NCBI RefSeq assembly: GCF_030864005.1
Contig: NZ_CP132976.1
Span: 6,262,001-6,326,000 of the forward strand
Direction of reading: 5' to 3'
Origin: Achromobacter seleniivolatilans
GTDB lineage: Bacteria > Pseudomonadota > Gammaproteobacteria > Burkholderiales > Burkholderiaceae_B
Length of the DNA: 64,000 nt
Part shown: in pieces, positions 1 through 64,000 of the stretch
How positions within the stretch are numbered: position 1 is the first letter of the stretch
How the letters are laid out: each line of letters opens with the position of its first letter
The notes under the pieces: model-generated
The model's database searches: none
Told to the model about the DNA's origin: nothing
What the model saw: the letters and a program-made list of their open reading frames with translations, nothing else
Made by a program: the position numbers and the translations under genes

Positions 1-732
1 AATAGCAATCAGGAAATTGCACGCACGCGCGAGGCCCTGGAAAATGCCATGCAGGTGGATGCCGTTCTTCCGCAGGTAGACGCATCAGCCCAAGCATTTG
101 CCGACGCCTTGGCGGCCTTGGCGCCGTTGAATCAGGAGCTGGAGGCGTATGCAAAGTCCAAGGCCTATGTGTCGGATGGCGGCGCGTTGGTGCGGCAGAA
201 AAACGATGCCTACGAGGCCGCGCTGACGCTCGTGGTCCAGCAGGAAGCCGCTTTCTTGAATGGCGTTGCCAAACGCGACCGCTTCAATACGCAGGCCGCA
301 TTCGACAATGCCGAGAAAGACTCTACCGCCTATTACCGCGCAGGGCTGGTGTATTACGGAAAAATCAGCATTGACGAGGCCCAGGGAGTTTTCGATGGCA
401 CGGGTCTGGGCGCGCGAGCGGACGCCTTCGCGCAGGCGCAGGAAAAGATGAACGAGATGGCGCGTGGATACGACAAAAGCACGCGCAGGGCGAATCCCAA
501 GGGATGCCCCAGCGTGATGAACGTGATCAACGCGTATCTGAACGCGGGCCGGACGATAGAAGAAAGCAGCCGCAGCGGACGCTACGGCCCCGCAGCGGTT
601 TTAAGCGGCGGCATCAATCCCATGCTGCGCGATGCCAGCCAATTTCGCCAGTCGTTCAACAACCTGACGAACGCGCTGGACGCGACCCAGGGGCGTAGCG
701 CCTACGACAACCAGGCGTTGCGGCATTGCTGA
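1..732 (+). CDS. DUF3829 (YiiG-like) protein, 5' end cut by window
   Basis: The reading frame is open from base 1, 16 codons before the first ATG at 49, so the gene starts upstream of the window. The visible protein is acidic and helical, with the pattern of long amphipathic helices and the 'LAPLNQELEAYAKSK' type segment seen in DUF3829/YiiG family lipoproteins. Those proteins are usually exported and of unknown function. No signal peptide or lipobox is visible because the N-terminus is missing. The gene ends 13 bases before the convergent PAP2 gene. The family call is from recognition of sequence character only and is moderately sure. Confidence 0.7.
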   Translation, partial: NSNQEIARTREALENAMQVDAVLPQVDASAQAFADALAALAPLNQELEAYAKSKAYVSDGGALVRQKNDAYEAALTLVVQQEAAFLNGVAKRDRFNTQAAFDNAEKDSTAYYRAGLVYYGKISIDEAQGVFDGTGLGARADAFAQAQEKMNEMARGYDKSTRRANPKGCPSVMNVINAYLNAGRTIEESSRSGRYGPAAVLSGGINPMLRDASQFRQSFNNLTNALDATQGRSAYDNQALRHC

Positions 733-745
733 TGGCCACAGGGGC

Positions 746-1351
746 CTAGGCGCGAATCCAGCCTCTTGCGATGGGCAGGGCCAGTACTTTGCGGTACAGG
801 CTCTGAGCCACGGCTGTCAGCGGTTCACCGATGCGGTTCCACACGGGCAAGATCAAACCCGCAGCGACGGGAGCCAAGATCAGTCCGCCTGCGATGTCCA
901 GCGGAAAATGCACGCCCAGATAAACGCGAGACGTGCCGACGATCGCGGCGAGCACCAAGGTTGCCCAGCCCCAGCCGGCCCAGCGCCGGTCAAAGATCAG
1001 CGCAAACGCCATCGCCGCAATGATGATGGTGTGGTTGCTGGGGAACGATGCCGTGGCCTTGTGTGCAAAGAAGGCTTGGCCCAGTCCGATCGTGAAGGGG
1101 CGGGGGTGCGGCCACAGCGCGCCGCACAGGTAGCTGATGCACAGCGCTGCGGCGATGCTGGCCAGCGCCTTCAGGGCCAGGTTGCGTTGCGTCTGGCCGC
1201 CCCATAGCCAGATGGCGGCCAGCGCGCCCGGCACCAGCAGGATCAGCTTGTTGGCCACCAGCATGGCGGCATGGATGCGCCAGACGGGTGTGTTCGGATC
1301 GGCGTTGATCAGAAGAAAAAGGGACTGATTAAAGCTTTCCAGGAAACTCAT
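746..1351 (-). CDS. PAP2-family membrane phosphatase (undecaprenyl-diphosphatase-like)
   Basis: A 201-residue membrane protein with the three phosphatidic acid phosphatase type 2 motifs in order: RP at residues 84-85, PSNH at 104-107, and SR-x5-H-x3-D at 141-152, including the catalytic histidines H107 and H148. Five or six hydrophobic segments surround the motifs. Size and motif spacing fit BcrC/YbjG-type undecaprenyl pyrophosphate phosphatases, which recycle the lipid carrier of cell-wall synthesis at the outer face of the inner membrane. The lysine usual in the first motif is not obvious. It could instead act on another phospholipid. It lies downstream of arsC on the same strand, about 90 bases away. 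Confidence 0.85.
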   Translation of the reverse strand: MSFLESFNQSLFLLINADPNTPVWRIHAAMLVANKLILLVPGALAAIWLWGGQTQRNLALKALASIAAALCISYLCGALWPHPRPFTIGLGQAFFAHKATASFPSNHTIIIAAMAFALIFDRRWAGWGWATLVLAAIVGTSRVYLGVHFPLDIAGGLILAPVAAGLILPVWNRIGEPLTAVAQSLYRKVLALPIARGWIRA

Positions 1352-1441
1352 GACGTGTCATCGAAGCGTAATACTCAATAGCCGCGATGGTAATGAGGTT
1401 ACCCGTCAGTCCGCTTACAAAATGCGCCGGAGTGCGCGGTT

Positions 1442-1870
1442 TTACTTCTGGATGCGTTTGCCGTCGGCGCTGATTACCTTTTCGCCGTCTTCTTTGGTGA
1501 ACTCGCCTTGTTGTGCTGCGGGCAGAATGTCCAGCACCAGTTCGGACGGACGGCACAGGCGTGCGCCCAATGGAGTAGATACAAAGGGACGGTTCAGCAG
1601 AATCGGGTGCTGTTCAATGGCGTCCAGCAGCGCATCTTCCGCAAGCGATACGTCATCCAAGCCCAGTTCCAGATAGGGCGTGCCTTTTTCGCGGAGCGCG
1701 TCGCGCACGCTGATGCCGGCCTGCTTGAACAGCGCCTTCAAAGTAGCGCGCGACGGCGGCGTTTCCAGATACAGCACAACTTCCGGCTCGATGCCCGCGT
1801 TGCGGATCATGGCCAGGGTATTGCGGGACGTGCCGCACTTGGGGTTGTGATAGATGGTTACGTTGGACAT
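1442..1870 (-). CDS. arsC: Arsenate reductase, glutaredoxin-coupled (ArsC/Spx superfamily)
   Basis: A 142-residue thioredoxin-fold protein. The N-terminal 'HNPKCGTSRNTL' carries the active cysteine C12, and 'NRPFVSTPLGARLCRPSE' carries the later arginines of the ArsC substrate pocket. ArsC proteins reduce arsenate to arsenite using glutathione and glutaredoxin in the cytoplasm. The frame stays open further upstream, but the ATG at 1870 has an AGAGGA ribosome site and starts exactly where homologous proteins start. No arsB, acr3 or arsR gene is nearby, so this may be a housekeeping ArsC-like enzyme (YffB type) rather than a dedicated resistance gene. Confidence 0.9.
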   Translation of the reverse strand: MSNVTIYHNPKCGTSRNTLAMIRNAGIEPEVVLYLETPPSRATLKALFKQAGISVRDALREKGTPYLELGLDDVSLAEDALLDAIEQHPILLNRPFVSTPLGARLCRPSELVLDILPAAQQGEFTKEDGEKVISADGKRIQK

Positions 1871-1935
1871 GGGGGTTCCTCTTTGCGGTGATTCGTCAGG
1901 CAAGGCAGTGAGCATAGTGCAAACGCGGCGGTCCT

Positions 1936-3468
1936 TCAGGCACGCAGTTTCTTGCCCAGCCGCCGCCAGCCGATCACGACACCCGTCAGGCTCATCGCCA
2001 CGCCACCCAGGCTCAGAAAAATCAGCAGGGCATCCCATAAGGGGCGCCGCGCCAGCAGTCCGGTCCAATCCCAGCTGTGCAGGAAGGCGAACAGCCAGCG
2101 GCTGACGCGTCCGCCACGATCTTGCCGGCCCAGGATCTGGCCGGTATGCGGGTCCAGATACACCCAGGTCGCTTGCGGATTGTCGTACACCAGCCGCCAG
2201 ACAGGCAGCGGTTTTTCGATGTGGCCCAGCATCGCGTGTTCGTCACGTGCGTAATAGTAGATGTCGTACTCGGTCAGCACCTGCACGTCGCGCAACGCCG
2301 CGCCCGGCAGCAATTGGGCGGCCGCCCGGCGCAGATCGGCATCGGCCAATGTGAATGGCGCGGCGCTGCTTGCCGACAGCACTTGCGGCGGACCCAAAGG
2401 GCTGCGCGCAAGCGCCAGCTCGTGGCCCATTACGCGCGTCCAGCTCAATTCGCGAGGCGGGGCCGGCAGCGCGGCAATCAGCTCCCGGGGTGCGGCCAGC
2501 GGCTCGGCGCTCGCCTCTCCTGCGTAGGCGGACATTGCCAACGGCGCCGCATTGCTGGTGAACACCTTCCACGGGTTCATCGACATCAGCCCGCTGAAAA
2601 TCCAGGTGATGGTGATGACGGCGAACAGCAAGCCGCTGATGTGATGCCAACGCATCATGCTTTCGCGATAAGGCGAATGGCTGCCGCTGGCGTAGGGCCG
2701 GGAAAAGCGCCAGCGCAGAATGCCGACGATGGTGCCGGTCAGCGCAACCAGCACACCCGCCACCGATAGCCACACCACAATGTCATGCCACCACGCGTCA
2801 AAGACGTTGCCCCGGAATGGATATAGCCAATGAATCCACGCGCCGACATAATTCCAACCACGCTCGGCGCGCGTGGCATCCAACACTACGGCCCCCGTGG
2901 CAGAAGAGATGTACAGCCGGGTTTGATCGGGATCATCCATGTCTACCCGATGCAGCGGCCTGTCCGGGTCCAGCGCGCCGGAATGGGTGTAGACGTCTTC
3001 GACAACCTCGCCCTGATAATGCGCTGTGTACTGGCCTGCGAACCAGACGGACGCGGTGGCTTCTGCCACGGCAGCGCTGGCGGGCGGCAGCAGAGCGCCG
3101 GTAACGGCATCCACCACCTTGGGTTTCTGGCCCTTGCCTGCACTGACGACATACACAGGCGCGCCGCTCCTTGTGGCGGCCAGGCTCAGTCCCGCGGTGC
3201 CGCTCGCGTCCGCCGCCGACCGTGCCTGCTCAGGCGTTACGGCAATCACGGCAGGGTCCAGCGGCGCCAGATGCGTCAGCCGCTCATGTGGGGTGAGCTT
3301 GGGGTAACCCACGTACATCATCACCACGCCGGAAATGAACCACATGGCAAAGAACAGGCACAACACAATGCCCGCCCAGCGGTGGATCAGGTAAAGCCAC
3401 CGCTTGGCCCGGGTGGACAAGGGGGGGCCGGCGGGGCGCGTTGGCAAACGGGAAGATGTGGCGCTCAT
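1936..3468 (-). CDS. PepSY-associated transmembrane protein (PiuB-like)
   Basis: A 510-residue inner-membrane protein with a first membrane helix at about residues 24-47 containing 'YLIHRWAGIVLCLFF', further helices near 210-235, 275-297 and 475-500, and two large periplasmic PepSY-like loops. This is the PiuB/PepSY_TM layout found beside siderophore receptors, where some members are thought to reduce ferric siderophores. It follows the TonB-dependent receptor by 20 bases on the same strand, so the two are very probably one operon. The ligand cannot be deduced from the sequence. Confidence 0.85.
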   Translation of the reverse strand: MSATSSRLPTRPAGPPLSTRAKRWLYLIHRWAGIVLCLFFAMWFISGVVMMYVGYPKLTPHERLTHLAPLDPAVIAVTPEQARSAADASGTAGLSLAATRSGAPVYVVSAGKGQKPKVVDAVTGALLPPASAAVAEATASVWFAGQYTAHYQGEVVEDVYTHSGALDPDRPLHRVDMDDPDQTRLYISSATGAVVLDATRAERGWNYVGAWIHWLYPFRGNVFDAWWHDIVVWLSVAGVLVALTGTIVGILRWRFSRPYASGSHSPYRESMMRWHHISGLLFAVITITWIFSGLMSMNPWKVFTSNAAPLAMSAYAGEASAEPLAAPRELIAALPAPPRELSWTRVMGHELALARSPLGPPQVLSASSAAPFTLADADLRRAAAQLLPGAALRDVQVLTEYDIYYYARDEHAMLGHIEKPLPVWRLVYDNPQATWVYLDPHTGQILGRQDRGGRVSRWLFAFLHSWDWTGLLARRPLWDALLIFLSLGGVAMSLTGVVIGWRRLGKKLRA

Positions 3469-3488
3469 GGCATCTCTTTCGCGTATTT

Positions 3489-5690
3489 TCAGAACCGGGC
3501 TTGCAGGGTCAGTTCAAACGAGCGCGGCGCGCCCAGGTAGTACATGGTGGGCGTTGCATTGGCCGCGTAGACCTTGTCCGCCAGGTTGCGCACCCGCCCC
3601 GTAACGCTGACATTGCGGTTGATCCGGTGCGACAACGCCGCGTCGAATACGGTGTAGGCCGGCGCCCACGTCGTGTTGGCGGCATCGGCGTAGACGCGGC
3701 CTACATGGCGCGCTGCCACGCTGGCGTTCCAGTCCGGTATGAAGGCGTAGTCCAGCCATACGTTGGCAATGCGGCGCGGCGTATTGGTCGGCACATTGCC
3801 GTTGCGCGATACCGGTACGCCGCCGACGGCTTGCGAAAAGTCGTCGTACTTTGGGTCCACGAATGCAATATTGGCTTGCATCGACAGCTTGGGCGTGAGC
3901 TGCAAACCGCCCGCCAATTCGATGCCGCGCGCCGATTGGGCACCCACGGGCACGCTGACGCCGGGGTTGTCCGGGTCGGCGGTGGCCATGTTCTTGCGCT
4001 TGATCTCGTATACCGAAACGGTCGCCGCCCCGCGTCCTTCCCAGAAATTGAACTTGCTGCCCACTTCGGTCTGCCTGCCGGTAGTGAGCTTGTCGTTGTT
4101 CAGCACGTCGGCGAACGACGAAGTGGCGAGCAGACCAGACGGAGGATCGGCGGCGGTCGCGTACTGCGCATACAGCGAGGCTTCCGGGGTGATCTCCCAG
4201 TTCACGCCCAGCCGTCCAGTCAGCGGCGTATAACTGCGCGAGGCCGTGGCGGGCGACGCCGCAGTGATGGCGCGGCGGTTGGTCAGGTCCAGGTCGATGA
4301 AGTCTTTGCGCAACGCCGACACAATGGCCACACCGGGCAGCACTTCAGTGCGGTTTTCCAGCGTCAGCGCCAGCGTCTGGATGCGATTGTCGCGGTCGGC
4401 CGAGTGGCCGCGTTTCATACCGGGAATGTCGTAGAAATCGCCTGGTGAAAAGTCGTACGGGTCCACGGCATCCACCTGGGCGGGCAGGCTGGTCGGATAG
4501 CGGGTGATTTTGTTGACGCTGAAGTCGGCGCCAAACGACCAGTCGCTGCGCAGGCCGGCCAGCGTGGACTTGAACAAGCCTTCTACGCGATTGCCGATCA
4601 AGCTTTGTTCGTGCCGCTGCAACAGCGCACCCGAGCGCTGCACCAGCGTGTTGGCCGCATTGAAGCGATAGCTTTCCAGGTTGCGGAAGTCGCGCTCGGC
4701 GCGGTAGTAGTACAGCGTATTGTTGAACGTCAGATTAGGCGCCGCGCGCCATTCGGTCAGCGAACGCGCCCACAGTACAGACTGCTCGTACAGCCCGTCG
4801 TTAACGTTGTAGTTCTTGAAGCGCGTGCCATCCATGATGTGGCCTTCGCCCTGCACCACGCCATTTGCGCCCGTCTTGAGCGGCGTGCCCCAGTACGGGC
4901 GATCCACTTGTTCGCGCTGGAACTCCACTGCAAAAGTCTGTGTAACGTCGCTGCCTAGGTCAGACAGCAACGACGCGGCCACCTGGCTGGCGCGGGAATG
5001 ATTGCCGTCCACCCAGCCATGGCTGGAACCGGTGTTGGCGTCGATGCGCAGGTAATGGCCGCGTCCGCCGGGTTCGCCCGCCAACTGCTGGTTCAGACCC
5101 ACGGAAACCTGACGCGAGTCGAATGAGCCAATGCGCATCTGTCCGCCGTAGAAGGTATCGCGCTCGGGCAGTTTGGTGACGTAGTTGATGGCGCCACCCA
5201 CGGCGCCAGCGCCGAACAGAAAGGTGGCGGGGCCGCCGATTGCTTCGACGCGGTCATAGATCCAGCTGTCTACCGGCCGGCCGGCGACGGAGTCGTATTG
5301 CACCGAAATGCCGTTGAACAGCTGCGACACCTGGCCGCCGCTAAACCCGCGATAGCTGACGGCGCCGGCGTTGCCGGGGGGGGATGCGTTGTCTACGCCC
5401 GGTATGCCGCGGGCGATTTCCTGCGTATTCAGCGCGCCGCGCGCTTCGATCTGTTCGCGCGAGATCACCGTGACCGTGGCGGGCGTTTCGCGCAGGGTCA
5501 AGCCCAGACGGCTGCCGGTGCTGTCGCGGGCGTCCAGATTGATGGGGCCATTGGGCGCGACTTCGGTGTGGCCGTCGCCATATACGGTGGCGGGCGCAAG
5601 TGTCTCGATGGCGGGGTCGGTTGTCAGGGCGTGGGCAGAGCCGCTGGCCAGCAGGCCAAGCAGCAGGGTTCGTGCAGTCGTGTTTTTCAT
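3489..5690 (-). CDS. TonB-dependent siderophore receptor
   Basis: A 733-residue outer-membrane receptor. The ATG at 5690 gives a clear signal peptide (MKNTTARTLLLGLLASGSAHA); the frame is open further upstream but that part is basic and unlike a protein. The mature part starts directly with a plug domain ('LRETPATVTVISREQI', about residues 60-170) and has no N-terminal STN signalling domain, so it should not drive an ECF sigma factor by cell-surface signalling. The barrel ends in 'SFELTLQARF' with the terminal aromatic residue typical of outer-membrane barrels. It sits between a DUF2946 gene and a PepSY membrane protein, a common iron or metal uptake grouping. The substrate is unknown; a copper or other metal chelate is possible. 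Confidence 0.9.
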   Translation of the reverse strand: MKNTTARTLLLGLLASGSAHALTTDPAIETLAPATVYGDGHTEVAPNGPINLDARDSTGSRLGLTLRETPATVTVISREQIEARGALNTQEIARGIPGVDNASPPGNAGAVSYRGFSGGQVSQLFNGISVQYDSVAGRPVDSWIYDRVEAIGGPATFLFGAGAVGGAINYVTKLPERDTFYGGQMRIGSFDSRQVSVGLNQQLAGEPGGRGHYLRIDANTGSSHGWVDGNHSRASQVAASLLSDLGSDVTQTFAVEFQREQVDRPYWGTPLKTGANGVVQGEGHIMDGTRFKNYNVNDGLYEQSVLWARSLTEWRAAPNLTFNNTLYYYRAERDFRNLESYRFNAANTLVQRSGALLQRHEQSLIGNRVEGLFKSTLAGLRSDWSFGADFSVNKITRYPTSLPAQVDAVDPYDFSPGDFYDIPGMKRGHSADRDNRIQTLALTLENRTEVLPGVAIVSALRKDFIDLDLTNRRAITAASPATASRSYTPLTGRLGVNWEITPEASLYAQYATAADPPSGLLATSSFADVLNNDKLTTGRQTEVGSKFNFWEGRGAATVSVYEIKRKNMATADPDNPGVSVPVGAQSARGIELAGGLQLTPKLSMQANIAFVDPKYDDFSQAVGGVPVSRNGNVPTNTPRRIANVWLDYAFIPDWNASVAARHVGRVYADAANTTWAPAYTVFDAALSHRINRNVSVTGRVRNLADKVYAANATPTMYYLGAPRSFELTLQARF

Positions 5691-5874
5691 GTCTGAAGCC
5701 GGGGTGCCGGCCAACGCGCCCGGCACCCGTCCTGGGGGCAGGGCGGGTTGGGGGCACCAGGGTCTGCGTGACGGCACGACGCCGCCTGTGCGACAGACGG
5801 GGCAATCGTGACGACGAGAAAAAGGCGAACGAACGCGGGCGATGCGCCGGGAAGCGGCGCGGGCCAGCGTCAGG

Positions 5875-6282
5875 TCAGTTCGCGGGCGGTGCGCGCGGCT
5901 GGGCCGCGCTCCAGGCATGAAGGGAGTTTGATGCCGCGTAGAACAGCGGCGGGTAGGTTATGGCGCGGCCCACGGGGGCTGGCAGTACGGGCACAGGTGC
6001 GGGCAGGATGCCTACGTCGGCCTGGGGATTACGGCACAGCGGGCAATGATGATCGTCGCCGTGAGTATCGGCCTGACTGTTGCCGGTGCCGGATTGCACA
6101 TCCAGTGTGATGGTCGATTCACCTTCGGCGGCGCAATAGTCCACGCTGATGCGCTGACCGTGCGTGCCGCCGTGCGGCGACAGGCTCAGTGCATGGGCCA
6201 GCGACGGCGCCAACGACGCCCAAAGGATCGCGGCAATCGCGATCCATAAGGAGGGGCGGGTCAGGAAAGAAGCGAAGCACAT
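5875..6282 (-). CDS. DUF2946 small exported protein
   Basis: A 135-residue protein with an N-terminal hydrophobic segment (about residues 10-31, possible signal peptide) and the DUF2946 hallmark 'HGDDHHCPLCRNP' near residues 73-86, where clustered histidines and a CxxC pair could bind a metal. Such genes are often found directly upstream of TonB-dependent receptors, as here. Function is unknown. The ATG at 6282 lacks a ribosome-binding site; a TATAAT hexamer lies only 8 bases upstream, so the message could be leaderless or the true start could differ. Confidence 0.75.
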   Translation of the reverse strand: MCFASFLTRPSLWIAIAAILWASLAPSLAHALSLSPHGGTHGQRISVDYCAAEGESTITLDVQSGTGNSQADTHGDDHHCPLCRNPQADVGILPAPVPVLPAPVGRAITYPPLFYAASNSLHAWSAAQPRAPPAN

Positions 6283-6371
6283 GGGCGCAGATTATATCGG
6301 AGCAGATCTCAAATGCGCCCGAAATATCAAGGAACCCTCAAACGACGCGGCAATATCCGATACCTGCGGCG

Positions 6372-7070
6372 TCACACCGACAGATGCCGCCGGACGTCCT
6401 CGCCATCAATCGCGTCGCGTCCACCGCTGGCTACCACTTCGCCTCGCGACAGCACCACGAACTGGTCCGCCAATTCGCGGGCGAAATCAAAATACTGTTC
6501 ACATAGCAGGATGGCGATGTCGCCGCGCTGGCGCAGCATGTGGATCACACGTGCAATGTCTTTGATGATGGATGGCTGGATGCCTTCGGTGGGTTCATCC
6601 AGGATGATCAGTTTGGGTTCAGCCACCAGCGCGCGCGCAATCGCCAACTGCTGCTGCTGACCGCCAGACAGATCGCCGCCGCGCCGCGACAACATGCTTT
6701 TCAAGACGGGAAAGAGCTCGAAGACTTCTTCTTTGATTCGCCGGGCGCGGGCCGCGGGCTTGGTCGCCATGCCCATCAAAATATTCTCTTCCACCGTCAG
6801 GCGGGCGAAGATGTCGCGGCCCTGCGGCACATACGCCATGCCGCGCGCGGCGCGCTGATGCGGCGCCAGGCGGGTAATGTCCGCGCCGTCGAAGGTGATG
6901 CCGCCGCGCGCCACGGGCAGCACGCCCATGACGCATTTGAGCAGCGTCGTCTTTCCCACGCCGTTGCGGCCCAGCAGCGCCAGGCATTCGCCTTGCCGCA
7001 CCGATAGCGACACGCCGCGCAGGGTATGGCTGCCGCCGTAGTATTGGTCGATCGTGCTTACGTCCAGCAT
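6372..7070 (-). CDS. urtE: Urea ABC transporter ATP-binding subunit UrtE
   Basis: A 232-residue ABC ATPase of the LivF/UrtE branch with Walker A GRNGVGKTT, signature LSGGQQQQLAIARAL and Walker B LIILDEP. It starts one base after the urtD stop and is the last gene of the urtABCDE operon. With UrtD it powers the UrtBC permease. UrtE is preferred over a branched-chain amino acid subunit because of the conserved A-B-C-D-E order, the UrtB N-terminal extension and the neighbouring urea-degrading genes. Confidence 0.93.
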   Translation of the reverse strand: MLDVSTIDQYYGGSHTLRGVSLSVRQGECLALLGRNGVGKTTLLKCVMGVLPVARGGITFDGADITRLAPHQRAARGMAYVPQGRDIFARLTVEENILMGMATKPAARARRIKEEVFELFPVLKSMLSRRGGDLSGGQQQQLAIARALVAEPKLIILDEPTEGIQPSIIKDIARVIHMLRQRGDIAILLCEQYFDFARELADQFVVLSRGEVVASGGRDAIDGEDVRRHLSV

Positions 7071-7071
7071 C

Positions 7072-7911
7072 TCAGCGCCCCAGATAGACTTCGATCACAC
7101 GCGGGTCCGCCTGCACTTTGCTCATTGGCCCTTCGGCCAAGACGGAGCCTTCATGCAGTACGGTGACTTTGCCATCGCCCGCGATCTGATTGACGAAGTC
7201 CATGTCGTGTTCCACCACCATCAGCGAATGCCGCCCGCGCAGCTCGTTCAGCAATTCGCCGGTGCGTTCGGTTTCAGCGTCTGTCATGCCCGCCACCGGT
7301 TCGTCCAGCAGCAGCAACTGCGGTTCTTGCATCAGCAGCATGCCGATTTCCAGCCACTGCTTCTGGCCGTGCGACAACAGCCCGGCTGGCCGCCAGACTT
7401 CCGGCCGCAAGCGGATCAGGTCCAGCGTCTCGCCGATTTTGTCGGCTTGCTCGCCGGTCAGCCGCGAGAACAGCGTGGGCCGCACGCGCTTGTCGGTCTT
7501 CATCGCCAGTTCCAGGTTTTCGAACACGGTGTGTTGTTCAAACACGGTGGGACGCTGGAACTTGCGGCCGATACCGGCGTGCGCAATCTGCGCTTCGGTC
7601 AGGGTGGTCAGGTCTATGCTCTGGCCAAAATAGGCCGTGCCTTCCGTTGGCCGCGTCTTGCCGGTAATCACGTCCATCATCGTGGTCTTGCCCGCGCCGT
7701 TCGGGCCGATGATGCAGCGCAATTCACCCACGCCGATGTCCAGCGTCAGGTTGTTCAGCGCCTTGAATCCATCGAAGCTGACCGTAATGCCTTCCAGGTA
7801 CAGGATCGCGCCGTGGCTGGTGTCCAGACCCTTGGGGCTGACGCGGCCATAACCCGCGTCGCCGCTGGGGCCGCCATCCAGCATGGCCGTTTCGGTATGC
7901 GTGGTCGTCAT
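7072..7911 (-). CDS. urtD: Urea ABC transporter ATP-binding subunit UrtD
   Basis: A 279-residue ABC ATPase of the LivG/UrtD branch: Walker A GPNGAGKTT, signature LSHGQKQWLEIG, Walker B LLLLDEP. The start at 7911 overlaps the urtC stop by four bases (ATGA), which favours it over starts further upstream in the same frame. An N-terminal extension of about 40 residues precedes the nucleotide-binding domain. It acts on the cytoplasmic face with UrtE. Confidence 0.93.
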   Translation of the reverse strand: MTTTHTETAMLDGGPSGDAGYGRVSPKGLDTSHGAILYLEGITVSFDGFKALNNLTLDIGVGELRCIIGPNGAGKTTMMDVITGKTRPTEGTAYFGQSIDLTTLTEAQIAHAGIGRKFQRPTVFEQHTVFENLELAMKTDKRVRPTLFSRLTGEQADKIGETLDLIRLRPEVWRPAGLLSHGQKQWLEIGMLLMQEPQLLLLDEPVAGMTDAETERTGELLNELRGRHSLMVVEHDMDFVNQIAGDGKVTVLHEGSVLAEGPMSKVQADPRVIEVYLGR

Positions 7912-9035
7912 GCCTTCTTCTCCTGCAGGCGTGCCGCAATACGGCGGGCCAGGCCGACGATGCCAGTGGGCAGGAACAGGGTCACAAGCACAAAGATCAG
8001 GCCCAGCGCATACAGCCAGAATTCGGGCAGCACACTGGTGAACCAAGTCTTCAACCCATTGACGGCGCCTGCGCCGATGATGGGGCCAATCAACGTGCCA
8101 CGACCGCCGGTGGCAACCCAGATCACCATTTCAATCGAGGTCTCGGTGGACATTTCGCTGGGGTTGATGATGCCGACCTGCGGCACATACAGCGCGCCGG
8201 CAATGCCGCACAATACGGCGGACAACGTCCAGACGAAAAGCTTGAAGCCCAACGGGTCGTACCCGATAAAGCGCAGCCGGCTTTCGGCGTCGCGCACAGC
8301 GGTCAGCACGCGGCCCAGCTTGCTTTGCGTGACCATGCGCGCCACGACCAAGGCGCCTGCCAGCGCCGCCAGCGTAATCCAGTACAGCGTGGCGCGCGTG
8401 CCGGGCGCGGTGATATCAAAACCCAGGATGCGTTTGAAATCCGTAAAGCCGTTGTTGCCGCCAAAACCCGTATCGTTGCGGAAGAACAGCAACATCGCGG
8501 CAAAGGTCAGGGCCTGCGTGATGATCGAGAAGTACACGCCCTTGATACGTGAGCGGAACGCGAAGTAGCCGAACACAAACGCCAGCACGCCCGGCACCAG
8601 CACCACCAGCAGCATGGCGTACCAGAAGTGGTCGGTGAACGACCAGTACCAGGGGTAGCTCTTCCAGTCCAGGAACACCATGAAGTCGGGCAGATGGCTT
8701 TGGTACACGCCGTCGTGTCCAATCGCACGCATCAGGTACATGCCGTGCGCGTAGCCGCCCAGCGCAAAGAACAGGCCATGCCCCAAAGACAGGATGCCGG
8801 CATAACCCCATACCAAGTCCAGCGCGAGCGCGGCCATGGCATAACACATGAATTTTCCCATCAGCGCCACGGCATAGGCCGAGACATGCAGTGCGTGGCC
8901 TGCGGGAAAAATCAGGTTCAGTAGCGGCAGCAGCGCAAGCAGGGCGGTAGCGGCGGCCAACGCCGTCCAGACCCGCCCAGAGAATAGCGGGCGGCGCGTC
9001 AGCAGGTTCAGATCGGTCAGGGCGTTCTGTTTCAT
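7908..9035 (-). CDS. urtC: Urea ABC transporter permease UrtC
   Basis: A 375-residue permease of the LivM family with about ten membrane helices and the family segment 'DLVWGYAGILSLGHGLFFALGGYA'-like region near residues 65-90. The start ATG at 9035 overlaps the urtB stop codon (ATGA), which fixes the start and indicates translational coupling. With UrtB it forms the urea channel of the high-affinity transporter. The C-terminal 'LFLPTGIVGL' motif is typical of this permease group. Confidence 0.93.
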   Translation of the reverse strand: MKQNALTDLNLLTRRPLFSGRVWTALAAATALLALLPLLNLIFPAGHALHVSAYAVALMGKFMCYAMAALALDLVWGYAGILSLGHGLFFALGGYAHGMYLMRAIGHDGVYQSHLPDFMVFLDWKSYPWYWSFTDHFWYAMLLVVLVPGVLAFVFGYFAFRSRIKGVYFSIITQALTFAAMLLFFRNDTGFGGNNGFTDFKRILGFDITAPGTRATLYWITLAALAGALVVARMVTQSKLGRVLTAVRDAESRLRFIGYDPLGFKLFVWTLSAVLCGIAGALYVPQVGIINPSEMSTETSIEMVIWVATGGRGTLIGPIIGAGAVNGLKTWFTSVLPEFWLYALGLIFVLVTLFLPTGIVGLARRIAARLQEKKA

Positions 9036-10663
9036 TCCACGCTCCGGCCACGGGGGGCGAACAAGCCTTGCGGCCGCTTTTGCACAAACAGCACGATGAG
9101 CACCAGTATGGTGATCTTGGCCATGACCGCTCCCGCGTAAGGCTCCAGGAATTTGTTGACGCCGCCCAGGCCCAGGGCGGCAATGACGGTGCCGGCCAAC
9201 TGGCCTACGCCGCCCAGTACCACCACCATGAATGAATCGACGATGTAGCCGCGGCCCAGGTCTGGTCCAACGTTGCCCAACTGAGACAAGGCCACGCCGG
9301 CCAGCCCCGCGATGCCTGAGCCCAGCCCGAAGGCCAGCATGTCGACGCGGCCCGTGGGCACCCCTACGCAATCCGCCATGCGGCGGTTCTGCGTGATTGC
9401 CCGCACAAACAAGCCCAGCCGTGTGTGGTTCAACAGCACCCACACCAGAAACACCACAAAGAAGGCAAAGCCGATGATGACCAGTCGGTTGTAGGTCAGC
9501 ACCAGCCCGCCCAGCACGGTGATGCCGCCGGACATCCAGCTTGGGTTGCCGACTTCCACGTTCTGCGCGCCAAACAACGTGCGCACCCCTTGCATCAGCA
9601 TCAGGCTGATGCCCCAGGTTGCCAGCAGGGTTTCCAAGGGGCGGCCGTAAAGCCAGCGGATGACGGTGCGTTCCAGCGCCATGCCCACCAGCGCCGTGAC
9701 GACGAAGGCCAGCGGCAGCGCCGCCACCACATACCAATCCAGCCAGCCGGGCAGCCAAGAGCGGAACAGCGTCTGCACCACATAGGTGACATAGGCGCCG
9801 ATCATCAGCAGTTCACCATGCGCCATGTTGATGACGCCCATCAGCCCAAAGGTGATGGCCAGGCCCAGCGCAGCCAACAACAACACGCTGCCCAGACTGA
9901 TGCCGTAGAAAAGATTGCCTGCCCATTCAATCGTGGCCAGGTGGCGGTCGATCTGCTTGAGCGCATTGGCGGCGGCCTCGCGCACGCCAGCGTCGGGTTC
10001 CGCGTAGGCGCCATCGCGTTCCTGCGTCAGCGCCGCCAGCGTGGGACGGAAGGCGGCGTTGCTGGTGCGGCCCAGCAGTTCCACCGCATGACGCCTGACG
10101 GCGGAGTCTGCGCTTTTCAATTCCAGATTGGCCTGCGCGATGATCAGCGCATCACGCACGGCCTCGTTTTTTTCGGACGCCAACGCTTTCTCAAGCATGG
10201 GCAAGCGCGCGGGGTCACCCGTCTGTTGCAGTCTGCGCGCAGCATCCAGGCGTTCGTTGGGCTTGTCGGAAAACAAGCGGGAACCCGCCAGCGCGGCTTC
10301 GATGGCGCGGCGCAAGCGGTTGTTGATCATGACGGTGGAGGCGCCCGCAGGCAGATCGGTGGCGGCCCCCGTTGCGGGATCAATGCCGCGCGTGCCCCCG
10401 GTTCCGATCAGCACGCGGCCGTCTGCCGTTGCATAGAGTTGATCACTGCCCAGCGCCTGCAAGACCGCAGCGGCGCCAGGGTCTGGCAGTTGGCCCAGGG
10501 CGGCAATCGCTTGCAGCTTGGCGTCGGTGTCGTCGCCGGCCAGCGGCGTCAGCAAGGCCGGGTCCACGCCGGCCGCCGCCGCAGGGGCGGCCAGCATCGG
10601 CAAGGCCAACAGCCATGCAAGAAGAAAACGACGCAAGAAGTGTGCGATTGCCGCGCTGTGCAT
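9032..10663 (-). CDS. urtB: Urea ABC transporter permease UrtB with N-terminal helical-repeat domain
   Basis: A 543-residue protein. A signal-like N-terminus ('FLLAWLLALPMLAAPAAAAG') is followed by a helical region rich in alanine and leucine (about 35-240), resembling HEAT-type repeats ('VRRHAVELLGRTSNAAFRPTLAAL'), and then a LivH-type permease domain with the 'ITFGLMGVINMAHGELLMIGAY'-like motif near 265-290. The long N-terminal extension is characteristic of UrtB and absent from leucine transporters, which supports the urea assignment. It lies 12 bases downstream of urtA. Confidence 0.93.
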   Translation of the reverse strand: MHSAAIAHFLRRFLLAWLLALPMLAAPAAAAGVDPALLTPLAGDDTDAKLQAIAALGQLPDPGAAAVLQALGSDQLYATADGRVLIGTGGTRGIDPATGAATDLPAGASTVMINNRLRRAIEAALAGSRLFSDKPNERLDAARRLQQTGDPARLPMLEKALASEKNEAVRDALIIAQANLELKSADSAVRRHAVELLGRTSNAAFRPTLAALTQERDGAYAEPDAGVREAAANALKQIDRHLATIEWAGNLFYGISLGSVLLLAALGLAITFGLMGVINMAHGELLMIGAYVTYVVQTLFRSWLPGWLDWYVVAALPLAFVVTALVGMALERTVIRWLYGRPLETLLATWGISLMLMQGVRTLFGAQNVEVGNPSWMSGGITVLGGLVLTYNRLVIIGFAFFVVFLVWVLLNHTRLGLFVRAITQNRRMADCVGVPTGRVDMLAFGLGSGIAGLAGVALSQLGNVGPDLGRGYIVDSFMVVVLGGVGQLAGTVIAALGLGGVNKFLEPYAGAVMAKITILVLIVLFVQKRPQGLFAPRGRSVE

Positions 10664-10675
10664 GGTGAGGACCTG

Positions 10676-11929
10676 TTAGAGACCTTGCTTGCCTTCGTTA
10701 CCCGGGATGTACGGGCTCCACGGTTGAGCGCGGATCGGACCCTTGCTCTTCCACACGACATTGAACTGGCCATCCGCCTTGATTTCACCGATGTAGACCG
10801 GCTTGTGCAGGTGGTGGTTGGTCTTGTCCATTTCGATCATGTAGCCGTCAGGCGCGTTGAATTTCTGGCCGCCCATGTTGGCAATCACCTTGTCCACATC
10901 GGTGCTCTTGGCCTGTTCCACGGCCTGCTTCCACATATGGATGCCGATATAGGTGGCTTCCATCGGATCGTTGGTCACGACCGTGCTGGCGTTGGGCAGG
11001 TTTTTGGCCTTGGCATAGGCCTTCCACTTCTTGATGAACTCTTCATTCACCGGATTCTTGATCGACTCGAAGTAGTTCCAGGCGGCCAGGTGGCCCACCA
11101 GCGGCTTGGCATCCACGCCGCGCAGTTCTTCTTCTCCCACCGAGAACGCCACGACCGGCACGTCGGTTGCCTTCAGACCCGCATTGCCCAGTTCTTTGTA
11201 GAAGGGCACGTTGGAGTCGCCGTTGATGGTGGAGATCACCGCTGTCTTGCCGCCCGTGGCGAACTTCTTGATGTTGGCCACGATGGTTTGATAATCGGAA
11301 TGGCCGAACGGGGTGTAGACCTCGTCGATATCGCTGTCTTTCACGCCCTTGGAATGCAGGAAGGCGCGCAGGATCTTGTTGGTGGTGCGCGGGTACACAT
11401 AGTCCGTGCCCAGCAGTACAAAACGTTTTGCGCCGCCGCCGTCTTCGCTCATCAGATACTCAACGGCCGGGATCGCTTGCTGGTTGGGTGCTGCGCCCGT
11501 GTAGAACACGTTCTTCTCTAGCTCTTCGCCTTCATATTGCACGGGGTAGAAGAGCAGGCCGTTCAGTTCCTTGAACACCGGCAACACCGACTTGCGCGAT
11601 ACCGAGGTCCAGCAGCCGAAAACCACCGCCACCTTGTCCTGCGACAGCAACTGGCGCGACTTTTCAGCAAACAGCGGCCAGTTCGATGCGGGGTCCACAA
11701 TTACGGCTTCAAGCTTCTTGCCCATCACGCCGCCGTTGGCGTTGATTTCGTCGATAGTCATCAGGGCCACGTCCTTAAGTGACGTTTCCGAGATGGCCAT
11801 GGTGCCCGACAGGGAATGCAGGATGCCAACCTTGATGGTGTCTTCGGCGGCGAATACCTGCGGCATCCACCCGGACATGGCCAACAGGCTCACGACGGTC
11901 AGTTGCTTAAGGGCTAGTCTGCGTTTCAT
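10676..11929 (-). CDS. urtA: Urea-binding periplasmic protein UrtA
   Basis: A 417-residue solute-binding protein with a Sec signal peptide (about residues 1-27, ending VFA) and the UrtA opening 'DTIKVGILHSLSGTMAISET'. It captures urea or short amides in the periplasm and delivers them to UrtBC. The ATG at 11929 has a strong AGGAG site seven bases upstream. It is first in the urtABCDE operon and is preceded by a consensus sigma-54 promoter at 12005-12020, giving a predicted leader of about 65 bases. Confidence 0.95.
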   Translation of the reverse strand: MKRRLALKQLTVVSLLAMSGWMPQVFAAEDTIKVGILHSLSGTMAISETSLKDVALMTIDEINANGGVMGKKLEAVIVDPASNWPLFAEKSRQLLSQDKVAVVFGCWTSVSRKSVLPVFKELNGLLFYPVQYEGEELEKNVFYTGAAPNQQAIPAVEYLMSEDGGGAKRFVLLGTDYVYPRTTNKILRAFLHSKGVKDSDIDEVYTPFGHSDYQTIVANIKKFATGGKTAVISTINGDSNVPFYKELGNAGLKATDVPVVAFSVGEEELRGVDAKPLVGHLAAWNYFESIKNPVNEEFIKKWKAYAKAKNLPNASTVVTNDPMEATYIGIHMWKQAVEQAKSTDVDKVIANMGGQKFNAPDGYMIEMDKTNHHLHKPVYIGEIKADGQFNVVWKSKGPIRAQPWSPYIPGNEGKQGL

Positions 11930-12004
11930 GGTGACTCCTGGATGGAATGTGCCGGCTTGGCCGGCAGGAACGATCTGAACAACACCCGACAACATGGACT
12001 TCAA

Positions 12005-12020
12005 AGCAAAAGCCGTGCCA
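12005..12020 (-). promoter_or_regulatory. Sigma-54 (-24/-12) promoter of urtABCDE
   Basis: On the minus strand the sequence reads TGGCACGGCTTTTGCT, a full match to TGGCACG-N4-TTGCW, preceded by T (TTGGCACG). The invariant GG and GC are spaced as required. The predicted start is near 11994, about 65 bases before the urtA ATG. This predicts dependence on RpoN and an enhancer-binding activator such as NtrC. Confidence 0.85.
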
Positions 12021-12121
12021 AGTGCCTGCAAAGGGCAGGGCCGCCGTATGAGGAGGGGGTGTTTACGCGAGTGCCGGTGAGGGTTGCGTGGCGGCGTGCC
12101 TAGATTCAAAACAGTGCTGCG

Positions 12122-12138
12122 TGCACAAAACAGGTGCG
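12122..12138. promoter_or_regulatory. NtrC-like enhancer site between the two sigma-54 promoters
   Basis: TGCACA-AAACA-GGTGCG matches the 17-base NtrC dyad TGCACC-N5-GGTGCA with one mismatch in each outer arm. It lies roughly 110-120 bases upstream of both sigma-54 promoters, in the usual enhancer range for each. Confidence 0.65.
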
Positions 12139-12250
12139 TAGAACGCCCGCTCGCGGTGCGAAGGCAGCCAGCTGGCGCAGGCACGCACATCGCGGTTTTC
12201 CCGGGATTTAGCGGGGCAGCCAGAGGAGAAGCGCAGAAACTCGGCCAACA

Positions 12251-12266
12251 TGGCACGCCGATTGCT
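12251..12266 (+). promoter_or_regulatory. Sigma-54 (-24/-12) promoter of the allophanate hydrolase/urea carboxylase operon
   Basis: TGGCACGCCGATTGCT matches TGGCACG-N4-TTGCW at every defined position. The predicted transcription start is near 12277, giving a leader of about 27 bases before the ATG at 12304. Confidence 0.85.
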
Positions 12267-12278
12267 TGGGTATCCGTA

Positions 12279-12290
12279 CTTGTATACAAG
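12279..12290. promoter_or_regulatory. GntR-type operator palindrome
   Basis: CTTGTATACAAG is a perfect 12-base palindrome with the core TGTATACA, close to the GntR-family consensus yGTMKACy. It covers about +3 to +14 of the predicted sigma-54 transcript. The operon's last gene encodes a GntR/FCD regulator, so local autorepression is the simplest reading. Confidence 0.6.
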
Positions 12291-12303
12291 AAAGGATTCC
12301 AGC

Positions 12304-14139
12304 ATGAATGCCGTAGCAACTTCGATGCGCCCCGTGGGTTGGACGATTGCCCAGTGGCAGGCCGCCTACCGCGATGGCGGGGCACAACCTGAAGCGCTGT
12401 TGGCGGCCTATGCCGTCACGCCAGACTCACCGGCGGACAATGCCTGGATACAACGCGTTGATCGCGCGCTGCTGGAAGAACAGCTGGACGATTTGCAGCT
12501 GATGCTTGCGGCGGCAGGCGGCGACCTGTCGCGTCTGCCGCTATATGGCGTGCCGTTTGCCATCAAGGACAACATCGATGCGGCAGGGTGGCCGACGACC
12601 GCCGGCTGCCCCGAATTCGCGTACACGCCGGCCGAGGACGCCACGGTCGTGCAGCGCCTGCGCGCTGCGGGCGCCATCCTGATTGGCAAGACCAATCTGG
12701 ATCAGTTTGCCACCGGCCTGGTCGGTACTCGGTCGCCGCATGGCGCCGTTGCCAATACGTTCAATCCTGAATATGTCAGCGGCGGCTCCAGCTCAGGCTC
12801 GGCGTCGGTCGTCGCGCGCGGCATCGCGGCGTTTTCGCTGGGCACGGATACGGCAGGGTCGGGCCGTGTGCCGGCGGGTTTCAACAATATCGTGGGCTTG
12901 AAGCCAACCAAAGGTTGGCTCAGTACCGCGGGCGTGGTGCCGGCCTGCCGCACGCTGGATTGTGTCTCGATCTTTGCGTTGACGGTGGACGATGCCGAGC
13001 TGGTTGCCGATGTGGCGGGAGGCTTTGACGAGCGCGATCCTTATTCGCGTGCCGTGCCTGCTGGCGCGTCTTTGCCGTGGCCGAAAACGCCCAAGCTGGC
13101 GGTGCCCGCCGCCTTGGAATTCTTCGGTGACGCGCAAGCGGCGGCGGTGTTCGAGGACGCCGTGCATGCGTTGAAGGCTGCGGGTGCGGAAGTGGAGGTG
13201 ATCGACTTCACGCCGTTCAACGAATTGGCCGCGCTGCTGTATCAAGGCCCCTGGGTGGCAGAACGCTTTGCCGCTGTTGAAGCGCTGTGGAAAACCACGC
13301 CGGACGTCATCGACCCCATCGTGCGCGGCATCGTGGAACAAGCCGCCAACTACAGTGCGCTGGACGCGTTCAAGGCAGAGTACCGGCGTGCTGAACTGAC
13401 ACGCTTGATTCATCAATCCCTGGCGGGTTTTGACGCGCTGGTGGTGCCGACTTCGCCATCCATCTACACCATCGCCCAGCTGCGCGATGACCCCGTCACG
13501 CTGAATTCCCGCCTGGGCGTCTACACCAACTTTGCCAACCTGGCCGATCTATCGGCGCTCGCTGTGCCAGCAGGAATGCGCAGCGATGGTCTGCCATCTG
13601 GCATCACGCTGATCGGGCTGGCCTGGCAAGACCACGCGCTGGCGCAGTTCGGCCGCCAGTGGCAAACCCAGCGTGGATTGCCGTTGGGCGCAACCGGCGC
13701 GCCACTGCCCGCTGGCGTGGCGCTCAACAAAGCGCCCGTGGGTACGTTGCGCGTCGCCGTGGTGGGCGCGCATCTGACCGGCATGCCCTTGAACCATCAA
13801 CTGACGTCCCGCCATGCCGTGCTGGCTGAAAAGACGCGCACGGCCGCCGACTACCGCCTGTATGCGTTGGCTAACACCACGCCACCCAAACCCGGTCTGG
13901 TCAAGTCCGAGTCTGGCGCGCCGATCGAGGTCGAGCTGTGGGATGTGCCGGTGACCGCGTTTGGCGCCTTCGTGGCCGAGATTCCCGCGCCCCTGGGCAT
14001 AGGCACGCTGGAGCTGGAAGACGGCCGTCAGGTCAAGGGATTCATCTGCGAACCGCGTGGCCTGGACGGCGCGCGCGACATCACCGCCTTTGGCGGCTGG
14101 CGCGCCTATCTGGCCAGCCTGAACGCCACCCCCCGCTAA
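12304..14139 (+). CDS. atzF: Allophanate hydrolase
   Basis: A 611-residue amidase-signature enzyme that splits allophanate into ammonia and carbon dioxide, the second step of ATP-dependent urea breakdown. The catalytic lysine K88 (FAIKDNID), the GGSSSGS loop with the cis-serine near 163, and the nucleophile region GTDTAGSGRVP (S186) are present. A C-terminal domain of about 150 residues after residue 460 matches the second domain of AtzF/DUR1 enzymes. The ATG at 12304 has AAAGGA upstream; in-frame starts further up lie within the promoter. It is followed by urea carboxylase 26 bases later. Confidence 0.92.
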   Translation: MNAVATSMRPVGWTIAQWQAAYRDGGAQPEALLAAYAVTPDSPADNAWIQRVDRALLEEQLDDLQLMLAAAGGDLSRLPLYGVPFAIKDNIDAAGWPTTAGCPEFAYTPAEDATVVQRLRAAGAILIGKTNLDQFATGLVGTRSPHGAVANTFNPEYVSGGSSSGSASVVARGIAAFSLGTDTAGSGRVPAGFNNIVGLKPTKGWLSTAGVVPACRTLDCVSIFALTVDDAELVADVAGGFDERDPYSRAVPAGASLPWPKTPKLAVPAALEFFGDAQAAAVFEDAVHALKAAGAEVEVIDFTPFNELAALLYQGPWVAERFAAVEALWKTTPDVIDPIVRGIVEQAANYSALDAFKAEYRRAELTRLIHQSLAGFDALVVPTSPSIYTIAQLRDDPVTLNSRLGVYTNFANLADLSALAVPAGMRSDGLPSGITLIGLAWQDHALAQFGRQWQTQRGLPLGATGAPLPAGVALNKAPVGTLRVAVVGAHLTGMPLNHQLTSRHAVLAEKTRTAADYRLYALANTTPPKPGLVKSESGAPIEVELWDVPVTAFGAFVAEIPAPLGIGTLELEDGRQVKGFICEPRGLDGARDITAFGGWRAYLASLNATPR

Positions 14140-14165
14140 TTCTCTAAGATTCCAGGGAGCAGCAA

Positions 14166-17100
14166 GTGTTCGATACCGTTCTGATTGCCAACCGTGGCGA
14201 AATCGCCGTCCGTGCCATCCGTACCCTTAAGCGCTTGGGCATCCGCAGCGTGGCGGTGTATTCCGATCCCGACCGCAATGCGGCGCATGTGCGCGAAGCC
14301 GATGTCGCGGTTGCGCTGGGCGGCGAGAAGGCCGCCGACAGCTATCTGCGCATGGACCTGCTGCTGGCCGCCGCGCGCGAGCACGGCGCGCAAGCCATCT
14401 ACCCGGGTTACGGCTTTCTATCGGAAAGCGCGGAGTTCGCGGAAAGCTGCGAAGCCGCAGGCATCGCCTTCGTCGGCCCCACGCCTTTGCAGATCCGCGA
14501 ATTCGGGCTGAAGCATCGCTCACGCGAACTGGCCGCCGAGGCCGGTGTGCCTATGACGCCGGGCACGGGTCTATTGGCCAGCCTGGGCGAAGCGCTGTCT
14601 CAGGCGGAACGCATTGGCTATCCCGTGATGTTGAAGAGCACGGCGGGCGGCGGCGGCATCGGTTTGTCGCGCTGCGAGAGCGAGGCCGAACTGACCGTGG
14701 CGTTTGATAGCGTGCAGCGCATGGGCGAGCACTTCTTTCGCGATGGCGGTGCGTTCATCGAACGTTATGTGGACAACGCGCGGCACGTGGAAGTGCAGAT
14801 ATTTGGCGACGGGGCAGGCCGCGTGCTGGCGCTGGGCGAACGCGATTGTTCGGTGCAACGCCGCAACCAGAAGGTCATTGAAGAAACGCCAGCGCCTTTG
14901 CTGCCTGCCGCGACCCGCGCCGCGCTGCTCGATGCCGCCGTGCAGTTGGGCGAGTCCGTCAACTACCGGTCGGCCGGCACTGTCGAATTCATCTACGACC
15001 CCGCGCGCGACAGCTTTTACTTTCTGGAAGTCAACACGCGGCTACAGGTTGAGCATCCGGTAACGGAAGCCGTCACCGGGCTGGATTTGGTGGAATGTAT
15101 GCTGCGCGTGGCAGCGGGCGAACCGCTGGATGTCGACGCCATGTCGCGCGCCCCGCAAGGCGCATCGATTGAAGTCCGCCTATACGCAGAAGATCCGTTG
15201 CGCCAATTCCAACCGTCGCCGGGCGTGTTGACCGAGGTGTCGTTTCCCGACGGCGTCCGGGTAGACGGCTGGGTTGCGACGGGCACGGAAGTGCCAGCGT
15301 TCTACGACCCGATGCTGGCCAAGCTGATCGTGCATGCCGCCACGCGTGACGCCGCGCTGGACAAACTGGCCGACGCCCTGGCGAAGACGCGGCTGCATGG
15401 CATTGCCACAAATCTGGATTACCTGCGCCAGATCGTGGCTGATGAGCGATTCCGCGCGGGCCTGTTGTCGACGCGATTTCTAGAGACCTTTGTGTACCGG
15501 CCCGCCGCGATCGAGGTCGTGGAAGCCGGCACCTACACCAGCGTGCAGGACTATCCTGGCCGCGTCGGCTATTGGGACATCGGCGTGCCGCCGTCTGGCC
15601 CGATGGATGACTACGCCTTCCGCGTGGCGAACCGCATCGTCGGCAACGCGCCTGATGCTGCGGGCATCGAGGCCACGTTGATGGGACCCACGTTGCGTTT
15701 TCATGGCGACGCCATCGTGGCGTTGACGGGGGCCACTTGCGCCGCCACGCTGGACGGCGAACCCGTACCCATGTGGCAACCGATAGCGGTGCGTTCGGGG
15801 CAGGTTCTGGTTACGGGCCGTGCGCTGTCAGGCTGCCGCAGCTACCTGGCGGTACGCAACGGCTTCGATGTGCCGGTCTATCTGGGCAGCCGCTCGACCT
15901 TCGCGCTGGGGCAGTTTGGCGGTCATGCCGGCCGGACGCTGCGTGTGGGCGACATGTTGCCATTGGTGCGCACGGAACTGGCGGGCACGTCGGCGACGCC
16001 GCCCGTCGCGGAACCGCAAGGCGCGCCCGCCGACATGATTCCGGTGTATGGCAACACATGGGAAATCGGCGTCTTGTACGGCCCGCATGGCGCGCCAGAC
16101 TTTTTCCAGCCCGAAGCGATCGAAACATTTTTCGCGGCGGACTGGGAGGTGCACTACAACTCGAACCGTCTGGGTGTGCGCCTGATCGGACCCAAGCCAA
16201 GCTGGGCGCGTGAGAACGGCGGCGAGGCCGGCCTGCATCCGTCCAATATCCACGATTGCGAATACGCCATCGGCAGCATCAATTTCACGGGCGACAGCCC
16301 CGTGATCCTGACGCGTGACGGTCCCAGCCTGGGCGGCTTCGTCTGCCCGGTCACGATTGCGCGGGCCGAGCTGTGGAAGGTGGGGCAGGTGAAGCCGGGC
16401 GACCGTATCCGTTTTGTGCGCATCGATTACCCGCAGGCCGTTGCATTGGAAGCCGCGCAGGACAGCAGCGTGGCGGCGCTATCGTCCGTGGGTCCTGCGG
16501 CAACGGCGCCATCTCCGGTGCCCGCGACCGTGTCTGAAACCATCGTCGCCGCGTTGGCAGCCGAGGGCTCGCGCCCGTCCGTGTCCTATCGCCAAGCGGG
16601 TGACGGCTACCTGTTGCTGGAATATGGCGACAACGTCCTGGACCTGGCGTTGCGCATGCGTATTCACCTGCTGATGGAAGCATTGAACGCGGACCCCATT
16701 GAGGGCGTGCTGGAGTTGTCGCCGGGAGTGAGGTCGCTGCAAATCCGCTACGACAGCCGCGTCATCCTGCAAGGCGCGCTGATTGCCTTGCTGCTGGAAA
16801 TCGAAAAGGGTCTGGCGGATGTTGCTACTTTGAAGGTGCCCACGCGTGTGGTCTACCTGCCCATGGCCTTCGAAGATTCGGCCACGTTGGGCGCCGTGCA
16901 GCGCTATCAGGAAACCGTGCGCGTCAGCGCGCCGTGGCTGCCGAATAACGTGGACTTCATTCAGCGGATCAACGGCCTGGACGAGCGGGACGAAGTCAGC
17001 CGCATCGTCTTCGATGCCAGCTATCTGATCATGGGCCTGGGTGACGTGTATCTGGGCGCGCCGTGCGCCGTTCCGATCGATCCGCGCCATCGCCTGCTGA

Positions 17101-17801
17101 CGTCCAAGTACAACCCGGCGCGCACCTTCACCGCGGAAGGCACGGTAGGCATCGGCGGCGTATACATGTGCATTTATGGCATGGACTCTCCGGGGGGATA
17201 TCAGCTCGTCGGCCGCACCTTGCCCATCTGGAACAAGTTCCTGAAGAATCCCGTATTCCAGGATGGTAAACCTTGGCTGCTGCGCTTCTTTGATCAGGTG
17301 CGTTTCTATCCGGTAACGGAAGCCGAATTGGATGTGTTGCGGGAAGACTTCCGCGAGGGGCGGGCCACCGTGCGCATCGAAGAAGAGACGTTCGACTTCG
17401 CGGCACATCAACGATTTTTGGTGGACCAGGCGGATAGCATCGCCGCGTTCCAGGCACGTCAGAAAACCGCGTTCGATGCCGAAGTGGCGCTGTGGAAAAC
17501 CGAGGATGTTGCGGCCGAGCAGGCCGTGGCCGAGCCCGAGGCCGAGACGGTCTTGCGGGAGGGCGAAAGAATGGTCAGCGCCGATATGTGCGGCAACATC
17601 TGGAAGATTCCGGTCCAGGTGGGGCAGAGCGTATCGGCAGGCGACACGCTGGTCGTGGTCGAGGCCATGAAGATGGCGCTGTCCGTCATTGCGCCGGCGT
17701 CTGGCACGGTGACGGCAATCCGTTGCGTGCCCGGCAAACCGGTGAACGCAGGAGATCCGCTGATCGTGCTGGCCGAAGACGCCACCTGCACTGTGACCTG
17801 A
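14166..17801 (+). CDS. uca: Urea carboxylase (biotin-dependent)
   Basis: A 1211-residue multidomain enzyme that carboxylates urea to allophanate using ATP, bicarbonate and biotin. Domains: biotin carboxylase about 1-445 (opening VLIANRGEIAVR, with the ATP-grasp region STAGGGGIG); carboxyltransferase made of a KipA/AHS2-like half (about 455-760) and a KipI/AHS1-like half (about 800-1020); biotinyl domain at the end with EAMKM, biotin lysine K1169. The start is GTG at 14166 with AGGGAG upstream. Its stop overlaps the start of the GntR gene. Size fits the family; bioB lies 43 kb away in the same window. Confidence 0.95.
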   Translation: MFDTVLIANRGEIAVRAIRTLKRLGIRSVAVYSDPDRNAAHVREADVAVALGGEKAADSYLRMDLLLAAAREHGAQAIYPGYGFLSESAEFAESCEAAGIAFVGPTPLQIREFGLKHRSRELAAEAGVPMTPGTGLLASLGEALSQAERIGYPVMLKSTAGGGGIGLSRCESEAELTVAFDSVQRMGEHFFRDGGAFIERYVDNARHVEVQIFGDGAGRVLALGERDCSVQRRNQKVIEETPAPLLPAATRAALLDAAVQLGESVNYRSAGTVEFIYDPARDSFYFLEVNTRLQVEHPVTEAVTGLDLVECMLRVAAGEPLDVDAMSRAPQGASIEVRLYAEDPLRQFQPSPGVLTEVSFPDGVRVDGWVATGTEVPAFYDPMLAKLIVHAATRDAALDKLADALAKTRLHGIATNLDYLRQIVADERFRAGLLSTRFLETFVYRPAAIEVVEAGTYTSVQDYPGRVGYWDIGVPPSGPMDDYAFRVANRIVGNAPDAAGIEATLMGPTLRFHGDAIVALTGATCAATLDGEPVPMWQPIAVRSGQVLVTGRALSGCRSYLAVRNGFDVPVYLGSRSTFALGQFGGHAGRTLRVGDMLPLVRTELAGTSATPPVAEPQGAPADMIPVYGNTWEIGVLYGPHGAPDFFQPEAIETFFAADWEVHYNSNRLGVRLIGPKPSWARENGGEAGLHPSNIHDCEYAIGSINFTGDSPVILTRDGPSLGGFVCPVTIARAELWKVGQVKPGDRIRFVRIDYPQAVALEAAQDSSVAALSSVGPAATAPSPVPATVSETIVAALAAEGSRPSVSYRQAGDGYLLLEYGDNVLDLALRMRIHLLMEALNADPIEGVLELSPGVRSLQIRYDSRVILQGALIALLLEIEKGLADVATLKVPTRVVYLPMAFEDSATLGAVQRYQETVRVSAPWLPNNVDFIQRINGLDERDEVSRIVFDASYLIMGLGDVYLGAPCAVPIDPRHRLLTSKYNPARTFTAEGTVGIGGVYMCIYGMDSPGGYQLVGRTLPIWNKFLKNPVFQDGKPWLLRFFDQVRFYPVTEAELDVLREDFREGRATVRIEEETFDFAAHQRFLVDQADSIAAFQARQKTAFDAEVALWKTEDVAAEQAVAEPEAETVLREGERMVSADMCGNIWKIPVQVGQSVSAGDTLVVVEAMKMALSVIAPASGTVTAIRCVPGKPVNAGDPLIVLAEDATCTVT

Positions 17802-18532
17802 TGATGCGGCTGGAATCCGTGCAGGTCAGCCCGGCCATGCGGCAGTCGCCCGCGCTGGCCGGCACGCTGGCAGACCAGGTGTATCAGCGGATCAAGGATG
17901 ATCTGTTCGATTTCCGCATGCTGCCGGGCGAGCGTTTCACCGAGGCGGATCTTGTGGTGCGACTGGGCGTCAGCCGCACACCGGTGCGGCTAGGCTTGGT
18001 CCGTCTGGAGCGTGAAGGTTTCGTACTCGCCAGACCGCGCAGCGGCTGGCAGGTGCGGCCATTTGATTTTGAGCGCTTTGAAGCGCTCTACGACGTGCGG
18101 GTGGTGTTGGAACAGGCCGCTGTGGATAAGCTGTGCTCGCTCGAAAATATGGACGAAGCGGGGATTCTTGGCGCGTTGAAAGACGTATGGCTGGTGCCCT
18201 TGCCGCAACGCATTCTGGATGGCCGGCTGGTGGCGCAGTTGGATGAAGCGTTTCATTGTTCGCTGGTGGCGGCGGCAGGCAACCCTGAAATGGCGCAGAT
18301 CCATCGCGACGTCACCGAAAAGATTCGGATCGTGCGGCGTCTGGATTTCACCAAGGATTTTCGCGTGGATGCGACTTACGAGGAGCACGCGGCCATTCTG
18401 CGCGCGGTGCTGGCGCGCCGCGCGGACGAAGCGCAGCGCATGCTGCGGTCCCACATCGAGATGAGCAAGGCCGAAGTCAGGAAGATCACGCTTCATATGC
18501 TGCATGAAGCGCGGGAGAACGGGGTGGGGTGA
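17801..18532 (+). CDS. GntR/FCD-family regulator of the urea operon
   Basis: A 243-residue DNA-binding protein: winged helix at about residues 25-90 ('TEADLVVRLGVSRTPVRLGL' recognition region) and an FCD ligand-binding domain in the C-terminal 140 residues. The ATG overlaps the urea carboxylase stop (ATGA), so it is co-translated with the enzymes. A candidate operator is the palindrome at 12279-12290 in front of the operon. It probably represses and senses urea, allophanate or a related metabolite, but the effector is unknown. Confidence 0.85.
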   Translation: MMRLESVQVSPAMRQSPALAGTLADQVYQRIKDDLFDFRMLPGERFTEADLVVRLGVSRTPVRLGLVRLEREGFVLARPRSGWQVRPFDFERFEALYDVRVVLEQAAVDKLCSLENMDEAGILGALKDVWLVPLPQRILDGRLVAQLDEAFHCSLVAAAGNPEMAQIHRDVTEKIRIVRRLDFTKDFRVDATYEEHAAILRAVLARRADEAQRMLRSHIEMSKAEVRKITLHMLHEARENGVG

Positions 18533-18571
18533 TGCGCGTTATGTCATCGGGCAATGCCGCGCGTCCTCCCG

Positions 18572-19387
18572 TCATCCCTGCAATTGCCTGTACACCTCTT
18601 GCGACACTCGTTGCAATTCATCCCGGCTGACCGCGCCAGACAGCGCGTAGCCAAATTGTCCTTCGACCCAATAAAACACCCGCACCGGCCCTTCCTGCGT
18701 GAACTGGAAGGCGGTCTGCCCGCCTGCGGCTTCGCGGGTCACGTACAGCGTCAGGCGCTGCCCATCTGGCGCGCCATACATGAATAGCGCCACTGGCCCG
18801 GCGCCGCCAGGCAGCAGGCGTCCGCCCACCAATTCATAACCGGCTTGCGACAACGATGGCGCGCGCACTGGCGCGCCCATGCGCTTGGTGAGCCAGGTCA
18901 CCAGCCCCTTTTCGTTATCGGCGCTGACTTCCACCGGGCGGCCCATGTCGGGCGCGTATACCGCATGTGCAATGGCTGCGCGCTGGGCATAGCCGCCTGC
19001 GGCGCGGTCCGGGCTTGCAGTGGCAAGCACGGTTTGCAAGTGCTGGGCGTCCATCGCGCCACGCGCCACCCAGGCAGCGCTGGCGCTGACGGCGGCCAGG
19101 GCGACGCTGGCGGCCAGCGCGCGCCAGGGCCAGTGACGCGCGGGAGCTTTAAGCGGCAAGCGCAGGGGCAAGGGCTCATCCAGCACCGGGTCCAGCAAGG
19201 CGTGCAGCGCGCGGCGCTGGGTCTGCCAATCGGTTACCCGTGTTTGATCCTGCGGATGCGCGGCAAGAAATGCGTCAACCTCAGCATGGCGCGCGGGCGG
19301 CAATTGCCCGTCGGCATACGCATGCAGATCGGCTTCGGTAATCGGGGTGCCCGCAGAGGGCACCGGATGAAGGTGTTTGTCGTTCAT
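18572..19387 (-). CDS. Membrane anti-sigma factor (zinc-finger-like N-terminus)
   Basis: A 271-residue protein with an N-terminal region like anti-sigma domains ('ITEADLHAYADGQLPPARHAEVDAFL'-like, about residues 16-45), one membrane helix near 90-110 and a periplasmic domain of about 160 residues. The HxxxCxxC zinc motif of classical ZAS proteins is not present, so it would be a zinc-free variant. It starts one base after the ECF sigma stop with no Shine-Dalgarno site, implying translational coupling. It should hold the sigma factor inactive until an envelope signal arrives. Confidence 0.8.
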   Translation of the reverse strand: MNDKHLHPVPSAGTPITEADLHAYADGQLPPARHAEVDAFLAAHPQDQTRVTDWQTQRRALHALLDPVLDEPLPLRLPLKAPARHWPWRALAASVALAAVSASAAWVARGAMDAQHLQTVLATASPDRAAGGYAQRAAIAHAVYAPDMGRPVEVSADNEKGLVTWLTKRMGAPVRAPSLSQAGYELVGGRLLPGGAGPVALFMYGAPDGQRLTLYVTREAAGGQTAFQFTQEGPVRVFYWVEGQFGYALSGAVSRDELQRVSQEVYRQLQG

Positions 19388-19388
19388 A

Positions 19389-19901
19389 TCATTTCACGCG
19401 ATGCAGCCGGCTGATGGTGTCGCGCCCCTGCATCAGCGCGCTCAGTTTTTCACGGGCGCGGGACAGACGCGACATTACCGTGCCGATTGGCACGGCAAGC
19501 ACTTGAGCGGTTTCCTGATAGGACAGGTCTTCCACGCAAATCAGCAACAGCACTTCCCGCTGCTCGGCCGGCAAGGCTTGCAGGCAACGGTCCAGATCGC
19601 GTACCTCCAGGTGATCGGTCTGCGTGGCGCGCACTGGCGCGTCGGGCAGGTCGCCCGGGGCGGTCTGATCCGCCCGCCGCTGAGTGGCGCGCATGCCATC
19701 GATGAAATGGTTATGCATGATGCCGAACATCCATGCTCGCAGTTCGCCGCGACGCTGCCAGCGGGAAAAGCGGCTCCAAGCGCGCTCCAGCGTGTCCTGC
19801 ACCAGGTCATCGGCCCGGTGCAGGTCTCCCGTCAGCCCGCGCGCATAGCGCCGCAGGCTGGGGATGCAGGCCAGGATCAGGGTTTCGTCTTCGGCGCGCA
19901 T
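19389..19901 (-). CDS. ECF-type RNA polymerase sigma factor
   Basis: A 170-residue sigma factor with region 2 (about residues 10-75, 'DLVQDTLERAWSRFSRW') and region 4 (about 110-160, 'LPAEQREVLLLICVEDLSYQETAQVL' with the helix-turn-helix 'AVPIGTVMSRLSRAREKL'). It sits between a small secreted protein and its probable anti-sigma factor on one strand. The target regulon likely includes its own operon through the GGAAT-N17-CGTC element at 20345-20370. Confidence 0.92.
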   Translation of the reverse strand: MRAEDETLILACIPSLRRYARGLTGDLHRADDLVQDTLERAWSRFSRWQRRGELRAWMFGIMHNHFIDGMRATQRRADQTAPGDLPDAPVRATQTDHLEVRDLDRCLQALPAEQREVLLLICVEDLSYQETAQVLAVPIGTVMSRLSRAREKLSALMQGRDTISRLHRVK

Positions 19902-19932
19902 GGATTAAGACGGATGAACTTGACGGTCCGTC

Positions 19933-20301
19933 TCAGGGCTTGATGACGTGCCAGACGTCCTTGAAGTTGTCGCCAGTCTTGTCGCCCGCCTTGGTGTCCT
20001 TGGCGTAGGTGTAGACAGGTTTGCCCTTGTAGGCCCATTGCTTGGAGCCGTCGTCACGGGTGATGACGGTCATGTCGCCCATGGGCTTGGCGTCAGCGGC
20101 GGCGGTAACAGGGGGCCAGATCTTGGCGCACTGATCATTGCAGGCGCTTTTGCCTCCGGCATCCTTGTCGAAGGTGTAGAGCGTCATGCCAGCACTATTG
20201 ACCAGGACGCCATCCTGGGTCTTGACGGCCTGGGCCTGGGCGCCAGCCGAGAACAATGCGGCGGAACCAAGTACCAGGGCGGTGGCGATGTAATTGCGCA
20301 T
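19933..20301 (-). CDS. Secreted COG4315-type repeat protein
   Basis: A 122-residue protein with a signal peptide (cleaved after about residue 24, AQA) and two Y-x-[FWY]-x2-D type repeats: 'LYTFDKDAGGKSACNDQCAKIWPP' region and 'VYTYAKDTKAGDKTG' region. COG4315 proteins are predicted exported or lipid-anchored proteins of unknown function, often encoded beside ECF sigma factors. A GAGG ribosome site lies seven bases before the ATG. The single CxxxC pair in the first repeat could form a disulfide. Confidence 0.85.
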   Translation of the reverse strand: MRNYIATALVLGSAALFSAGAQAQAVKTQDGVLVNSAGMTLYTFDKDAGGKSACNDQCAKIWPPVTAAADAKPMGDMTVITRDDGSKQWAYKGKPVYTYAKDTKAGDKTGDNFKDVWHVIKP

Positions 20302-20344
20302 GTTGTGCCTCGTAAGTAGGAAAGTTTGGGGACTGCCCTCTACA

Positions 20345-20371
20345 GACGCTGGCCCGGACGGGTTTATTCCC
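20345..20371 (-). promoter_or_regulatory. Candidate ECF-sigma promoter of the sigma/anti-sigma operon
   Basis: On the minus strand GGGAATAAA (20371 to 20363) is followed, after 17 bases counted from GGAAT, by CGTC (20348 to 20345). GGAA(C/T)-N16-17-CGTC/T is the usual form of ECF promoters. It lies about 44 bases before the ATG of the first operon gene. Confidence 0.5.
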
Positions 20372-20396
20372 GGCCGCGCAAATAAATCTGCACAGG

Positions 20397-20861
20397 TCAG
20401 CCGGCCGGCCGGACAGCGCCGGGTTCGTAACGCATCTCAAACTCCAGGTCGGTCTCCTCGACAGGGGTGAAGCCCAGCGACTCATAGAGTCTGCGGGCGG
20501 GGTTGCCTTTCAGCACACTCAGGGTGACCGGCGTGTCTTCCGCATCCGCCTGGCTCAGAACGTCAACAAGCAGGCGGCGCCCCAGCCCCTGGCCCTGGAA
20601 GGCGGGGTCGATCTGGATTTGTACGATGCGCCAGCCGGCCTGATCGCGATAGTGTTTGAACAGACCCGCGGGCCGGCCATCCAGCCAGACGATATGGGCG
20701 TCGTCAAAGTGGTAGCGGATGCGGTCCAGGTGGTGGTTGTCATCCAGCGGGGCGCCTGCGCGTTGCAGGTGCTCTTGCATGGTGGACTTGCGCAGCGCCA
20801 GGAGGAAAGGCAGATCGTCATCGGTGGCGGGTTGCAGCGCCAGGGTATGGGTCAGCGTCAT
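20397..20861 (-). CDS. GNAT-family N-acetyltransferase
   Basis: A 154-residue acetyltransferase with the acetyl-CoA motif A 'IDPAFQGQGLGRRLL' near residues 85-100 (Q/RxxGxG/A) and the C-terminal 'NPARRLYESLGFTPVEE' motif B. The start ATG overlaps the stop of the upstream LysR gene (ATGA), so the two are coupled. The substrate cannot be inferred. Confidence 0.85.
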   Translation of the reverse strand: MTLTHTLALQPATDDDLPFLLALRKSTMQEHLQRAGAPLDDNHHLDRIRYHFDDAHIVWLDGRPAGLFKHYRDQAGWRIVQIQIDPAFQGQGLGRRLLVDVLSQADAEDTPVTLSVLKGNPARRLYESLGFTPVEETDLEFEMRYEPGAVRPAG

Positions 20862-21796
20862 GAGGCGGAATCAGGGAGTCGGGCGGGTTTGCGTTTAGCC
20901 GTCTTGCCGGCTTGATGAATCAGGTTATAGAGCTGTTGCGCCGCGGGCGCCAGTGGCCGGCCGCGGCGCGCGATCAATCCCAGTGTCCGGGTCACCCGGG
21001 GGTGTTCGAGTTTGACGCTGGTCAAGGTGGCATGGCCCGCCAGCGGCATGGCTAATTGCGGCACTGCCGCAACGCCCAGGCCCGCTTCCACCAGGCCCAG
21101 CAGCGTCATGACGTGGCTGACTTCAAACGCGCTGACGGTGCGCTTGCCGCTTTTGGCCAGTGCATCGTCAATCAGCAGGCGGTTGCCGCTTTCCTTGGCG
21201 ACCGTCATGAAACGTTCTTGCGACAGGTCTTCCCAGGACACGCTGCGGCGGGTGGCCAGGGGATGGTCGCGGCGCACGGCCAGCACGAAGTCCTCGCGCA
21301 GCACCGCCTTGAAGTCCACATCTGGTTCCTGCGTGCCAACAAAGCTCACGCCAAAATCGGCGCGGCCGGTGACGACGCTGTTCAGAACGGTATTGGCGGT
21401 TTCGTCGATGATACGCACCCGGATGCGCGGGAAGCGTTCGCTGTAGTCGCGGATCACAGACGGCAAAAAGTAATAGGCCACCGACGGCACGCAAGCCACC
21501 GTCACCAGACCGCCGCGATGGGCCGCCAGATCTCCGATGCTGAGGACGGCGCGTTCCAACTCGTCGATGGCGCTGCGGGCGCGTTCCAGAAACACGCGCC
21601 CCACTTGCGTCAGGGCAACGCGCCGCGTGGTGCGTTCCAACAGACGGGCGCCCAGCAGGTTTTCCAGCTTGTCGATGCGGCGGCTGAGTGCGGGCTGCGA
21701 CAGGTGCAGATCTTCGGCGGCGGCGCGAAAGCTGGCGCGTTCCGCCACCGCCACAAAAGCCTGCAATTCCTGCAAATCGAAATTGATGCGCGCCAT
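20858..21796 (-). CDS. LysR-family regulator divergent from prpF-like gene
   Basis: A 312-residue LysR protein: winged helix at residues 1-65 ('LQAFVAVAERASFRAAAEDL', 'SQPALSRRIDKLENLLG') and a substrate-binding effector domain from about 90 to 295. The ATG at 21796 has a GGATGG site upstream; an alternative ATG lies four codons earlier. It is divergent from the PrpF-family gene with about 50 bases between starts, the usual arrangement for a LysR regulator and its target. Confidence 0.9.
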   Translation of the reverse strand: MARINFDLQELQAFVAVAERASFRAAAEDLHLSQPALSRRIDKLENLLGARLLERTTRRVALTQVGRVFLERARSAIDELERAVLSIGDLAAHRGGLVTVACVPSVAYYFLPSVIRDYSERFPRIRVRIIDETANTVLNSVVTGRADFGVSFVGTQEPDVDFKAVLREDFVLAVRRDHPLATRRSVSWEDLSQERFMTVAKESGNRLLIDDALAKSGKRTVSAFEVSHVMTLLGLVEAGLGVAAVPQLAMPLAGHATLTSVKLEHPRVTRTLGLIARRGRPLAPAAQQLYNLIHQAGKTAKRKPARLPDSAS

Positions 21797-21848
21797 GCAT
21801 GAATCCATCCGTAAGTTGCAATTCAAATAATAGCCCGGGCAACGCAGA

Positions 21849-23006
21849 ATGCAGCGCATGGAAACCGTAATCCCTTGCGTACTGATGCGCGGCGGCACGT
21901 CGCGCGGCCCGTTCTTTCTGGGCGACTGGCTGCCGGCCGACCCCGCCGAGCGAGACCGGCTGCTATTGCTTGCGATGGGATCGCCCCATGCGCTGCAAGT
22001 CGATGGCCTGGGCGGCGGCAACTCGCTGACCAGCAAGGTGGCCATCGTCTCGCGGCCGACACGTCCTGACTGCGATATCGACTACTTGTTTGCGCAGGTG
22101 TCGGTGGACCGGGCCACGGTGGACACGCGCCCCAACTGCGGCAACATGTTGTCGGGCGCCGCGCCATTCGCCATTGACGAAGGCCTGATCGCCGCCGGTA
22201 ACGGCGTCACCTCGGTGCGGGTGCATAACGTGAACACCGGCGCGGTCATTGAAGCCGTGGTGCAGACGCCGGGCGGCCGCCTGACTTACGAGGGCGATAC
22301 CCGCATTGATGGCGTGCCGGGCGCCGCGGCGCCTGTGCGCCTGAACTTTCTGGACGCCTGGGGCGCCGTGACCGGCAGCGTGTTTCCGACCGGCCACCGG
22401 CAGGAATGGGTGGATGGCATTGCGGTCACGCTGATCGATGCCGCCATGCCCATGGTGCTGATGCGAGCCGCCGACTTCGGCCTGACCGGCCAGGAAACGC
22501 CCGCGCAGCTGGATGGCAATGCTGGTTTGCTGGAGCGGATGGAGCGCATCCGCGTCGTGGCGGGCGCCCGCATGGGCCTGGGTGATGTGCGCAACAGCGT
22601 CATCCCCAAACCGGTGCTGTTGGCGCCCGGCAGTGCAACCCGGCACGCACCGCCATCCGCCGCCATGGCCATGCCCGCGCTGTCGGTGCAATCCCGCTAT
22701 TTCACGCCCCGCGCCTGTCACCGCGCCCATGCAGCCACGGGCGCGGTAGGCGTCGCCAGCGCTTTTCTCATGCCCGGCACAGTGGCCCATGACTGCGGGG
22801 GGCCTCCATTGCAGGCCGGCTATCGCACCGTGCGCATCGAGCATCCGTCAGGCGTCATGGAAATCGATGTGGACCTGGATGCCGCCAGCGGTGTGGTGCG
22901 CGCGGCGGGTTTGGTTCGCACGGCTCGCAAGATCATGCGGGGGCTGTTGTATGTGCCGGGCCACTACGCCGTGGCAGGCGTGATGCCGGTGCAGGCCGTG
23001 GCTTGA
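21849..23006 (+). CDS. PrpF-family isomerase, close to 4-oxalomesaconate tautomerase
   Basis: A protein of up to 385 residues (an ATG at 21858 is also possible) of the diaminopimelate-epimerase fold. Family motifs are 'MRGGTSRGPFFL', 'DGLGGGNSLTSKVAIV' and 'PNCGNMLSGAAPFAI', the last carrying the catalytic cysteine. PrpF isomerises 2-methylaconitate, and GalD tautomerises 4-oxalomesaconate in gallate breakdown; the SLTSKVAI and PNCGN segments look most like the GalD branch. No prpB, prpC, prpD or gallate genes are beside it. The neighbouring Bug receptor suggests a tricarboxylate-like substrate. Confidence 0.8.
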   Translation: MQRMETVIPCVLMRGGTSRGPFFLGDWLPADPAERDRLLLLAMGSPHALQVDGLGGGNSLTSKVAIVSRPTRPDCDIDYLFAQVSVDRATVDTRPNCGNMLSGAAPFAIDEGLIAAGNGVTSVRVHNVNTGAVIEAVVQTPGGRLTYEGDTRIDGVPGAAAPVRLNFLDAWGAVTGSVFPTGHRQEWVDGIAVTLIDAAMPMVLMRAADFGLTGQETPAQLDGNAGLLERMERIRVVAGARMGLGDVRNSVIPKPVLLAPGSATRHAPPSAAMAMPALSVQSRYFTPRACHRAHAATGAVGVASAFLMPGTVAHDCGGPPLQAGYRTVRIEHPSGVMEIDVDLDAASGVVRAAGLVRTARKIMRGLLYVPGHYAVAGVMPVQAVA

Positions 23007-23013
23007 TGTTCTG

Positions 23014-23048
23014 CCGATTCGGCGCATGCGCGGAATCGGTCTGTTTTG
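23014..23048 (+). terminator. Stem-loop terminator after the PrpF gene
   Basis: CCGATTCGGCGC and GCGCGGAATCGG form a 12-base stem with one mismatch and a minimal loop (23014-23039), followed by TCTGTTTTG. It starts eight bases after the stop codon. Confidence 0.6.
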
Positions 23049-23150
23049 TACATATGCCCAACGGATTCGGGCAGTGTTGGCTTTACCGTCAAAGCGGCCC
23101 GCAACGAAAGATCAAGAGGCCCGGCGTCCTATCACTACTGGAGACAAATC

Positions 23151-24122
23151 ATGAAATTCCACCCTGTCACAACGGCTTGCGCCACCGCGCTGATGCTCGC
23201 CCTGGCCGCCAACGGGGCGCAGGCCGCTTATCCCGAACGTGCCATCACGCTGGTCGTGCCAACCGCCGCAGGCGGCGGCAACGATGTGCTGGCGCGCGTG
23301 GTCGGGCAGAAGGTGGGCGAATTGCTGGGGCAGACCATCATCGTCGTGAACAAACCCGGCGCCCAAGGCGCCATCGCGTCGGACTATGTTGCGCGTCAAC
23401 CGGCTGACGGGTACACGCTGATGCTGGGGTACATCGGCACGCACGGCATCAATCCGGCTTTGCAAAAGCTGAACTACGACCCCGTCAAAGACTTCACGCC
23501 GATTGGCATGGTGGCTGATTCGCCCACCATCATGGTCGTGTCGACCCGCATCCCTGTTCGTGATGTGGCGGGCTTGGTGCAATACAGCCGCGACCATCCC
23601 GACACGCTCAGTTTCGCCTCTGCCGGTCCGGGCACTGCGCCTGCGGTCGCGGGCGAACTCTTCAATCAGGCGACCGGCGCGCGTATGCTGGACGTGCCGT
23701 ATAAGGGGTCTGCACCCGCCCTGACGGATACGTTGGGGGGCGTGACCCAAGTCATGTTTCCCAGCCTGTTCAGCGTGTATCCGCATCTGAAGTCCGGCTT
23801 GATCAAGGCCTTGGCGGTGGCGGGTTCCACCCGGTCGGCGGTGCTGCCCGACTTGCCGACATTGACCGAAGCCGGCGTTACCGGCGTGGACGTGCCGCAG
23901 TGGTACGCCATCTTCGCGCCCGCAAAGGCTGACCCTGCGGTAGTCAGCACCTTGAATCGTGCGTTGAACCAGGCGCTGACGGACCCAGCTGTCGCCAGGA
24001 AGATTGGCGAACAAGGGGCTGAAGTCCGCACCAGCACTCCGGCTGAACTGGGCACGTTCGTGGAAAGTGAAGCCGTACGCTGGAAGCAACTGGCAGCCAG
24101 CCGGAAGTTGGCGGTGCGGTAG
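23151..24122 (+). CDS. Bug/TctC-type tripartite tricarboxylate transporter receptor
   Basis: A 323-residue periplasmic binding protein with signal peptide (about residues 1-25, AQA), then 'YPERAITLVVPTAAGGGNDVLARVV', the start typical of Bug proteins. The ATG at 23151 has GGAGA upstream. No TctA/TctB membrane genes are adjacent, as is usual for the large orphan Bug families of Alcaligenaceae. It likely captures an organic acid related to the PrpF substrate, but a hairpin terminator separates the two genes. Confidence 0.92.
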   Translation: MKFHPVTTACATALMLALAANGAQAAYPERAITLVVPTAAGGGNDVLARVVGQKVGELLGQTIIVVNKPGAQGAIASDYVARQPADGYTLMLGYIGTHGINPALQKLNYDPVKDFTPIGMVADSPTIMVVSTRIPVRDVAGLVQYSRDHPDTLSFASAGPGTAPAVAGELFNQATGARMLDVPYKGSAPALTDTLGGVTQVMFPSLFSVYPHLKSGLIKALAVAGSTRSAVLPDLPTLTEAGVTGVDVPQWYAIFAPAKADPAVVSTLNRALNQALTDPAVARKIGEQGAEVRTSTPAELGTFVESEAVRWKQLAASRKLAVR

Positions 24123-24136
24123 TTGTTGCTTGTGGA

Positions 24137-24168
24137 AAGGGCTGCGCGGGGGGGGGCGCGTAGCCCTT
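24137..24168. terminator. Stem-loop between convergent genes
   Basis: AAGGGCTGCGCG and CGCGTAGCCCTT pair with one mismatch around a G-run loop. It fills the gap between convergent stops at 24122 and 24168. It lacks a good T-run on either strand, so a bidirectional terminator is only probable. Confidence 0.4.
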
Positions 24169-25547
24169 CACCCCATCGGCAACACCCCTAGAGGTGTGTC
24201 ATCAAAATTCTTCAAATTAGGAAAGACCAGCCTCAGTTCCTCACGGCCTGCTCCGAACCACGCGCCTAGCGATGCGCCCAGCTGGTCTACCGCCATCGTT
24301 GGCAGCAGGCGGCCGTTGTCGACGAAACCTGGGCCGTCCCGTGCTATTTCGGGATGCGTGCCGTAATACCGGCCGCCCTTGACGGCACCGCCCAGCACAA
24401 ACTGGTGCGAACCCCAGCCGTGGTCCGAGCCGTTGCCGTTGGACCCCAGCGTGCGTCCGAATTCGGATGCGGTGAATGTCGTGACTTGTTCTGCAACACC
24501 CATTGCCGATAGCGCCTGCTGAAACGCCGCCAACGACTGGCCCAGTTCCCGCAACAGAGCAGGGTGCGTATCGTTCAGACCCGTATGGTTGTCATAGCCG
24601 TTCTGCGACACAAAGAACACCTGACGGCGCGCGCCCAGGTCCTGGCGGGCGCCGATGATGCGCGCCACGATCTTTAACTGCTGCGCCAAAGGAGATTCAA
24701 AATTGCCCGGCACGGTCACGTTGGCCAAGGCGGCGCGCAGGCGCGTGTCGGCATCGATGGACTGCGCGGCAATACGCGACATCTCTCGTTCCATCAAATG
24801 TTCTCTGGGCTGCGTGATCAGTTGGCGCAGCAGTTCCGTGCATGCGCTAGATCCGTACATGTCGCGATACAGCATATCGATCCGCGTGGACCCGCTGATT
24901 CCCACCCGATACCCCGCCACCTTGCGCCCGGCCAGCAACACGGTGCTGCCCCCTGCCGTGATGCCGGAAAACGTGCGCTGGGTGTTGGCGCTGGCGAACA
25001 GGTCGGTCAGCCTTCCAGCCCAACCGGATGACGCGCCTTCGGGCGCCAATGCCTGCCAATATGACTGCTGGTCGTTGTGTGAAAACAGCTTGGGCGGCAA
25101 CGGAACGCGGGCGCTGATGTAGTCGGCCTTTGATGTGGGCACGACCAATGGCCCCACATTCAGCAGCACAGCCATCTGGCCGTTTTCGTATAGTGGCGCA
25201 AGCGGCGCCAGCGCGGGCGCCAGTGCGAATTGCGCGCCGTCTGCTGCTGCGGCCCGGCCGCGCAACGCCGTGGCGCGCAAGGCATCACGAGGCAAGGCGA
25301 TATCGCTGCGGGCCGCTGCGTACGCCCGGTATGCCGGAGCGTCAAACGGCGTCAAGGTGTTGTAGGGGTCGTTGCCGCCGTACAGAAACACGCAGACCAG
25401 CGCTTTGTATGAAGGCGGCGCAGACTGCGCGGCGGCTGCGCCCAGCGCCGCCAGGTTGACGGCAAGCGGCGCAGCCAGGCCGGTGGCTCCCAGCGCGCAG
25501 GCGCGCTGCAAGAAGGCGCGGCGTTCGGCGTCATGGGATCTCGTCAT
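24168..25547 (-). CDS. DUF1501 exported protein (Tat signal)
   Basis: A 459-residue protein of the DUF1501 family, related to alkaline-phosphatase-fold sulfatases. The N-terminus has a twin-arginine-like signal (ERRAFLQRACALGATGLAAP, residues 8-27) and the family motif 'VCVFLYGGNDPYNT' near 50-65; later 'FTASEFGRTLGSNGNGSDHGWGSHQFV' holds conserved metal-ligand-like D/H residues. Function is unknown. Its start overlaps the stop of the DUF1800 gene (ATGA), and the two families are found together in many bacteria. Confidence 0.88.
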   Translation of the reverse strand: MTRSHDAERRAFLQRACALGATGLAAPLAVNLAALGAAAAQSAPPSYKALVCVFLYGGNDPYNTLTPFDAPAYRAYAAARSDIALPRDALRATALRGRAAAADGAQFALAPALAPLAPLYENGQMAVLLNVGPLVVPTSKADYISARVPLPPKLFSHNDQQSYWQALAPEGASSGWAGRLTDLFASANTQRTFSGITAGGSTVLLAGRKVAGYRVGISGSTRIDMLYRDMYGSSACTELLRQLITQPREHLMEREMSRIAAQSIDADTRLRAALANVTVPGNFESPLAQQLKIVARIIGARQDLGARRQVFFVSQNGYDNHTGLNDTHPALLRELGQSLAAFQQALSAMGVAEQVTTFTASEFGRTLGSNGNGSDHGWGSHQFVLGGAVKGGRYYGTHPEIARDGPGFVDNGRLLPTMAVDQLGASLGAWFGAGREELRLVFPNLKNFDDTPLGVLPMG

Positions 25548-27109
25548 TTCTGCACCAGGTATTCAGGCGTGGAGGCAACCAGCATGACGGCGGCCCTTAC
25601 GCGGTCGCGCGGGCGGCTGGCGGGCAAGGTGCCGACAGCCTGCGCAATGGACTCGGCGGTCTGGGCGCTGAACGCATCACCTGCCAACAACAGAACCACA
25701 CGTGCCACCAGCGCTTGCGGATTCTGCGCCAACGCGATTTCCGGCGCGTAGCTGGTTTGCAGGTCTTCCCAGCCGCGATCCGCGTAAATCGCCAGAAAAT
25801 TCAGATATCCGGCAATGCTGGTTTCGTCGGTAATCTGCAATTCAGGCGCCACCAGATGCCGGTTCGCCAACTCAGTGACGGGCGGCGTGTAGCGAGGGCG
25901 GAAGAAATTGAATACGGTCGCCGACCGCATAGGGCTTTGCGCGAGCCTGATGGTGTTGTCCGTGGTGTCGGGCATGGCCCACGCGCCGTTGGTGGACGTT
26001 GCGCCGAAGGCTCGCGCCCATCCGGAAAAGCGCAAGATGGGCTCGCGTATCTTGCCCCAGCTGGGCGCGTTCAGATCCGGATTGCGGGCTTCGCGGTCCA
26101 ACAGAATGGCGCGCACAACGGCCTTCATGTTTCCGCGGACGCCGTCGCCGTCGTCGTCGAATACTGCGGACACGCGGCTGACGTAGGCGGGGCTGGGGTT
26201 GCTGGTCACCAGCCGCTGGATAAGCTGGATGCCGATGAATGGACCGACATTGGGATGCGCGCAGATGGCATCCATTGCCCGCTTGAGCGACAGATGGCCA
26301 TCGGTGCCAGCTGGAACCACCGTTCCCAGAAAGCGTTTTTCCGCCATTGAGTGCAGCGCATTGTTCAGCGCCATCGGCCGCCGGTGGAACTCCACATCGG
26401 TCTCAGGCCCATTGATGTCCCAGCCGGTGAACACCTTGGCCAATCCTTGTACGTCGGCATTGGTATAGGTCTCTACCGGTGCGCCGTTTACCTTTTTGAC
26501 GGTGCCATCGGCGTTCAGCTCCAGCAGCCCGATGCTGAACAACTGCATGATCTCGCGGGCGTAGTTTTCGTCCGGATGGCGGCCGGTCTTGGGATCTTCT
26601 TTACGGTTGCCGCGATAGGTCAGCATGCAGCCCATCGACAGGTTCATCGTGACGGCGGTGAGCAATTTCTGGTAGTCGCCCAAGGCATGTTCGGCCAGCA
26701 AATCCATGAAACCCGCAGCGCCAAACAGCGGCCACGACGCGGTGATGGATTGCACCCCCACGACAAAGATCTCGGACAGGGCAAAGGCGACCCGCGTGCG
26801 TACCTGATCCTCCGCGCTGATGAATTTTCGCCACAGCGTGGACTCCAGCGGCGCGTTGATGCCATTGCCCTTGAAGGCCTCGGTATTCTTTTTCTGTTGC
26901 AGCAGCCAGTCGAAATGCGTCTGCGAAGGCGGCAGCGCCAATTGGGCGTCCAGCCACGCGGCATAACCTTGGGCCACCACCGCATCGATTTGTGCGGGGG
27001 TGGCGCCGAAGGTGGCTTGCGCCAGAAAGCGCGAGGCCTGGCCCGGTGTGGGCGCGGGGGAATGGGATGGCGCGGACTGCGGCGCAGCCGCTGACGGCGT
27101 AGCGGACAT
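25544..27109 (-). CDS. DUF1800 family protein
   Basis: A 521-residue protein of the DUF1800 family with 'RFLAQATFGATPAQIDAV' near the N-terminus and 'NENYAREIMQLFSIG'-type motif (here DENYAREIMQLFSIGLLEL) near residue 190. The ATG at 27109 has GAGG eight bases upstream; a GTG three codons earlier is less likely. No clear signal peptide is seen, so it may be exported as a complex with its Tat-carrying DUF1501 partner, which is translationally coupled. Biochemical function is unknown. Confidence 0.88.
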   Translation of the reverse strand: MSATPSAAAPQSAPSHSPAPTPGQASRFLAQATFGATPAQIDAVVAQGYAAWLDAQLALPPSQTHFDWLLQQKKNTEAFKGNGINAPLESTLWRKFISAEDQVRTRVAFALSEIFVVGVQSITASWPLFGAAGFMDLLAEHALGDYQKLLTAVTMNLSMGCMLTYRGNRKEDPKTGRHPDENYAREIMQLFSIGLLELNADGTVKKVNGAPVETYTNADVQGLAKVFTGWDINGPETDVEFHRRPMALNNALHSMAEKRFLGTVVPAGTDGHLSLKRAMDAICAHPNVGPFIGIQLIQRLVTSNPSPAYVSRVSAVFDDDGDGVRGNMKAVVRAILLDREARNPDLNAPSWGKIREPILRFSGWARAFGATSTNGAWAMPDTTDNTIRLAQSPMRSATVFNFFRPRYTPPVTELANRHLVAPELQITDETSIAGYLNFLAIYADRGWEDLQTSYAPEIALAQNPQALVARVVLLLAGDAFSAQTAESIAQAVGTLPASRPRDRVRAAVMLVASTPEYLVQK

Positions 27110-27209
27110 GCGCAGCACCTCGTCGAATGCGAATGCCTACGGTACGTCATGGCCCGAGCAGCCTTCAATACCCTCATTCGGACGAGGGACTAATCCTAAT
27201 GGATGAGTC

Positions 27210-27914
27210 TTAAACGGAGCGCGTGATGCCGCCGTCGATGCGGATGTTCTGGCCGGTGATGTAGGCCGACGCGTCCGAGGCCAGGAAGGCGATCAGGTCC
27301 GCCACTTCTTCAGCGGTGCCGTAGCGGCCCATCGGAATGCGCACGCGCCGGTCTTCTTTTTCGGGCAGGCTGTCGATGAAACCCGGCAGCACGTTGTTCA
27401 TCCGCACGTTGTGCTCGGCGTACTCGTCGGAGAACACCTTGGTGAAGGCGGCAAGTCCAGCGCGGAACACGCCCGAGGTGGGGAACAGGGCTTCGGGTTC
27501 AAACGTGGCGTACGTCGAAATATTGACGATGGCGCCTGACTTCTGTTGCTTCATGATGGGCGCGACCAGGCGCGCGATGCGCACGACATTCAACAGGTAG
27601 AACTCCATGCCCAGATGCCAGTCGTCATCGCTGATTTCCAGCAAGGGGCCTTTGGGGCCATGCCCAGCGCTGTTGACCACCGCATCAACACGGCCCCATT
27701 TCTGTACCGTGGCGTCCACCAGCTTTGCCAGGTCTTCGGGTGAACGGTTCGATCCGGTGATGCCCAGCCCGCCCAATTCTTCGGCCAGGGACGCGCCTTT
27801 GCCGGATGACGACAGAATGGCCACGCGATACCCGTCGGCCGCCAATTTGCGCGCCGCCGCCGCACCCATGCCACTGCCGCCTGCCGTGACGATCGCTACT
27901 TTTTCCGTACTCAT
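27210..27914 (-). CDS. SDR-fold oxidoreductase with replaced catalytic Tyr/Lys
   Basis: A 234-residue Rossmann protein of classical SDR length. The nucleotide motif is TAGGSGMG (10-17), NSAG is at 81-84 and the active serine position is S133. Where the YxxxK pair should be, the sequence has S147-GVF-R151, so both the general-base tyrosine and the lysine are missing. Some SDR subfamilies share an S/N-x3-R pattern here. It may be a dehydrogenase with altered chemistry or a binding protein. It precedes DUF1800 on the same strand by about 100 bases. Confidence 0.85.
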   Translation of the reverse strand: MSTEKVAIVTAGGSGMGAAAARKLAADGYRVAILSSSGKGASLAEELGGLGITGSNRSPEDLAKLVDATVQKWGRVDAVVNSAGHGPKGPLLEISDDDWHLGMEFYLLNVVRIARLVAPIMKQQKSGAIVNISTYATFEPEALFPTSGVFRAGLAAFTKVFSDEYAEHNVRMNNVLPGFIDSLPEKEDRRVRIPMGRYGTAEEVADLIAFLASDASAYITGQNIRIDGGITRSV

Positions 27915-28022
27915 TGCCTGGCTCCTGTCTTGTGCTCTTGGGAGCGGCCATTGTAGGGGCGCGTGGGATGCGCCGGGCGGGTATCCGGGCTGGCGGCAGG
28001 GGCGTTGCGCGCCCCAATGGAA

Positions 28023-28065
28023 ACGGGCTTCTTGTCCCCGGCGAACTCGGGGGCAAGAAGCCCGT
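28023..28065 (-). terminator. Long stem-loop downstream of azurin (second of two)
   Basis: Arms of 18 bases (28023-28040 and 28048-28065) pair with one non-Watson-Crick position around a seven-base loop. On the minus strand it is followed by a short TTTCC. It lies between the azurin stop and the SDR gene. Confidence 0.55.
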
Positions 28066-28080
28066 GCGGACCAGCAATCA

Positions 28081-28104
28081 GGCCGGGAGCGCTCGCGCCC
28101 GGCC
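28081..28104 (-). terminator. GC-rich stem-loop directly after azurin
   Basis: GGCCGGG and CCCGGCC (28081-28087, 28098-28104) pair around AGCGCTCGCG, seven bases after the azurin stop. No T-run follows; it may protect the message 3' end or act with the longer hairpin. Confidence 0.45.
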
Positions 28105-28111
28105 CAAAGGC

Positions 28112-28564
28112 TTAGTCGACCAGCTTGAGCGTGCCCTTCATCAGCGCGAAGTGGCCGGGGAAGGAGCAGAAGTAGGTGTAATCGGTGCCGGCTGCCAGCT
28201 TGCTGACGTCGAACGTGATCGAATCCGTTTCACCGCCGCCAATGACCTTGGTGTGGGCGATGACGCGGGCGTCGTCTTTCTTGACGTAGTTATTGTCCAG
28301 GCCGGCGGCCATGCCGTCGTTCACTGCGCCTTGCATGTCGGCAGTGGTGGTCAGCACCCAGTTGTGGCCCATAACGTTCTTGGCCAGGGTGCCGGGGTGC
28401 TTCAGGTTCACGGTGAACTGCTTGCAGCTCTTGCTGACCGTGATTTCCTTCTTGTCGAACTGCATCTGGTCATTGCCAGCGATATCGATCGAGCAGTCGG
28501 CAGCCAGCACGGGGGCCGAGGCCACAGCGAGGATCGCTGCAACGCAGAGTTTCTTGAGCACCAT
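28112..28564 (-). CDS. azu: Azurin, blue copper protein
   Basis: A 150-residue precursor: a 21-residue Sec signal (ending VLA) and a 129-residue mature protein starting [15 protein letters not shown], exactly the length of known azurins. Copper ligands are present in GHNW (histidine 46 of the mature form) and [11 protein letters not shown] (C112, H117, M121), with C3-C26 for the disulfide. It is a periplasmic electron carrier between respiratory complexes and reductases. The ATG at 28564 has GGAGG seven bases upstream, which excludes the ATG two codons earlier. Confidence 0.97.
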
Positions 28565-28725
28565 ATTCATGCCTCCAATGTTTCGAGGGGAGCGAAATGC
28601 CGGGCCGCGCAGCGCGCGTCGTTCGGCGTTAAGACATTCTCGTCCGTTTGCGCCCCGGAAAGCGCATTGAGACCCGCAAGGGGTTTGACCCATCGCAAGC
28701 CGGCCTCATTGAGTTGTCCAAAACG

Positions 28726-30042
28726 TCACAGTTTCGGGCTGACACGCCAGATCACATTGCCCACATCGTCTGCCAGCAGCAAGTTGCCCTGCCGATCAAT
28801 GGTAACGCCCACCGGCCGGCCTTGCGCCTGACCGTTCTCCGTCAGGAAACCGGTCAGCACGTCTAGCGCCGGGCCGCTTGGCGTGCCCCCGCTGAACGGC
28901 ACAAAAATGACCTTGTAACCGCTGCGCGGGTCGCGGTTCCAAGAGCCGTGCTGGCCCACGAACATGCCATCGGTAAACGGGGCTGGCAGCTTGGCGCCGC
29001 CCGACCATGCCAGGCCCAGCGAGGCGGTGTGCGGCCCCAGCGCATAGTCAGGCACGATGGCGCGCGCCACGAGATCTGGCCGCGGCGGCTTTACGCGGGT
29101 ATCCACGTGCTGCCCGAAATAGCTGTAAGGCCAGCCGTAGAATCCGCCGTCCTGCACCGAGGTCATGTAGTCGGGCACCAGGTCACTGCCCAGCTCATCG
29201 CGCTCGTTCACTGCCGTCCACAGTGTCTTGCCGTCGGGCGCCCAAGCCATGCCGACCGGATTGCGCAGGCCCGTGGCATACAGCCGCTTATTGCCGGTTG
29301 CGACGTCAATCTCCCAGATGGCGGCGCGGCCTTCCTCGATAGCCATGCCATTTTCGGCAACATTGCTATTGGATCCGACGGACACGTACAGCTTGCTGCC
29401 GTCGGGGCTGGCGATCAGGTTCTTGGTCCAGTGGTGGTTGATGCCGGCAGGCAGATCGGTGACTTTTACCGCTGCGGCGGTGATTTGCGTTTGGCCGGTC
29501 TCGTACGGAAAGCGCACGACGGCGTCGGCATTGGCCACGTACAACTGATTGCCGATGAGCGCCATGCCAAACGGGGAGTTCAGCCCCTGCAACAACACGG
29601 TACGCGTTTCGGCGACGCCATCGTGGTCGGCGTCGCGCAGCAGCGTGATGCGGTTGGCGCTTTCGGTTTTGGCGCCCGCGCGTTTCATGACGACGCCCGC
29701 GGCCCAGTCCTTAAAGCCGCCAGACGCTTCCTCGGGCTTGGGCGGCGCATTGGTTTCGGCGACCAGCACGTCGCCGTTGGGCAGCACGTACAGCCATCGT
29801 GGATGGTCCAGCCCAGTGGCAAATGCGTTGACTACCAAGCCCGCAGCGGCCAAAGGCTGGGCGCCGGGCGGCCAGCCGATGGCGCGTGCCGTGTTTACCG
29901 TGGGAATCATCGTGGTGTTGGGGGCGGGCAGCGTCGGGTGCGGGCCCATGCCGGCTTCAACCGGCAGCGTGGCGACTTCGCCGCAGGCGCTGAGTGCGGC
30001 CAGCGTCAAACTGGCTGCGATCAGGATACGCAGGGTGGGCAT
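28726..30042 (-). CDS. PQQ-type sugar dehydrogenase/sorbosone dehydrogenase-like lipoprotein
   Basis: A 438-residue beta-propeller protein of the glucose/sorbosone dehydrogenase family ('[24 protein letters not shown]', '[10 protein letters not shown]', '[18 protein letters not shown]'). The N-terminus is a lipoprotein signal with lipobox LSAC, cysteine at residue 20, so it is anchored in the envelope. Family members oxidise aldoses or sorbosone with PQQ; many homologues have no proven substrate. Azurin downstream on the same strand could accept its electrons, which is inference from position only. Confidence 0.85.
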
Positions 30043-30108
30043 GATGCGACTCCAGAGCTCTCTGTGAGTCCCATCATACTCACGCCGCAGCGGCCATGCG
30101 TGGCGGGT

Positions 30109-30426
30109 TCAGTCGTCGAAGCGGCTGCGCGTGACCGCGCCCGACTGCGGGTCCACGCGCAATTTCACGCGCTGGCCCTGGGGGTCGTAGGCTTTGACTT
30201 CATAGCCGTGCTTGCTGGAGCGCTCAATTTCGGAAATATTGCGATAGCCAGCGGCCTCCATCTTGTCGTAGACCTGCCGGATCGTCAGCATGGGCGCGGC
30301 GGCGCTGGTTGCGGCGGGCGCGGTTTGGGCCGTGGGCGCGGCGGCCTGGGCATGAACGGCGGTGCCGGCGACCAGGGCGCTTGCGCCAATTGCGAGTGCG
30401 GCCAGGGTTTTTTGAATGCGCGTCAT
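30109..30426 (-). CDS. PepSY-domain periplasmic protein
   Basis: A 105-residue secreted protein with signal peptide (about residues 1-28, ending HAQA) and a C-terminal PepSY domain ('IRQVYDKMEAAGYRNISEIERSSKHGYEVKAYDPQGQRVKLRVDPQSG', 50-100). It is divergent from a second PepSY gene that heads a two-component operon. The gap carries a direct repeat oriented toward this gene (30503-30519) with an AATAAT -10 eleven bases beyond, suggesting control by the neighbouring response regulator. Confidence 0.85.
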   Translation of the reverse strand: MTRIQKTLAALAIGASALVAGTAVHAQAAAPTAQTAPAATSAAAPMLTIRQVYDKMEAAGYRNISEIERSSKHGYEVKAYDPQGQRVKLRVDPQSGAVTRSRFDD

Positions 30427-30485
30427 GGTGAATAGCTCCTGAAATAGATGGGGGGTAAAAGGCCGTGGTTGCGACCCTGGTGCCC

Positions 30486-30491
30486 ATTATT
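30486..30491 (-). promoter_or_regulatory. -10 element for the divergent PepSY gene
   Basis: AATAAT on the minus strand (five of six to TATAAT) begins 11 bases after the OmpR-type repeat at 30503-30519, giving a predicted leader near 55 bases. Confidence 0.4.
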
Positions 30492-30502
30492 CAAGTTGGC
30501 GC

Positions 30503-30519
30503 ATGAACCTATTCTGAAG
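30503..30519 (-). promoter_or_regulatory. OmpR-family direct repeat facing the 30426 gene
   Basis: On the minus strand CTTCAG-AATAG-GTTCAT forms a direct repeat with 11-base period (TTCA common to both halves), the spacing used by OmpR/PmrA-class regulators. Confidence 0.5.
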
Positions 30520-30524
30520 CTGCC

Positions 30525-30541
30525 GTTCATGTCAGGTTCAT
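30525..30541 (+). promoter_or_regulatory. OmpR-family direct repeat facing the two-component operon
   Basis: GTTCAT-GTCAG-GTTCAT is a perfect six-base direct repeat with 11-base period. It replaces the -35 region: TATAAA at 30553-30558 follows after 11 bases. The same geometry occurs in mirror image on the other strand. Confidence 0.6.
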
Positions 30542-30552
30542 CCCCGGCGCGG

Positions 30553-30558
30553 TATAAA
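30553..30558 (+). promoter_or_regulatory. -10 element of the PepSY/two-component operon
   Basis: TATAAA placed 11 bases after the GTTCAT repeat; predicted transcription start near 30565, about 54 bases before the ATG at 30619. Confidence 0.5.
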
Positions 30559-30618
30559 AGAGCCTCTTTCCATCCCCCACACAAAGAGGCACGGCATTGC
30601 GGCACAGCGGAGCACAGC

Positions 30619-30966
30619 ATGATCCGGCGTAAGCAGGGCGGCATCCTGCTGTCGGGTTGCGCGCTGGCGTTGGCGCTGATTGCCGGGCCGGTCAGCGGGC
30701 TGGCGGGCGAAAGCGATCATGAACGCGCGCGCCAAGCCCTGCAAGCAGGCAAGGTCTTGCCGCTGGGAGCCGTGTTGGACATCGTCGAACGCGATTTTCC
30801 CGGGCAGGTGATCAAGGTCGAATTCGAAGAGGATGACGACGAATTCATCTACGAGATCCGCGTGCTGCAAAGCGGCGGAGGCATACTCAAGCTGAAGATC
30901 GACGCGCGCGACGGCAGCTTGCTGGCCGTCAAAGGCCGCGACATCAAATTCAAGAGCAAAGACTGA
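30619..30966 (+). CDS. PepSY-domain protein, first gene of two-component operon
   Basis: A 115-residue protein with a hydrophobic signal or anchor (about residues 10-32) and a PepSY domain ('AVLDIVERDFPGQVIKVEFEEDDDEFIYEIRVL' region, 55-110) rich in acidic residues. The ATG at 30619 has GGAG six bases upstream. Its stop overlaps the response regulator start (TGATG). PepSY genes in this position often encode periplasmic partners or targets of envelope-sensing two-component systems. Confidence 0.85.
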   Translation: MIRRKQGGILLSGCALALALIAGPVSGLAGESDHERARQALQAGKVLPLGAVLDIVERDFPGQVIKVEFEEDDDEFIYEIRVLQSGGGILKLKIDARDGSLLAVKGRDIKFKSKD

Positions 30967-31628
30967 TGCGGATACTGGTGGTCGAAGACGAACCCACGCT
31001 GGCCAGCCAGCTTGCCGATGCGCTGCGCGGCGCGGGTTATACCGTGGACGTGTCGGGCGATGGGGAGTCCGCGCGCTTTCTAGGCGATGTGGAAGCGTTC
31101 GATGCCGTGGTGCTGGATCTGGGTTTGCCCGTCATGGACGGACTGACGGTGTTGAAGAAATGGCGTGCCGCCCAGCGCAATATGCCCGTGCTGATTTTGA
31201 CGGCACGCGACAATTGGCACGAGAAAGTGGCCGGCATTGATGCCGGCGCGGACGACTACCTGACCAAGCCGTTTCACATGGAAGAGCTGCTTGCACGCAT
31301 GCGGGCGCTGTTGCGCCGCAATACGGCGCACGCCAGCGCGCAATGGCGCTGCGGCGCGCTCATGCTGGACACGCGTCAGGCCAAAGCCACGCTGGCCGGC
31401 CAGGCGTTGACGCTGACCAGCCACGAATTCAAGGTGCTGTCGGTGCTGATGCAGCGCGCAGGCGAAGTGGTGTCGCGGGCAGAGCTTACCGAACACATCT
31501 ACGCGCAGGATTTCGATCGGGATTCCAATACCATCGAAGTATTTGTCGGCCGCTTGCGTAAGAAACTTCCGCCCGACACGATCGAGACCGTGCGCGGGCT
31601 GGGCTACCGGCTGGCGGCATCCGCATGA
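30966..31628 (+). CDS. OmpR-family response regulator
   Basis: A 220-residue regulator with a receiver domain (residues 1-115, acidic pocket E8-D9, phosphoacceptor D51 in VVLDLGLPVMDG, K101-type lysine in LTKPF) and a winged-helix DNA-binding domain (about 125-218, 'LTSHEFKVLSVLMQRAGEVVSR'). It resembles the PmrA/QseB branch. It overlaps both neighbours in the PepSY-regulator-kinase operon. Its probable binding sites are the 11-base-period repeats at 30503-30541. Confidence 0.93.
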   Translation: MRILVVEDEPTLASQLADALRGAGYTVDVSGDGESARFLGDVEAFDAVVLDLGLPVMDGLTVLKKWRAAQRNMPVLILTARDNWHEKVAGIDAGADDYLTKPFHMEELLARMRALLRRNTAHASAQWRCGALMLDTRQAKATLAGQALTLTSHEFKVLSVLMQRAGEVVSRAELTEHIYAQDFDRDSNTIEVFVGRLRKKLPPDTIETVRGLGYRLAASA

Positions 31629-33019
31629 CACCGGCGCGCCCAGGCATGCTGGGCTCGCTGCGGCTGCGCTTGTTGGCCGGTACGCTGGCGTGGATACTTG
31701 CGTCGGTCGCGTTGGCCGGGTGGGGCATGGCCAGTCTGTTCCGCCAGCACATCACGCAACAATTGCAGGCCGAGCTGACCTTGCATCTGAACCAGCTGAC
31801 AGCTGCCGTGAATACTGGCGCGGACGGACGCCCGGTGGTGGACCCGCCGTTGAGCGACCCCCGATTGGAACAGCCCTTATCCGGTTTGTACTGGCAGGTG
31901 GACCGGCTGGCCGATGGCTCGCGGCCCATTGCCATCGGCGCAGCCCGTTCGCGATCGTTATGGGATCAGACGCTGGCGTCACCGCCGCCGGCCACCCCGG
32001 CGCGCTCCACGGCGGGCGACCAGAGCTACGACATGTCGGGTCCCGAGGGCCGGGGGCTGACGGCGCTTGCGCGCGTGTTGAAACCTGCGGAAGACGACGC
32101 TGCGCCATTGCGCCTGATCGTCGCTGCCGACCGCAGCGTATTGGCCGAACCCATCGGGCGTTTCAACCATATGCTGGCCATTGCGTTGGGAACCCTGGCC
32201 TTGGGGCTGACCGTGGCGGCGGTGGTGCAAGTGGTGGTGGGGCTGCGTCCGCTGGCCCGGCTGCGCGAACAATTGGCGGCGCAGAACGCGGGTGACGTCA
32301 AACGCATCGACGGCCGTTTTCCCAGCGAGATCCAGCCGCTCGTCGACGACTTCAACAAAGTGCTGGCAATGAACGCCGACATCGTGCAACGGGCACGCAC
32401 CCAAGCCGGCAATCTGGCCCACGCGGTCAAGACGCCGCTTACCATTCTGGCCAACGCTGCGGCGCGTGGCGACAGTGTGCCGGCGGCGCTGGTCAATGAG
32501 CAGGTCGGCATGGCCAACCGCCAGATTGATCACCACCTGGCGCGAGCCCGGGCCGCGGCGTCTTCGGGCGCGGCCGATGGGCGAGCGCCCTTGCTGGATT
32601 CGATTCAGGGCTTGGTGCGCGTCATGCAGCGCCTATATGCGCAACGTGATCTGAAGATTGCCATCGCCGGCTTTACGCCTGCGCAGCAGTTCCGGGGCGA
32701 GCAGCAGGACTTGCAGGAAATGCTGGGAAACCTGCTGGATAACGCCTGCAAATGGGCGAATACCCAGGTGTTGATCAGCGCGGAAATGATTGCACCCGCG
32801 AGCGTGCTGATGCATATCGATGACGATGGCCCAGGTATTGAAGATCATGCACGCGAACGCATTTTCTTGCGGGGCGTGCGGATGGATGAACAACTGCCGG
32901 GATCGGGGCTGGGCTTGGATATTGTGCGCGATCTGGCGGGCACCTATGGCGGCGAGGTGCATGCCCGCCGCTCGCCGTTGGGTGGTTTACGCGTGACCTT
33001 GCAACTGCCTGCTGCCTGA
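31625..33019 (+). CDS. Sensor histidine kinase
   Basis: A 464-residue inner-membrane kinase: membrane helices near 13-37 and 183-206 bracket a periplasmic domain of about 145 residues, followed by a HAMP-like linker, H-box NLAHAVKTPLTIL with H266, N-box LLDNACKWA, and G-boxes DDDGPGI and GSGLGLDIV. The LAHAVKTP H-box and LDNACKWA N-box are PhoQ-like. The ATG overlaps the regulator's stop (ATGA). It may sense cations or envelope stress; the signal is unknown. Confidence 0.92.
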   Translation: MTPARPGMLGSLRLRLLAGTLAWILASVALAGWGMASLFRQHITQQLQAELTLHLNQLTAAVNTGADGRPVVDPPLSDPRLEQPLSGLYWQVDRLADGSRPIAIGAARSRSLWDQTLASPPPATPARSTAGDQSYDMSGPEGRGLTALARVLKPAEDDAAPLRLIVAADRSVLAEPIGRFNHMLAIALGTLALGLTVAAVVQVVVGLRPLARLREQLAAQNAGDVKRIDGRFPSEIQPLVDDFNKVLAMNADIVQRARTQAGNLAHAVKTPLTILANAAARGDSVPAALVNEQVGMANRQIDHHLARARAAASSGAADGRAPLLDSIQGLVRVMQRLYAQRDLKIAIAGFTPAQQFRGEQQDLQEMLGNLLDNACKWANTQVLISAEMIAPASVLMHIDDDGPGIEDHARERIFLRGVRMDEQLPGSGLGLDIVRDLAGTYGGEVHARRSPLGGLRVTLQLPAA

Positions 33020-33046
33020 ACCCGGCGCGCCGGGCATTGCCGGTTG

Positions 33047-33475
33047 CTACTTCACCAGTGTGACCGGCACGTCGGCAAGCTGGACGACCTGATTGGCAAC
33101 AGAACCGATCAAAATACTCGCCAGCGTACCGTTGCCGCGTGTGCCCATCACAATGCGGGCGCAGCCTTGGTCGCGCGCGTAGCCTGCGATCTCGGTGGCG
33201 GCATGGCCAAACTCGATGTGGCTGACGTAGTCGGCGCCCGTCACGTCCAGCAGCTTGCGCGCCTCGTCCATGGCCTCTTGGCCTTCGCGGGTGTAGAACT
33301 CGTCGATCATGTCTTGCGTGATCAAGCGCGAAATACCGGCGCGTCCTTGTGTAGGCGTCTGCACGTTTAGCAGGTGAATGCGTGCGGATGCAGCGCCTTG
33401 CGCCAGTTGGCGGGCGTACAGCACGGCACGGTTGGAATTGTCGGAACCGTCGACAGGAACCAGGATGTTCAGCAT
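33047..33475 (-). CDS. Universal stress protein (UspA family)
   Basis: A 142-residue single-domain UspA protein starting MLNILVPVDGSDNS and carrying the ATP-binding motif G-x2-G-x9-GS (GTRGNGTLASILIGS). It follows a second Usp gene by about 16 bases on the same strand, forming a paralogous pair likely expressed together under stress. Confidence 0.92.
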   Translation of the reverse strand: MLNILVPVDGSDNSNRAVLYARQLAQGAASARIHLLNVQTPTQGRAGISRLITQDMIDEFYTREGQEAMDEARKLLDVTGADYVSHIEFGHAATEIAGYARDQGCARIVMGTRGNGTLASILIGSVANQVVQLADVPVTLVK

Positions 33476-33491
33476 GCTTCGCTCCTTTGCC

Positions 33492-33917
33492 TTATTTGAC
33501 CAGCGTGACGGGCAGTTCCGTCAGGTGCAGGACACGGGTGGCGATAGAGCCCAGGAACAGGGACGACACTGAACCCAGCCCGCGCGATCCCATGTAGATT
33601 TCGTCCGCGCCGGTTTCGGCGGCGATGCGCACAATGGTTTCGGCTACGGCGCCCACTTCGACCCGGGTCTGAAAATGCACGCCGGCATCAGACAGCAGGC
33701 GGCTGGCGCGTACCAATGCAGCCTGGCCTTCATCCTGGTAATAGGCATTGATATCGGCTTGGGAAAGGCCTGCGCTGACCTTGCCGGATTTCAAAGGAAC
33801 CTGAACGGACAACAGTTCCACGCGTTCAATCGGATCGTAGGCGCGAGCGTCCAGCAAGGCTTGGACAGCATGGACGGAAGGGGCGGAACCGTCGACAGGG
33901 ATCAGGATGCGTTTCAA
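33492..33917 (-). CDS. Universal stress protein (UspA family), TTG start
   Basis: A 141-residue UspA protein. The best start is TTG at 33917: an AAGGAG site sits six bases upstream and the protein then begins KRILIPVDGSAPS like its neighbour; no ATG fits. The ATP-binding motif GSRGLGSVSSLFLGS is intact. It is first of two tandem usp genes. Confidence 0.88.
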   Translation of the reverse strand: MKRILIPVDGSAPSVHAVQALLDARAYDPIERVELLSVQVPLKSGKVSAGLSQADINAYYQDEGQAALVRASRLLSDAGVHFQTRVEVGAVAETIVRIAAETGADEIYMGSRGLGSVSSLFLGSIATRVLHLTELPVTLVK

Positions 33918-34022
33918 GAGCGTCTCCTTTTTGTGCGAGCCGCAAGAGGCGGTACGTTCTACTTTATTCGAATTATCAGCCGGATTCGTGTTGCCCGAGA
34001 TGAGCGGAATCAAACCCTGCGT

Positions 34023-34826
34023 TCAGCGCCATTGCGCTGGCGTGGCGTCCGCCGTCAGCGGCTGGCCCAAGAGACGGCTGGCCAGTTCCGTCAGCGCGGC
34101 GGGGTCGCCGGTGGTTTCAAACAGAAGTTGGCCCTGACCTTCCTGGCGCAGCAGGCCGCGTTCCTGCAACTGATGACGCAGCCAGCGCGCAACCGGGGCG
34201 CCTGTTTCCAGCAAGGGAACGCCCGGGCCGGCAGCCGCCTGAATGGCATCGCGCAGAAAGGGGAAATGGGTGCAGCCCAGGACCAGCACGTCGGCGCCCG
34301 CTGCGCGTAGTTCTTCCACCGGCGCCCGCACGGCGGCGTCGGCATCCTGGCCGGTCAGCACGCCTTGCTCCACCAGCCGCACCCATTCGGGGCAGGGCCG
34401 GAGCAAGATGCGGACTTCGGGCGCTTCCCGTTGCACCAGCGCGGCGAACTTGGGGCTGGCCAAAGTGCCGGTCGTGGCAAACACGCCGATCACCCCGGTA
34501 TGCGTGAGGTGCGCGGCGGGCTTGATCGCCGGCTCAACGCCGATGATGATCAGGCCGGGATGACGGCGGCGCAATTGAGCGATGGCGGCGGCCGTGGCGG
34601 TGTTGCAGGCCACGACCATAGCCTTGGCCTGGCGCGACACGAAATAGTCGGCCAGCGTGTTGGCGCGCTGCTCAACAAACTCCTGCGTCTTTTCGCCGTA
34701 GGGGACGTGGGCGGAGTCCGCCACGTAAAGCAGGGATTCATGGGGCAAGGCGTCGCGGATGGCGCGCAACACGCTCAAGCCGCCGACGCCAGAGTCGTAG
34801 ACGCCGATAAAAGATTCAGGATGCAT
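34023..34826 (-). CDS. murI: Glutamate racemase
   Basis: A 267-residue cofactor-independent racemase that makes D-glutamate for peptidoglycan. Both catalytic cysteines are present: C74 in VVACNTATA and C185 in LGCTHFP, plus the N-terminal GVYDSGVGGLSV motif. The ATG at 34826 gives the family's usual length; the frame stays open upstream but without homology-like sequence. Confidence 0.95.
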   Translation of the reverse strand: MHPESFIGVYDSGVGGLSVLRAIRDALPHESLLYVADSAHVPYGEKTQEFVEQRANTLADYFVSRQAKAMVVACNTATAAAIAQLRRRHPGLIIIGVEPAIKPAAHLTHTGVIGVFATTGTLASPKFAALVQREAPEVRILLRPCPEWVRLVEQGVLTGQDADAAVRAPVEELRAAGADVLVLGCTHFPFLRDAIQAAAGPGVPLLETGAPVARWLRHQLQERGLLRQEGQGQLLFETTGDPAALTELASRLLGQPLTADATPAQWR

Positions 34827-34873
34827 AGCTGAAGGGCGGGATGCAGGTGTCGGGCAGTGTAGCGCCAGTGCGA

Positions 34874-35806
34874 TCAAGCCTGCGTTTGCTCTGGCTGCGA
34901 TTCGCGGTGCCGGCGCACTTCTTCGATCAGCTTGCGAGTGGCGCCGGACAGTGGCGCGTCGCGCCAGATCAGGTTCAGTGGCGCGCGCAGTTCCACGGGA
35001 TCGGTCACGCTGACGTACACCACGCCTTCGATGTTTACGCGGCGCAGCGATGCTGGCACCAGTGACACGCCCAGCCCGGCGGCAACCAGACTTAAGGTGG
35101 ACAGCATGCGCGGCGCTTCCTGGGCAATGCGCGGGCTGAAGCCTGCTGCGCTGCACGCCGAAATGATGGCGTCGTACAGGCCGGGGCCGCTATGGCGCCG
35201 GTACAGGATCAGCGATTCTTCGGCCAGCTCGGACAACGCGATACGTTTACGCGTGCGGCCCTTGACGGCAGGATGGTCCGCCGGAAAGGCCGCCAGCATG
35301 GTTTCTTCCAGCACGGTTTCCTGGATCACGCCTAGCCCCGCGCTCGGCGCTCCCCGGATAAACGCGACATCGACGCGGCCTTCGCTCACCGCCTCGCGCA
35401 GCTCGCCGGTGCTGCTTTCTTCAAGCACCAGACGCACGTTGGGCGCGCTTTCACGAAATCGGCGGATGACGGACGGCACAAACGGATGGAATGCTGCGGA
35501 CCCGGTGAACCCGACGATCAGCCGCCCCGCTTCGCCCTGCGATACCCGGCGCACGCCATCGACTGCCTGATCGACCAGCCCGATGATGTTGCGCGCGTCG
35601 TCCAGCAGCGCGCGGCCGCTTTCCGTCAATTCCATGCCGCGCGGCAGCCGGTGAAACAGGGTCACGCCCAATTCCTTTTCCAGCACGCGGATCTGCTGGC
35701 TCAACGGCGGCTGGCGGATGCCTAGCCGGGCCGCAGCCTTGGTCAGATGAGATTCCTCGGCCACCGCCAGGAAGTAGCGCAGCAGGCGCAGGTCAACGGA
35801 TGCCAT
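34874..35806 (-). CDS. LysR-family regulator divergent from chromate transporter genes
   Basis: A 310-residue LysR protein: winged helix 'LRYFLAVAEESHLTKAAARLGIRQPPLSQQIRVLE' in residues 6-45 and an effector domain from about 90. The RQPPLSQQI helix is typical of the CbbR/BenM/CatM side of the family. The chosen ATG is at 35806; a TTG two codons earlier is possible. It is divergent from the chrA pair with 138 bases between, containing a T-N11-A dyad at 35842-35854. Confidence 0.9.
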   Translation of the reverse strand: MASVDLRLLRYFLAVAEESHLTKAAARLGIRQPPLSQQIRVLEKELGVTLFHRLPRGMELTESGRALLDDARNIIGLVDQAVDGVRRVSQGEAGRLIVGFTGSAAFHPFVPSVIRRFRESAPNVRLVLEESSTGELREAVSEGRVDVAFIRGAPSAGLGVIQETVLEETMLAAFPADHPAVKGRTRKRIALSELAEESLILYRRHSGPGLYDAIISACSAAGFSPRIAQEAPRMLSTLSLVAAGLGVSLVPASLRRVNIEGVVYVSVTDPVELRAPLNLIWRDAPLSGATRKLIEEVRRHRESQPEQTQA

Positions 35807-35841
35807 ATTCAATGGATATGAGTAGTGAGGTAGTCATATAT

Positions 35842-35854
35842 TAGACATTATCTA
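35842..35854. promoter_or_regulatory. LysR-type T-N11-A dyad
   Basis: TAGA-CATTA-TCTA is a perfect inverted repeat in the T-N11-A form, in an AT-rich stretch midway between the divergent LysR and chrA genes. Confidence 0.5.
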
Positions 35855-35944
35855 GACCGAAGAGTAGCCTGCAATCTGTTCATTTATCCCTTAGCGCGGC
35901 AACGCGTCAGTCCTTGTCTACCGGCCCTCGCCGGCAATAACAAC

Positions 35945-36520
35945 ATGAATGCAGCACCTTCTACCCTTCAGGCCGAACTCCGGCCGCCACCCACCTGTGG
36001 GCAGTTGTTCTACGGATTTCTGATGCTGGGCTTGACGGCGTTCGGTGGCGCTCTGCCGCTGGCGCGCCGCATGGTGGTCGAAAAGCACAAGTGGCTAAGC
36101 GGTTCGGAGTTCACTGACCTGCTTGGCCTGTGCCAGTTCCTGCCCGGCGGCAACATCATCAATTTGTCGGTGGCGCTGGGCATGAAATTCCGTGGCCCGC
36201 GAGGCGCGTTCGCCGCGCTGATGGGCCTGATTCTGGCGCCGTCCGCCATCGTCATCATGCTGGGCATGGTGTATGACCGGTTTCAGAGTGATCCGCATAT
36301 CCAACACTTGTTCGCGGGCTTGGCTGCTGCGGCGGCGGGGCTGTTGATCTCGATGGCCGTGAAGATTGGCGTGCCAGTCATCAAGCGCCGCGACTGGCTG
36401 GCGGGTGTGGTGGCGACGCTCTGTTTTGTTGCAATTGCCGTGCTGCGCATTCCGCTGTTGCCGACCATGGCTGTGCTCACCCCCTTGAGCATCCTGGCCG
36501 TCTGGAGGCAGCGTCGATGA
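35945..36520 (+). CDS. chrA: Chromate transporter, N-terminal-type CHR half
   Basis: A 191-residue membrane protein with one CHR (chromate_transp) domain: 'GLTAFGGALPLARRMVVEK' near residue 30 and 'FTDLLGLCQFLPGGNIINLSVALG' near 60. Short CHR proteins are encoded as pairs that work together, in contrast to long ChrA with two fused domains. It may export chromate or another oxyanion across the inner membrane. It overlaps the second half gene by four bases. Confidence 0.85.
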   Translation: MNAAPSTLQAELRPPPTCGQLFYGFLMLGLTAFGGALPLARRMVVEKHKWLSGSEFTDLLGLCQFLPGGNIINLSVALGMKFRGPRGAFAALMGLILAPSAIVIMLGMVYDRFQSDPHIQHLFAGLAAAAAGLLISMAVKIGVPVIKRRDWLAGVVATLCFVAIAVLRIPLLPTMAVLTPLSILAVWRQRR

Positions 36521-37041
36521 TCCACACACTGATTGCGCTGGCCCTGATCTTTTCCCAGTTGTCGGTGCTGGCGTTTGGCGGCGGCAACACCATCCTGCCC
36601 GAAATGCAACGGCAGGTGGTAGAAGTGCATGGCTGGATGACAGCTGCGGATTTCTCTGCGCTATTCGCCTTGGGGCAGGCGGCGCCCGGCCCCAATCTGA
36701 TGGTGGTGACGCTGGTCGGCTGGCACGTCGCGGGATGGTGGGGCATGCTGGTTACCACCATCGCCAAATTTGGCCCGTCTTCGTTGATCACCGTTCTTGC
36801 GCTCGGTTTGTGGGAACGCTTCAAGGACCGGCCATGGCGCGGCGTTATCCAAGCGGGAATTTTCCCGATGACCGTCGGGCTGGTCGCTGCCAGCGCGGCG
36901 CTGATCACTGAAGCCTCGGTGCATACCTGGCTGCTGGGGGCGATCACGGCCGTCGTGGCAGTGTTGGGCAGCGCGACGCGCATCCATCCCTTGTGGCTGT
37001 TGTTTGGCGGCGCGGTGGCCGGTTTGGTGGGTATCGGTTAG
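36517..37041 (+). CDS. chrA: Chromate transporter, C-terminal-type CHR half
   Basis: A 174-residue membrane protein with a second CHR domain: 'SVLAFGGGNTILPEMQRQVV' near residue 15 and 'FALGQAAPGPNLMVVTLVGW' near 55. The ATG overlaps the stop of the first half (ATGA). Together the two equal one long ChrA. The substrate is inferred from the family only. Confidence 0.85.
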   Translation: MIHTLIALALIFSQLSVLAFGGGNTILPEMQRQVVEVHGWMTAADFSALFALGQAAPGPNLMVVTLVGWHVAGWWGMLVTTIAKFGPSSLITVLALGLWERFKDRPWRGVIQAGIFPMTVGLVAASAALITEASVHTWLLGAITAVVAVLGSATRIHPLWLLFGGAVAGLVGIG

Positions 37042-37074
37042 CGTTAAGGATCTTGTGCCGCGTAGGAGCCAGCC

Positions 37075-37764
37075 ATGACGAAGCCGATTCCGGATTCGCA
37101 GATCGAAGATACCGCCGAGTCCGCCGAAAGACTGCCTTTCTTTCATGCGCATCGCCGGCTGGTGTTGTGCGGATTGCTGTTTCTGGCGGTCGGCGGTGCC
37201 GCATACGGTTTGGGCAGCCCGTCCAGCCGGGCGTTATTGCTGGGTTTTGACGTCGCTGCAATTGTGTTCCTGGTGGTCACCGCGCGGGCATTCGGCAAAG
37301 CGAATCCGTCATCCATGCGCGTGCAGGCCAAGCAGCAGGATGTGGGGCGCATGGGGGTGCTGTGGAGCAGCGTGGCGTTATCCGGCATGGTGATGATTGC
37401 GCTATGGGTGGAGCTGCGCGGCGAGAGCGGCACGGGTGGCGTGCTGGATATGCTGGCGGCTGCCGCCACCATCGTGTTGGCCTGGCTTTACATGAACATG
37501 ATCTTTGCGCTGCACTACGCGCACGGGTACTACGGGAACCGGACGGGCATGCACAAGGGCCTGGACTTCCCTGGCACCCAAGAGCCGGACTACTGGGATT
37601 TCGCCTATTTCGCGCTGGTGCTGGGTATGACGTTCCAGGTGTCAGACGTGCAGATCGTCAATCGGCGGCTGCGGCGCACGGCGCTGATGCACAGCGTCAT
37701 CGCTTTTTTCTTCAATGTCTTCATCATCGCCATCAGCGTCAACGTGGCAGCGGGCAAGGCCTGA
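37075..37764 (+). CDS. DUF1345 membrane protein
   Basis: A 229-residue integral membrane protein with about five helices and the DUF1345 signature '[10 protein letters not shown]' followed by '[21 protein letters not shown]' (residues 140-195). Function is unknown. It follows the chromate transporter pair by 33 bases and ends at a strong terminator, so it may be the last gene of that operon. Confidence 0.85.
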
Positions 37765-37770
37765 AAACAA

Positions 37771-37805
37771 CGCGGGCCGGGGAATCATCCCCGGCCCGCG
37801 TTTTT
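37771..37805. terminator. Bidirectional intrinsic terminator
   Basis: CGCGGGCCGGGG and CCCCGGCCCGCG form a perfect 12-base stem around AATCAT, followed by TTTTT on the plus strand and by TTGTTTT on the minus strand. It serves DUF1345 (plus) and the methyltransferase (minus). Confidence 0.9.
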
Positions 37806-37855
37806 GGATCATGCAAGGTGCATGTCCGTGTTCACTACATGCGGCTAAACCGCCA

Positions 37856-38974
37856 TCAAGCGGCCATCAAACGCCACAAGGACGTGACTTCTTTGGAACG
37901 CGCCGCGTACAGCGGGTCGTTGGCGTCTTTGGCGCGTGCATGGATGGGGCGCGTGTCGATGCGCTCTTCTACACGAAGGCCAGCCTGCTGGATCATTTCA
38001 AGCAGCTGTTCACGCGTGCGCAGGCCCAGGTGTTCCGCCAGATCCGACAAGATCAGCCAGCCTTCGCCGTTGGGCGTCAGATGCTCTTTCAGGCCGTTGA
38101 GGAAACCGCGCAGCATGCGGCTGTCGGGGTCATAGACGGCCTGCTCGACGGGCGAGCTGGGGCGGGCGGGCAGCCACGGCGGGTTGCAGACGATCAGTGA
38201 TACCCGGCCTTCGGGAAACAGGTCTGCCTCGATGACGTCGACCTGCTTGGACAGGCCCAGCCGTTCCAGGTTTTCGCGGGCGCAAGCCAGTGCGCGGGGA
38301 TCTTGGTCGGTGGCAATCACACGCTTGCCGCCCCGGCGCGCCAGCACGGCGGCCAGCACGCCGGTGCCGGTGCCGATATCAAAGGCGACGCTGCCGCGCG
38401 GCATGGGGGTGTGTGCGACCAGATCCACATATTCGCCGCGCAACGGCGAAAACACGCCGTAGTGCGGGTGGATGCGATTGTTCAGAACGGGAATCTCTAC
38501 GCCCTTCTTGCGCCATTCAAAGGCGCCGATCAGGCCAAGCAGCTCGCGCATCGACGCCACGTAGGGCTCGTTGGCCGGGCCGTGGGCCTCTTCGCAGGCT
38601 TGCCGCGCGTCGGGCGCGCGGCGCAGCGAAATGCCGTGGCCGGCGTCGAACGGAATCAGCAGCATGCCCAGGATGCGGGCGCGCTGGGACTGAATCTGGC
38701 GATGCTGGTTAAAGGCTTCCAGCAAGGTTTCCACCGGCTTGCGCGGACGCTTGTCGACGCGGCGAGTGATGGCTTGCAGCAGTTGGCGCGCATTTTGGAA
38801 GTCGCCGCGCCACAACAGGCCTACGCCTTCGCATGCCAGACGGTACGCCGTGTCGGCCGTCGTCTTGTCGTCCGCTACCACCACGCGCTTGGGCGGCGTA
38901 GCGCCGGTTTCGGAGCGCCAGCGGGCGGAATGCGGCGTGTTGTCTTCTTCCCAGTGCAACTCGGGGGCGGTCAA
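37856..38974 (-). CDS. Class I SAM-dependent methyltransferase
   Basis: A 372-residue enzyme with an N-terminal domain of about 180 residues and a Rossmann methyltransferase domain: SAM motif FDIGTGTGVLAAVLARRG, acidic ATDQDPRAL, and the NPPW motif in VCNPPWLPARP, which points to N- or release-factor-type substrates as in HemK/PrmC or RlmG-like enzymes. The best start is TTG at 38974 (GGAG seven bases upstream); another TTG at 39028 has no ribosome site. The exact target is unknown. Confidence 0.82.
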   Translation of the reverse strand: MTAPELHWEEDNTPHSARWRSETGATPPKRVVVADDKTTADTAYRLACEGVGLLWRGDFQNARQLLQAITRRVDKRPRKPVETLLEAFNQHRQIQSQRARILGMLLIPFDAGHGISLRRAPDARQACEEAHGPANEPYVASMRELLGLIGAFEWRKKGVEIPVLNNRIHPHYGVFSPLRGEYVDLVAHTPMPRGSVAFDIGTGTGVLAAVLARRGGKRVIATDQDPRALACARENLERLGLSKQVDVIEADLFPEGRVSLIVCNPPWLPARPSSPVEQAVYDPDSRMLRGFLNGLKEHLTPNGEGWLILSDLAEHLGLRTREQLLEMIQQAGLRVEERIDTRPIHARAKDANDPLYAARSKEVTSLWRLMAA

Positions 38975-39124
38975 GATGTCGCTCCAGCAAGGACGGGGGA
39001 ATGAGTAAGGATCATGGGCAAATCGCAAAAGAAAGGGCGCGGGCTGCCAATGTAGCAGCTTCGCGCCCCGCAGGCGGCGTGCAGCGCCCGGGGCGCCACA
39101 CGTTTCCGCCAGGTCACTGCAAGC

Positions 39125-40792
39125 CTAGTGAAACAGCACCACCGCTTTTTGCAGCGTGATCCAGATGCCCCAGGCCATGGGGATGCCCACGCAAGCCCAG
39201 GCGAATACGACGAGCGCTGCCGGCGTGCGGAAGGTGGAGGCGCCGACGCCATGGGTTTCAGCGGCCGCCGCGCGTTCGTGCGCCAGCGCCTTTTCCTGGG
39301 CCAGTTCGGCATCCGTCATGAAGTACTTGGGGTTGACCGGGCGGATGGCCAGATTGCACAGAAAGCCCAGCACCAGCATGCCCGCCAGGATGTACATGGT
39401 GATGTCGTACACCTGCGCGCGCGGCACGCCGATAGACAGCTGATACTCCCGGATATAGTTAACCAGCACCGGTCCGAAGATACCGGCCGCCGACCAGGCC
39501 GTGAGCAGGCGGCCGTGAATGGCGCCGACCATCTGTGTGCCGAACAAGTCGGCCAGATAGGCCGGAACGGTTGCGAAGCCGCCGCCGTACATCGACAGAA
39601 TCACGCAGAATGCCGCCACGAACAGCGCCAGCGCGCCGATGTGAGCCGTCCACGGGATCGCGGCGTACAGCACAAAACCCAGCACAAAGAAGATCAGGTA
39701 GGTCATCTTGCGGCCCAGCTTGTCCGACAGGCTGGCCCAGAAGAAGCGGCCGCCGATGTTGAACAGACTGAGCAGCCCGGTGAAGCCCGCGGCGATGGCG
39801 GCAATGGCAGCCAGCTGATCCTTGTCCAGCAAGGCATAACCCAGCTCGGGTTTATTGATCAGGCCGCCGCCGAAGACCTCTTGCAGCAGCGGAGACGCCA
39901 TCCCCAGAATGCCGATGCCGGCCGTCACGTTCAGGCAGAGAACCAGCCAGACCAGCCAGAACTGCGGCACGCCCCAGACACGCTTCACATGGACATGGCC
40001 CTTGGTGATCATCGCGTTATTGGCGTGCTTGGCGGGTGCGGTCCAGCCTTCGGGCTTCCAGCCGGTGGGCGGCACACGGTAGCCCAGCGCGCCGGACATC
40101 ATGAAGATGAAGTACACCACCGCCATGGTCAAAAAGGTTTGCCACACGCCCGGTGACGTCGGCGTGGCGAAATGCCGCATCAGCACGTCAGCCAGCGGCG
40201 CGCCGATCATTGCCCCGCCGCCAAAACCCATGATGGCCATGCCGGTCGCCATGCCGCGGCGGTCGGGAAACCATTTGATCAGCGTGCTGACGGGCGAGAT
40301 ATACCCCAGCCCCAGGCCAATACCGCCAATCACCCCAGACCCCAGCCACAGCATCCACATCTGGTGCAAATACACGCCAAAGGCTGAGATAACCAGCCCG
40401 CCGCACCAGCACAGGGCCGACACTACGCCCGCCTTGCGGGGGCCGGCGCGTTCCAGCCAGCCGCCCCAGAGCGCGGCGGAACAGCCCAGCAGCACAAAGA
40501 ACAGCGTGTACATCCACCCCATGGTGGAAATCTTCCAGTCGCAGCTGGTAGTGAACAGCTCCGCCACCAGACTCATGTCGGCGGGGCAGGCCAGCGGCTT
40601 GGCGCCGCCCACCACCTTGGACAGCGGCAGCCAGAACACCGAGAACCCGTAGGCCATGCCGATGCATAGGTGGATAGCCAGTGCGGCCGGGGGCACGAGC
40701 CAGCGGGAAAAACCCGGACCGGCAATTGTGCGTTCTTTGTCGAAGAAGCCCGGCTTTGAGCCGGGCAAGTCCAGGGCGGCGGTACTTTCCAT
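39125..40792 (-). CDS. OFA-family major facilitator (oxalate/formate-type)
   Basis: A 555-residue MFS transporter with about 12 helices and the OFA features: an extended loop after helix 1, 'GLGLGYISPVSTLIKWFPDRRGMATGMAIMGFGGGAMIG' around residues 155-195, and a C-terminal extension. Characterised OFA members exchange oxalate and formate. It lies downstream of the formate dehydrogenase operon on the same strand (about 165 bases from fdsD), so formate or a related acid is a reasonable substrate, but many OFA proteins carry other monocarboxylates. Confidence 0.85.
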   Translation of the reverse strand: MESTAALDLPGSKPGFFDKERTIAGPGFSRWLVPPAALAIHLCIGMAYGFSVFWLPLSKVVGGAKPLACPADMSLVAELFTTSCDWKISTMGWMYTLFFVLLGCSAALWGGWLERAGPRKAGVVSALCWCGGLVISAFGVYLHQMWMLWLGSGVIGGIGLGLGYISPVSTLIKWFPDRRGMATGMAIMGFGGGAMIGAPLADVLMRHFATPTSPGVWQTFLTMAVVYFIFMMSGALGYRVPPTGWKPEGWTAPAKHANNAMITKGHVHVKRVWGVPQFWLVWLVLCLNVTAGIGILGMASPLLQEVFGGGLINKPELGYALLDKDQLAAIAAIAAGFTGLLSLFNIGGRFFWASLSDKLGRKMTYLIFFVLGFVLYAAIPWTAHIGALALFVAAFCVILSMYGGGFATVPAYLADLFGTQMVGAIHGRLLTAWSAAGIFGPVLVNYIREYQLSIGVPRAQVYDITMYILAGMLVLGFLCNLAIRPVNPKYFMTDAELAQEKALAHERAAAAETHGVGASTFRTPAALVVFAWACVGIPMAWGIWITLQKAVVLFH

Positions 40793-40958
40793 ATAGTCTC
40801 CTCAGGGGTGCGGCTTTATAGCTCGCGCGGTCCGAAATACAACGGCCGCGCGGCCTCTTTTATGAATCCGTCACTGCTTGCCAGGTACTGCTTGTTGCCT
40901 TGCTTGTTGTCTTGCTTATTGCGACTTCGGTCCTGAGACCCTTGGCGTCTGTTACCCG

Positions 40959-41213
40959 CTATACGCGGGCCGCAGGCGTCAAACGCTCCCGGTTCTGGGT
41001 CACTGCTTCCAACACCAGCGGATGCAACTGTTCGACTCCGGCATCGCCATCGGGGCTGGCTTGCAGAAAACCCAGCAGCTCGTTGCGCATGCGCGGTTCC
41101 CAGAACTTATGAATATGGTTGGCCACGCCTTCCAGACCTTCTTTCCGGTCGGGCAATGCCTCGAAGAACTGGCCAATGCGATTGGCCATGCGAATCAGAT
41201 TGCCGATTTCCAT
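40959..41213 (-). CDS. fdsD: Formate dehydrogenase delta subunit
   Basis: An 84-residue protein starting MEIGNLIRMANRIGQFFEA and containing 'HIHKFWEPRMRNELL', the hallmark of FdsD. It is a small subunit or assembly factor of the soluble NAD-dependent molybdenum formate dehydrogenase. It follows fdhD by 13 bases and ends the fds operon. Confidence 0.92.
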   Translation of the reverse strand: MEIGNLIRMANRIGQFFEALPDRKEGLEGVANHIHKFWEPRMRNELLGFLQASPDGDAGVEQLHPLVLEAVTQNRERLTPAARV

Positions 41214-41226
41214 GCGTACGTCCGGT

Positions 41227-42048
41227 TCAGGTGATGATGCGTTCGGGATGGGAATACAGGGTGGCGTCGTCGTTGCGCACGAAGCCTGCCAAGGTGATGT
41301 TGGCGTCGTGGGCCAGCCGGATAGCCAGTGCTGTCGGCGCCGAGACCGCGGCCAGTACCCCGACGCCGGCTGCCGCCGTTTTCTGCACCATTTCAAAACT
41401 GGCGCGGCTGGATACCAGCACGATGCCGTTGCCGGCCCGCACCGCCTGGCGCGCCAGCGCGCCAACCAGCTTGTCCAAGGCGTTGTGACGGCCCACGTCT
41501 TCGCGAACCAGCGCCACGGCGCCGTCGGCGTCCGCCCAGCCTGCGGCATGGGTCGCGCCAGTGATGTCGTGCAGCGTCTGGCGGGCGCGCATATCGCGCA
41601 TGGCTGCCAGCAGTGCCTGGATGCGTACCGGCTGCCCGTTGGCAACAGGCTCGACCGGGCGCAGGACTTCAGGCAAGGTTTCCACTCCGCACAGGCCACA
41701 GCCGGTACGTCCCGCCATGGCGCGCCGCCGGTTCTTCAACCGCGCTTCGCAGGCGCTGGATATTTCCAGCTGGACGACAATGCCATCGCATTGCGGCAGT
41801 ACGTCGATGCCGCGCAAGTCGCTGACGCTGTCGATGATGCCTTCAGACAAGGCGAATCCCAGCGCGAAATCTTCCAGGTCAGCCGGTGTCGCCAGCATGG
41901 TGGCGTGGCTGATGCCGTTGAATTCCAGCGCCACCGGTGTTTCCTCGGCGACATGGTCTGCTTCAACATCAGGGGCGATGGCGCCCGCCCGCACGCGCGT
42001 GACCTGGGTCACGGCGCAGTCGGGACGGGAGGGGTTTGGCGAGGTCAT
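41227..42048 (-). CDS. fdhD: Formate dehydrogenase sulfurtransferase FdhD (FdsC)
   Basis: A 273-residue accessory protein that transfers sulfur to the molybdenum cofactor of formate dehydrogenase. The sulfur-carrying cysteines are in GRTGCGLCGVE (C117, C120), and 'NALDKLVGAL' and 'SSRASFEMVQK' are family motifs. In fdsGBACD operons this gene is called fdsC. It starts about 30 bases after fdsA. Confidence 0.94.
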   Translation of the reverse strand: MTSPNPSRPDCAVTQVTRVRAGAIAPDVEADHVAEETPVALEFNGISHATMLATPADLEDFALGFALSEGIIDSVSDLRGIDVLPQCDGIVVQLEISSACEARLKNRRRAMAGRTGCGLCGVETLPEVLRPVEPVANGQPVRIQALLAAMRDMRARQTLHDITGATHAAGWADADGAVALVREDVGRHNALDKLVGALARQAVRAGNGIVLVSSRASFEMVQKTAAAGVGVLAAVSAPTALAIRLAHDANITLAGFVRNDDATLYSHPERIIT

Positions 42049-42077
42049 GGCATCCAGGGCGGTAGGGGCCAGCAGGG

Positions 42078-44954
42078 TTATTTCCCGGTCAGGGCCGCCT
42101 CGCTTTCACGCGATCGCTCGCGCAAGAGCTTTTGCTGGATATCGGCAAAGCGCGACCATTGGCGCTGCCATTCCGAAGGCTGGGACACACGCGTGATCTG
42201 CACGGCCGTGACCTTGTATTCGGGGCAGTTGGTCGCCCAGTCAGAGCTGTCTGTCGTGACGACGTTGGCGCCGGACTCAGGGAAGTGGAACGTGGTGTAT
42301 ACCACGCCCGGTTGCACCCGGTCGGTCAGCGTGGCTCGCAGCACCGTTTCGCCCGCCCGGCTCTGGATGCCCACCCAATCGCCTTCGGCCACGCCACGGT
42401 CTTCGGCATCCTGCGGGTGCAGTTCCAGCACATCTTCGCCGTGCCACATCACGTTAGGCGTGCGCCGCGTCTGCGCGCCCACGTTGTACTGCGACAGGAT
42501 GCGGCCCGTTGTCAGCAGCAGCGGGAAGCGGCGCGTGCTGCGTTCGTCGGTGGGCACATATTGGGTAATCATGAACTTGCCCTTGCCGCGCACGAAGGCA
42601 TCGATGTGCATGATTGGCGTGCCTTCCGGCGCGTCGTCATTGCAGGGCCATTGCAGGCTGCCCAGCTTCTCCAGTTTTTCGTAGCTGACGCCGCTGAATG
42701 TTGGCGTCAACCGGGCGATTTCTTCCATGATCTCGCGCGGGTGCTTGTAGTTCATGGGGTAACCCAGCGCGTTCGACAGCGCTACGGTCACTTCCCAGTC
42801 CGACTTGCCGTTCTTGGGTTCCATGACCTTGCGCACCCGCGAGATGCGGCGCTCTGCATTGGTGAAGGTGCCGTCTTTTTCCAGGAACGACGAGCCCGGC
42901 AGGAATACATGGGCGTACTTGGCGGTCTCGTTCAGGAACAGATCCTGGACCACGATGCACTCCATGGCCGCCAGCGACGCGGCTACGTGCTGCGTGTTGG
43001 GGTCGGATTGAACGATGTCTTCGCCCTGGCAGTACAAGCCCTTGAAGGTGCCGCCCAGCGCGGCTTCGAACATGTTCGGAATGCGCAGGCCGGGTTCCGG
43101 CTGGATAGTCACGCCCCAGTCCTGTTCAAACTGCGCGCGCGCCACGTTGTCTGAAATATGCCGATAGCCAGGCAGTTCATGCGGGAACGAACCCATATCG
43201 CATGAGCCCTGCACGTTGTTCTGGCCGCGCAAGGGGTTCACGCCTACGCCTTCACGGCCCACGTTGCCCGTGGCCATCGCCAGGTTGGCAATCGCCATGA
43301 CGGTAGTGGAGCCCTGGCTGTGTTCGGTGACACCCAGGCCGTAGTAAATGGAACCATTGCCGCCGGTGGCAAACAGGCGCGCCGCGCCGCGCACGGCTTG
43401 CGCAGGCACGCCCGTGATTTCCTCCATCGCTTCCGGGGAATTGGCGGGTTGCGAAACAAAGTCGCGCCATTCGTTGAACGCTTTGGTTTCGCAGCGTTCG
43501 GCCACGTAGTCTTCGGCGATCAGGCCTTCGGTGGCGATCACATGCGCCAGTGACGATAGCAACGCCGTGTTGGTGCCGGGCCGGACTTGCAGGTGGAAGT
43601 CGGCCTTGATGTGGGGCGAGCTGACCAATTCAATGCGGCGCGGATCGATCACGATCAGCCGCGCGCCTTCGCGCAGGCGGCGCTTCAAGCGCGACGCGAA
43701 TACCGGGTGGCCGCTGCTGGGGTTGGCGCCCATGACGATCACGACGTCCGTATGCATGACCGAGTCAAAGGTCTGCGTGCCAGCGGATTCGCCCAGCGTC
43801 TGCTTCAGGCCGTAGCCGGTGGGGGAGTGGCAGACGCGCGCGCAGGTGTCCACGTTATTCGTGCCGAACGCAGCGCGCACCAACTTCTGCACCAGCCAGG
43901 TTTCTTCATTGGTGCAGCGTGACGACGTGATGCCGCCTACGGCGTCGCGGCCGTAGTCGCGCTGGATGCGGCGGAACTCCGATGCCGCGTAATTGATCGC
44001 CTCATCCCAGGACACTTCTTTCCAGGAATCCGTGATGTGCTTGCGGATCATGGGTTTCAGCACGCGTTCTTTGTGCGTCGCGTAGCCCCACGCAAACCGG
44101 CCCTTCACGCAGGAGTGCCCGCGGTTGGCCTGGCCGTCTTTCCACGGCACCATGCGCACGACTTCCTGACCCTTCATTTCGGCCTTGAACCCGCAGCCTA
44201 CGCCGCAATACGCGCAGGTGGTTACGACCGAGTGCTCGGCCTGGCCCATCATGATGACGGTTTTTTCCTGCAAGGTTGACGTGGGACAGGCCTGCACACA
44301 GGCGCCACACGACACGCATTCGCTATCCAGAAATGGCTGATCCTGCCCCGGTGACACGCGCGACTCGAAACCCTTGCCCGAAATCGTCAGCGCGAACGTA
44401 CCCTGGGTTTCTTCGCAAGCGCGCACACAGCGGTTGCAGACTATGCACTTGGACGCGTCGTACGTGAAGTACGGATTGGACTCGTCCTTTTCACTTTTCA
44501 GGTGATTGGCGCCGTCATAGCCGTAGCGCACATTGCGCAGGCCCACGACACCGGCCATGTCCTGCAATTCGCAATCGCCGTTGGCCGGACAGGTCAGGCA
44601 GTCCAGCGGGTGATCCGAGATGTACAGCTCCATGACGCCGCGGCGCAGCTCGTGCAGCTTGGGCGTTTCGGTAAACACGACCATGCCGTTTTCGGCAGGC
44701 GTCGTGCACGATGCCGGATAACCTCGGCGGCCTTCGATCTGCACCAGGCAAAGCCGGCACGATCCAAAGGGTTCCAGGCTGTCGGTGGCGCACAGCTTCG
44801 GGATGTTGATCCCGGCCTCAGCGGCGGCGCGCATCAGCGATGTGCCCTCGGCCACTTGGATTTCCTGGCCATCGATGGTCAGGGAGATGGTTTTTTCGGA
44901 CACGCGGGCGGGCGTGCCCATGTCGCGGTCGCGCTTGATGACGGTTTCTAGCAT
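42078..44954 (-). CDS. fdsA: Formate dehydrogenase alpha subunit, Mo-containing, cysteine type
   Basis: A 958-residue catalytic subunit that oxidises formate to CO2. N-terminal [2Fe-2S] domain (C55, C66, C69, C83), His/Cys cluster region, ferredoxin-type 4Fe-4S pairs (C170-C180, C213-C223), a further 4Fe-4S site (C247, C250, C254, C282), then the bis-MGD domain with the molybdenum ligand C375 in ARVCHSPTG. The ligand is cysteine, so no selenocysteine system is needed. A molydopterin-binding domain ends the protein (about 840-940). It follows fdsB by 13 bases. Confidence 0.96.
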   Translation of the reverse strand: MLETVIKRDRDMGTPARVSEKTISLTIDGQEIQVAEGTSLMRAAAEAGINIPKLCATDSLEPFGSCRLCLVQIEGRRGYPASCTTPAENGMVVFTETPKLHELRRGVMELYISDHPLDCLTCPANGDCELQDMAGVVGLRNVRYGYDGANHLKSEKDESNPYFTYDASKCIVCNRCVRACEETQGTFALTISGKGFESRVSPGQDQPFLDSECVSCGACVQACPTSTLQEKTVIMMGQAEHSVVTTCAYCGVGCGFKAEMKGQEVVRMVPWKDGQANRGHSCVKGRFAWGYATHKERVLKPMIRKHITDSWKEVSWDEAINYAASEFRRIQRDYGRDAVGGITSSRCTNEETWLVQKLVRAAFGTNNVDTCARVCHSPTGYGLKQTLGESAGTQTFDSVMHTDVVIVMGANPSSGHPVFASRLKRRLREGARLIVIDPRRIELVSSPHIKADFHLQVRPGTNTALLSSLAHVIATEGLIAEDYVAERCETKAFNEWRDFVSQPANSPEAMEEITGVPAQAVRGAARLFATGGNGSIYYGLGVTEHSQGSTTVMAIANLAMATGNVGREGVGVNPLRGQNNVQGSCDMGSFPHELPGYRHISDNVARAQFEQDWGVTIQPEPGLRIPNMFEAALGGTFKGLYCQGEDIVQSDPNTQHVAASLAAMECIVVQDLFLNETAKYAHVFLPGSSFLEKDGTFTNAERRISRVRKVMEPKNGKSDWEVTVALSNALGYPMNYKHPREIMEEIARLTPTFSGVSYEKLEKLGSLQWPCNDDAPEGTPIMHIDAFVRGKGKFMITQYVPTDERSTRRFPLLLTTGRILSQYNVGAQTRRTPNVMWHGEDVLELHPQDAEDRGVAEGDWVGIQSRAGETVLRATLTDRVQPGVVYTTFHFPESGANVVTTDSSDWATNCPEYKVTAVQITRVSQPSEWQRQWSRFADIQQKLLRERSRESEAALTGK

Positions 44955-44967
44955 GACGGTCTCGGGT

Positions 44968-46548
44968 TCAGGCCGCGTGCGCGGCTGGCTGGGAGGACTC
45001 GATGCCGAAGTCCTGCGGAAAATGGTTCAGCGCGGACAACACCGGATAGGGCGCCATGCCCCCCAGCGCGCATAGCGAACCGCCCATCATCGTGTCGCAC
45101 AGGTCGCGCAACAGATGCACCTGCTGCGCGCGCTGCTGCGGGTTTGCACCGCCCGCTGCGATCTTGTCGATCGTTTCAACCCCGCGTGTGGAGCCGATGC
45201 GGCAGGGTGTGCACTTGCCACAGGATTCGATCGCGCAGAACTCCATCGCATAGCGCGCCATGCGCGCCATATCGACGGTGTCGTCAAAAGCCACCAGCCC
45301 GCCGTGGCCGATCATTGCTGAAATCTGGATGTAGGCCTCGTAGTCGAGCGGCACATCCCATTGCGATTCCGGCAGGTACGCGCCCAGCGGGCCGCCGACC
45401 TGCACGGCGCGTAACGGCCGTCCGGACGCGCTGCCGCCGCCAAATTCATAGAGCAGGTCGCGCAGGCTCAGGCCAAAGGCCTTCTCCACCAGCCCGCCTT
45501 GTTTCAGATTGCCCGCCAATTGGAAGGGCAGCGTGCCGTGTGACCGGCCCACGCCGTAGTCGCGGTAGTAGGCCGCGCCCTTGGCCAGGATGATCGGCAC
45601 CGTCGCCAGCGAGATCACGTTATTGATGACAGTCGGCTTGCCGAACAGACCGGAGATTGCCGGTAGCGGCGGCTTGGCGCGCACGACGCCGCGCTTGCCT
45701 TCCAGGCTTTCCAGCAAAGACGTTTCTTCGCCGCAGATATAGGCGCCGGCGCCTTTGCGCACTTCCAGGTCGAAACGGCGGCCGCTGCCGTGCACATCGT
45801 TGCCCAGCCAGCCCACGGTGCGCGCCCGTGTGATGGCGGCTTCCAACGTTTCGATGGCGTGCGGGTATTCGGAACGGACATAGATGTAGCCGTAGGTTGC
45901 GCCCACGGCCAGACCGGCGATTGTCATGCCTTCGATCAGCACGTAGGGGTCGCCTTCCATCAGCAGGCGGTCGGCAAAGGTGCCGGAGTCCCCTTCGTCG
46001 GCGTTGCAGACGATGTACTTCTGGTCAGACGGTGATCCCGCCACGGTCTTCCATTTGATGCCGGTGGGAAAGGCCGCGCCGCCGCGGCCCCGCAGGCCCG
46101 ACGTCACCATTTCATCGATGATGTGGCCCGGTTCCATGGCCAGCGCCCGCTTCAAGCCGGTCAGTCCGCCGTGCGCGGCATAGTCATGCAAGGACAAGGG
46201 GTCTGTCACGCCGACCCGGGCAAATGTCAGCCGTTCCTGCTGCTTCAAATACGGAATTTCTTCGGTCAGGCCCTGGTGTAGCGGGTGCTCTGCGCCCGTC
46301 AACCACCCGGCGTCAAACAGCCCGGCCACGTCTTCCGGCGCAACGGGCCCATAGGCAACACGGCCGGCGGGCGTGGTGACTTCCACCAGGGGTTCCAGCC
46401 ACAACAGGCCGCGCGAACCATTGCGCACCACCTGGACGGACAGACCGCGCTCATCGGCAATGCGTTCGATGGCTTGGGCAACGGCGTCGGCTTCCACGGC
46501 CAGCGCGGCCGCGTCGCGCGGCACATAAACAACGATGGGGGCGCTCAT
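44968..46548 (-). CDS. fdsB: Formate dehydrogenase beta subunit (NAD/FMN)
   Basis: A 526-residue NuoF-like subunit. After an N-terminal thioredoxin-like domain (1-110) come the FMN/NADH-binding core ('GRGGAAFPTGIKWK', 'CNADEGDSGTFADR', 'YICGEETSLLESLEG'), an SLBB domain and a 4Fe-4S site ESCGKCTPCRIGSTRG. It passes electrons from FdsA to NAD. The ATG at 46548 overlaps the fdsG stop (ATGA), which fixes the start. Confidence 0.95.
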   Translation of the reverse strand: MSAPIVVYVPRDAAALAVEADAVAQAIERIADERGLSVQVVRNGSRGLLWLEPLVEVTTPAGRVAYGPVAPEDVAGLFDAGWLTGAEHPLHQGLTEEIPYLKQQERLTFARVGVTDPLSLHDYAAHGGLTGLKRALAMEPGHIIDEMVTSGLRGRGGAAFPTGIKWKTVAGSPSDQKYIVCNADEGDSGTFADRLLMEGDPYVLIEGMTIAGLAVGATYGYIYVRSEYPHAIETLEAAITRARTVGWLGNDVHGSGRRFDLEVRKGAGAYICGEETSLLESLEGKRGVVRAKPPLPAISGLFGKPTVINNVISLATVPIILAKGAAYYRDYGVGRSHGTLPFQLAGNLKQGGLVEKAFGLSLRDLLYEFGGGSASGRPLRAVQVGGPLGAYLPESQWDVPLDYEAYIQISAMIGHGGLVAFDDTVDMARMARYAMEFCAIESCGKCTPCRIGSTRGVETIDKIAAGGANPQQRAQQVHLLRDLCDTMMGGSLCALGGMAPYPVLSALNHFPQDFGIESSQPAAHAA

Positions 46549-47102
46549 GCCGTGGTCTCCTGCGCGCGGGCCAGCAGGCGGTCTAGTTTGTCTGGGGTGA
46601 CGCGGGCGTGGGGTTGGCCGTCGATCATGACGGCGGGGGATTGGGCGCACAGTCCCAGGCAATACACGGGTTCCAGCGTAAAGCTGCCATCCGGTGCGCT
46701 GGCGTGGAAGTCGCATCCCAGCTTGGCGCGTGCATGGGCAGCCAGGTGTTCGCCGCCCATGGATTGACAGGATTCGGCCCGGCACACTTCCAGCGTGTGG
46801 CGCGCGGCGGGTTCGCTGCGGAAATGGGGGTAGAAGGTGATGACGCCGTGAACTTCGGCGCGGGACAGGTTCAGGGCCTCGGCGATGGTTTGCACCGCCT
46901 CGGCCGGAATACAGCCCAGTTCGTGCTGGACCGCATGCAGCACCGGAAGCAGGGGGCCGGGCTGATCCTTGAGTTGCGCAAGGATACGGGCAGTGGCCGC
47001 AATTGCAGGCGTGGCGGATGCTTGGGCCGCATCCAGGGCCATTTTTCCGCCCCGGGCTCCGCCGCTGGACGCCAGATCGGATTTTGCTTCGCGCTGATGC
47101 AC
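46545..47102 (-). CDS. fdsG: Formate dehydrogenase gamma subunit (NuoE-like)
   Basis: A 185-residue [2Fe-2S] protein related to NuoE: CRAESC and CLGLC hold the four cluster ligands. It pairs with FdsB. The start chosen is GTG at 47102, six bases after a strong GGAGGAG; an ATG at 47042 lacks such a site. It is first in fdsGBACD, divergent from fdsR, with a perfect palindrome at 47174-47193 upstream. Confidence 0.9.
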   Translation of the reverse strand: MHQREAKSDLASSGGARGGKMALDAAQASATPAIAATARILAQLKDQPGPLLPVLHAVQHELGCIPAEAVQTIAEALNLSRAEVHGVITFYPHFRSEPAARHTLEVCRAESCQSMGGEHLAAHARAKLGCDFHASAPDGSFTLEPVYCLGLCAQSPAVMIDGQPHARVTPDKLDRLLARAQETTA

Positions 47103-47173
47103 GGTGGTCTCCTCCAGTGTTAACTGGGCCCCATCAAAGGGTTGTTGTATCGGACGGGTTGCGCTTGCATTTA

Positions 47174-47193
47174 ATATGTTTTTTAAAACATAT
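47174..47193. promoter_or_regulatory. Palindromic operator between fdsG and fdsR
   Basis: ATATGTTTT and AAAACATAT form a perfect nine-base inverted repeat with two bases between. It lies 71 bases from the fdsG start and 68 from the fdsR start and stands out as AT-rich in GC-rich DNA. ModE-type regulators bind similar AT-rich dyads, so FdsR is the likely ligand. Confidence 0.6.
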
Positions 47194-47261
47194 AAAGAAG
47201 CCAGCCGCCGCATTATTTGTGTACTCTAACGGGGTAAACAATCGCCTTCAATATGAAATAA

Positions 47262-48341
47262 ATGACATATAAGTTTCGTATCGGCCTCGGAGCGCAATGG
47301 ACGTTGGGCGGAGACGGCGAGTCGGCGCCCGTGCCCTTGCAAGACATGCTTGCCCTTTTGTCTGCCATTGATGCCACAGGCAATATCGCGGGCGCGTGCA
47401 GGGCTTGCGGCTTGTCGTACCGGCACGCCTGGGGCGTTCTGCGCCGGTTCGAAGCCATCTTCGGCACTCAGCTCCTGATTACCAACCGCCGCCAGGGCAC
47501 CCAACTGGCTCCCTTTGCACAGCGCTTGCTGTGGGCCAATCGCCGTATCGAGGCGCGCCTGATGCCTACGCTCGACAGCATGGCGTCGGAATTGCAAGAA
47601 GAGCTGGAACGCTTGTTGCCCGAAGGCGGCCCGCATCTGCGGCTGCATGCCAGCCACGGTTTTGCGGTGGAGTCGCTGATGCAGCACATGGGCGCCAAAA
47701 AGCCCGGGCTGGAACTGCGCTATCGCACCGCCATCGAAGCGCTGGCCTCGCTGGAACGCCACGAATGTGATCTGGCGGGATTTCAGGTGCCACTGGGCGA
47801 TTTTGAAGCGCCCATCATGGAACGCTATGCGCAGTGGCTGCATGCCGACGAATACCTGCTGATTCACCTTGCCGTGCGCAATACCGGCCTGTTTGTCACA
47901 GCGGGCAACCCCAAGCAGATCCGGGGAATGGCTGATCTTGAGCGCGCCGACGTGCGCTTCGTGAACCGCCAGATCGGGTCCAGCACGCGGTATTTGGTGG
48001 GTTTGATGCTGCAACGCGCCGGGGTCTCCATCAGCGAGGTCCAGGGTTACGAAACCAACGAATTCACGCATATGGCCATTGCGGCGCACATTGCCAGCGG
48101 CATGGCGGACACGGGCGTGGGCGTCGAGACGGCGGCCTGCCGCTTCGGGCTGGACTTTATCCCGCTGGTACGGGAACGCTATTTCTTCGCTATTCGAAAG
48201 TCTTCACTGGATACCCCCGCCATGCGCGACCTGCTATCCATCATGCGCAGCCCGGACTATGTGGGATATGTGGGGCAGCTGGTCGGCTACGACGCCAGCG
48301 AGACGGGGCGGTTACAGACGCTGGAAGAGGCGTTTTCATGA
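47262..48341 (+). CDS. fdsR: ModE/LysR-type regulator of formate dehydrogenase (FdsR-like)
   Basis: A 359-residue regulator: ModE-like winged helix at about 28-95 ('[33 protein letters not shown]') and a C-terminal periplasmic-binding-like domain (PBP-like, 125-330) that in relatives follows MoeA or ModE modules and may sense molybdate or formate. It is divergent from fdsG and upstream of moaA on the same strand. In Cupriavidus an FdsR of this type controls the fds operon; the function here is by analogy. Confidence 0.85.
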
Positions 48342-48408
48342 ACATTCAGCGTGTCCAGCCGTGGTTTTTCCGCGCCTTGACAACTCCTGGCCGGGATATG
48401 ATGCCGCT

Positions 48409-49512
48409 ATGAGCAAAGTGTTTTTTCTTGCTGATCACCGGACGGCACGTTCGGCTTGGCCCCCGCCCGGAGAACTTCCCGCGGATGGGCAGCCTGCGCT
48501 TGACCTGCGCGCGCGTCCGTTGCGCGATCTGCGTATCTCGGTCACCGACCGCTGCAATTTCCGCTGCACGTATTGCATGCCGCGTGAAGTCTTCGACAGC
48601 GCTTATACGTTCATGCCGCATTCGGCCCTGCTGTCCTTTGAAGAGATCAGCCGGCTGGCTGGCATCTTCACGCAGCTGGGTGTCGAAAAAATCCGGCTCA
48701 CTGGCGGCGAACCGCTGCTGCGCAAACATATCGAAAATCTGGTGGAGCAGCTGGCGCAATTGCGAACGCCTGCCGGCCGGCCGCTGGACCTGACGCTTAC
48801 GACCAATGGCAGCGTGCTGGCGCGCAAGGCCGCAGCGCTTAAAAGCGCGGGATTGACGCGCGTCACTGTCAGCCTGGACGCGCTGGACGCCGCGATGTTC
48901 CAGGGTATGAGCGACAGCGGCTTCACGCCGGATGATGTGTTGCGCGGCATTGATGCCGCGGCAGAAGCGGGCCTTACGCCTGTGAAGGTGAACATGGTGG
49001 TGCGGCGCGGCCTGAACGACGGGCAAATCCTGCCCATGGCCGAACGCTTCCGCAACAGCGGCCACATTCTGCGTTTTATTGAATACATGGATGTGGGCAA
49101 CAGCAACGGCTGGAATCTGGCGGAAGTCGTGCCCAGTCATGAGGTCGTGGAACGTATCGGCGCTGTCCATCCGCTGGTTCCTGTTGAAAGCAGCGAGATG
49201 GGACGGGTGGCCGAACGTTGGCGTTATGCGGATGGCTCTGGAGAGATCGGCGTGATTTCCAGCGTGACCCACGCGTTTTGCGGCGGCTGTACGCGCGCGC
49301 GCCTGTCGCCGGAAGGCAAGCTGTTCCTATGCCTGTTCGCGCACGAAGGACACGACCTGCGCGCTCCGCTGCGCGACGGGGCGACTGATGCCGAAATGGC
49401 GGGCATCCTGTCCGGTATTTGGGCGGCGCGCAATGACCACTACTCCGAACTGCGGGGCCGTGGCATACCGGACCCTTCCCGCAAAGTTGAAATGAGCTAC
49501 ATCGGTGGTTGA
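48409..49512 (+). CDS. moaA: GTP 3',8-cyclase MoaA
   Basis: A 367-residue radical-SAM enzyme that begins molybdenum cofactor synthesis. N-terminal cluster motif CNFRCTYC (C49, C53, C56), C-terminal cluster CGGC...C near 295-312, and the catalytic C-terminal GG (MSYIGG). The ATG at 48409 gives the usual length; the frame is open upstream into fdsR, where it is not coding. It overlaps mobA by eight bases. Confidence 0.95.
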
Positions 49513-50113
49513 CGCTACGTCTGCTGCGGCTGGCCTGATCCTGGCTGGCGGCCAAGGTTCACGCATGAATCAACAGGACAAGGGGCTGGTGACGCTCGGC
49601 GGCGAGCCCATGGTGGCGCATGTTGCGCGCCGGCTGGCCCCGCAAGTCACGCGGCTGATCATCAGCGCCAATCGGCATCAGGACCGCTACGCGCCCTACG
49701 GCCAGGTGGTGGAAGACGGTGAACGCGAGCTGGGCGCATTTCAGGGGCCCTTGCTGGGTATTGCGGCGGGTCTTCTTGCCGCCCAGCAAGACGATTGGCT
49801 TGTGGTGGTTCCCTGCGACACGCCATTTTTACCGCGCGATCTGGCGGTCCGCTTGATCGCTGCCGCCACGTCCGCGAACGCGCCGCTGGCCTATGCGGTG
49901 GCGGGCGGCCAACGCCATTCCGCCTGCATGGCGGCAAGCACCCGTTTATTGCCCGGCTTGTTGGCCTATCTGCAAGGCGGCGACCGTAAGGTCGGGCTGT
50001 GGCAGGCCAGGAGCGGGGGCGTCGAGGCGCGCTTTGATGACGCGCCCGACGCTTTTATGAACGTCAACACGCCAGAAGAACTGGCGGCCGCTGAACGTTA
50101 CGCCAGCCAGTGA
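49505..50113 (+). CDS. mobA: Molybdenum cofactor guanylyltransferase MobA
   Basis: A 202-residue nucleotidyltransferase that adds GMP to the cofactor to form the MGD used by FdsA. Motifs: [18 protein letters not shown] (GTP binding) and [11 protein letters not shown]. The start is GTG at 49505, inside the end of moaA. The 3' end overlaps the convergent moeA gene by 16 bases. Confidence 0.94.
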
Positions 50114-51303
50114 CGCAGGTCGTAGTAGGCCACGCGATCCTTGTCTTGCACCAGCACGTCGGCCGGCAGACGGGCAAGGCCCGTGGCCCAGGGCATGGAA
50201 CTGATCACGCCTGAACCCTGGTGGCCATAAGCGACCAGCTCGTTGCTGCCGTCATCGGCCACGCGGCGCTGGACGCGCAAGAATTCTTCACGGCCATCCT
50301 TGCGCGGGTTTTCCGTGCGCAAGGGCAGCAGGCTGACGGGCGGGAAGATTTCCTGGCGGCCCTGCATGCGGCGCGCGAGCGGCGTCACCAGCATTGCGAA
50401 CACCGCGTAAGCCGATACCGGATTGCCCGGCAGGCTGACGATAGGCTTGCCGTCGATCTTGGCCAATGCCACGGGCTTGCCCGGCTTCATGCGTACCTTC
50501 CAGAGCGACAATTCACCGCCCAGCGTGGCAAGCGCGGGTTTGACCAGATCGCGTTCGCCGACCGACACGCCGCCCACGCTCAACACCAGGTCGCAGTCGG
50601 CCAGCAGCGTCGTGAAGGCGGCGATCAAATCGGCCTCGGTATCGCGCGCGTGCAGCACATGCACGGGCAGAGCGCCCAGGCCGCGCACCAGCGCTGCCAG
50701 CATCGGTCCGTTTGAGTTGTAGATCTGCTCCGGCGCGCGCGGCGTGCCGGGCGGCACCAGTTCGTCGCCGGTCGTCAGAATGCCTACGCGCAACTGCGCC
50801 ACAACCGGCACGCTGGCAAGCCCTTGCGAGGCCAGCAGCGCCACGTGCGCGGCTTCAAGCAGGGTGCCAGCGGACAGCAGCGACGCACCGGTCATCGTGT
50901 CTTCGCCGCGGCGGCGGATATGCTGGTTGGGGGCGGGCTCTCGCGTGATCTCGACATGCCCGTCGGCTTCAACTGTGTCTTCCTGCATGACCACAGTGTC
51001 GGCGCCATCGGGAATCACGCTGCCGGTGAACAGGCGTGTGGCGAAACCGGGCTTGAGCGGCTCTGGCACGTCGCCTGCATAACAACGCTGCTGAATCGGC
51101 AGACGGCCGCCCGCCTGCCAGTCGGCCACCCGCAAGGCGTAACCGTCCATGGCGCTGTTGTCGGCCGGGGGAATATCCACCGTGGCTTCCAGGTCGGTGG
51201 CCAGCACGCGGCCCGCGGCAAGGGTCAAGGCAACATCTTCATGGCGTTGAAGGGAACCTGCGGCATTGGCCAGCAGGGTCTGGGCTTGATCGAAATCCAG
51301 CAT
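50098..51303 (-). CDS. moeA: Molybdopterin molybdenumtransferase MoeA
   Basis: A 401-residue enzyme that inserts molybdenum into adenylylated molybdopterin. Motifs: 'PPADNSAMDGYAL' near 55, 'VLSVGGVSVGERDL' near 245 and 'GKPVALAKIDGKPIVSLPGNPVSA' near 285. The ATG at 51303 lies two bases after the moaB stop; the upstream frame is unsuitable. It is last of the minus-strand moa group. Confidence 0.95.
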   Translation of the reverse strand: MLDFDQAQTLLANAAGSLQRHEDVALTLAAGRVLATDLEATVDIPPADNSAMDGYALRVADWQAGGRLPIQQRCYAGDVPEPLKPGFATRLFTGSVIPDGADTVVMQEDTVEADGHVEITREPAPNQHIRRRGEDTMTGASLLSAGTLLEAAHVALLASQGLASVPVVAQLRVGILTTGDELVPPGTPRAPEQIYNSNGPMLAALVRGLGALPVHVLHARDTEADLIAAFTTLLADCDLVLSVGGVSVGERDLVKPALATLGGELSLWKVRMKPGKPVALAKIDGKPIVSLPGNPVSAYAVFAMLVTPLARRMQGRQEIFPPVSLLPLRTENPRKDGREEFLRVQRRVADDGSNELVAYGHQGSGVISSMPWATGLARLPADVLVQDKDRVAYYDLRHWLA

Positions 51304-51305
51304 GG

Positions 51306-51827
51306 TCAGGTTTCTTCTTTGTGATTCTTGAAATGCGTGGCGAAATTGCAGGGCCGTTGACCACTGTCCAATTGTTCGCGCAGGATTTTGGTCCAGGCGG
51401 TTTCGCAAGCATTGTTGGAGCCGGGCAGGCAGAAGATCAGCGTCCCGTTGGCCGAACCGGCAAACGCGCGTGATTGGATCGTGGAACTGCCGATCTCGGT
51501 ATAGGAAATCTGGCGGAACAGTTCACCAAATCCGGGTATCTCACGATCCAGCAGCGGCAGGATCGCGGCCGGCGTGTGGTCCAGGTGCGAAAAACCCGTG
51601 CCGCCCGTGGTCAGGATGATCTGCACTTCCGGGTCGGCGATCCAATCGCTGATCACGCGCCGGATCTGGTAGATGTTGTCGCGAACAAGGTCGCGGCGCA
51701 CGCACTGGTGCCCGGCGTGGGCCAGGCTGTGGGCAAGCAGATTGCCGGACGTGTCGTCCCCCGCGCTGCGGGTGTCGCTGACGGTCAATACGGCGCAGGC
51801 CAGCGAGACAGGGCTTTCTTCGCTCAT
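51306..51827 (-). CDS. moaB: Molybdopterin adenylyltransferase-type protein MoaB
   Basis: A 173-residue MoaB/Mog-fold protein with 'VLTVSDTRSAGDDTSG', 'LTTGGTGFSHLDHTP' and 'IFCLPGSNNACETAW'. It activates molybdopterin for metal insertion by MoeA. Its ATG overlaps the moaE stop (ATGA). Confidence 0.93.
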   Translation of the reverse strand: MSEESPVSLACAVLTVSDTRSAGDDTSGNLLAHSLAHAGHQCVRRDLVRDNIYQIRRVISDWIADPEVQIILTTGGTGFSHLDHTPAAILPLLDREIPGFGELFRQISYTEIGSSTIQSRAFAGSANGTLIFCLPGSNNACETAWTKILREQLDSGQRPCNFATHFKNHKEET

Positions 51828-52306
51828 GGACGTTCCTTGGTTGTGGAGGTGTCGTCATCCCAGGCATCCGTGCGGTCCTGGTCGGATTGGCGCTGTTCCA
51901 CCCAAAAGCTGTTGCCGCCCGCGAGTGTCTCGCGCTTCCAGAAGGGGGCGCGCGTTTTGAGTGCGTCGATGATGTATTCGCAGCCGCGGAAAGCGTCGCC
52001 GCGGTGCGCGCTGGCGGCTGCCACGAACACAATCTGGGCGTTGCGGGACAAGGCTCCCACGCGGTGCACGATCACCGTGCCGTCGAGGTTCCAGCGGGCG
52101 CGGGCGGTGGCGGCGATTTCCTCAAGCTCGCGCTCGCACATGCCGGGGTAGTGTTCAAGATAGAGCGTGTCGGTGGGCGAATCGGGCGCGTAGTCGCGCA
52201 CGTAGCCTACGAACGTGACGATACCGCCCACGCCCGAACCGGCGCGGTCGCGCAGCGCGGCAGTCAGCGCTGCGCTGTCGAAATCGGCTTCCTGGACGCT
52301 GATCAT
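51824..52306 (-). CDS. moaE: Molybdopterin synthase catalytic subunit MoaE
   Basis: A 160-residue protein with 'GAIVTFVGYVRD'-type start (GGIVTFVGYVRD), the 'LYLEHYPGMCERELEEIA' segment and 'HRVGALSRNAQIVFVAAASAHRGDAF', which carry the active-site lysine and arginine region; K136-type lysine is in 'APFWKRE'. The ATG at 52306 follows AGGAGG by nine bases. An acidic C-terminal tail of about 20 residues is unusual but of no clear meaning. Confidence 0.93.
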   Translation of the reverse strand: MISVQEADFDSAALTAALRDRAGSGVGGIVTFVGYVRDYAPDSPTDTLYLEHYPGMCERELEEIAATARARWNLDGTVIVHRVGALSRNAQIVFVAAASAHRGDAFRGCEYIIDALKTRAPFWKRETLAGGNSFWVEQRQSDQDRTDAWDDDTSTTKERP

Positions 52307-52311
52307 GGCGT

Positions 52312-52563
52312 TCAACCTCCTGTGACGGGTTCGAACACCGCAACCTCGTCGCCCGGGCGGATCGGGGCCGCCGGTTTGGAATGGGTCTGGTTGATGGCCA
52401 GTTTCAGACGCGAGGCTGGCGCCAGTTGCGGATAACGTTCGCCCAGCGCGGCGAGCAATTGCGCGCCGGTGGATTCGCCTTCAAGAGGCCAAGCTTCGGT
52501 GCGCTTGCCGACCAGTTCGGCCACACGCGCAAAGTACAGAAGATTAATCGTTGCGCCATTCAC
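52312..52563 (-). CDS. moaD: Molybdopterin synthase sulfur carrier MoaD
   Basis: An 83-residue ubiquitin-like protein ending in the required diglycine (EPVTGG), where the thiocarboxylate forms. The start is GTG at 52563, eight bases after GGAGG; this overlaps the moaC end by 20 bases. Length fits the family. Confidence 0.92.
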   Translation of the reverse strand: MNGATINLLYFARVAELVGKRTEAWPLEGESTGAQLLAALGERYPQLAPASRLKLAINQTHSKPAAPIRPGDEVAVFEPVTGG

Positions 52564-53032
52564 CGCTTTTTCCTCCCGCCTTGTACTTAAGGCGAACTTG
52601 GTCAATCACAATGCCTTTGTCTGCCGCTTTGCACATATCGTAGATTGTCAGCGCGGCCACGCTGCAGGCCATCATGGCTTCCATTTCGACACCGGTCTTA
52701 TAGCTGGTGCGGCAGGTTGCCAGGATGTCGATGCGGTGCGCGGCATCGTCCAAAGCGAAGTCCACGCCAATGAACGCCAGCGGCAGGCTGTGGCACAGGG
52801 GAATGAGCTCGGCGCAGCGCTTGGCGGCCAGTATGGCGGCGACGCGCGCAGTGTTGAGCACTTCTCCCTTGCCTTGGCCAGGCGCCGTCAGCAGGCCATA
52901 GGCCACGGCATTCATGCGTACGCTGGCGGTGGCAATGGCCACGCGTTCGGAATCCGTCTTGGCGATGACGTCAACCATGCGGACCTGGCCGGCTTCATCC
53001 AGGTGGCTCAAAGTGGGGGTGGACGTGGGCAT
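52544..53032 (-). CDS. moaC: Cyclic pyranopterin monophosphate synthase MoaC
   Basis: A 162-residue enzyme completing step one after MoaA. Motifs: 'MVDVIAKTDSERVAIA', 'LIPLCHSLPL' and 'GVEMEAMMACSVAALTIYDMCKA' including catalytic K and D residues. It heads the minus-strand moaC-D-E-B-moeA run, divergent from the DUF748 gene. Confidence 0.95.
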   Translation of the reverse strand: MPTSTPTLSHLDEAGQVRMVDVIAKTDSERVAIATASVRMNAVAYGLLTAPGQGKGEVLNTARVAAILAAKRCAELIPLCHSLPLAFIGVDFALDDAAHRIDILATCRTSYKTGVEMEAMMACSVAALTIYDMCKAADKGIVIDQVRLKYKAGGKSGEWRND

Positions 53033-53169
53033 GGGAATCGGGATCGAGAATTGTTAATGTTTGAAAAGAGCGGCCCCGGCTGGCCGGGTACGGCCCTTGT
53101 TCCGCCTATGATAGACGAGCGCTAACCGGGGCGCGATAATCGCCTTCAACTCGTATCAGGAGACTCGCG

Positions 53170-56100
53170 ATGCCCTTGCGGATGCCCAAGCTTCGGTTCA
53201 CCCGCCGTGCTGGCAAAATCCTGTTAGGCATCCTGGCGTTTGCGCTGATCCTGTGCGGAGTTGCCGCCTGGCAAGTCCCCAAAGTGCTGCACAACGTCCT
53301 GACCGGGGATGTTTCCAAGATGATCGGCCGCGAAGTTTCCGTTGGCAAGATCACCTTCAATCCCTTCAATCTGACGGTGCGGGCGCGTGATCTGGCGGTT
53401 GCCCAGCCGGGTTCGCAAACGCCCCTGTTGACCCTGGCAGAGCTGGATGTCAGCGCCGCCTGGAGTTCCCTGTTCTGGTTTGCGCCGGTCGTTGATCGTC
53501 TGACACTGCGGCAGCCTAACATCGCGATCGTCCGCGAAGACGTCACTCGTTTCAACTTCTCTGATATACAGCAACGCGTCGCCGAAATGTCGGCCGCGCA
53601 GCCTGCCGAACCGCCCAAACCAGATGAAGGACTACCCCGGTTTTCCCTGAACAACATGGTGATCGAGGGCGGCTCCATCACGCTGGATGACAAAGTCACC
53701 GGGCGCAAGCAGGTCGTTGACGAGCTGACCGTGGGCGTGCCGTTTATCTCGAACTTCGGTTATGCCACGGATATCGATGTGCAGCCCCGGCTGCACCTGC
53801 GCATCAATGGCAGCCCGTTTGATCTGACTGGCGTGGCCCGTCCGTTCGATGTGGTGCCGTCTTCCACCCTGCGCGTGGCCTTCAACGGGCTGCAACTTGA
53901 GAAGTGGGCGGACGTCTGGCCGATGCCGCTGCCCTTCAAGGTGGAAAGCGCGCTGCTGGATTCCAATCTGCAGATCGTGTTTGAGCAACCCAAAGATGCG
54001 GTGCCAAAAATCCGGGTGGTGGGTGATCTGGGCCTGCGGCGCTTCGATCTGCGCGACCTGGCCGGGCAGCGGCTGGCAGCATGGAGCGCGCTGACCGTGA
54101 CTCGTCTGGAACTGGAGCCGATCGCCAAGCAGATCTATGTCGGCGAAGTGGGTCTTTGGGCGCCGCAGATCCACGTGCGGCGCTATGCCAATGAACATGT
54201 GAACTGGCAAGACGTGGTGGTCAAGCTGAAAGCGCTGGGTGGTGTCGCGCCAACCGACACCCCGGTGGCCGACAAGCTGAAGAAGGCCAGCGGCCTTACC
54301 GTGACCCCCAAGCCCGGCGCGGCCCAGACGCCGCCTGCACCCGCTTCGGGCACGGCGCCGGGCCCCGCCGCCACCTCGCCGCCAGCCGCCGTTCCGCCAG
54401 CAGCGCCGGGCGCCGTCCCGGCAGTAGCGCCAGGCGCTGCCGCTGAAACCACAGCCGCCGCACCGCCGGCCGAACCTGCGGACTGGAAGGTCACGCTGGA
54501 CGCCTTCAACCTGCATGAAGGCGAGCTCTATGTCACGGACGCGATCAGCAAGCTGGACTACGTGATGACCGGCATGGGCGTGACCGTCGAGGGCGTGAGC
54601 GTTCCCGAGGTCAAGGACCAGCCTGTCAATTTGTGGCTGACTGTGGATAACAGCACGGATGGTGGATGGATTCGCGCCAAAGGGCCGCTGGTCTTGAAGC
54701 CGTTGTCGCTGGAATTGGGCGTGCGGCTAGGCAACGTGGCGTTGGCGCCGCTGGCGCCTGCCGTGCGTAGCGTGGCGCCCATTGTGCTGCTGGACGGCCG
54801 CCTGGGCGCCACGGCACAGGTGCATGTGTTGGAGAAGAAAGGCGCGATCGACGCATCCGCCACCGCTGTGCAGGCGGATCTGACGCACTTCAAGGCACGG
54901 GATGAGTCGCTCAAGCCCGCGCTGGATATTGCGTTGCAAACACTGCGCATCACAGCCGACCGCCTGGCGATGGGTCCGGGACAAAGCAACTTTACGCTTG
55001 CTGCTGCCGGTATACAGGGCAACGGCAAGCTGGACCTGAAAGGCATGTTCACGCCGCAGCCGCTGACGCTCAAGACGTCCGTCGACTTGTCCGAATTGAA
55101 TGTGGCGTCGTTTGCCCCGTATGCGGCATCCAGTCTGAACGCCACGGTGCGCGCGATTACGCTGGGTGCTCGCGGCAATGTGGATTTTGTGGCCGCCGCC
55201 GGCAACGCGCCGATGAAGGTGAATTGGAAGGGCGGGGTGGAAGTCACCGGCGTCGATTTGCAAGACCGGGTCAATAACGACGACTTCCTGAACTGGAAGC
55301 GGTTGGGCTTTAGCGGTATGGATATCTCGGTGGCGGGCGACAAAATCGGCGCCAAGCTGGGCGATATCGCGCTGGAAGATTTCTACGGCCGCATTCTGCT
55401 CAATGCACAGGGCCGTCTGAACGTGATGGATTTGGTGGCGGCCCCCGGCCAGGCTGGCGGCTCCATTACGCAAGACACACAAACCCCGGGGCGCAAGGTC
55501 GAAACACCCGCAGCCGCGCCCGCGCCCGCGGCTTCCAAGAGCGGCGCCGGCATGCCGGATATCTCGGTCAATAGCGTCACGTTGTCGCGTGGCCGCATGA
55601 CGTTCACCGATCGTTTCGTCAAACCCAACTACGTGGCCGAACTTTCCGCCATTGAAGGCGCGATTACGGCGGTGTCGTCCACCAACCCGCAGCCTGCCAA
55701 AGTCAAAGTCACGGGCCGCGTCTACACGACGGCGCCTCTGTCCATCAGCGGAATTGTGCAGCCGTTCGCCAAATACTTGTCGCTAGACCTGAAGGCATCG
55801 GCCAAGGGCGTGGATCTGCCGCGCTTCAATACGTATTCCGCCAAATACGTCGGCTACCCGATCAAGCGCGGCAAGCTGTCGGTGGACCTTGAATACAAAA
55901 TCAAGGATCGCGCGTTGCAAGCGTCGAACCACGTGGTGTTGAACCAGCTGACCTTTGGCGACAAGACCAACAGCCCGGACGCCACCAAGCTGCCTGTACT
56001 GCTGGCGGTTGCGTTATTGAAGGACTCGCGCGGCAATATCGATATCAATCTGCCGATTTCGGGATCGCTGGATGATCCTGAGTTTTCAGTGGGCGGCATT

Positions 56101-56745
56101 GTGGTGCGCGTGTTGCTGAACCTGGTGGTCAAGGCTGTGACGTCGCCCTTCAGTCTGCTGGCCTCGGCGTTTGGCGGCGGCGAAGAACTGTCCTACGTGG
56201 AGTTCGCGCCGGGCAGCGCCGTGCTGACCGAAGACACCATGAAACGCATCGACACGCTGACCACGGCGCTGGTGGATCGTCCGGCGCTGAAGATGGACAT
56301 CAGCGGCCGCGCCGATCCCAAGACTGACCTGGAAGGTCTGCGTCAAGCCTGGGTCGACGGCCAGATTCGCGCCGCCAAGGCCGCTGCCACCGCCCCGCGC
56401 GGCAAGAAGCCCAGCGTGGCGGGCGTGCAGGTATCCGCCGCCGAGCGCGCAAAATATCTGGAAGAGGTCTACGACGACACGGACATCAAAGACAAGCCGC
56501 GCAATTTCATCGGCATGTCCAAGTCCGTTCCGCCAGACCAGATGGAAGCGATGCTGCGCAGTGTGGCGCCGGTGGGCGATGATCAGTTACGCCAATTGGC
56601 CGATTCCCGCGCGCAGGCGGTGTATGAGAAGTTGCAAGCCCATGAAGGACTCGCGGATCGAGTGTTCATCGTTGCCCCGCAACTGGACGCCGATGGCATC
56701 AAGGACGAGGGGCAACCCTCGCGCGTGGACTTCTCCCTGAAGTAA
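53170..56745 (+). CDS. Giant AsmA/DUF748-family protein
   Basis: A 1191-residue protein with one N-terminal membrane helix (about residues 14-36) and a very long periplasmic part rich in beta-strand repeats, of the DUF748/AsmA-like type. Such proteins are thought to help move phospholipids or assemble the outer membrane. A proline/alanine-rich linker of about 60 residues (near 385-445) and a second short one near 775-790 separate the blocks. The C-terminus has 'LSYVEFAPGSAVLT...' and 'RADPKTDLEGL', an OmpA-like peptidoglycan-binding pattern. Confidence 0.85.
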   Translation: MPLRMPKLRFTRRAGKILLGILAFALILCGVAAWQVPKVLHNVLTGDVSKMIGREVSVGKITFNPFNLTVRARDLAVAQPGSQTPLLTLAELDVSAAWSSLFWFAPVVDRLTLRQPNIAIVREDVTRFNFSDIQQRVAEMSAAQPAEPPKPDEGLPRFSLNNMVIEGGSITLDDKVTGRKQVVDELTVGVPFISNFGYATDIDVQPRLHLRINGSPFDLTGVARPFDVVPSSTLRVAFNGLQLEKWADVWPMPLPFKVESALLDSNLQIVFEQPKDAVPKIRVVGDLGLRRFDLRDLAGQRLAAWSALTVTRLELEPIAKQIYVGEVGLWAPQIHVRRYANEHVNWQDVVVKLKALGGVAPTDTPVADKLKKASGLTVTPKPGAAQTPPAPASGTAPGPAATSPPAAVPPAAPGAVPAVAPGAAAETTAAAPPAEPADWKVTLDAFNLHEGELYVTDAISKLDYVMTGMGVTVEGVSVPEVKDQPVNLWLTVDNSTDGGWIRAKGPLVLKPLSLELGVRLGNVALAPLAPAVRSVAPIVLLDGRLGATAQVHVLEKKGAIDASATAVQADLTHFKARDESLKPALDIALQTLRITADRLAMGPGQSNFTLAAAGIQGNGKLDLKGMFTPQPLTLKTSVDLSELNVASFAPYAASSLNATVRAITLGARGNVDFVAAAGNAPMKVNWKGGVEVTGVDLQDRVNNDDFLNWKRLGFSGMDISVAGDKIGAKLGDIALEDFYGRILLNAQGRLNVMDLVAAPGQAGGSITQDTQTPGRKVETPAAAPAPAASKSGAGMPDISVNSVTLSRGRMTFTDRFVKPNYVAELSAIEGAITAVSSTNPQPAKVKVTGRVYTTAPLSISGIVQPFAKYLSLDLKASAKGVDLPRFNTYSAKYVGYPIKRGKLSVDLEYKIKDRALQASNHVVLNQLTFGDKTNSPDATKLPVLLAVALLKDSRGNIDINLPISGSLDDPEFSVGGIVVRVLLNLVVKAVTSPFSLLASAFGGGEELSYVEFAPGSAVLTEDTMKRIDTLTTALVDRPALKMDISGRADPKTDLEGLRQAWVDGQIRAAKAAATAPRGKKPSVAGVQVSAAERAKYLEEVYDDTDIKDKPRNFIGMSKSVPPDQMEAMLRSVAPVGDDQLRQLADSRAQAVYEKLQAHEGLADRVFIVAPQLDADGIKDEGQPSRVDFSLK

Positions 56746-56809
56746 ACCCAGCCGGCCATTGGGGGTACGCCATGCGTCCCCCGGCCAGTCTTTTGCCAGG
56801 AGTTTTTCG

Positions 56810-57688
56810 ATGAAAGATCAGGACTCGCACTTCGATAGCCTTCTACCGCCGCTGAAGCTGGACCGGCGAGGCTTCATTGCCACCACGGTGGCAGCGGGCT
56901 TCTCCCTTGCAGCAGGTCCGGCCGTGGCGCAAACCGCGATCACCACCGACGCCAGCGGCTTGCTTGCAGGCAAGATCGATATCCCGACGCCCGACGGCAA
57001 GATGCCTGCCTACCGGGCTGCGCCGCTGGGTAAGAAGAACCTGTCCACGGTCATGGTGATCTCGGAAATTTTCGGGGTGCACGAGTACATCCAGGACGTC
57101 TGCCGCCGGCTGGCTCATCAGGGATATCTGGCTATTGCGCCTGAACTCTTTGCGCGTCAGGGCGATCCTTCTCAGTACACCGAGATCCCTAAATTGCAGG
57201 CCGCAATCATCAGCAAGGTCCCGGATGCTCAAGTGCAGAGCGATCTGGATACGACCGCAGCGTGGGCCGCTGCCCACGGCGGTAATCCGGAAAAGCTGGG
57301 CATCATGGGCTTTTGCTGGGGCGGCCGCCAAGTGTGGCTCTATGCCGACCGCAACCCCAAACTGAAGTGCGGCGCTGCCTGGTACGGTCAGCTCGCGGGG
57401 GATTCCACCGAGCTGAAACCCAAGTCAGTGCTCAGTTTGGTAAATGACCTGAAGGCGCCGGTGCTGGGCGCCTATGGCGGCAAAGACGCCGGCATTCCGC
57501 TAACGGATGTGGATCGCATGCGGATAGAACTGGCGCAGGGTCCGGCGGCGGCCAAGGCCTCCCGGATCGATGTGTATCCCGATGCGCCGCATGCTTTTCA
57601 TGCTGACTATCGGCCGTCTTACCGGAAGCCTGAGGCAGAACAGGCTTGGAATCGGATGTTGGATTGGTTCAAGCAAAACGGGCTTTGA
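56810..57688 (+). CDS. Dienelactone hydrolase family protein, exported
   Basis: A 292-residue alpha/beta hydrolase with a Tat-type signal (LDRRGFIATTVAAGFSLAAG, residues 18-37). The DLH catalytic triad is Cys-Asp-His: C169 in GFCWGG, D226 in GGKDAGIP and H261 in DAPHAF. The ATG at 56810 has AGGAG upstream. Cytoplasmic DLH opens dienelactones in chlorocatechol breakdown; the role of exported members such as this is unclear. It follows the DUF748 gene by 64 bases. Confidence 0.9.
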   Translation: MKDQDSHFDSLLPPLKLDRRGFIATTVAAGFSLAAGPAVAQTAITTDASGLLAGKIDIPTPDGKMPAYRAAPLGKKNLSTVMVISEIFGVHEYIQDVCRRLAHQGYLAIAPELFARQGDPSQYTEIPKLQAAIISKVPDAQVQSDLDTTAAWAAAHGGNPEKLGIMGFCWGGRQVWLYADRNPKLKCGAAWYGQLAGDSTELKPKSVLSLVNDLKAPVLGAYGGKDAGIPLTDVDRMRIELAQGPAAAKASRIDVYPDAPHAFHADYRPSYRKPEAEQAWNRMLDWFKQNGL

Positions 57689-57763
57689 AGGGGAGGGGCG
57701 ACACGCAGACACGCGCGTTGTGGGGCAACCTGCATCAATCGTGGCCCGGCATCCGCTCGCAAA

Positions 57764-58189
57764 CTACGGCGCCTCCTCTCCCGGCAACCCATCGCTGACC
57801 TCGGCCAGCGCATTCTTCATGTCTTCATATCCAATCGCGCGCTCATTCTGAAAACTGGCGAGGACGCCGCGGCAACCGTCCACGCCGGACTTCTTCATCT
57901 CGTCCATCATCGTCTTGCCGTCTTCCAACCCTTTTTGGAACTGCGTGTCATAGCTGGCAGACGCAAACCCGTACTCCTTCGCGTACTGCATCAGGTTCTT
58001 GCGCGCCGTTGCTTCATGTTGGGCCAGGTCGGGTTCGGATGCCCCGCAAGCGCGGGCCGCGCCATTGGACGCGCCGGCGGCGGCGATGAACAAGTCGTAC
58101 TGGGCCTGTTCGGCGGTGTCCGGGGCCGCCAGGGCGGGGGCGGCGGCCGTGGACAGCACCCAGGCCAGGCCGGTCAAGAGCTTACGCAT
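57764..58189 (-). CDS. Secreted hypothetical protein
   Basis: A 141-residue protein with signal peptide (about residues 1-22, ALA). The mature part is helical and has two cysteines (C48, C106) that could form a disulfide. I recognise no family. It lies alone between the convergent hydrolase gene and the divergent peroxiredoxin gene. Confidence 0.75.
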   Translation of the reverse strand: MRKLLTGLAWVLSTAAAPALAAPDTAEQAQYDLFIAAAGASNGAARACGASEPDLAQHEATARKNLMQYAKEYGFASASYDTQFQKGLEDGKTMMDEMKKSGVDGCRGVLASFQNERAIGYEDMKNALAEVSDGLPGEEAP

Positions 58190-58428
58190 CAGTGAATCTC
58201 CGCATGTTGCCCACAGGCCTTAATAGGCCGGGGCGGGCTGGGGGTTACTCCGCCATTATGTCAATTTGCCGTTTCTCATTCGTAAAGCTTGGGTATGGAG
58301 TCGTTTCAGACTGTGCATCTTCTTTTCCTTCACCCAATCAGCCTGCAAGCGGGCCGCGCAGGAACTATGATGGGGGCTGTGAGGCGCTCCTGCCTCAATG
58401 CATTGCCCCCATTCTTCTGGAGCTCTAC

Positions 58429-58932
58429 ATGACGATCAAAGTCGGCGACCGCGTGCCGGATGGCACCCTGACCGAATTCATCGAAACCGAAACCGCCGGC
58501 TGCTCGCTGGGTCCCAACGCGTTCCAGGTCGCTGACCTGACCCGTGGCAAGACCATTGCGCTGTTTGCCGTGCCGGGCGCCTTTACGCCCACCTGCTCGG
58601 CCAAGCATCTGCCGGGTTATGTGGAACAGGCCGCCGCGCTGAAGGCCAAGGGCGTGGATGAAATCTGGTGCGTGTCCGTCAACGACGCTTTCGTCATGGG
58701 CGCCTGGGGCCGCGAGCAAAAGACCGACGGCAAGGTTCGCATGCTGGCCGACGGTTCTGCTCTGTGGACGAAGGAACTCGGCCTGGAACTGGACCTGATC
58801 GCTCGCGGCATGGGCGTGCGTTCGCAACGCTACTCGGCCCTGATCGTCGACGGTGTCGTCAAGCATCTGAATGTGGAAGCCGCTGGCAAGTTTGAAGTCA
58901 GCGACGCCAACACGATGCTTTCGCAAGCCTGA
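58429..58932 (+). CDS. Peroxiredoxin (Prx5-type)
   Basis: A 167-residue thioredoxin-fold peroxidase with the Prx5 active site VPGAFTPTCSAKHLPG; peroxidatic cysteine C56. It reduces hydrogen peroxide or organic peroxides, with glutathione/glutaredoxin or thioredoxin as reductant. The ATG at 58429 has GGAG six bases upstream. No clear OxyR site was seen in the 239-base upstream gap. Confidence 0.93.
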   Translation: MTIKVGDRVPDGTLTEFIETETAGCSLGPNAFQVADLTRGKTIALFAVPGAFTPTCSAKHLPGYVEQAAALKAKGVDEIWCVSVNDAFVMGAWGREQKTDGKVRMLADGSALWTKELGLELDLIARGMGVRSQRYSALIVDGVVKHLNVEAAGKFEVSDANTMLSQA

Positions 58933-59017
58933 TCCCACGTAGTTCCTGTTTTACCGCTCAACGCGGCGGGTCGCCTTGCGGCCTGCCGCGCTAATGCCAG
59001 CAGCGGTTGCTGACGCC

Positions 59018-60466
59018 ATGCTCGCCACCATCTCATCCTTCTCGTCGCTTTACTTCGCGACCTTGCTGATGCTTATCGGCACAGGTCTGTTCAACACCTA
59101 CATGGGCCTCAGACTGACTGCGCAGTCAGTCAGCGAAGTGTGGATCGGCGCCCTGATCGCCGGTTACTACCTGGGCCTTGTGTGTGGCGCGCGTCTTGGG
59201 CACAAGCTCATCATCCGCGTCGGCCATATCCGGGCGTTTGTCGCCTGTGCGGCCATTGCCACCAGCATGATCCTGGCCCAGACGCTGGTCGATTCCATGC
59301 CCTTGTGGCTGGTGTTCCGCGTCATCTCTGGTGTCGTCATGGTGACCGAGTTCATGGTCATCGAAAGCTGGCTGAACGAACAAACTGAAAACCACCAGCG
59401 CGGCCGGGTCTTTTCGGTCTATATGGTGGTTTCCGGGCTGGGCACCGTGCTGGGGCAATTGGCCCTGACCGCCTACGCCACGCTGGATTTGCGGCCGCTG
59501 ACGCTGGTGGCCATGTGCCTGGTGCTCTGCCTGGTGCCGATTGCCGTGACGGCGCGCTCCCACCCGCCCACGCCGCTGCCAGCGCCGCTGGATATCCGTT
59601 TCTTCATGCGGCGCGTTCCGCTGTCGATGACGGTGTTGTTTGTGGCGGGCAATCTGTCCGGGGCGTTTTATGGTCTGGCGGCGGTCTACGGCGCCAAACA
59701 TGGCTTGTCCACATCGCAAGCGGCTGTGTTCGTGGCAGCTGCGGTAACCGCAGGGCTGTTGTCGCAATGGCCTATGGGTTGGCTGTCCGACCGCATCAAT
59801 CGGCCAGGCCTGATCCGTTTCAACGCCTTGTTGCTGGTGTTGTTGCCCACCGTAATGTGGGGCTGGATCACATTGCCGTATTGGGCAATGGTGGCGCTGT
59901 CCTGCGTGTTTGGCGTGTTGCAGTTCACGCTGTATCCCCTGGGCGCCGCCTTTGCGAACGATCACGTCGAATCCGAACGGCGAGTCAGCCTGTCTGCCGT
60001 GCTGCTGATGACATACGGCGTGGGCGCCTGTATAGGCCCCATGGTCGCCGGTTTGTTGATGTCGGTGGCGGGGCCCAGCATGTATTACGTATTTATCTCA
60101 GCCTGCGCCCTGATTCTGGTCTGGCAAGTGCGCCCGACGCGTGTCACCGGCGCGCATCAGGTGGACGAGGCGCCCACGCACTTCGTTGCCATGCCCGATA
60201 CCTTGCAAAGCTCGCCCGCATCGGCGGTGCTCGATCCGCGCGTGGACCCCGAGAACGACATCGCAATGGAAATGGTGCAGCCCGACGCCTCCGCAGCCCC
60301 GGCGCCACCCGCGCCGGAACCCGCTGTGGAGGATGCGGCAGGCGAACCTGCGGCAGGCGACCCTGCGGCAGGCGGTCCTGCGGCAGGCGAACCCGCGGCA
60401 GGCGATCCCGCAGCAGAGCCCGAAGCGCCAGCTGAACCCGAACGCCAGGCCCGCACCGGCACTTAG
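59018..60466 (+). CDS. MFS transporter (YcaD-like) with repeat-built acidic tail
   Basis: A 482-residue transporter with about 12 helices in residues 1-375 and the MFS loop 'GARLGHKLIIRVGHIRA' near 55-72. After the last helix a cytoplasmic tail of about 105 residues ends in pentapeptide repeats (AAGEP/AAGDP/AAGGP) and is rich in Ala, Pro, Glu. The start at 59018 fits the first helix; an ATG eight codons earlier (58994) is possible. The substrate is unknown. It ends five bases from the convergent EamA gene. Confidence 0.85.
   Translation: MLATISSFSSLYFATLLMLIGTGLFNTYMGLRLTAQSVSEVWIGALIAGYYLGLVCGARLGHKLIIRVGHIRAFVACAAIATSMILAQTLVDSMPLWLVFRVISGVVMVTEFMVIESWLNEQTENHQRGRVFSVYMVVSGLGTVLGQLALTAYATLDLRPLTLVAMCLVLCLVPIAVTARSHPPTPLPAPLDIRFFMRRVPLSMTVLFVAGNLSGAFYGLAAVYGAKHGLSTSQAAVFVAAAVTAGLLSQWPMGWLSDRINRPGLIRFNALLLVLLPTVMWGWITLPYWAMVALSCVFGVLQFTLYPLGAAFANDHVESERRVSLSAVLLMTYGVGACIGPMVAGLLMSVAGPSMYYVFISACALILVWQVRPTRVTGAHQVDEAPTHFVAMPDTLQSSPASAVLDPRVDPENDIAMEMVQPDASAAPAPPAPEPAVEDAAGEPAAGDPAAGGPAAGEPAAGDPAAEPEAPAEPERQARTGT
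60335..60424 (+). repeat. 15-base tandem repeat coding AAG[E/D/G]P
   Basis: Five full units of gcggcaggcgaacct-type sequence (60335-60409) and a sixth diverged unit lie in frame in the MFS C-terminus. Units differ mainly at codons 4 and 5, so the array could change in copy number without shifting frame. Confidence 0.9.
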
Positions 60467-60471
60467 GACTC

Positions 60472-61341
60472 TTACCAGGGCGCCATCAGTACGATGGCGC
60501 CCAGTGCCAGCGCAATACCGGCCGCGTTGATCCGAGTCAGCGGTTCGCGAAACACCAGGGCGCCGACCAGAGTGCCCAGCGTGATCACCCCCATGTTCAT
60601 GGACGCAAAGACCAGCGCGGGGTGTTCAGGCAAGGATTGATGGGCACGGATGTAGGTCAGAATATTGCCGAAATTGGCCAGTCCCAACGCGACGCCCGCC
60701 AGCAGATGACGCCCCTCCCAGCGCACGCGGCGCCACAGCAGATAGACCAGCATCAGCACACCCGCCAGCACAAAAGCCAGCAGCAAGCCCCCCGCAAAAG
60801 CGGTGCCGGCGCGCGCGACCTGCTTGAACAGAATGTCGATCACGCCATATCCCGCCCAGACCACCAGCGGCCATACCCAGATACTGCGCCCGTCGGCGGG
60901 CCCATCATGCCCGGCTGCGGGACGGCGCAGCAGGCAGGCCAGTGCGCTGAATGCCAGCAGGATTGCAGCCAGTTTCCGGCCGCTGACCGGCTCGCCAAAG
61001 AGCAGGAATGCCGCCAGCAGCGGGATGAAAAGCGACAAGCGTTGCGCGGCGTCGCTGCGGACGATGCCGGCGTGGCGCACCGCGGCCGCCATGGCCAGGA
61101 AGACGCTGGGCAGCAGCACGCCCAACGCCGCTAACACCAGCCAAGGCGTGGCCGGTGTCAGCAAACGGGCGGCATCCGGCCGCAATACTGCCCAGCAGAG
61201 CAGGGCAGCGACGGCGTAGTTCATCGCGATCGCCTGGCGCACATCCACCTGATAGCGGCGGGCCAGTTTCAGCAAGACGGCGACAGTGACGCTGAATCCC
61301 ACGCTGGCCAGCAGGTACAGAATGCCTGATGTCAGCGGCAC
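60472..61341 (-). CDS. EamA/DMT-family transporter
   Basis: A 289-residue inner-membrane protein with about ten helices in two EamA-like halves; the second half ends with '[42 protein letters not shown]', a DMT-family pattern. Substrate unknown. Its start overlaps the end of bioB by ten bases, so it is translated with bioB; transport of biotin or a precursor is possible but speculative. Confidence 0.85.
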
Positions 61342-62348
61342 GCCACGCTCTCATGGTGGTGCTGTGCCGCGTCTACCCGCATTCCCAGGCGTTGCAGCAG
61401 GAGCTGGTCGGCCTGCATCTGTGGATTGGCGGTGGTCAACAGCGCGTCGCCGTAGAACATGGAGTTCGCGCCCGCCATGAAGCACAACGCTTGCAGCGCA
61501 TCGTCCATGGCTTCGCGGCCTGCCGAGAGGCGCACCGCTGCGCGCGGCATGGTGATGCGAGCCACCGCGATTGTGCGGACGAATTCAAAGGGGTCCAACG
61601 CCTCGACGTTGGCGAGCGGCGTGCCTTCGACCTGCACCAGATTGTTGATTGGCACCGACTCGGGATACGGCTCCATACTGGCGAGCTGGGCGATCAGGCC
61701 CGCGCGTTCTCGCCGCGACTCGCCCATGCCTACGATGCCGCCGCAGCACACATTGATGCCGGCGTCGCGCACGCGGTCCAGCGTGTCCAGGCGGTCCTGG
61801 TAGGTGCGGGTGGAAATGATCTTGCCGTAGAACTCCGGCGAGGTGTCCAGGTTGTGGTTGTAGTAATCCAGCCCGGCGTCCTTCAACTGTTCCGCCTGGC
61901 CTTCGCGCAGCATGCCCAGCGTCACGCAGGTTTCCAGCCCCAGTGCTTTGACCGCCGTGATCATTTCGGCCACCGCCTCCAGATGGTGCGGTTTGGGGCT
62001 GCGCCAAGCAGCGCCCATGCAGAAACGCTGGGCGCCCCCTGCTTGCGCGGCGCTGGCGGCTGCCACAACGTCGGCCAAGGGCATCAGCTTATCGGCGTCC
62101 AGTCCGGTGTCGTAATGCGAAGACTGCGGGCAGTAGGCGCAATCTTCAGGACAGCCGCCGGTCTTGATCGACAGCAGGCTGGATAACTGGATGGTGTTGG
62201 GATCGAAATGAGCGCGATGCGTCTGCTGCGCGCGATGCACCAGGTCCATGAATGGCAGCTCGTAGAGCGCAAGAATGTCGGCCGTGCTCCAAGCGGGTGC
62301 AGGCAAGTGCTTGGACGTCGTGGGGACGGGGATAAAGGCGGTCTGCAT
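61332..62348 (-). CDS. bioB: Biotin synthase
   Basis: A 338-residue radical-SAM enzyme that inserts sulfur into dethiobiotin. The 4Fe-4S motif is CPEDCAYC (C66, C70, C73); conserved 'RFCMGAAWR', '[30 protein letters not shown]' and '[12 protein letters not shown]' follow, with ligands of the 2Fe-2S cluster. Other bio genes are not adjacent. It supplies the cofactor needed by urea carboxylase in this window, among others. Confidence 0.96.
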
Positions 62349-62602
62349 GAACGGGCTCCAGTCAGTCTTACGGGGATCGCGCCGCTTCCCTCAGAACAGG
62401 CAAAGGCGGATCGGCGGATCGTAAGAACCTGCGCAGGGTTTGCGCAACGTGGGCCGAAGGGGTGAAAATGCCAGCGCAATGGCGGCAAGTTACATAAAAA
62501 TGCAGTGTTTTGGAGGGTGCGGCGGTCTAACTCGGCGCTATCTTCGGCGACGCCGCTACCCTGAATAATTTGCTTCCAATTGTTAACGGAGACTTTTAAT
62601 GC

Positions 62603-64000
62603 CTAGTCTTTAGGCGGTTTGTCGCGTGCCCGTTTGGATTCATGCCCGGTAATGCCGCGATCACGCGCCCACACGATCGCAGCGCTGCGCCGGTGGACGC
62701 CGATCTTGCTGTAGATCGTGGCCACATGATTGCGTACGGTGTTACGCGAGAGCTTCAGGCTCTTGGCGATGCTGTCGTCATCGTGCCCTTGGCATAGCAG
62801 GCCAAGCACCTCGCGCTCCCGCGTGGTCAGTTGAGCCAGTTCGGCCACATCCCGGGTGGCAGGCGCGGGCTCACGCAACTGCGCCAGTTTTTCGATGATG
62901 CCGCGGCTGAACCAGGACGTGTCCTGCATTACCGCCTCTATGGCCGCCAGCAGTTCGGTTTCGGACCGCTTGCGCTCCGTGATGTCCTGCATCACGACAA
63001 GCAAACGCCGCTCGCCGCCGATCATGACCGGTTCGGCAGACACCAGGCAGTCCAGCTGTTCGCCATCCTGCGTGGTGAGTATGGCTTCGCGATTGCGTGC
63101 ATTTTCACCGCGCATCAGGCTGGCGTTCATGCCCTCGTAGGGCACCAGACCCAGTTCTGTCAGGGCCTGGCCTTCGCTATCTTCTGCTGAGGTGCCAGTG
63201 GCTGCGGTAAAGGCTTCGTTGATTTCGAGCACGTGCAGGGTGTCGCCTTCGCATACTGCCATCGGCACGGGCGCCAGCCGGAAAGCCTTGGAAAAGCGCT
63301 CTTCGCTTTCACGTAGCGCCAGTTCCGTACGCTTGCGTGCTTCCAGGTCGATAAAGGTGAACAGCATGCAGGGTTCATCCTGCATGTCGATGGGCTGGCC
63401 CGCGACCATCACGAATTTTGAGCCGCCGTCGGCAAGCTTCACCACGCCTTCGCGTTGGGTGATGGTCTGCCCTTCGTTCAGTTTGGCGACCGCCGATTCT
63501 TTGTCATCCCCGCCGTCCAGCACATCCAGCTCGTAAGCAGACTTCCCGACGACCTCATCGCGGGTGTAGCCGGTCATCTCCAGAAATCCCTTGTTCACCT
63601 TTACATATCGCAGGTCGGTCAGGCGGCAAATCAGGGCGGGGGCGGGATTGGCGCCGAAGGTGCGTTCAAAGCGTTCTTCGGCATTCAAGTGTTCGGTCTG
63701 ATCATGCAGGATCAGCACGCGATAGTCGGGGCCATTGTCGCCATCCAGATTCAGGCCGCGAGCGCGTACGTTGCGCAGGAATTCTTCGTCATCCTTGCGG
63801 CTCAAGTCCAGCAGCAAATCATCGAACGGCTCGCCAGCGTTCAAGCGGTCCAGCGGATACTGTCGCGCTGGTACGCGATGATGATTGCGGTACGTCAGCG
63901 TGTAGCGCTTGCGGTAACCAGCGGGCGTGCCGCCCAGATCTTCCAATGTGTCCACACCGTGCAGCGCAAGCGCGCTGTTGTTGGCCCAGGCAATCGCGCC
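62603..64000 (-). CDS. PAS-domain LuxR-type regulator, 5' end cut by window
   Basis: The frame is open to base 64000, 15 codons beyond a GTG at 63955, and those codons (ANNSALALHGVDTLEDLG) continue a PAS fold, so the gene starts outside. Visible are the end of one PAS domain and two further PAS domains (RFERTFGANPAPALICRLTD and RFSKAFRLAPVPMAVCEGDT starts), a short helix and a C-terminal LuxR/NarL-type helix-turn-helix (LTTREREVLGLLCQGHDDDS). It has no receiver or kinase domain. It likely responds to a small ligand or redox state. Confidence 0.88.
   Translation of the reverse strand, partial: GAIAWANNSALALHGVDTLEDLGGTPAGYRKRYTLTYRNHHRVPARQYPLDRLNAGEPFDDLLLDLSRKDDEEFLRNVRARGLNLDGDNGPDYRVLILHDQTEHLNAEERFERTFGANPAPALICRLTDLRYVKVNKGFLEMTGYTRDEVVGKSAYELDVLDGGDDKESAVAKLNEGQTITQREGVVKLADGGSKFVMVAGQPIDMQDEPCMLFTFIDLEARKRTELALRESEERFSKAFRLAPVPMAVCEGDTLHVLEINEAFTAATGTSAEDSEGQALTELGLVPYEGMNASLMRGENARNREAILTTQDGEQLDCLVSAEPVMIGGERRLLVVMQDITERKRSETELLAAIEAVMQDTSWFSRGIIEKLAQLREPAPATRDVAELAQLTTREREVLGLLCQGHDDDSIAKSLKLSRNTVRNHVATIYSKIGVHRRSAAIVWARDRGITGHESKRARDKPPKD

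Follow-up and report, generated by a model that had tools for sequence, protein, structure and literature searches.

The rutABCDEFG operon of Escherichia coli is activated by NtrC and repressed by RutR, a TetR-type protein which is divergently encoded. An RpoN-holoenzyme site has been placed between rutA and rutR (PMC8743547), and helix-face dependence of NtrC activation has been described for nifLA but not for glnA (review PMC7408454). In Burkholderia cenocepacia, urt, urease and a urea-carboxylase gene lose expression in an ntrC mutant; this carboxylase gene sits among 'urea carboxylase-related' transporter genes and may be of the guanidine type (PMC5491218). As for FadR-type GntR regulators, their operator consensus is described as TKGT/ACMA boxes (PMC4494728). 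Since urt and a urea-carboxylase gene are already reported to be under NtrC control in B. cenocepacia (PMC5491218), what is new about the locus described here is rather its shared arrangement, its ladder of spacings and its GntR lock. Literature searches did not find such NtrC/GntR control of this operon, and PMC4617892, which concerns Mycobacterium smegmatis, ties neither NtrC nor GntR to such an operon in its available text.

The source genome is 6.86 Mb long and its nearest named relatives, judged from atzF, are Achromobacter species. Within the stretch of 64 kb that was analysed, hereafter the window, a gap of 374 bp (11930-12303) divides urtA on the minus strand from atzF-uca-gntR on the plus strand. 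The urtA gene (10676-11929; TIGR03407, 589.5 bits, cut-off 492.75) leads urtABCDE, which extends to 6372 and whose products UrtB, UrtC, UrtD and UrtE are each above their NCBIfam cut-off. On the other side are found atzF (12304-14139), encoding allophanate hydrolase (TIGR02713, 845 bits, cut-off 511.05), uca (14166-17801), encoding a urea carboxylase (TIGR02712, 1950.4 bits, cut-off 1303.85), and, as the final gene of the operon, gntR (17801-18532), encoding a FadR-type GntR regulator with an FCD domain (PF00392 and PF07729 above gathering scores). The equivalog scores for the urea carboxylase / allophanate hydrolase pathway thus pass their cut-offs. Downstream of gntR, the window also holds an ECF-type sigma factor gene (19389-19901, minus strand) and, at 18572-19387, a possible anti-sigma partner for which the Pfam search gave no match.

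We consider it likely that the gap works as a two-key divergent region, in which NtrC would activate both operons while GntR would block breakdown only, until released. Under nitrogen shortage, phosphorylated NtrC would bind a central enhancer, in which weaker sites flank a good dyad at a distance of about two helical turns. By looping it would reach the sigma-54 polymerase on each of the outward promoters, so that urtABCDE (import) and atzF-uca-gntR (breakdown) would both be turned on. GntR, from the last gene of the breakdown operon, would bind a palindrome at the atzF start and block that promoter, and a pathway metabolite, most plausibly allophanate, would release it. Import would then follow nitrogen shortage alone, and breakdown shortage plus urea. 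The sites, their conservation, their spacing and the gene linkage are observed; from them we infer the protein binding, the direction of GntR action and the inducer.

Both promoters match the sigma-54 pattern TGGCACG-N4-TTGCW exactly and face outward. The promoter of urtABCDE, TGGCACGGCTTTTGCT, is at 12005-12020 on the minus strand with a predicted start at ~11994, and that of atzF-uca-gntR, TGGCACGCCGATTGCT, is at 12251-12266 on the plus strand with a predicted start at ~12277; with GC placed at -13/-12, the predicted leaders measure ~65 nt for urtA and 27 nt for atzF. GG at -24, GC at -12 and the TGGCAC-N5-TTGC spacing are present in both. Complete promoters on the two strands were what the original prediction had announced, and these two are indeed the only exact matches in the window, against a mean of 0.09 in shuffled sequence; two matches were seen in 0 of 100 shuffles, and the pair as chance sites was rejected on this basis. 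The whole genome contains 13 exact matches against 0 for a reversed-pattern control, but the shuffle rate of the window, scaled to 6.86 Mb, gives ~10 expected matches, so that the genome-wide excess over chance is not secure. The unusual feature is the presence of two exact sigma-54 sites within one gap, one facing each gene.

The gap was compared among 35 genus loci, i.e. those from 34 of the 37 genus genomes plus one further locus, with L063, a repeat of the G003 locus, omitted; atzF is missing from G010 and from two incomplete genomes, G028 and G033. The site on the urtA side keeps at least 11 of 12 positions in all 35 loci (exact in 20), and the one on the atzF side at least 10 of 12 (exact in 32), these raw counts overstating the evidence as related loci are not independent. 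All three elements of the original prediction, the two sigma-54 sites and the central dyad, are thus kept in 35/35 genus loci while the spacers are ~50% conserved: identity to the window reaches 0.48 and 0.55 of alignment cells in the spacers, 0.76 in the urtA leader and 0.90-0.98 in the four sites.

The central dyad of NtrC type, TGCACAAAACAGGTGCG, is located at 12122-12138 and is a GCAC-N7-GTGC site whose centre stands at ~-147 from the predicted atzF start and at -136 from that of urtA, both inside the range of about -90 to -150 expected of an NtrC enhancer. It fits 10 of the 12 fixed positions of TGCACYN5RGTGCA and, on score alone, is not stronger than chance in the window, where the pattern with two mismatches has 11 matches against 14.9 in shuffles. 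Genome-wide, NtrC core matches number 255 against 152 for the control. Given that the score is at chance level, the NtrC-type assignment was made because the dyad is conserved and positioned: GCAC-N7-GTGC is found in 35/35 genus loci, which led us to reject a chance site, and, of 52 distinct loci with the divergent layout, 50 keep all 8 core bases. The predicted dyad between the promoters is therefore present and conserved, but its match is 10/12 and, taken alone, not above chance.

The original prediction overlooked the GTGC at 12114-12117, a second dyad at 12144-12160 and the palindrome at 12279-12290. The GTGC, invariant in the 35-locus alignment, belongs to a conserved NtrC half-site on the plus strand (12102-12118) with its centre 20 bp from that of the main dyad. 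The second dyad, CGCCCGCTCGCGGTGCG, is degenerate, with its centre 22 bp off the main one, and its GC-N-CG and GTGCG are invariant in the same alignment. Tandem dyads are seen outside the genus as well: among 18 pairs in 37 loci from other genera, several of which come from close relatives, 9 are 20-22 bp apart (0.13 expected) and 7 are 30-32 bp apart (0.14 expected), that is 16 pairs against 0.27 jointly. This survey omitted 9 of 46 loci without a site scoring at least 9, several of them having a near miss at -12. The genome encodes an NtrC above cut-off and two rpoN genes above cut-off, L082 (G000:C1:4680796-4682169) and L083 (G000:C1:1440291-1441715), the latter with an exact sigma-54 site just upstream (G000:C1:1441793-1441808).

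The distances from dyad to promoters were examined in 52 non-identical loci of the 72 divergent ones. From the dyad to the urtA promoter (d-), the 52 loci show 93, 103-106, 115-118, 128-129 or 138-140 bp; from the dyad to the atzF promoter (d+), 47 loci show 92, 104-105, 114-116, 125-129, 138 or 148-149 bp, and five Bordetella loci (131, 141, 142, 152 and 164) fall off the d+ ladder of the genus. Differences were then evaluated on path-disjoint pairs of the atzF tree that differ by at least 5 bp, the period being scanned from 10 to 12. In the genus, d+ pairs differ by 12, 13, 11, 11 and 24 bp (p 0.003) and d- pairs by 10 and 22 bp (two pairs, p 0.08); jointly, the seven tree-separated pairs give steps near 11.5 bp (p 0.0008). 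Over all loci, the test gives p 0.0016 with 12 pairs, from which the L064/L101 pair was omitted as its 22-bp difference stems from a shift from one dyad to another that is nearly equal; including this pair brings the test to 14 pairs and p 0.0006. As a control, the urtA leader gives p 0.37 in the genus (5 pairs) and p 0.53 overall (9 pairs). The letters of the spacers are scrambled. Because the sample is small, the null simple and the species partly common to d+ and d- pairs, we regard the evidence as moderate that the distances between dyad and promoters vary in increments of about one helical turn. Such steps fit DNA looping that is sensitive to helix face. Taken with the conservation of the parts in 35/35 loci and the presence of NtrC and sigma-54 genes, they make the reading of the gap as a shared sigma-54/NtrC enhancer well supported at the sequence level.

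The palindrome CTTGTATACAAG at 12279-12290, which we propose as a GntR operator, extends from +3 to +14 relative to the predicted start of atzF. It has a single exact copy in the window, and the genome holds two occurrences of its 10-bp core. It has the form of the TKGT/ACMA palindrome of FadR-type operators and is accompanied by a linked, co-occurring FCD-GntR gene. Its variants (T/G on the left, A/C on the right) remain inside the TKGT/ACMA consensus, and the core is altered in 5/35 genus loci.

That NtrC and sigma-54 alone switch both operons, the palindrome being no working operator, we hold to be unlikely. All the sigma-54/NtrC parts are confirmed and, in B. cenocepacia, expression of urt, urease and a urea-carboxylase gene depends on NtrC (PMC5491218), which favours this simpler account, but it leaves out how the palindrome is distributed. 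In a count over 80 named loci, with a score of at least 9/12 required no more than 85 bp from the atzF start as assigned, the element was found in 69/69 loci with a GntR gene nearby, in 3/7 without one and in 2/4 truncated loci, while the shuffle control gives 2.6% per locus. This set of loci extends over a number of genera, beta and gamma, among them Achromobacter, Bordetella, Pseudomonas (CTTGGATACAAG), Pectobacterium, Erwinia, Kluyvera, Burkholderia and others. Moreover, it is restricted to one leader, with scores of at least 9 in 51/52 atzF leaders and in 0/52 urtA leaders. Of the 36 genus genomes searched, 35 encode a GntR orthologue that is at least 75% identical, the exception being G010, which is also without atzF and has just a 54% GntR paralogue. 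In two Brenneria loci (L143 and L149), the operator-like CTTGTATACTAG is kept while a GntR homologue was not found beside the operon. In Achromobacter ruhlandii LMG 1866 (L117), the match to urea carboxylase breaks off at residue 1144, with no match to gntR beyond it; the end of this operon looks rearranged.

A GntR that binds the palindrome as activator or accessory factor, and not as repressor, is improbable in our view. Location and linkage, from which the action of GntR is read here, are compatible with this alternative, but a site at +3 to +14 (~-6 to +6 in some other loci) is expected to block sigma-54 polymerase. Furthermore, the operator begins 28-32 or 20-25 nt past the first base of the promoter in every operator-bearing locus except L161, where the promoter is not recognisable, and this offset means that the element covers the predicted start.

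The chance that an enhancer-binding protein other than NtrC acts at the central dyad seems slight. Several NtrC-like proteins are encoded in the genome, yet a dyad of the same form precedes the gene upstream of ntrC, putatively glnA. The dyad also comes close to the consensus given for NtrC in PMC8743547. Another exact sigma-54 site with tandem NtrC-like dyads lies before a small gene (L009:1379-1516), adjoined by a GntR paralogue (G000:C1:185840-186502) that is 53% identical to the operon's GntR and that, on inspection by eye, has no such palindrome near its start. Finally, a role of 12279-12290 in RNA, as a CUUG-loop-CAAG hairpin, can practically be dismissed, for the element does lie in the predicted transcript directly 5' of the ribosome-binding site, but the recurring CTTGTATACCAG and CTGGTATACAAG disrupt the stem uncompensated and yet fit the FadR-type DNA consensus.

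Among the 80 named loci, urtA is divergent within 600 bp in 33 (Achromobacter, Bordetella, Schauerella), divergent but more than 600 bp away in one (L140), and downstream of gntR on the same strand in 25, mostly gamma. In two loci with urtA downstream of gntR, L144 and L151, a separate sigma-54 site serves urtA, and a separate operator follows it by 30-31 nt. Where the layout is divergent, the operator leaves the transporter out, so import would follow nitrogen shortage alone and breakdown would need a second signal. The idea that one enhancer switches import and breakdown together, as first proposed for this DNA, thus holds for the shared enhancer, but 'together' is probably incomplete: a GntR-type operator and a regulator gene are on the breakdown side only, which leads us to expect that breakdown requires a further signal, derived from the substrate.

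The substrate and this second signal were considered from the proteins. Residue 706 is the sole column with Asn in all 16 proteins of the urea set and Asp in two 53%-identical paralogues. Asn is described as the mark of urea carboxylases and Asp of guanidine carboxylases (PMC12186494), and we take the Asn706 column to be the specificity position meant in that source. The carboxylase of the window hence looks urea-type; guanidine control was rejected, no Rfam riboswitch, or any other Rfam family, reaching its gathering score in the window. The locus of one Asp-type paralogue (L188) contains a guanidine-II riboswitch, and that of the other (L187) has no riboswitch at gathering score. Urease, as an alternative route for urea, was set aside: in 41 genus genomes searched, which were sampled from a larger group and of which two are incomplete, none passes the urease alpha cut-off and 19 give weak matches below it. 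In the FCD domain of GntR, Asp148, His152, His196 and His218 are invariant in 69 aligned proteins, that of the window included. We assume that this Asp and the three His form a metal site, usually carboxylate-binding, and on that account allophanate, a negatively charged intermediate, is our best guess for the inducer. In yeast, urea genes are induced by allophanate (PMC9772842); for GntR, allophanate as the inducer is a proposal.

A wider GntR regulon is not claimed. In 14 genus genomes, the exact 10-bp core has 1-4 occurrences each (0-2 for the reversed control), and 12 of the 14 have it at atzF. The only other TTGTATACAA of the source genome (L080:1501-1510) lies ~100 bp upstream of a gene that we take to be dctA-like, and the same gene follows the same site in a second genus genome (L166; 1 of 15 loci).

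A more general statement can be put forward tentatively, and we would lean slightly against it as a whole: that a family of beta- and gammaproteobacterial urea operons works as an AND gate of NtrC/sigma-54 and an allophanate-sensing GntR repressor on the sigma-54 start, that in Achromobacter and Bordetella the transporter is outside the repressor's reach on a second sigma-54 promoter of the same enhancer, and that natural whole-turn changes in distance show the enhancer to need a fixed helical orientation toward each of the two promoters. If true, it would give a target, a motif and a testable inducer for a GntR family across beta- and gammaproteobacteria, and would explain when bacteria apparently without urease make the ATP- and biotin-dependent urea pathway. 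The spacing ladder is furthermore a natural series for asking if one bacterial enhancer with two promoters is helix-face constrained.

Guanidine carboxylase operons share with this locus a homologous carboxylase and an allophanate hydrolase but are described as riboswitch-controlled, with Asp in place of Asn (PMC12186494), and no riboswitch reaches gathering score in the window. Closer in content is the atzF-uca-gntR-urtABCDE cluster of Ectopseudomonas guguanensis (PMC13296017), which has the same genes; there gntR stands between uca and urt, and the transporter is on the other side of gntR, beside a urease operon. 'NtrC' is absent from the main text of that paper, and an operator was not found there. 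FadR-subfamily GntR operators (PMC4494728) have in common with the present one the TKGT/ACMA palindrome and the FCD ligand domain of the regulator; here two bases separate GT from AC instead of the usual three, which the broader consensus quoted in that paper permits, and 'urea' is absent from its main text. The upstream part resembles the NtrC/sigma-54 enhancer promoters (glnA, nifLA; the E. coli NtrC regulon) in its -24/-12 sites, its tandem upstream dyads placed about 100-150 bp from the start and a possible helix-face dependence as reported for nifLA (cited in PMC7408454), but differs from glnA and nifLA in having one enhancer set between divergent sigma-54 promoters, with both distances stepping by about whole helical turns. 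Lastly, the proposed logic is that of E. coli rutABCDEFG, which likewise joins a global nitrogen activation to a local metabolite-sensing repressor; here, the repressor would be of the GntR/FadR type, its gene closing the operon and its site covering the sigma-54 start.
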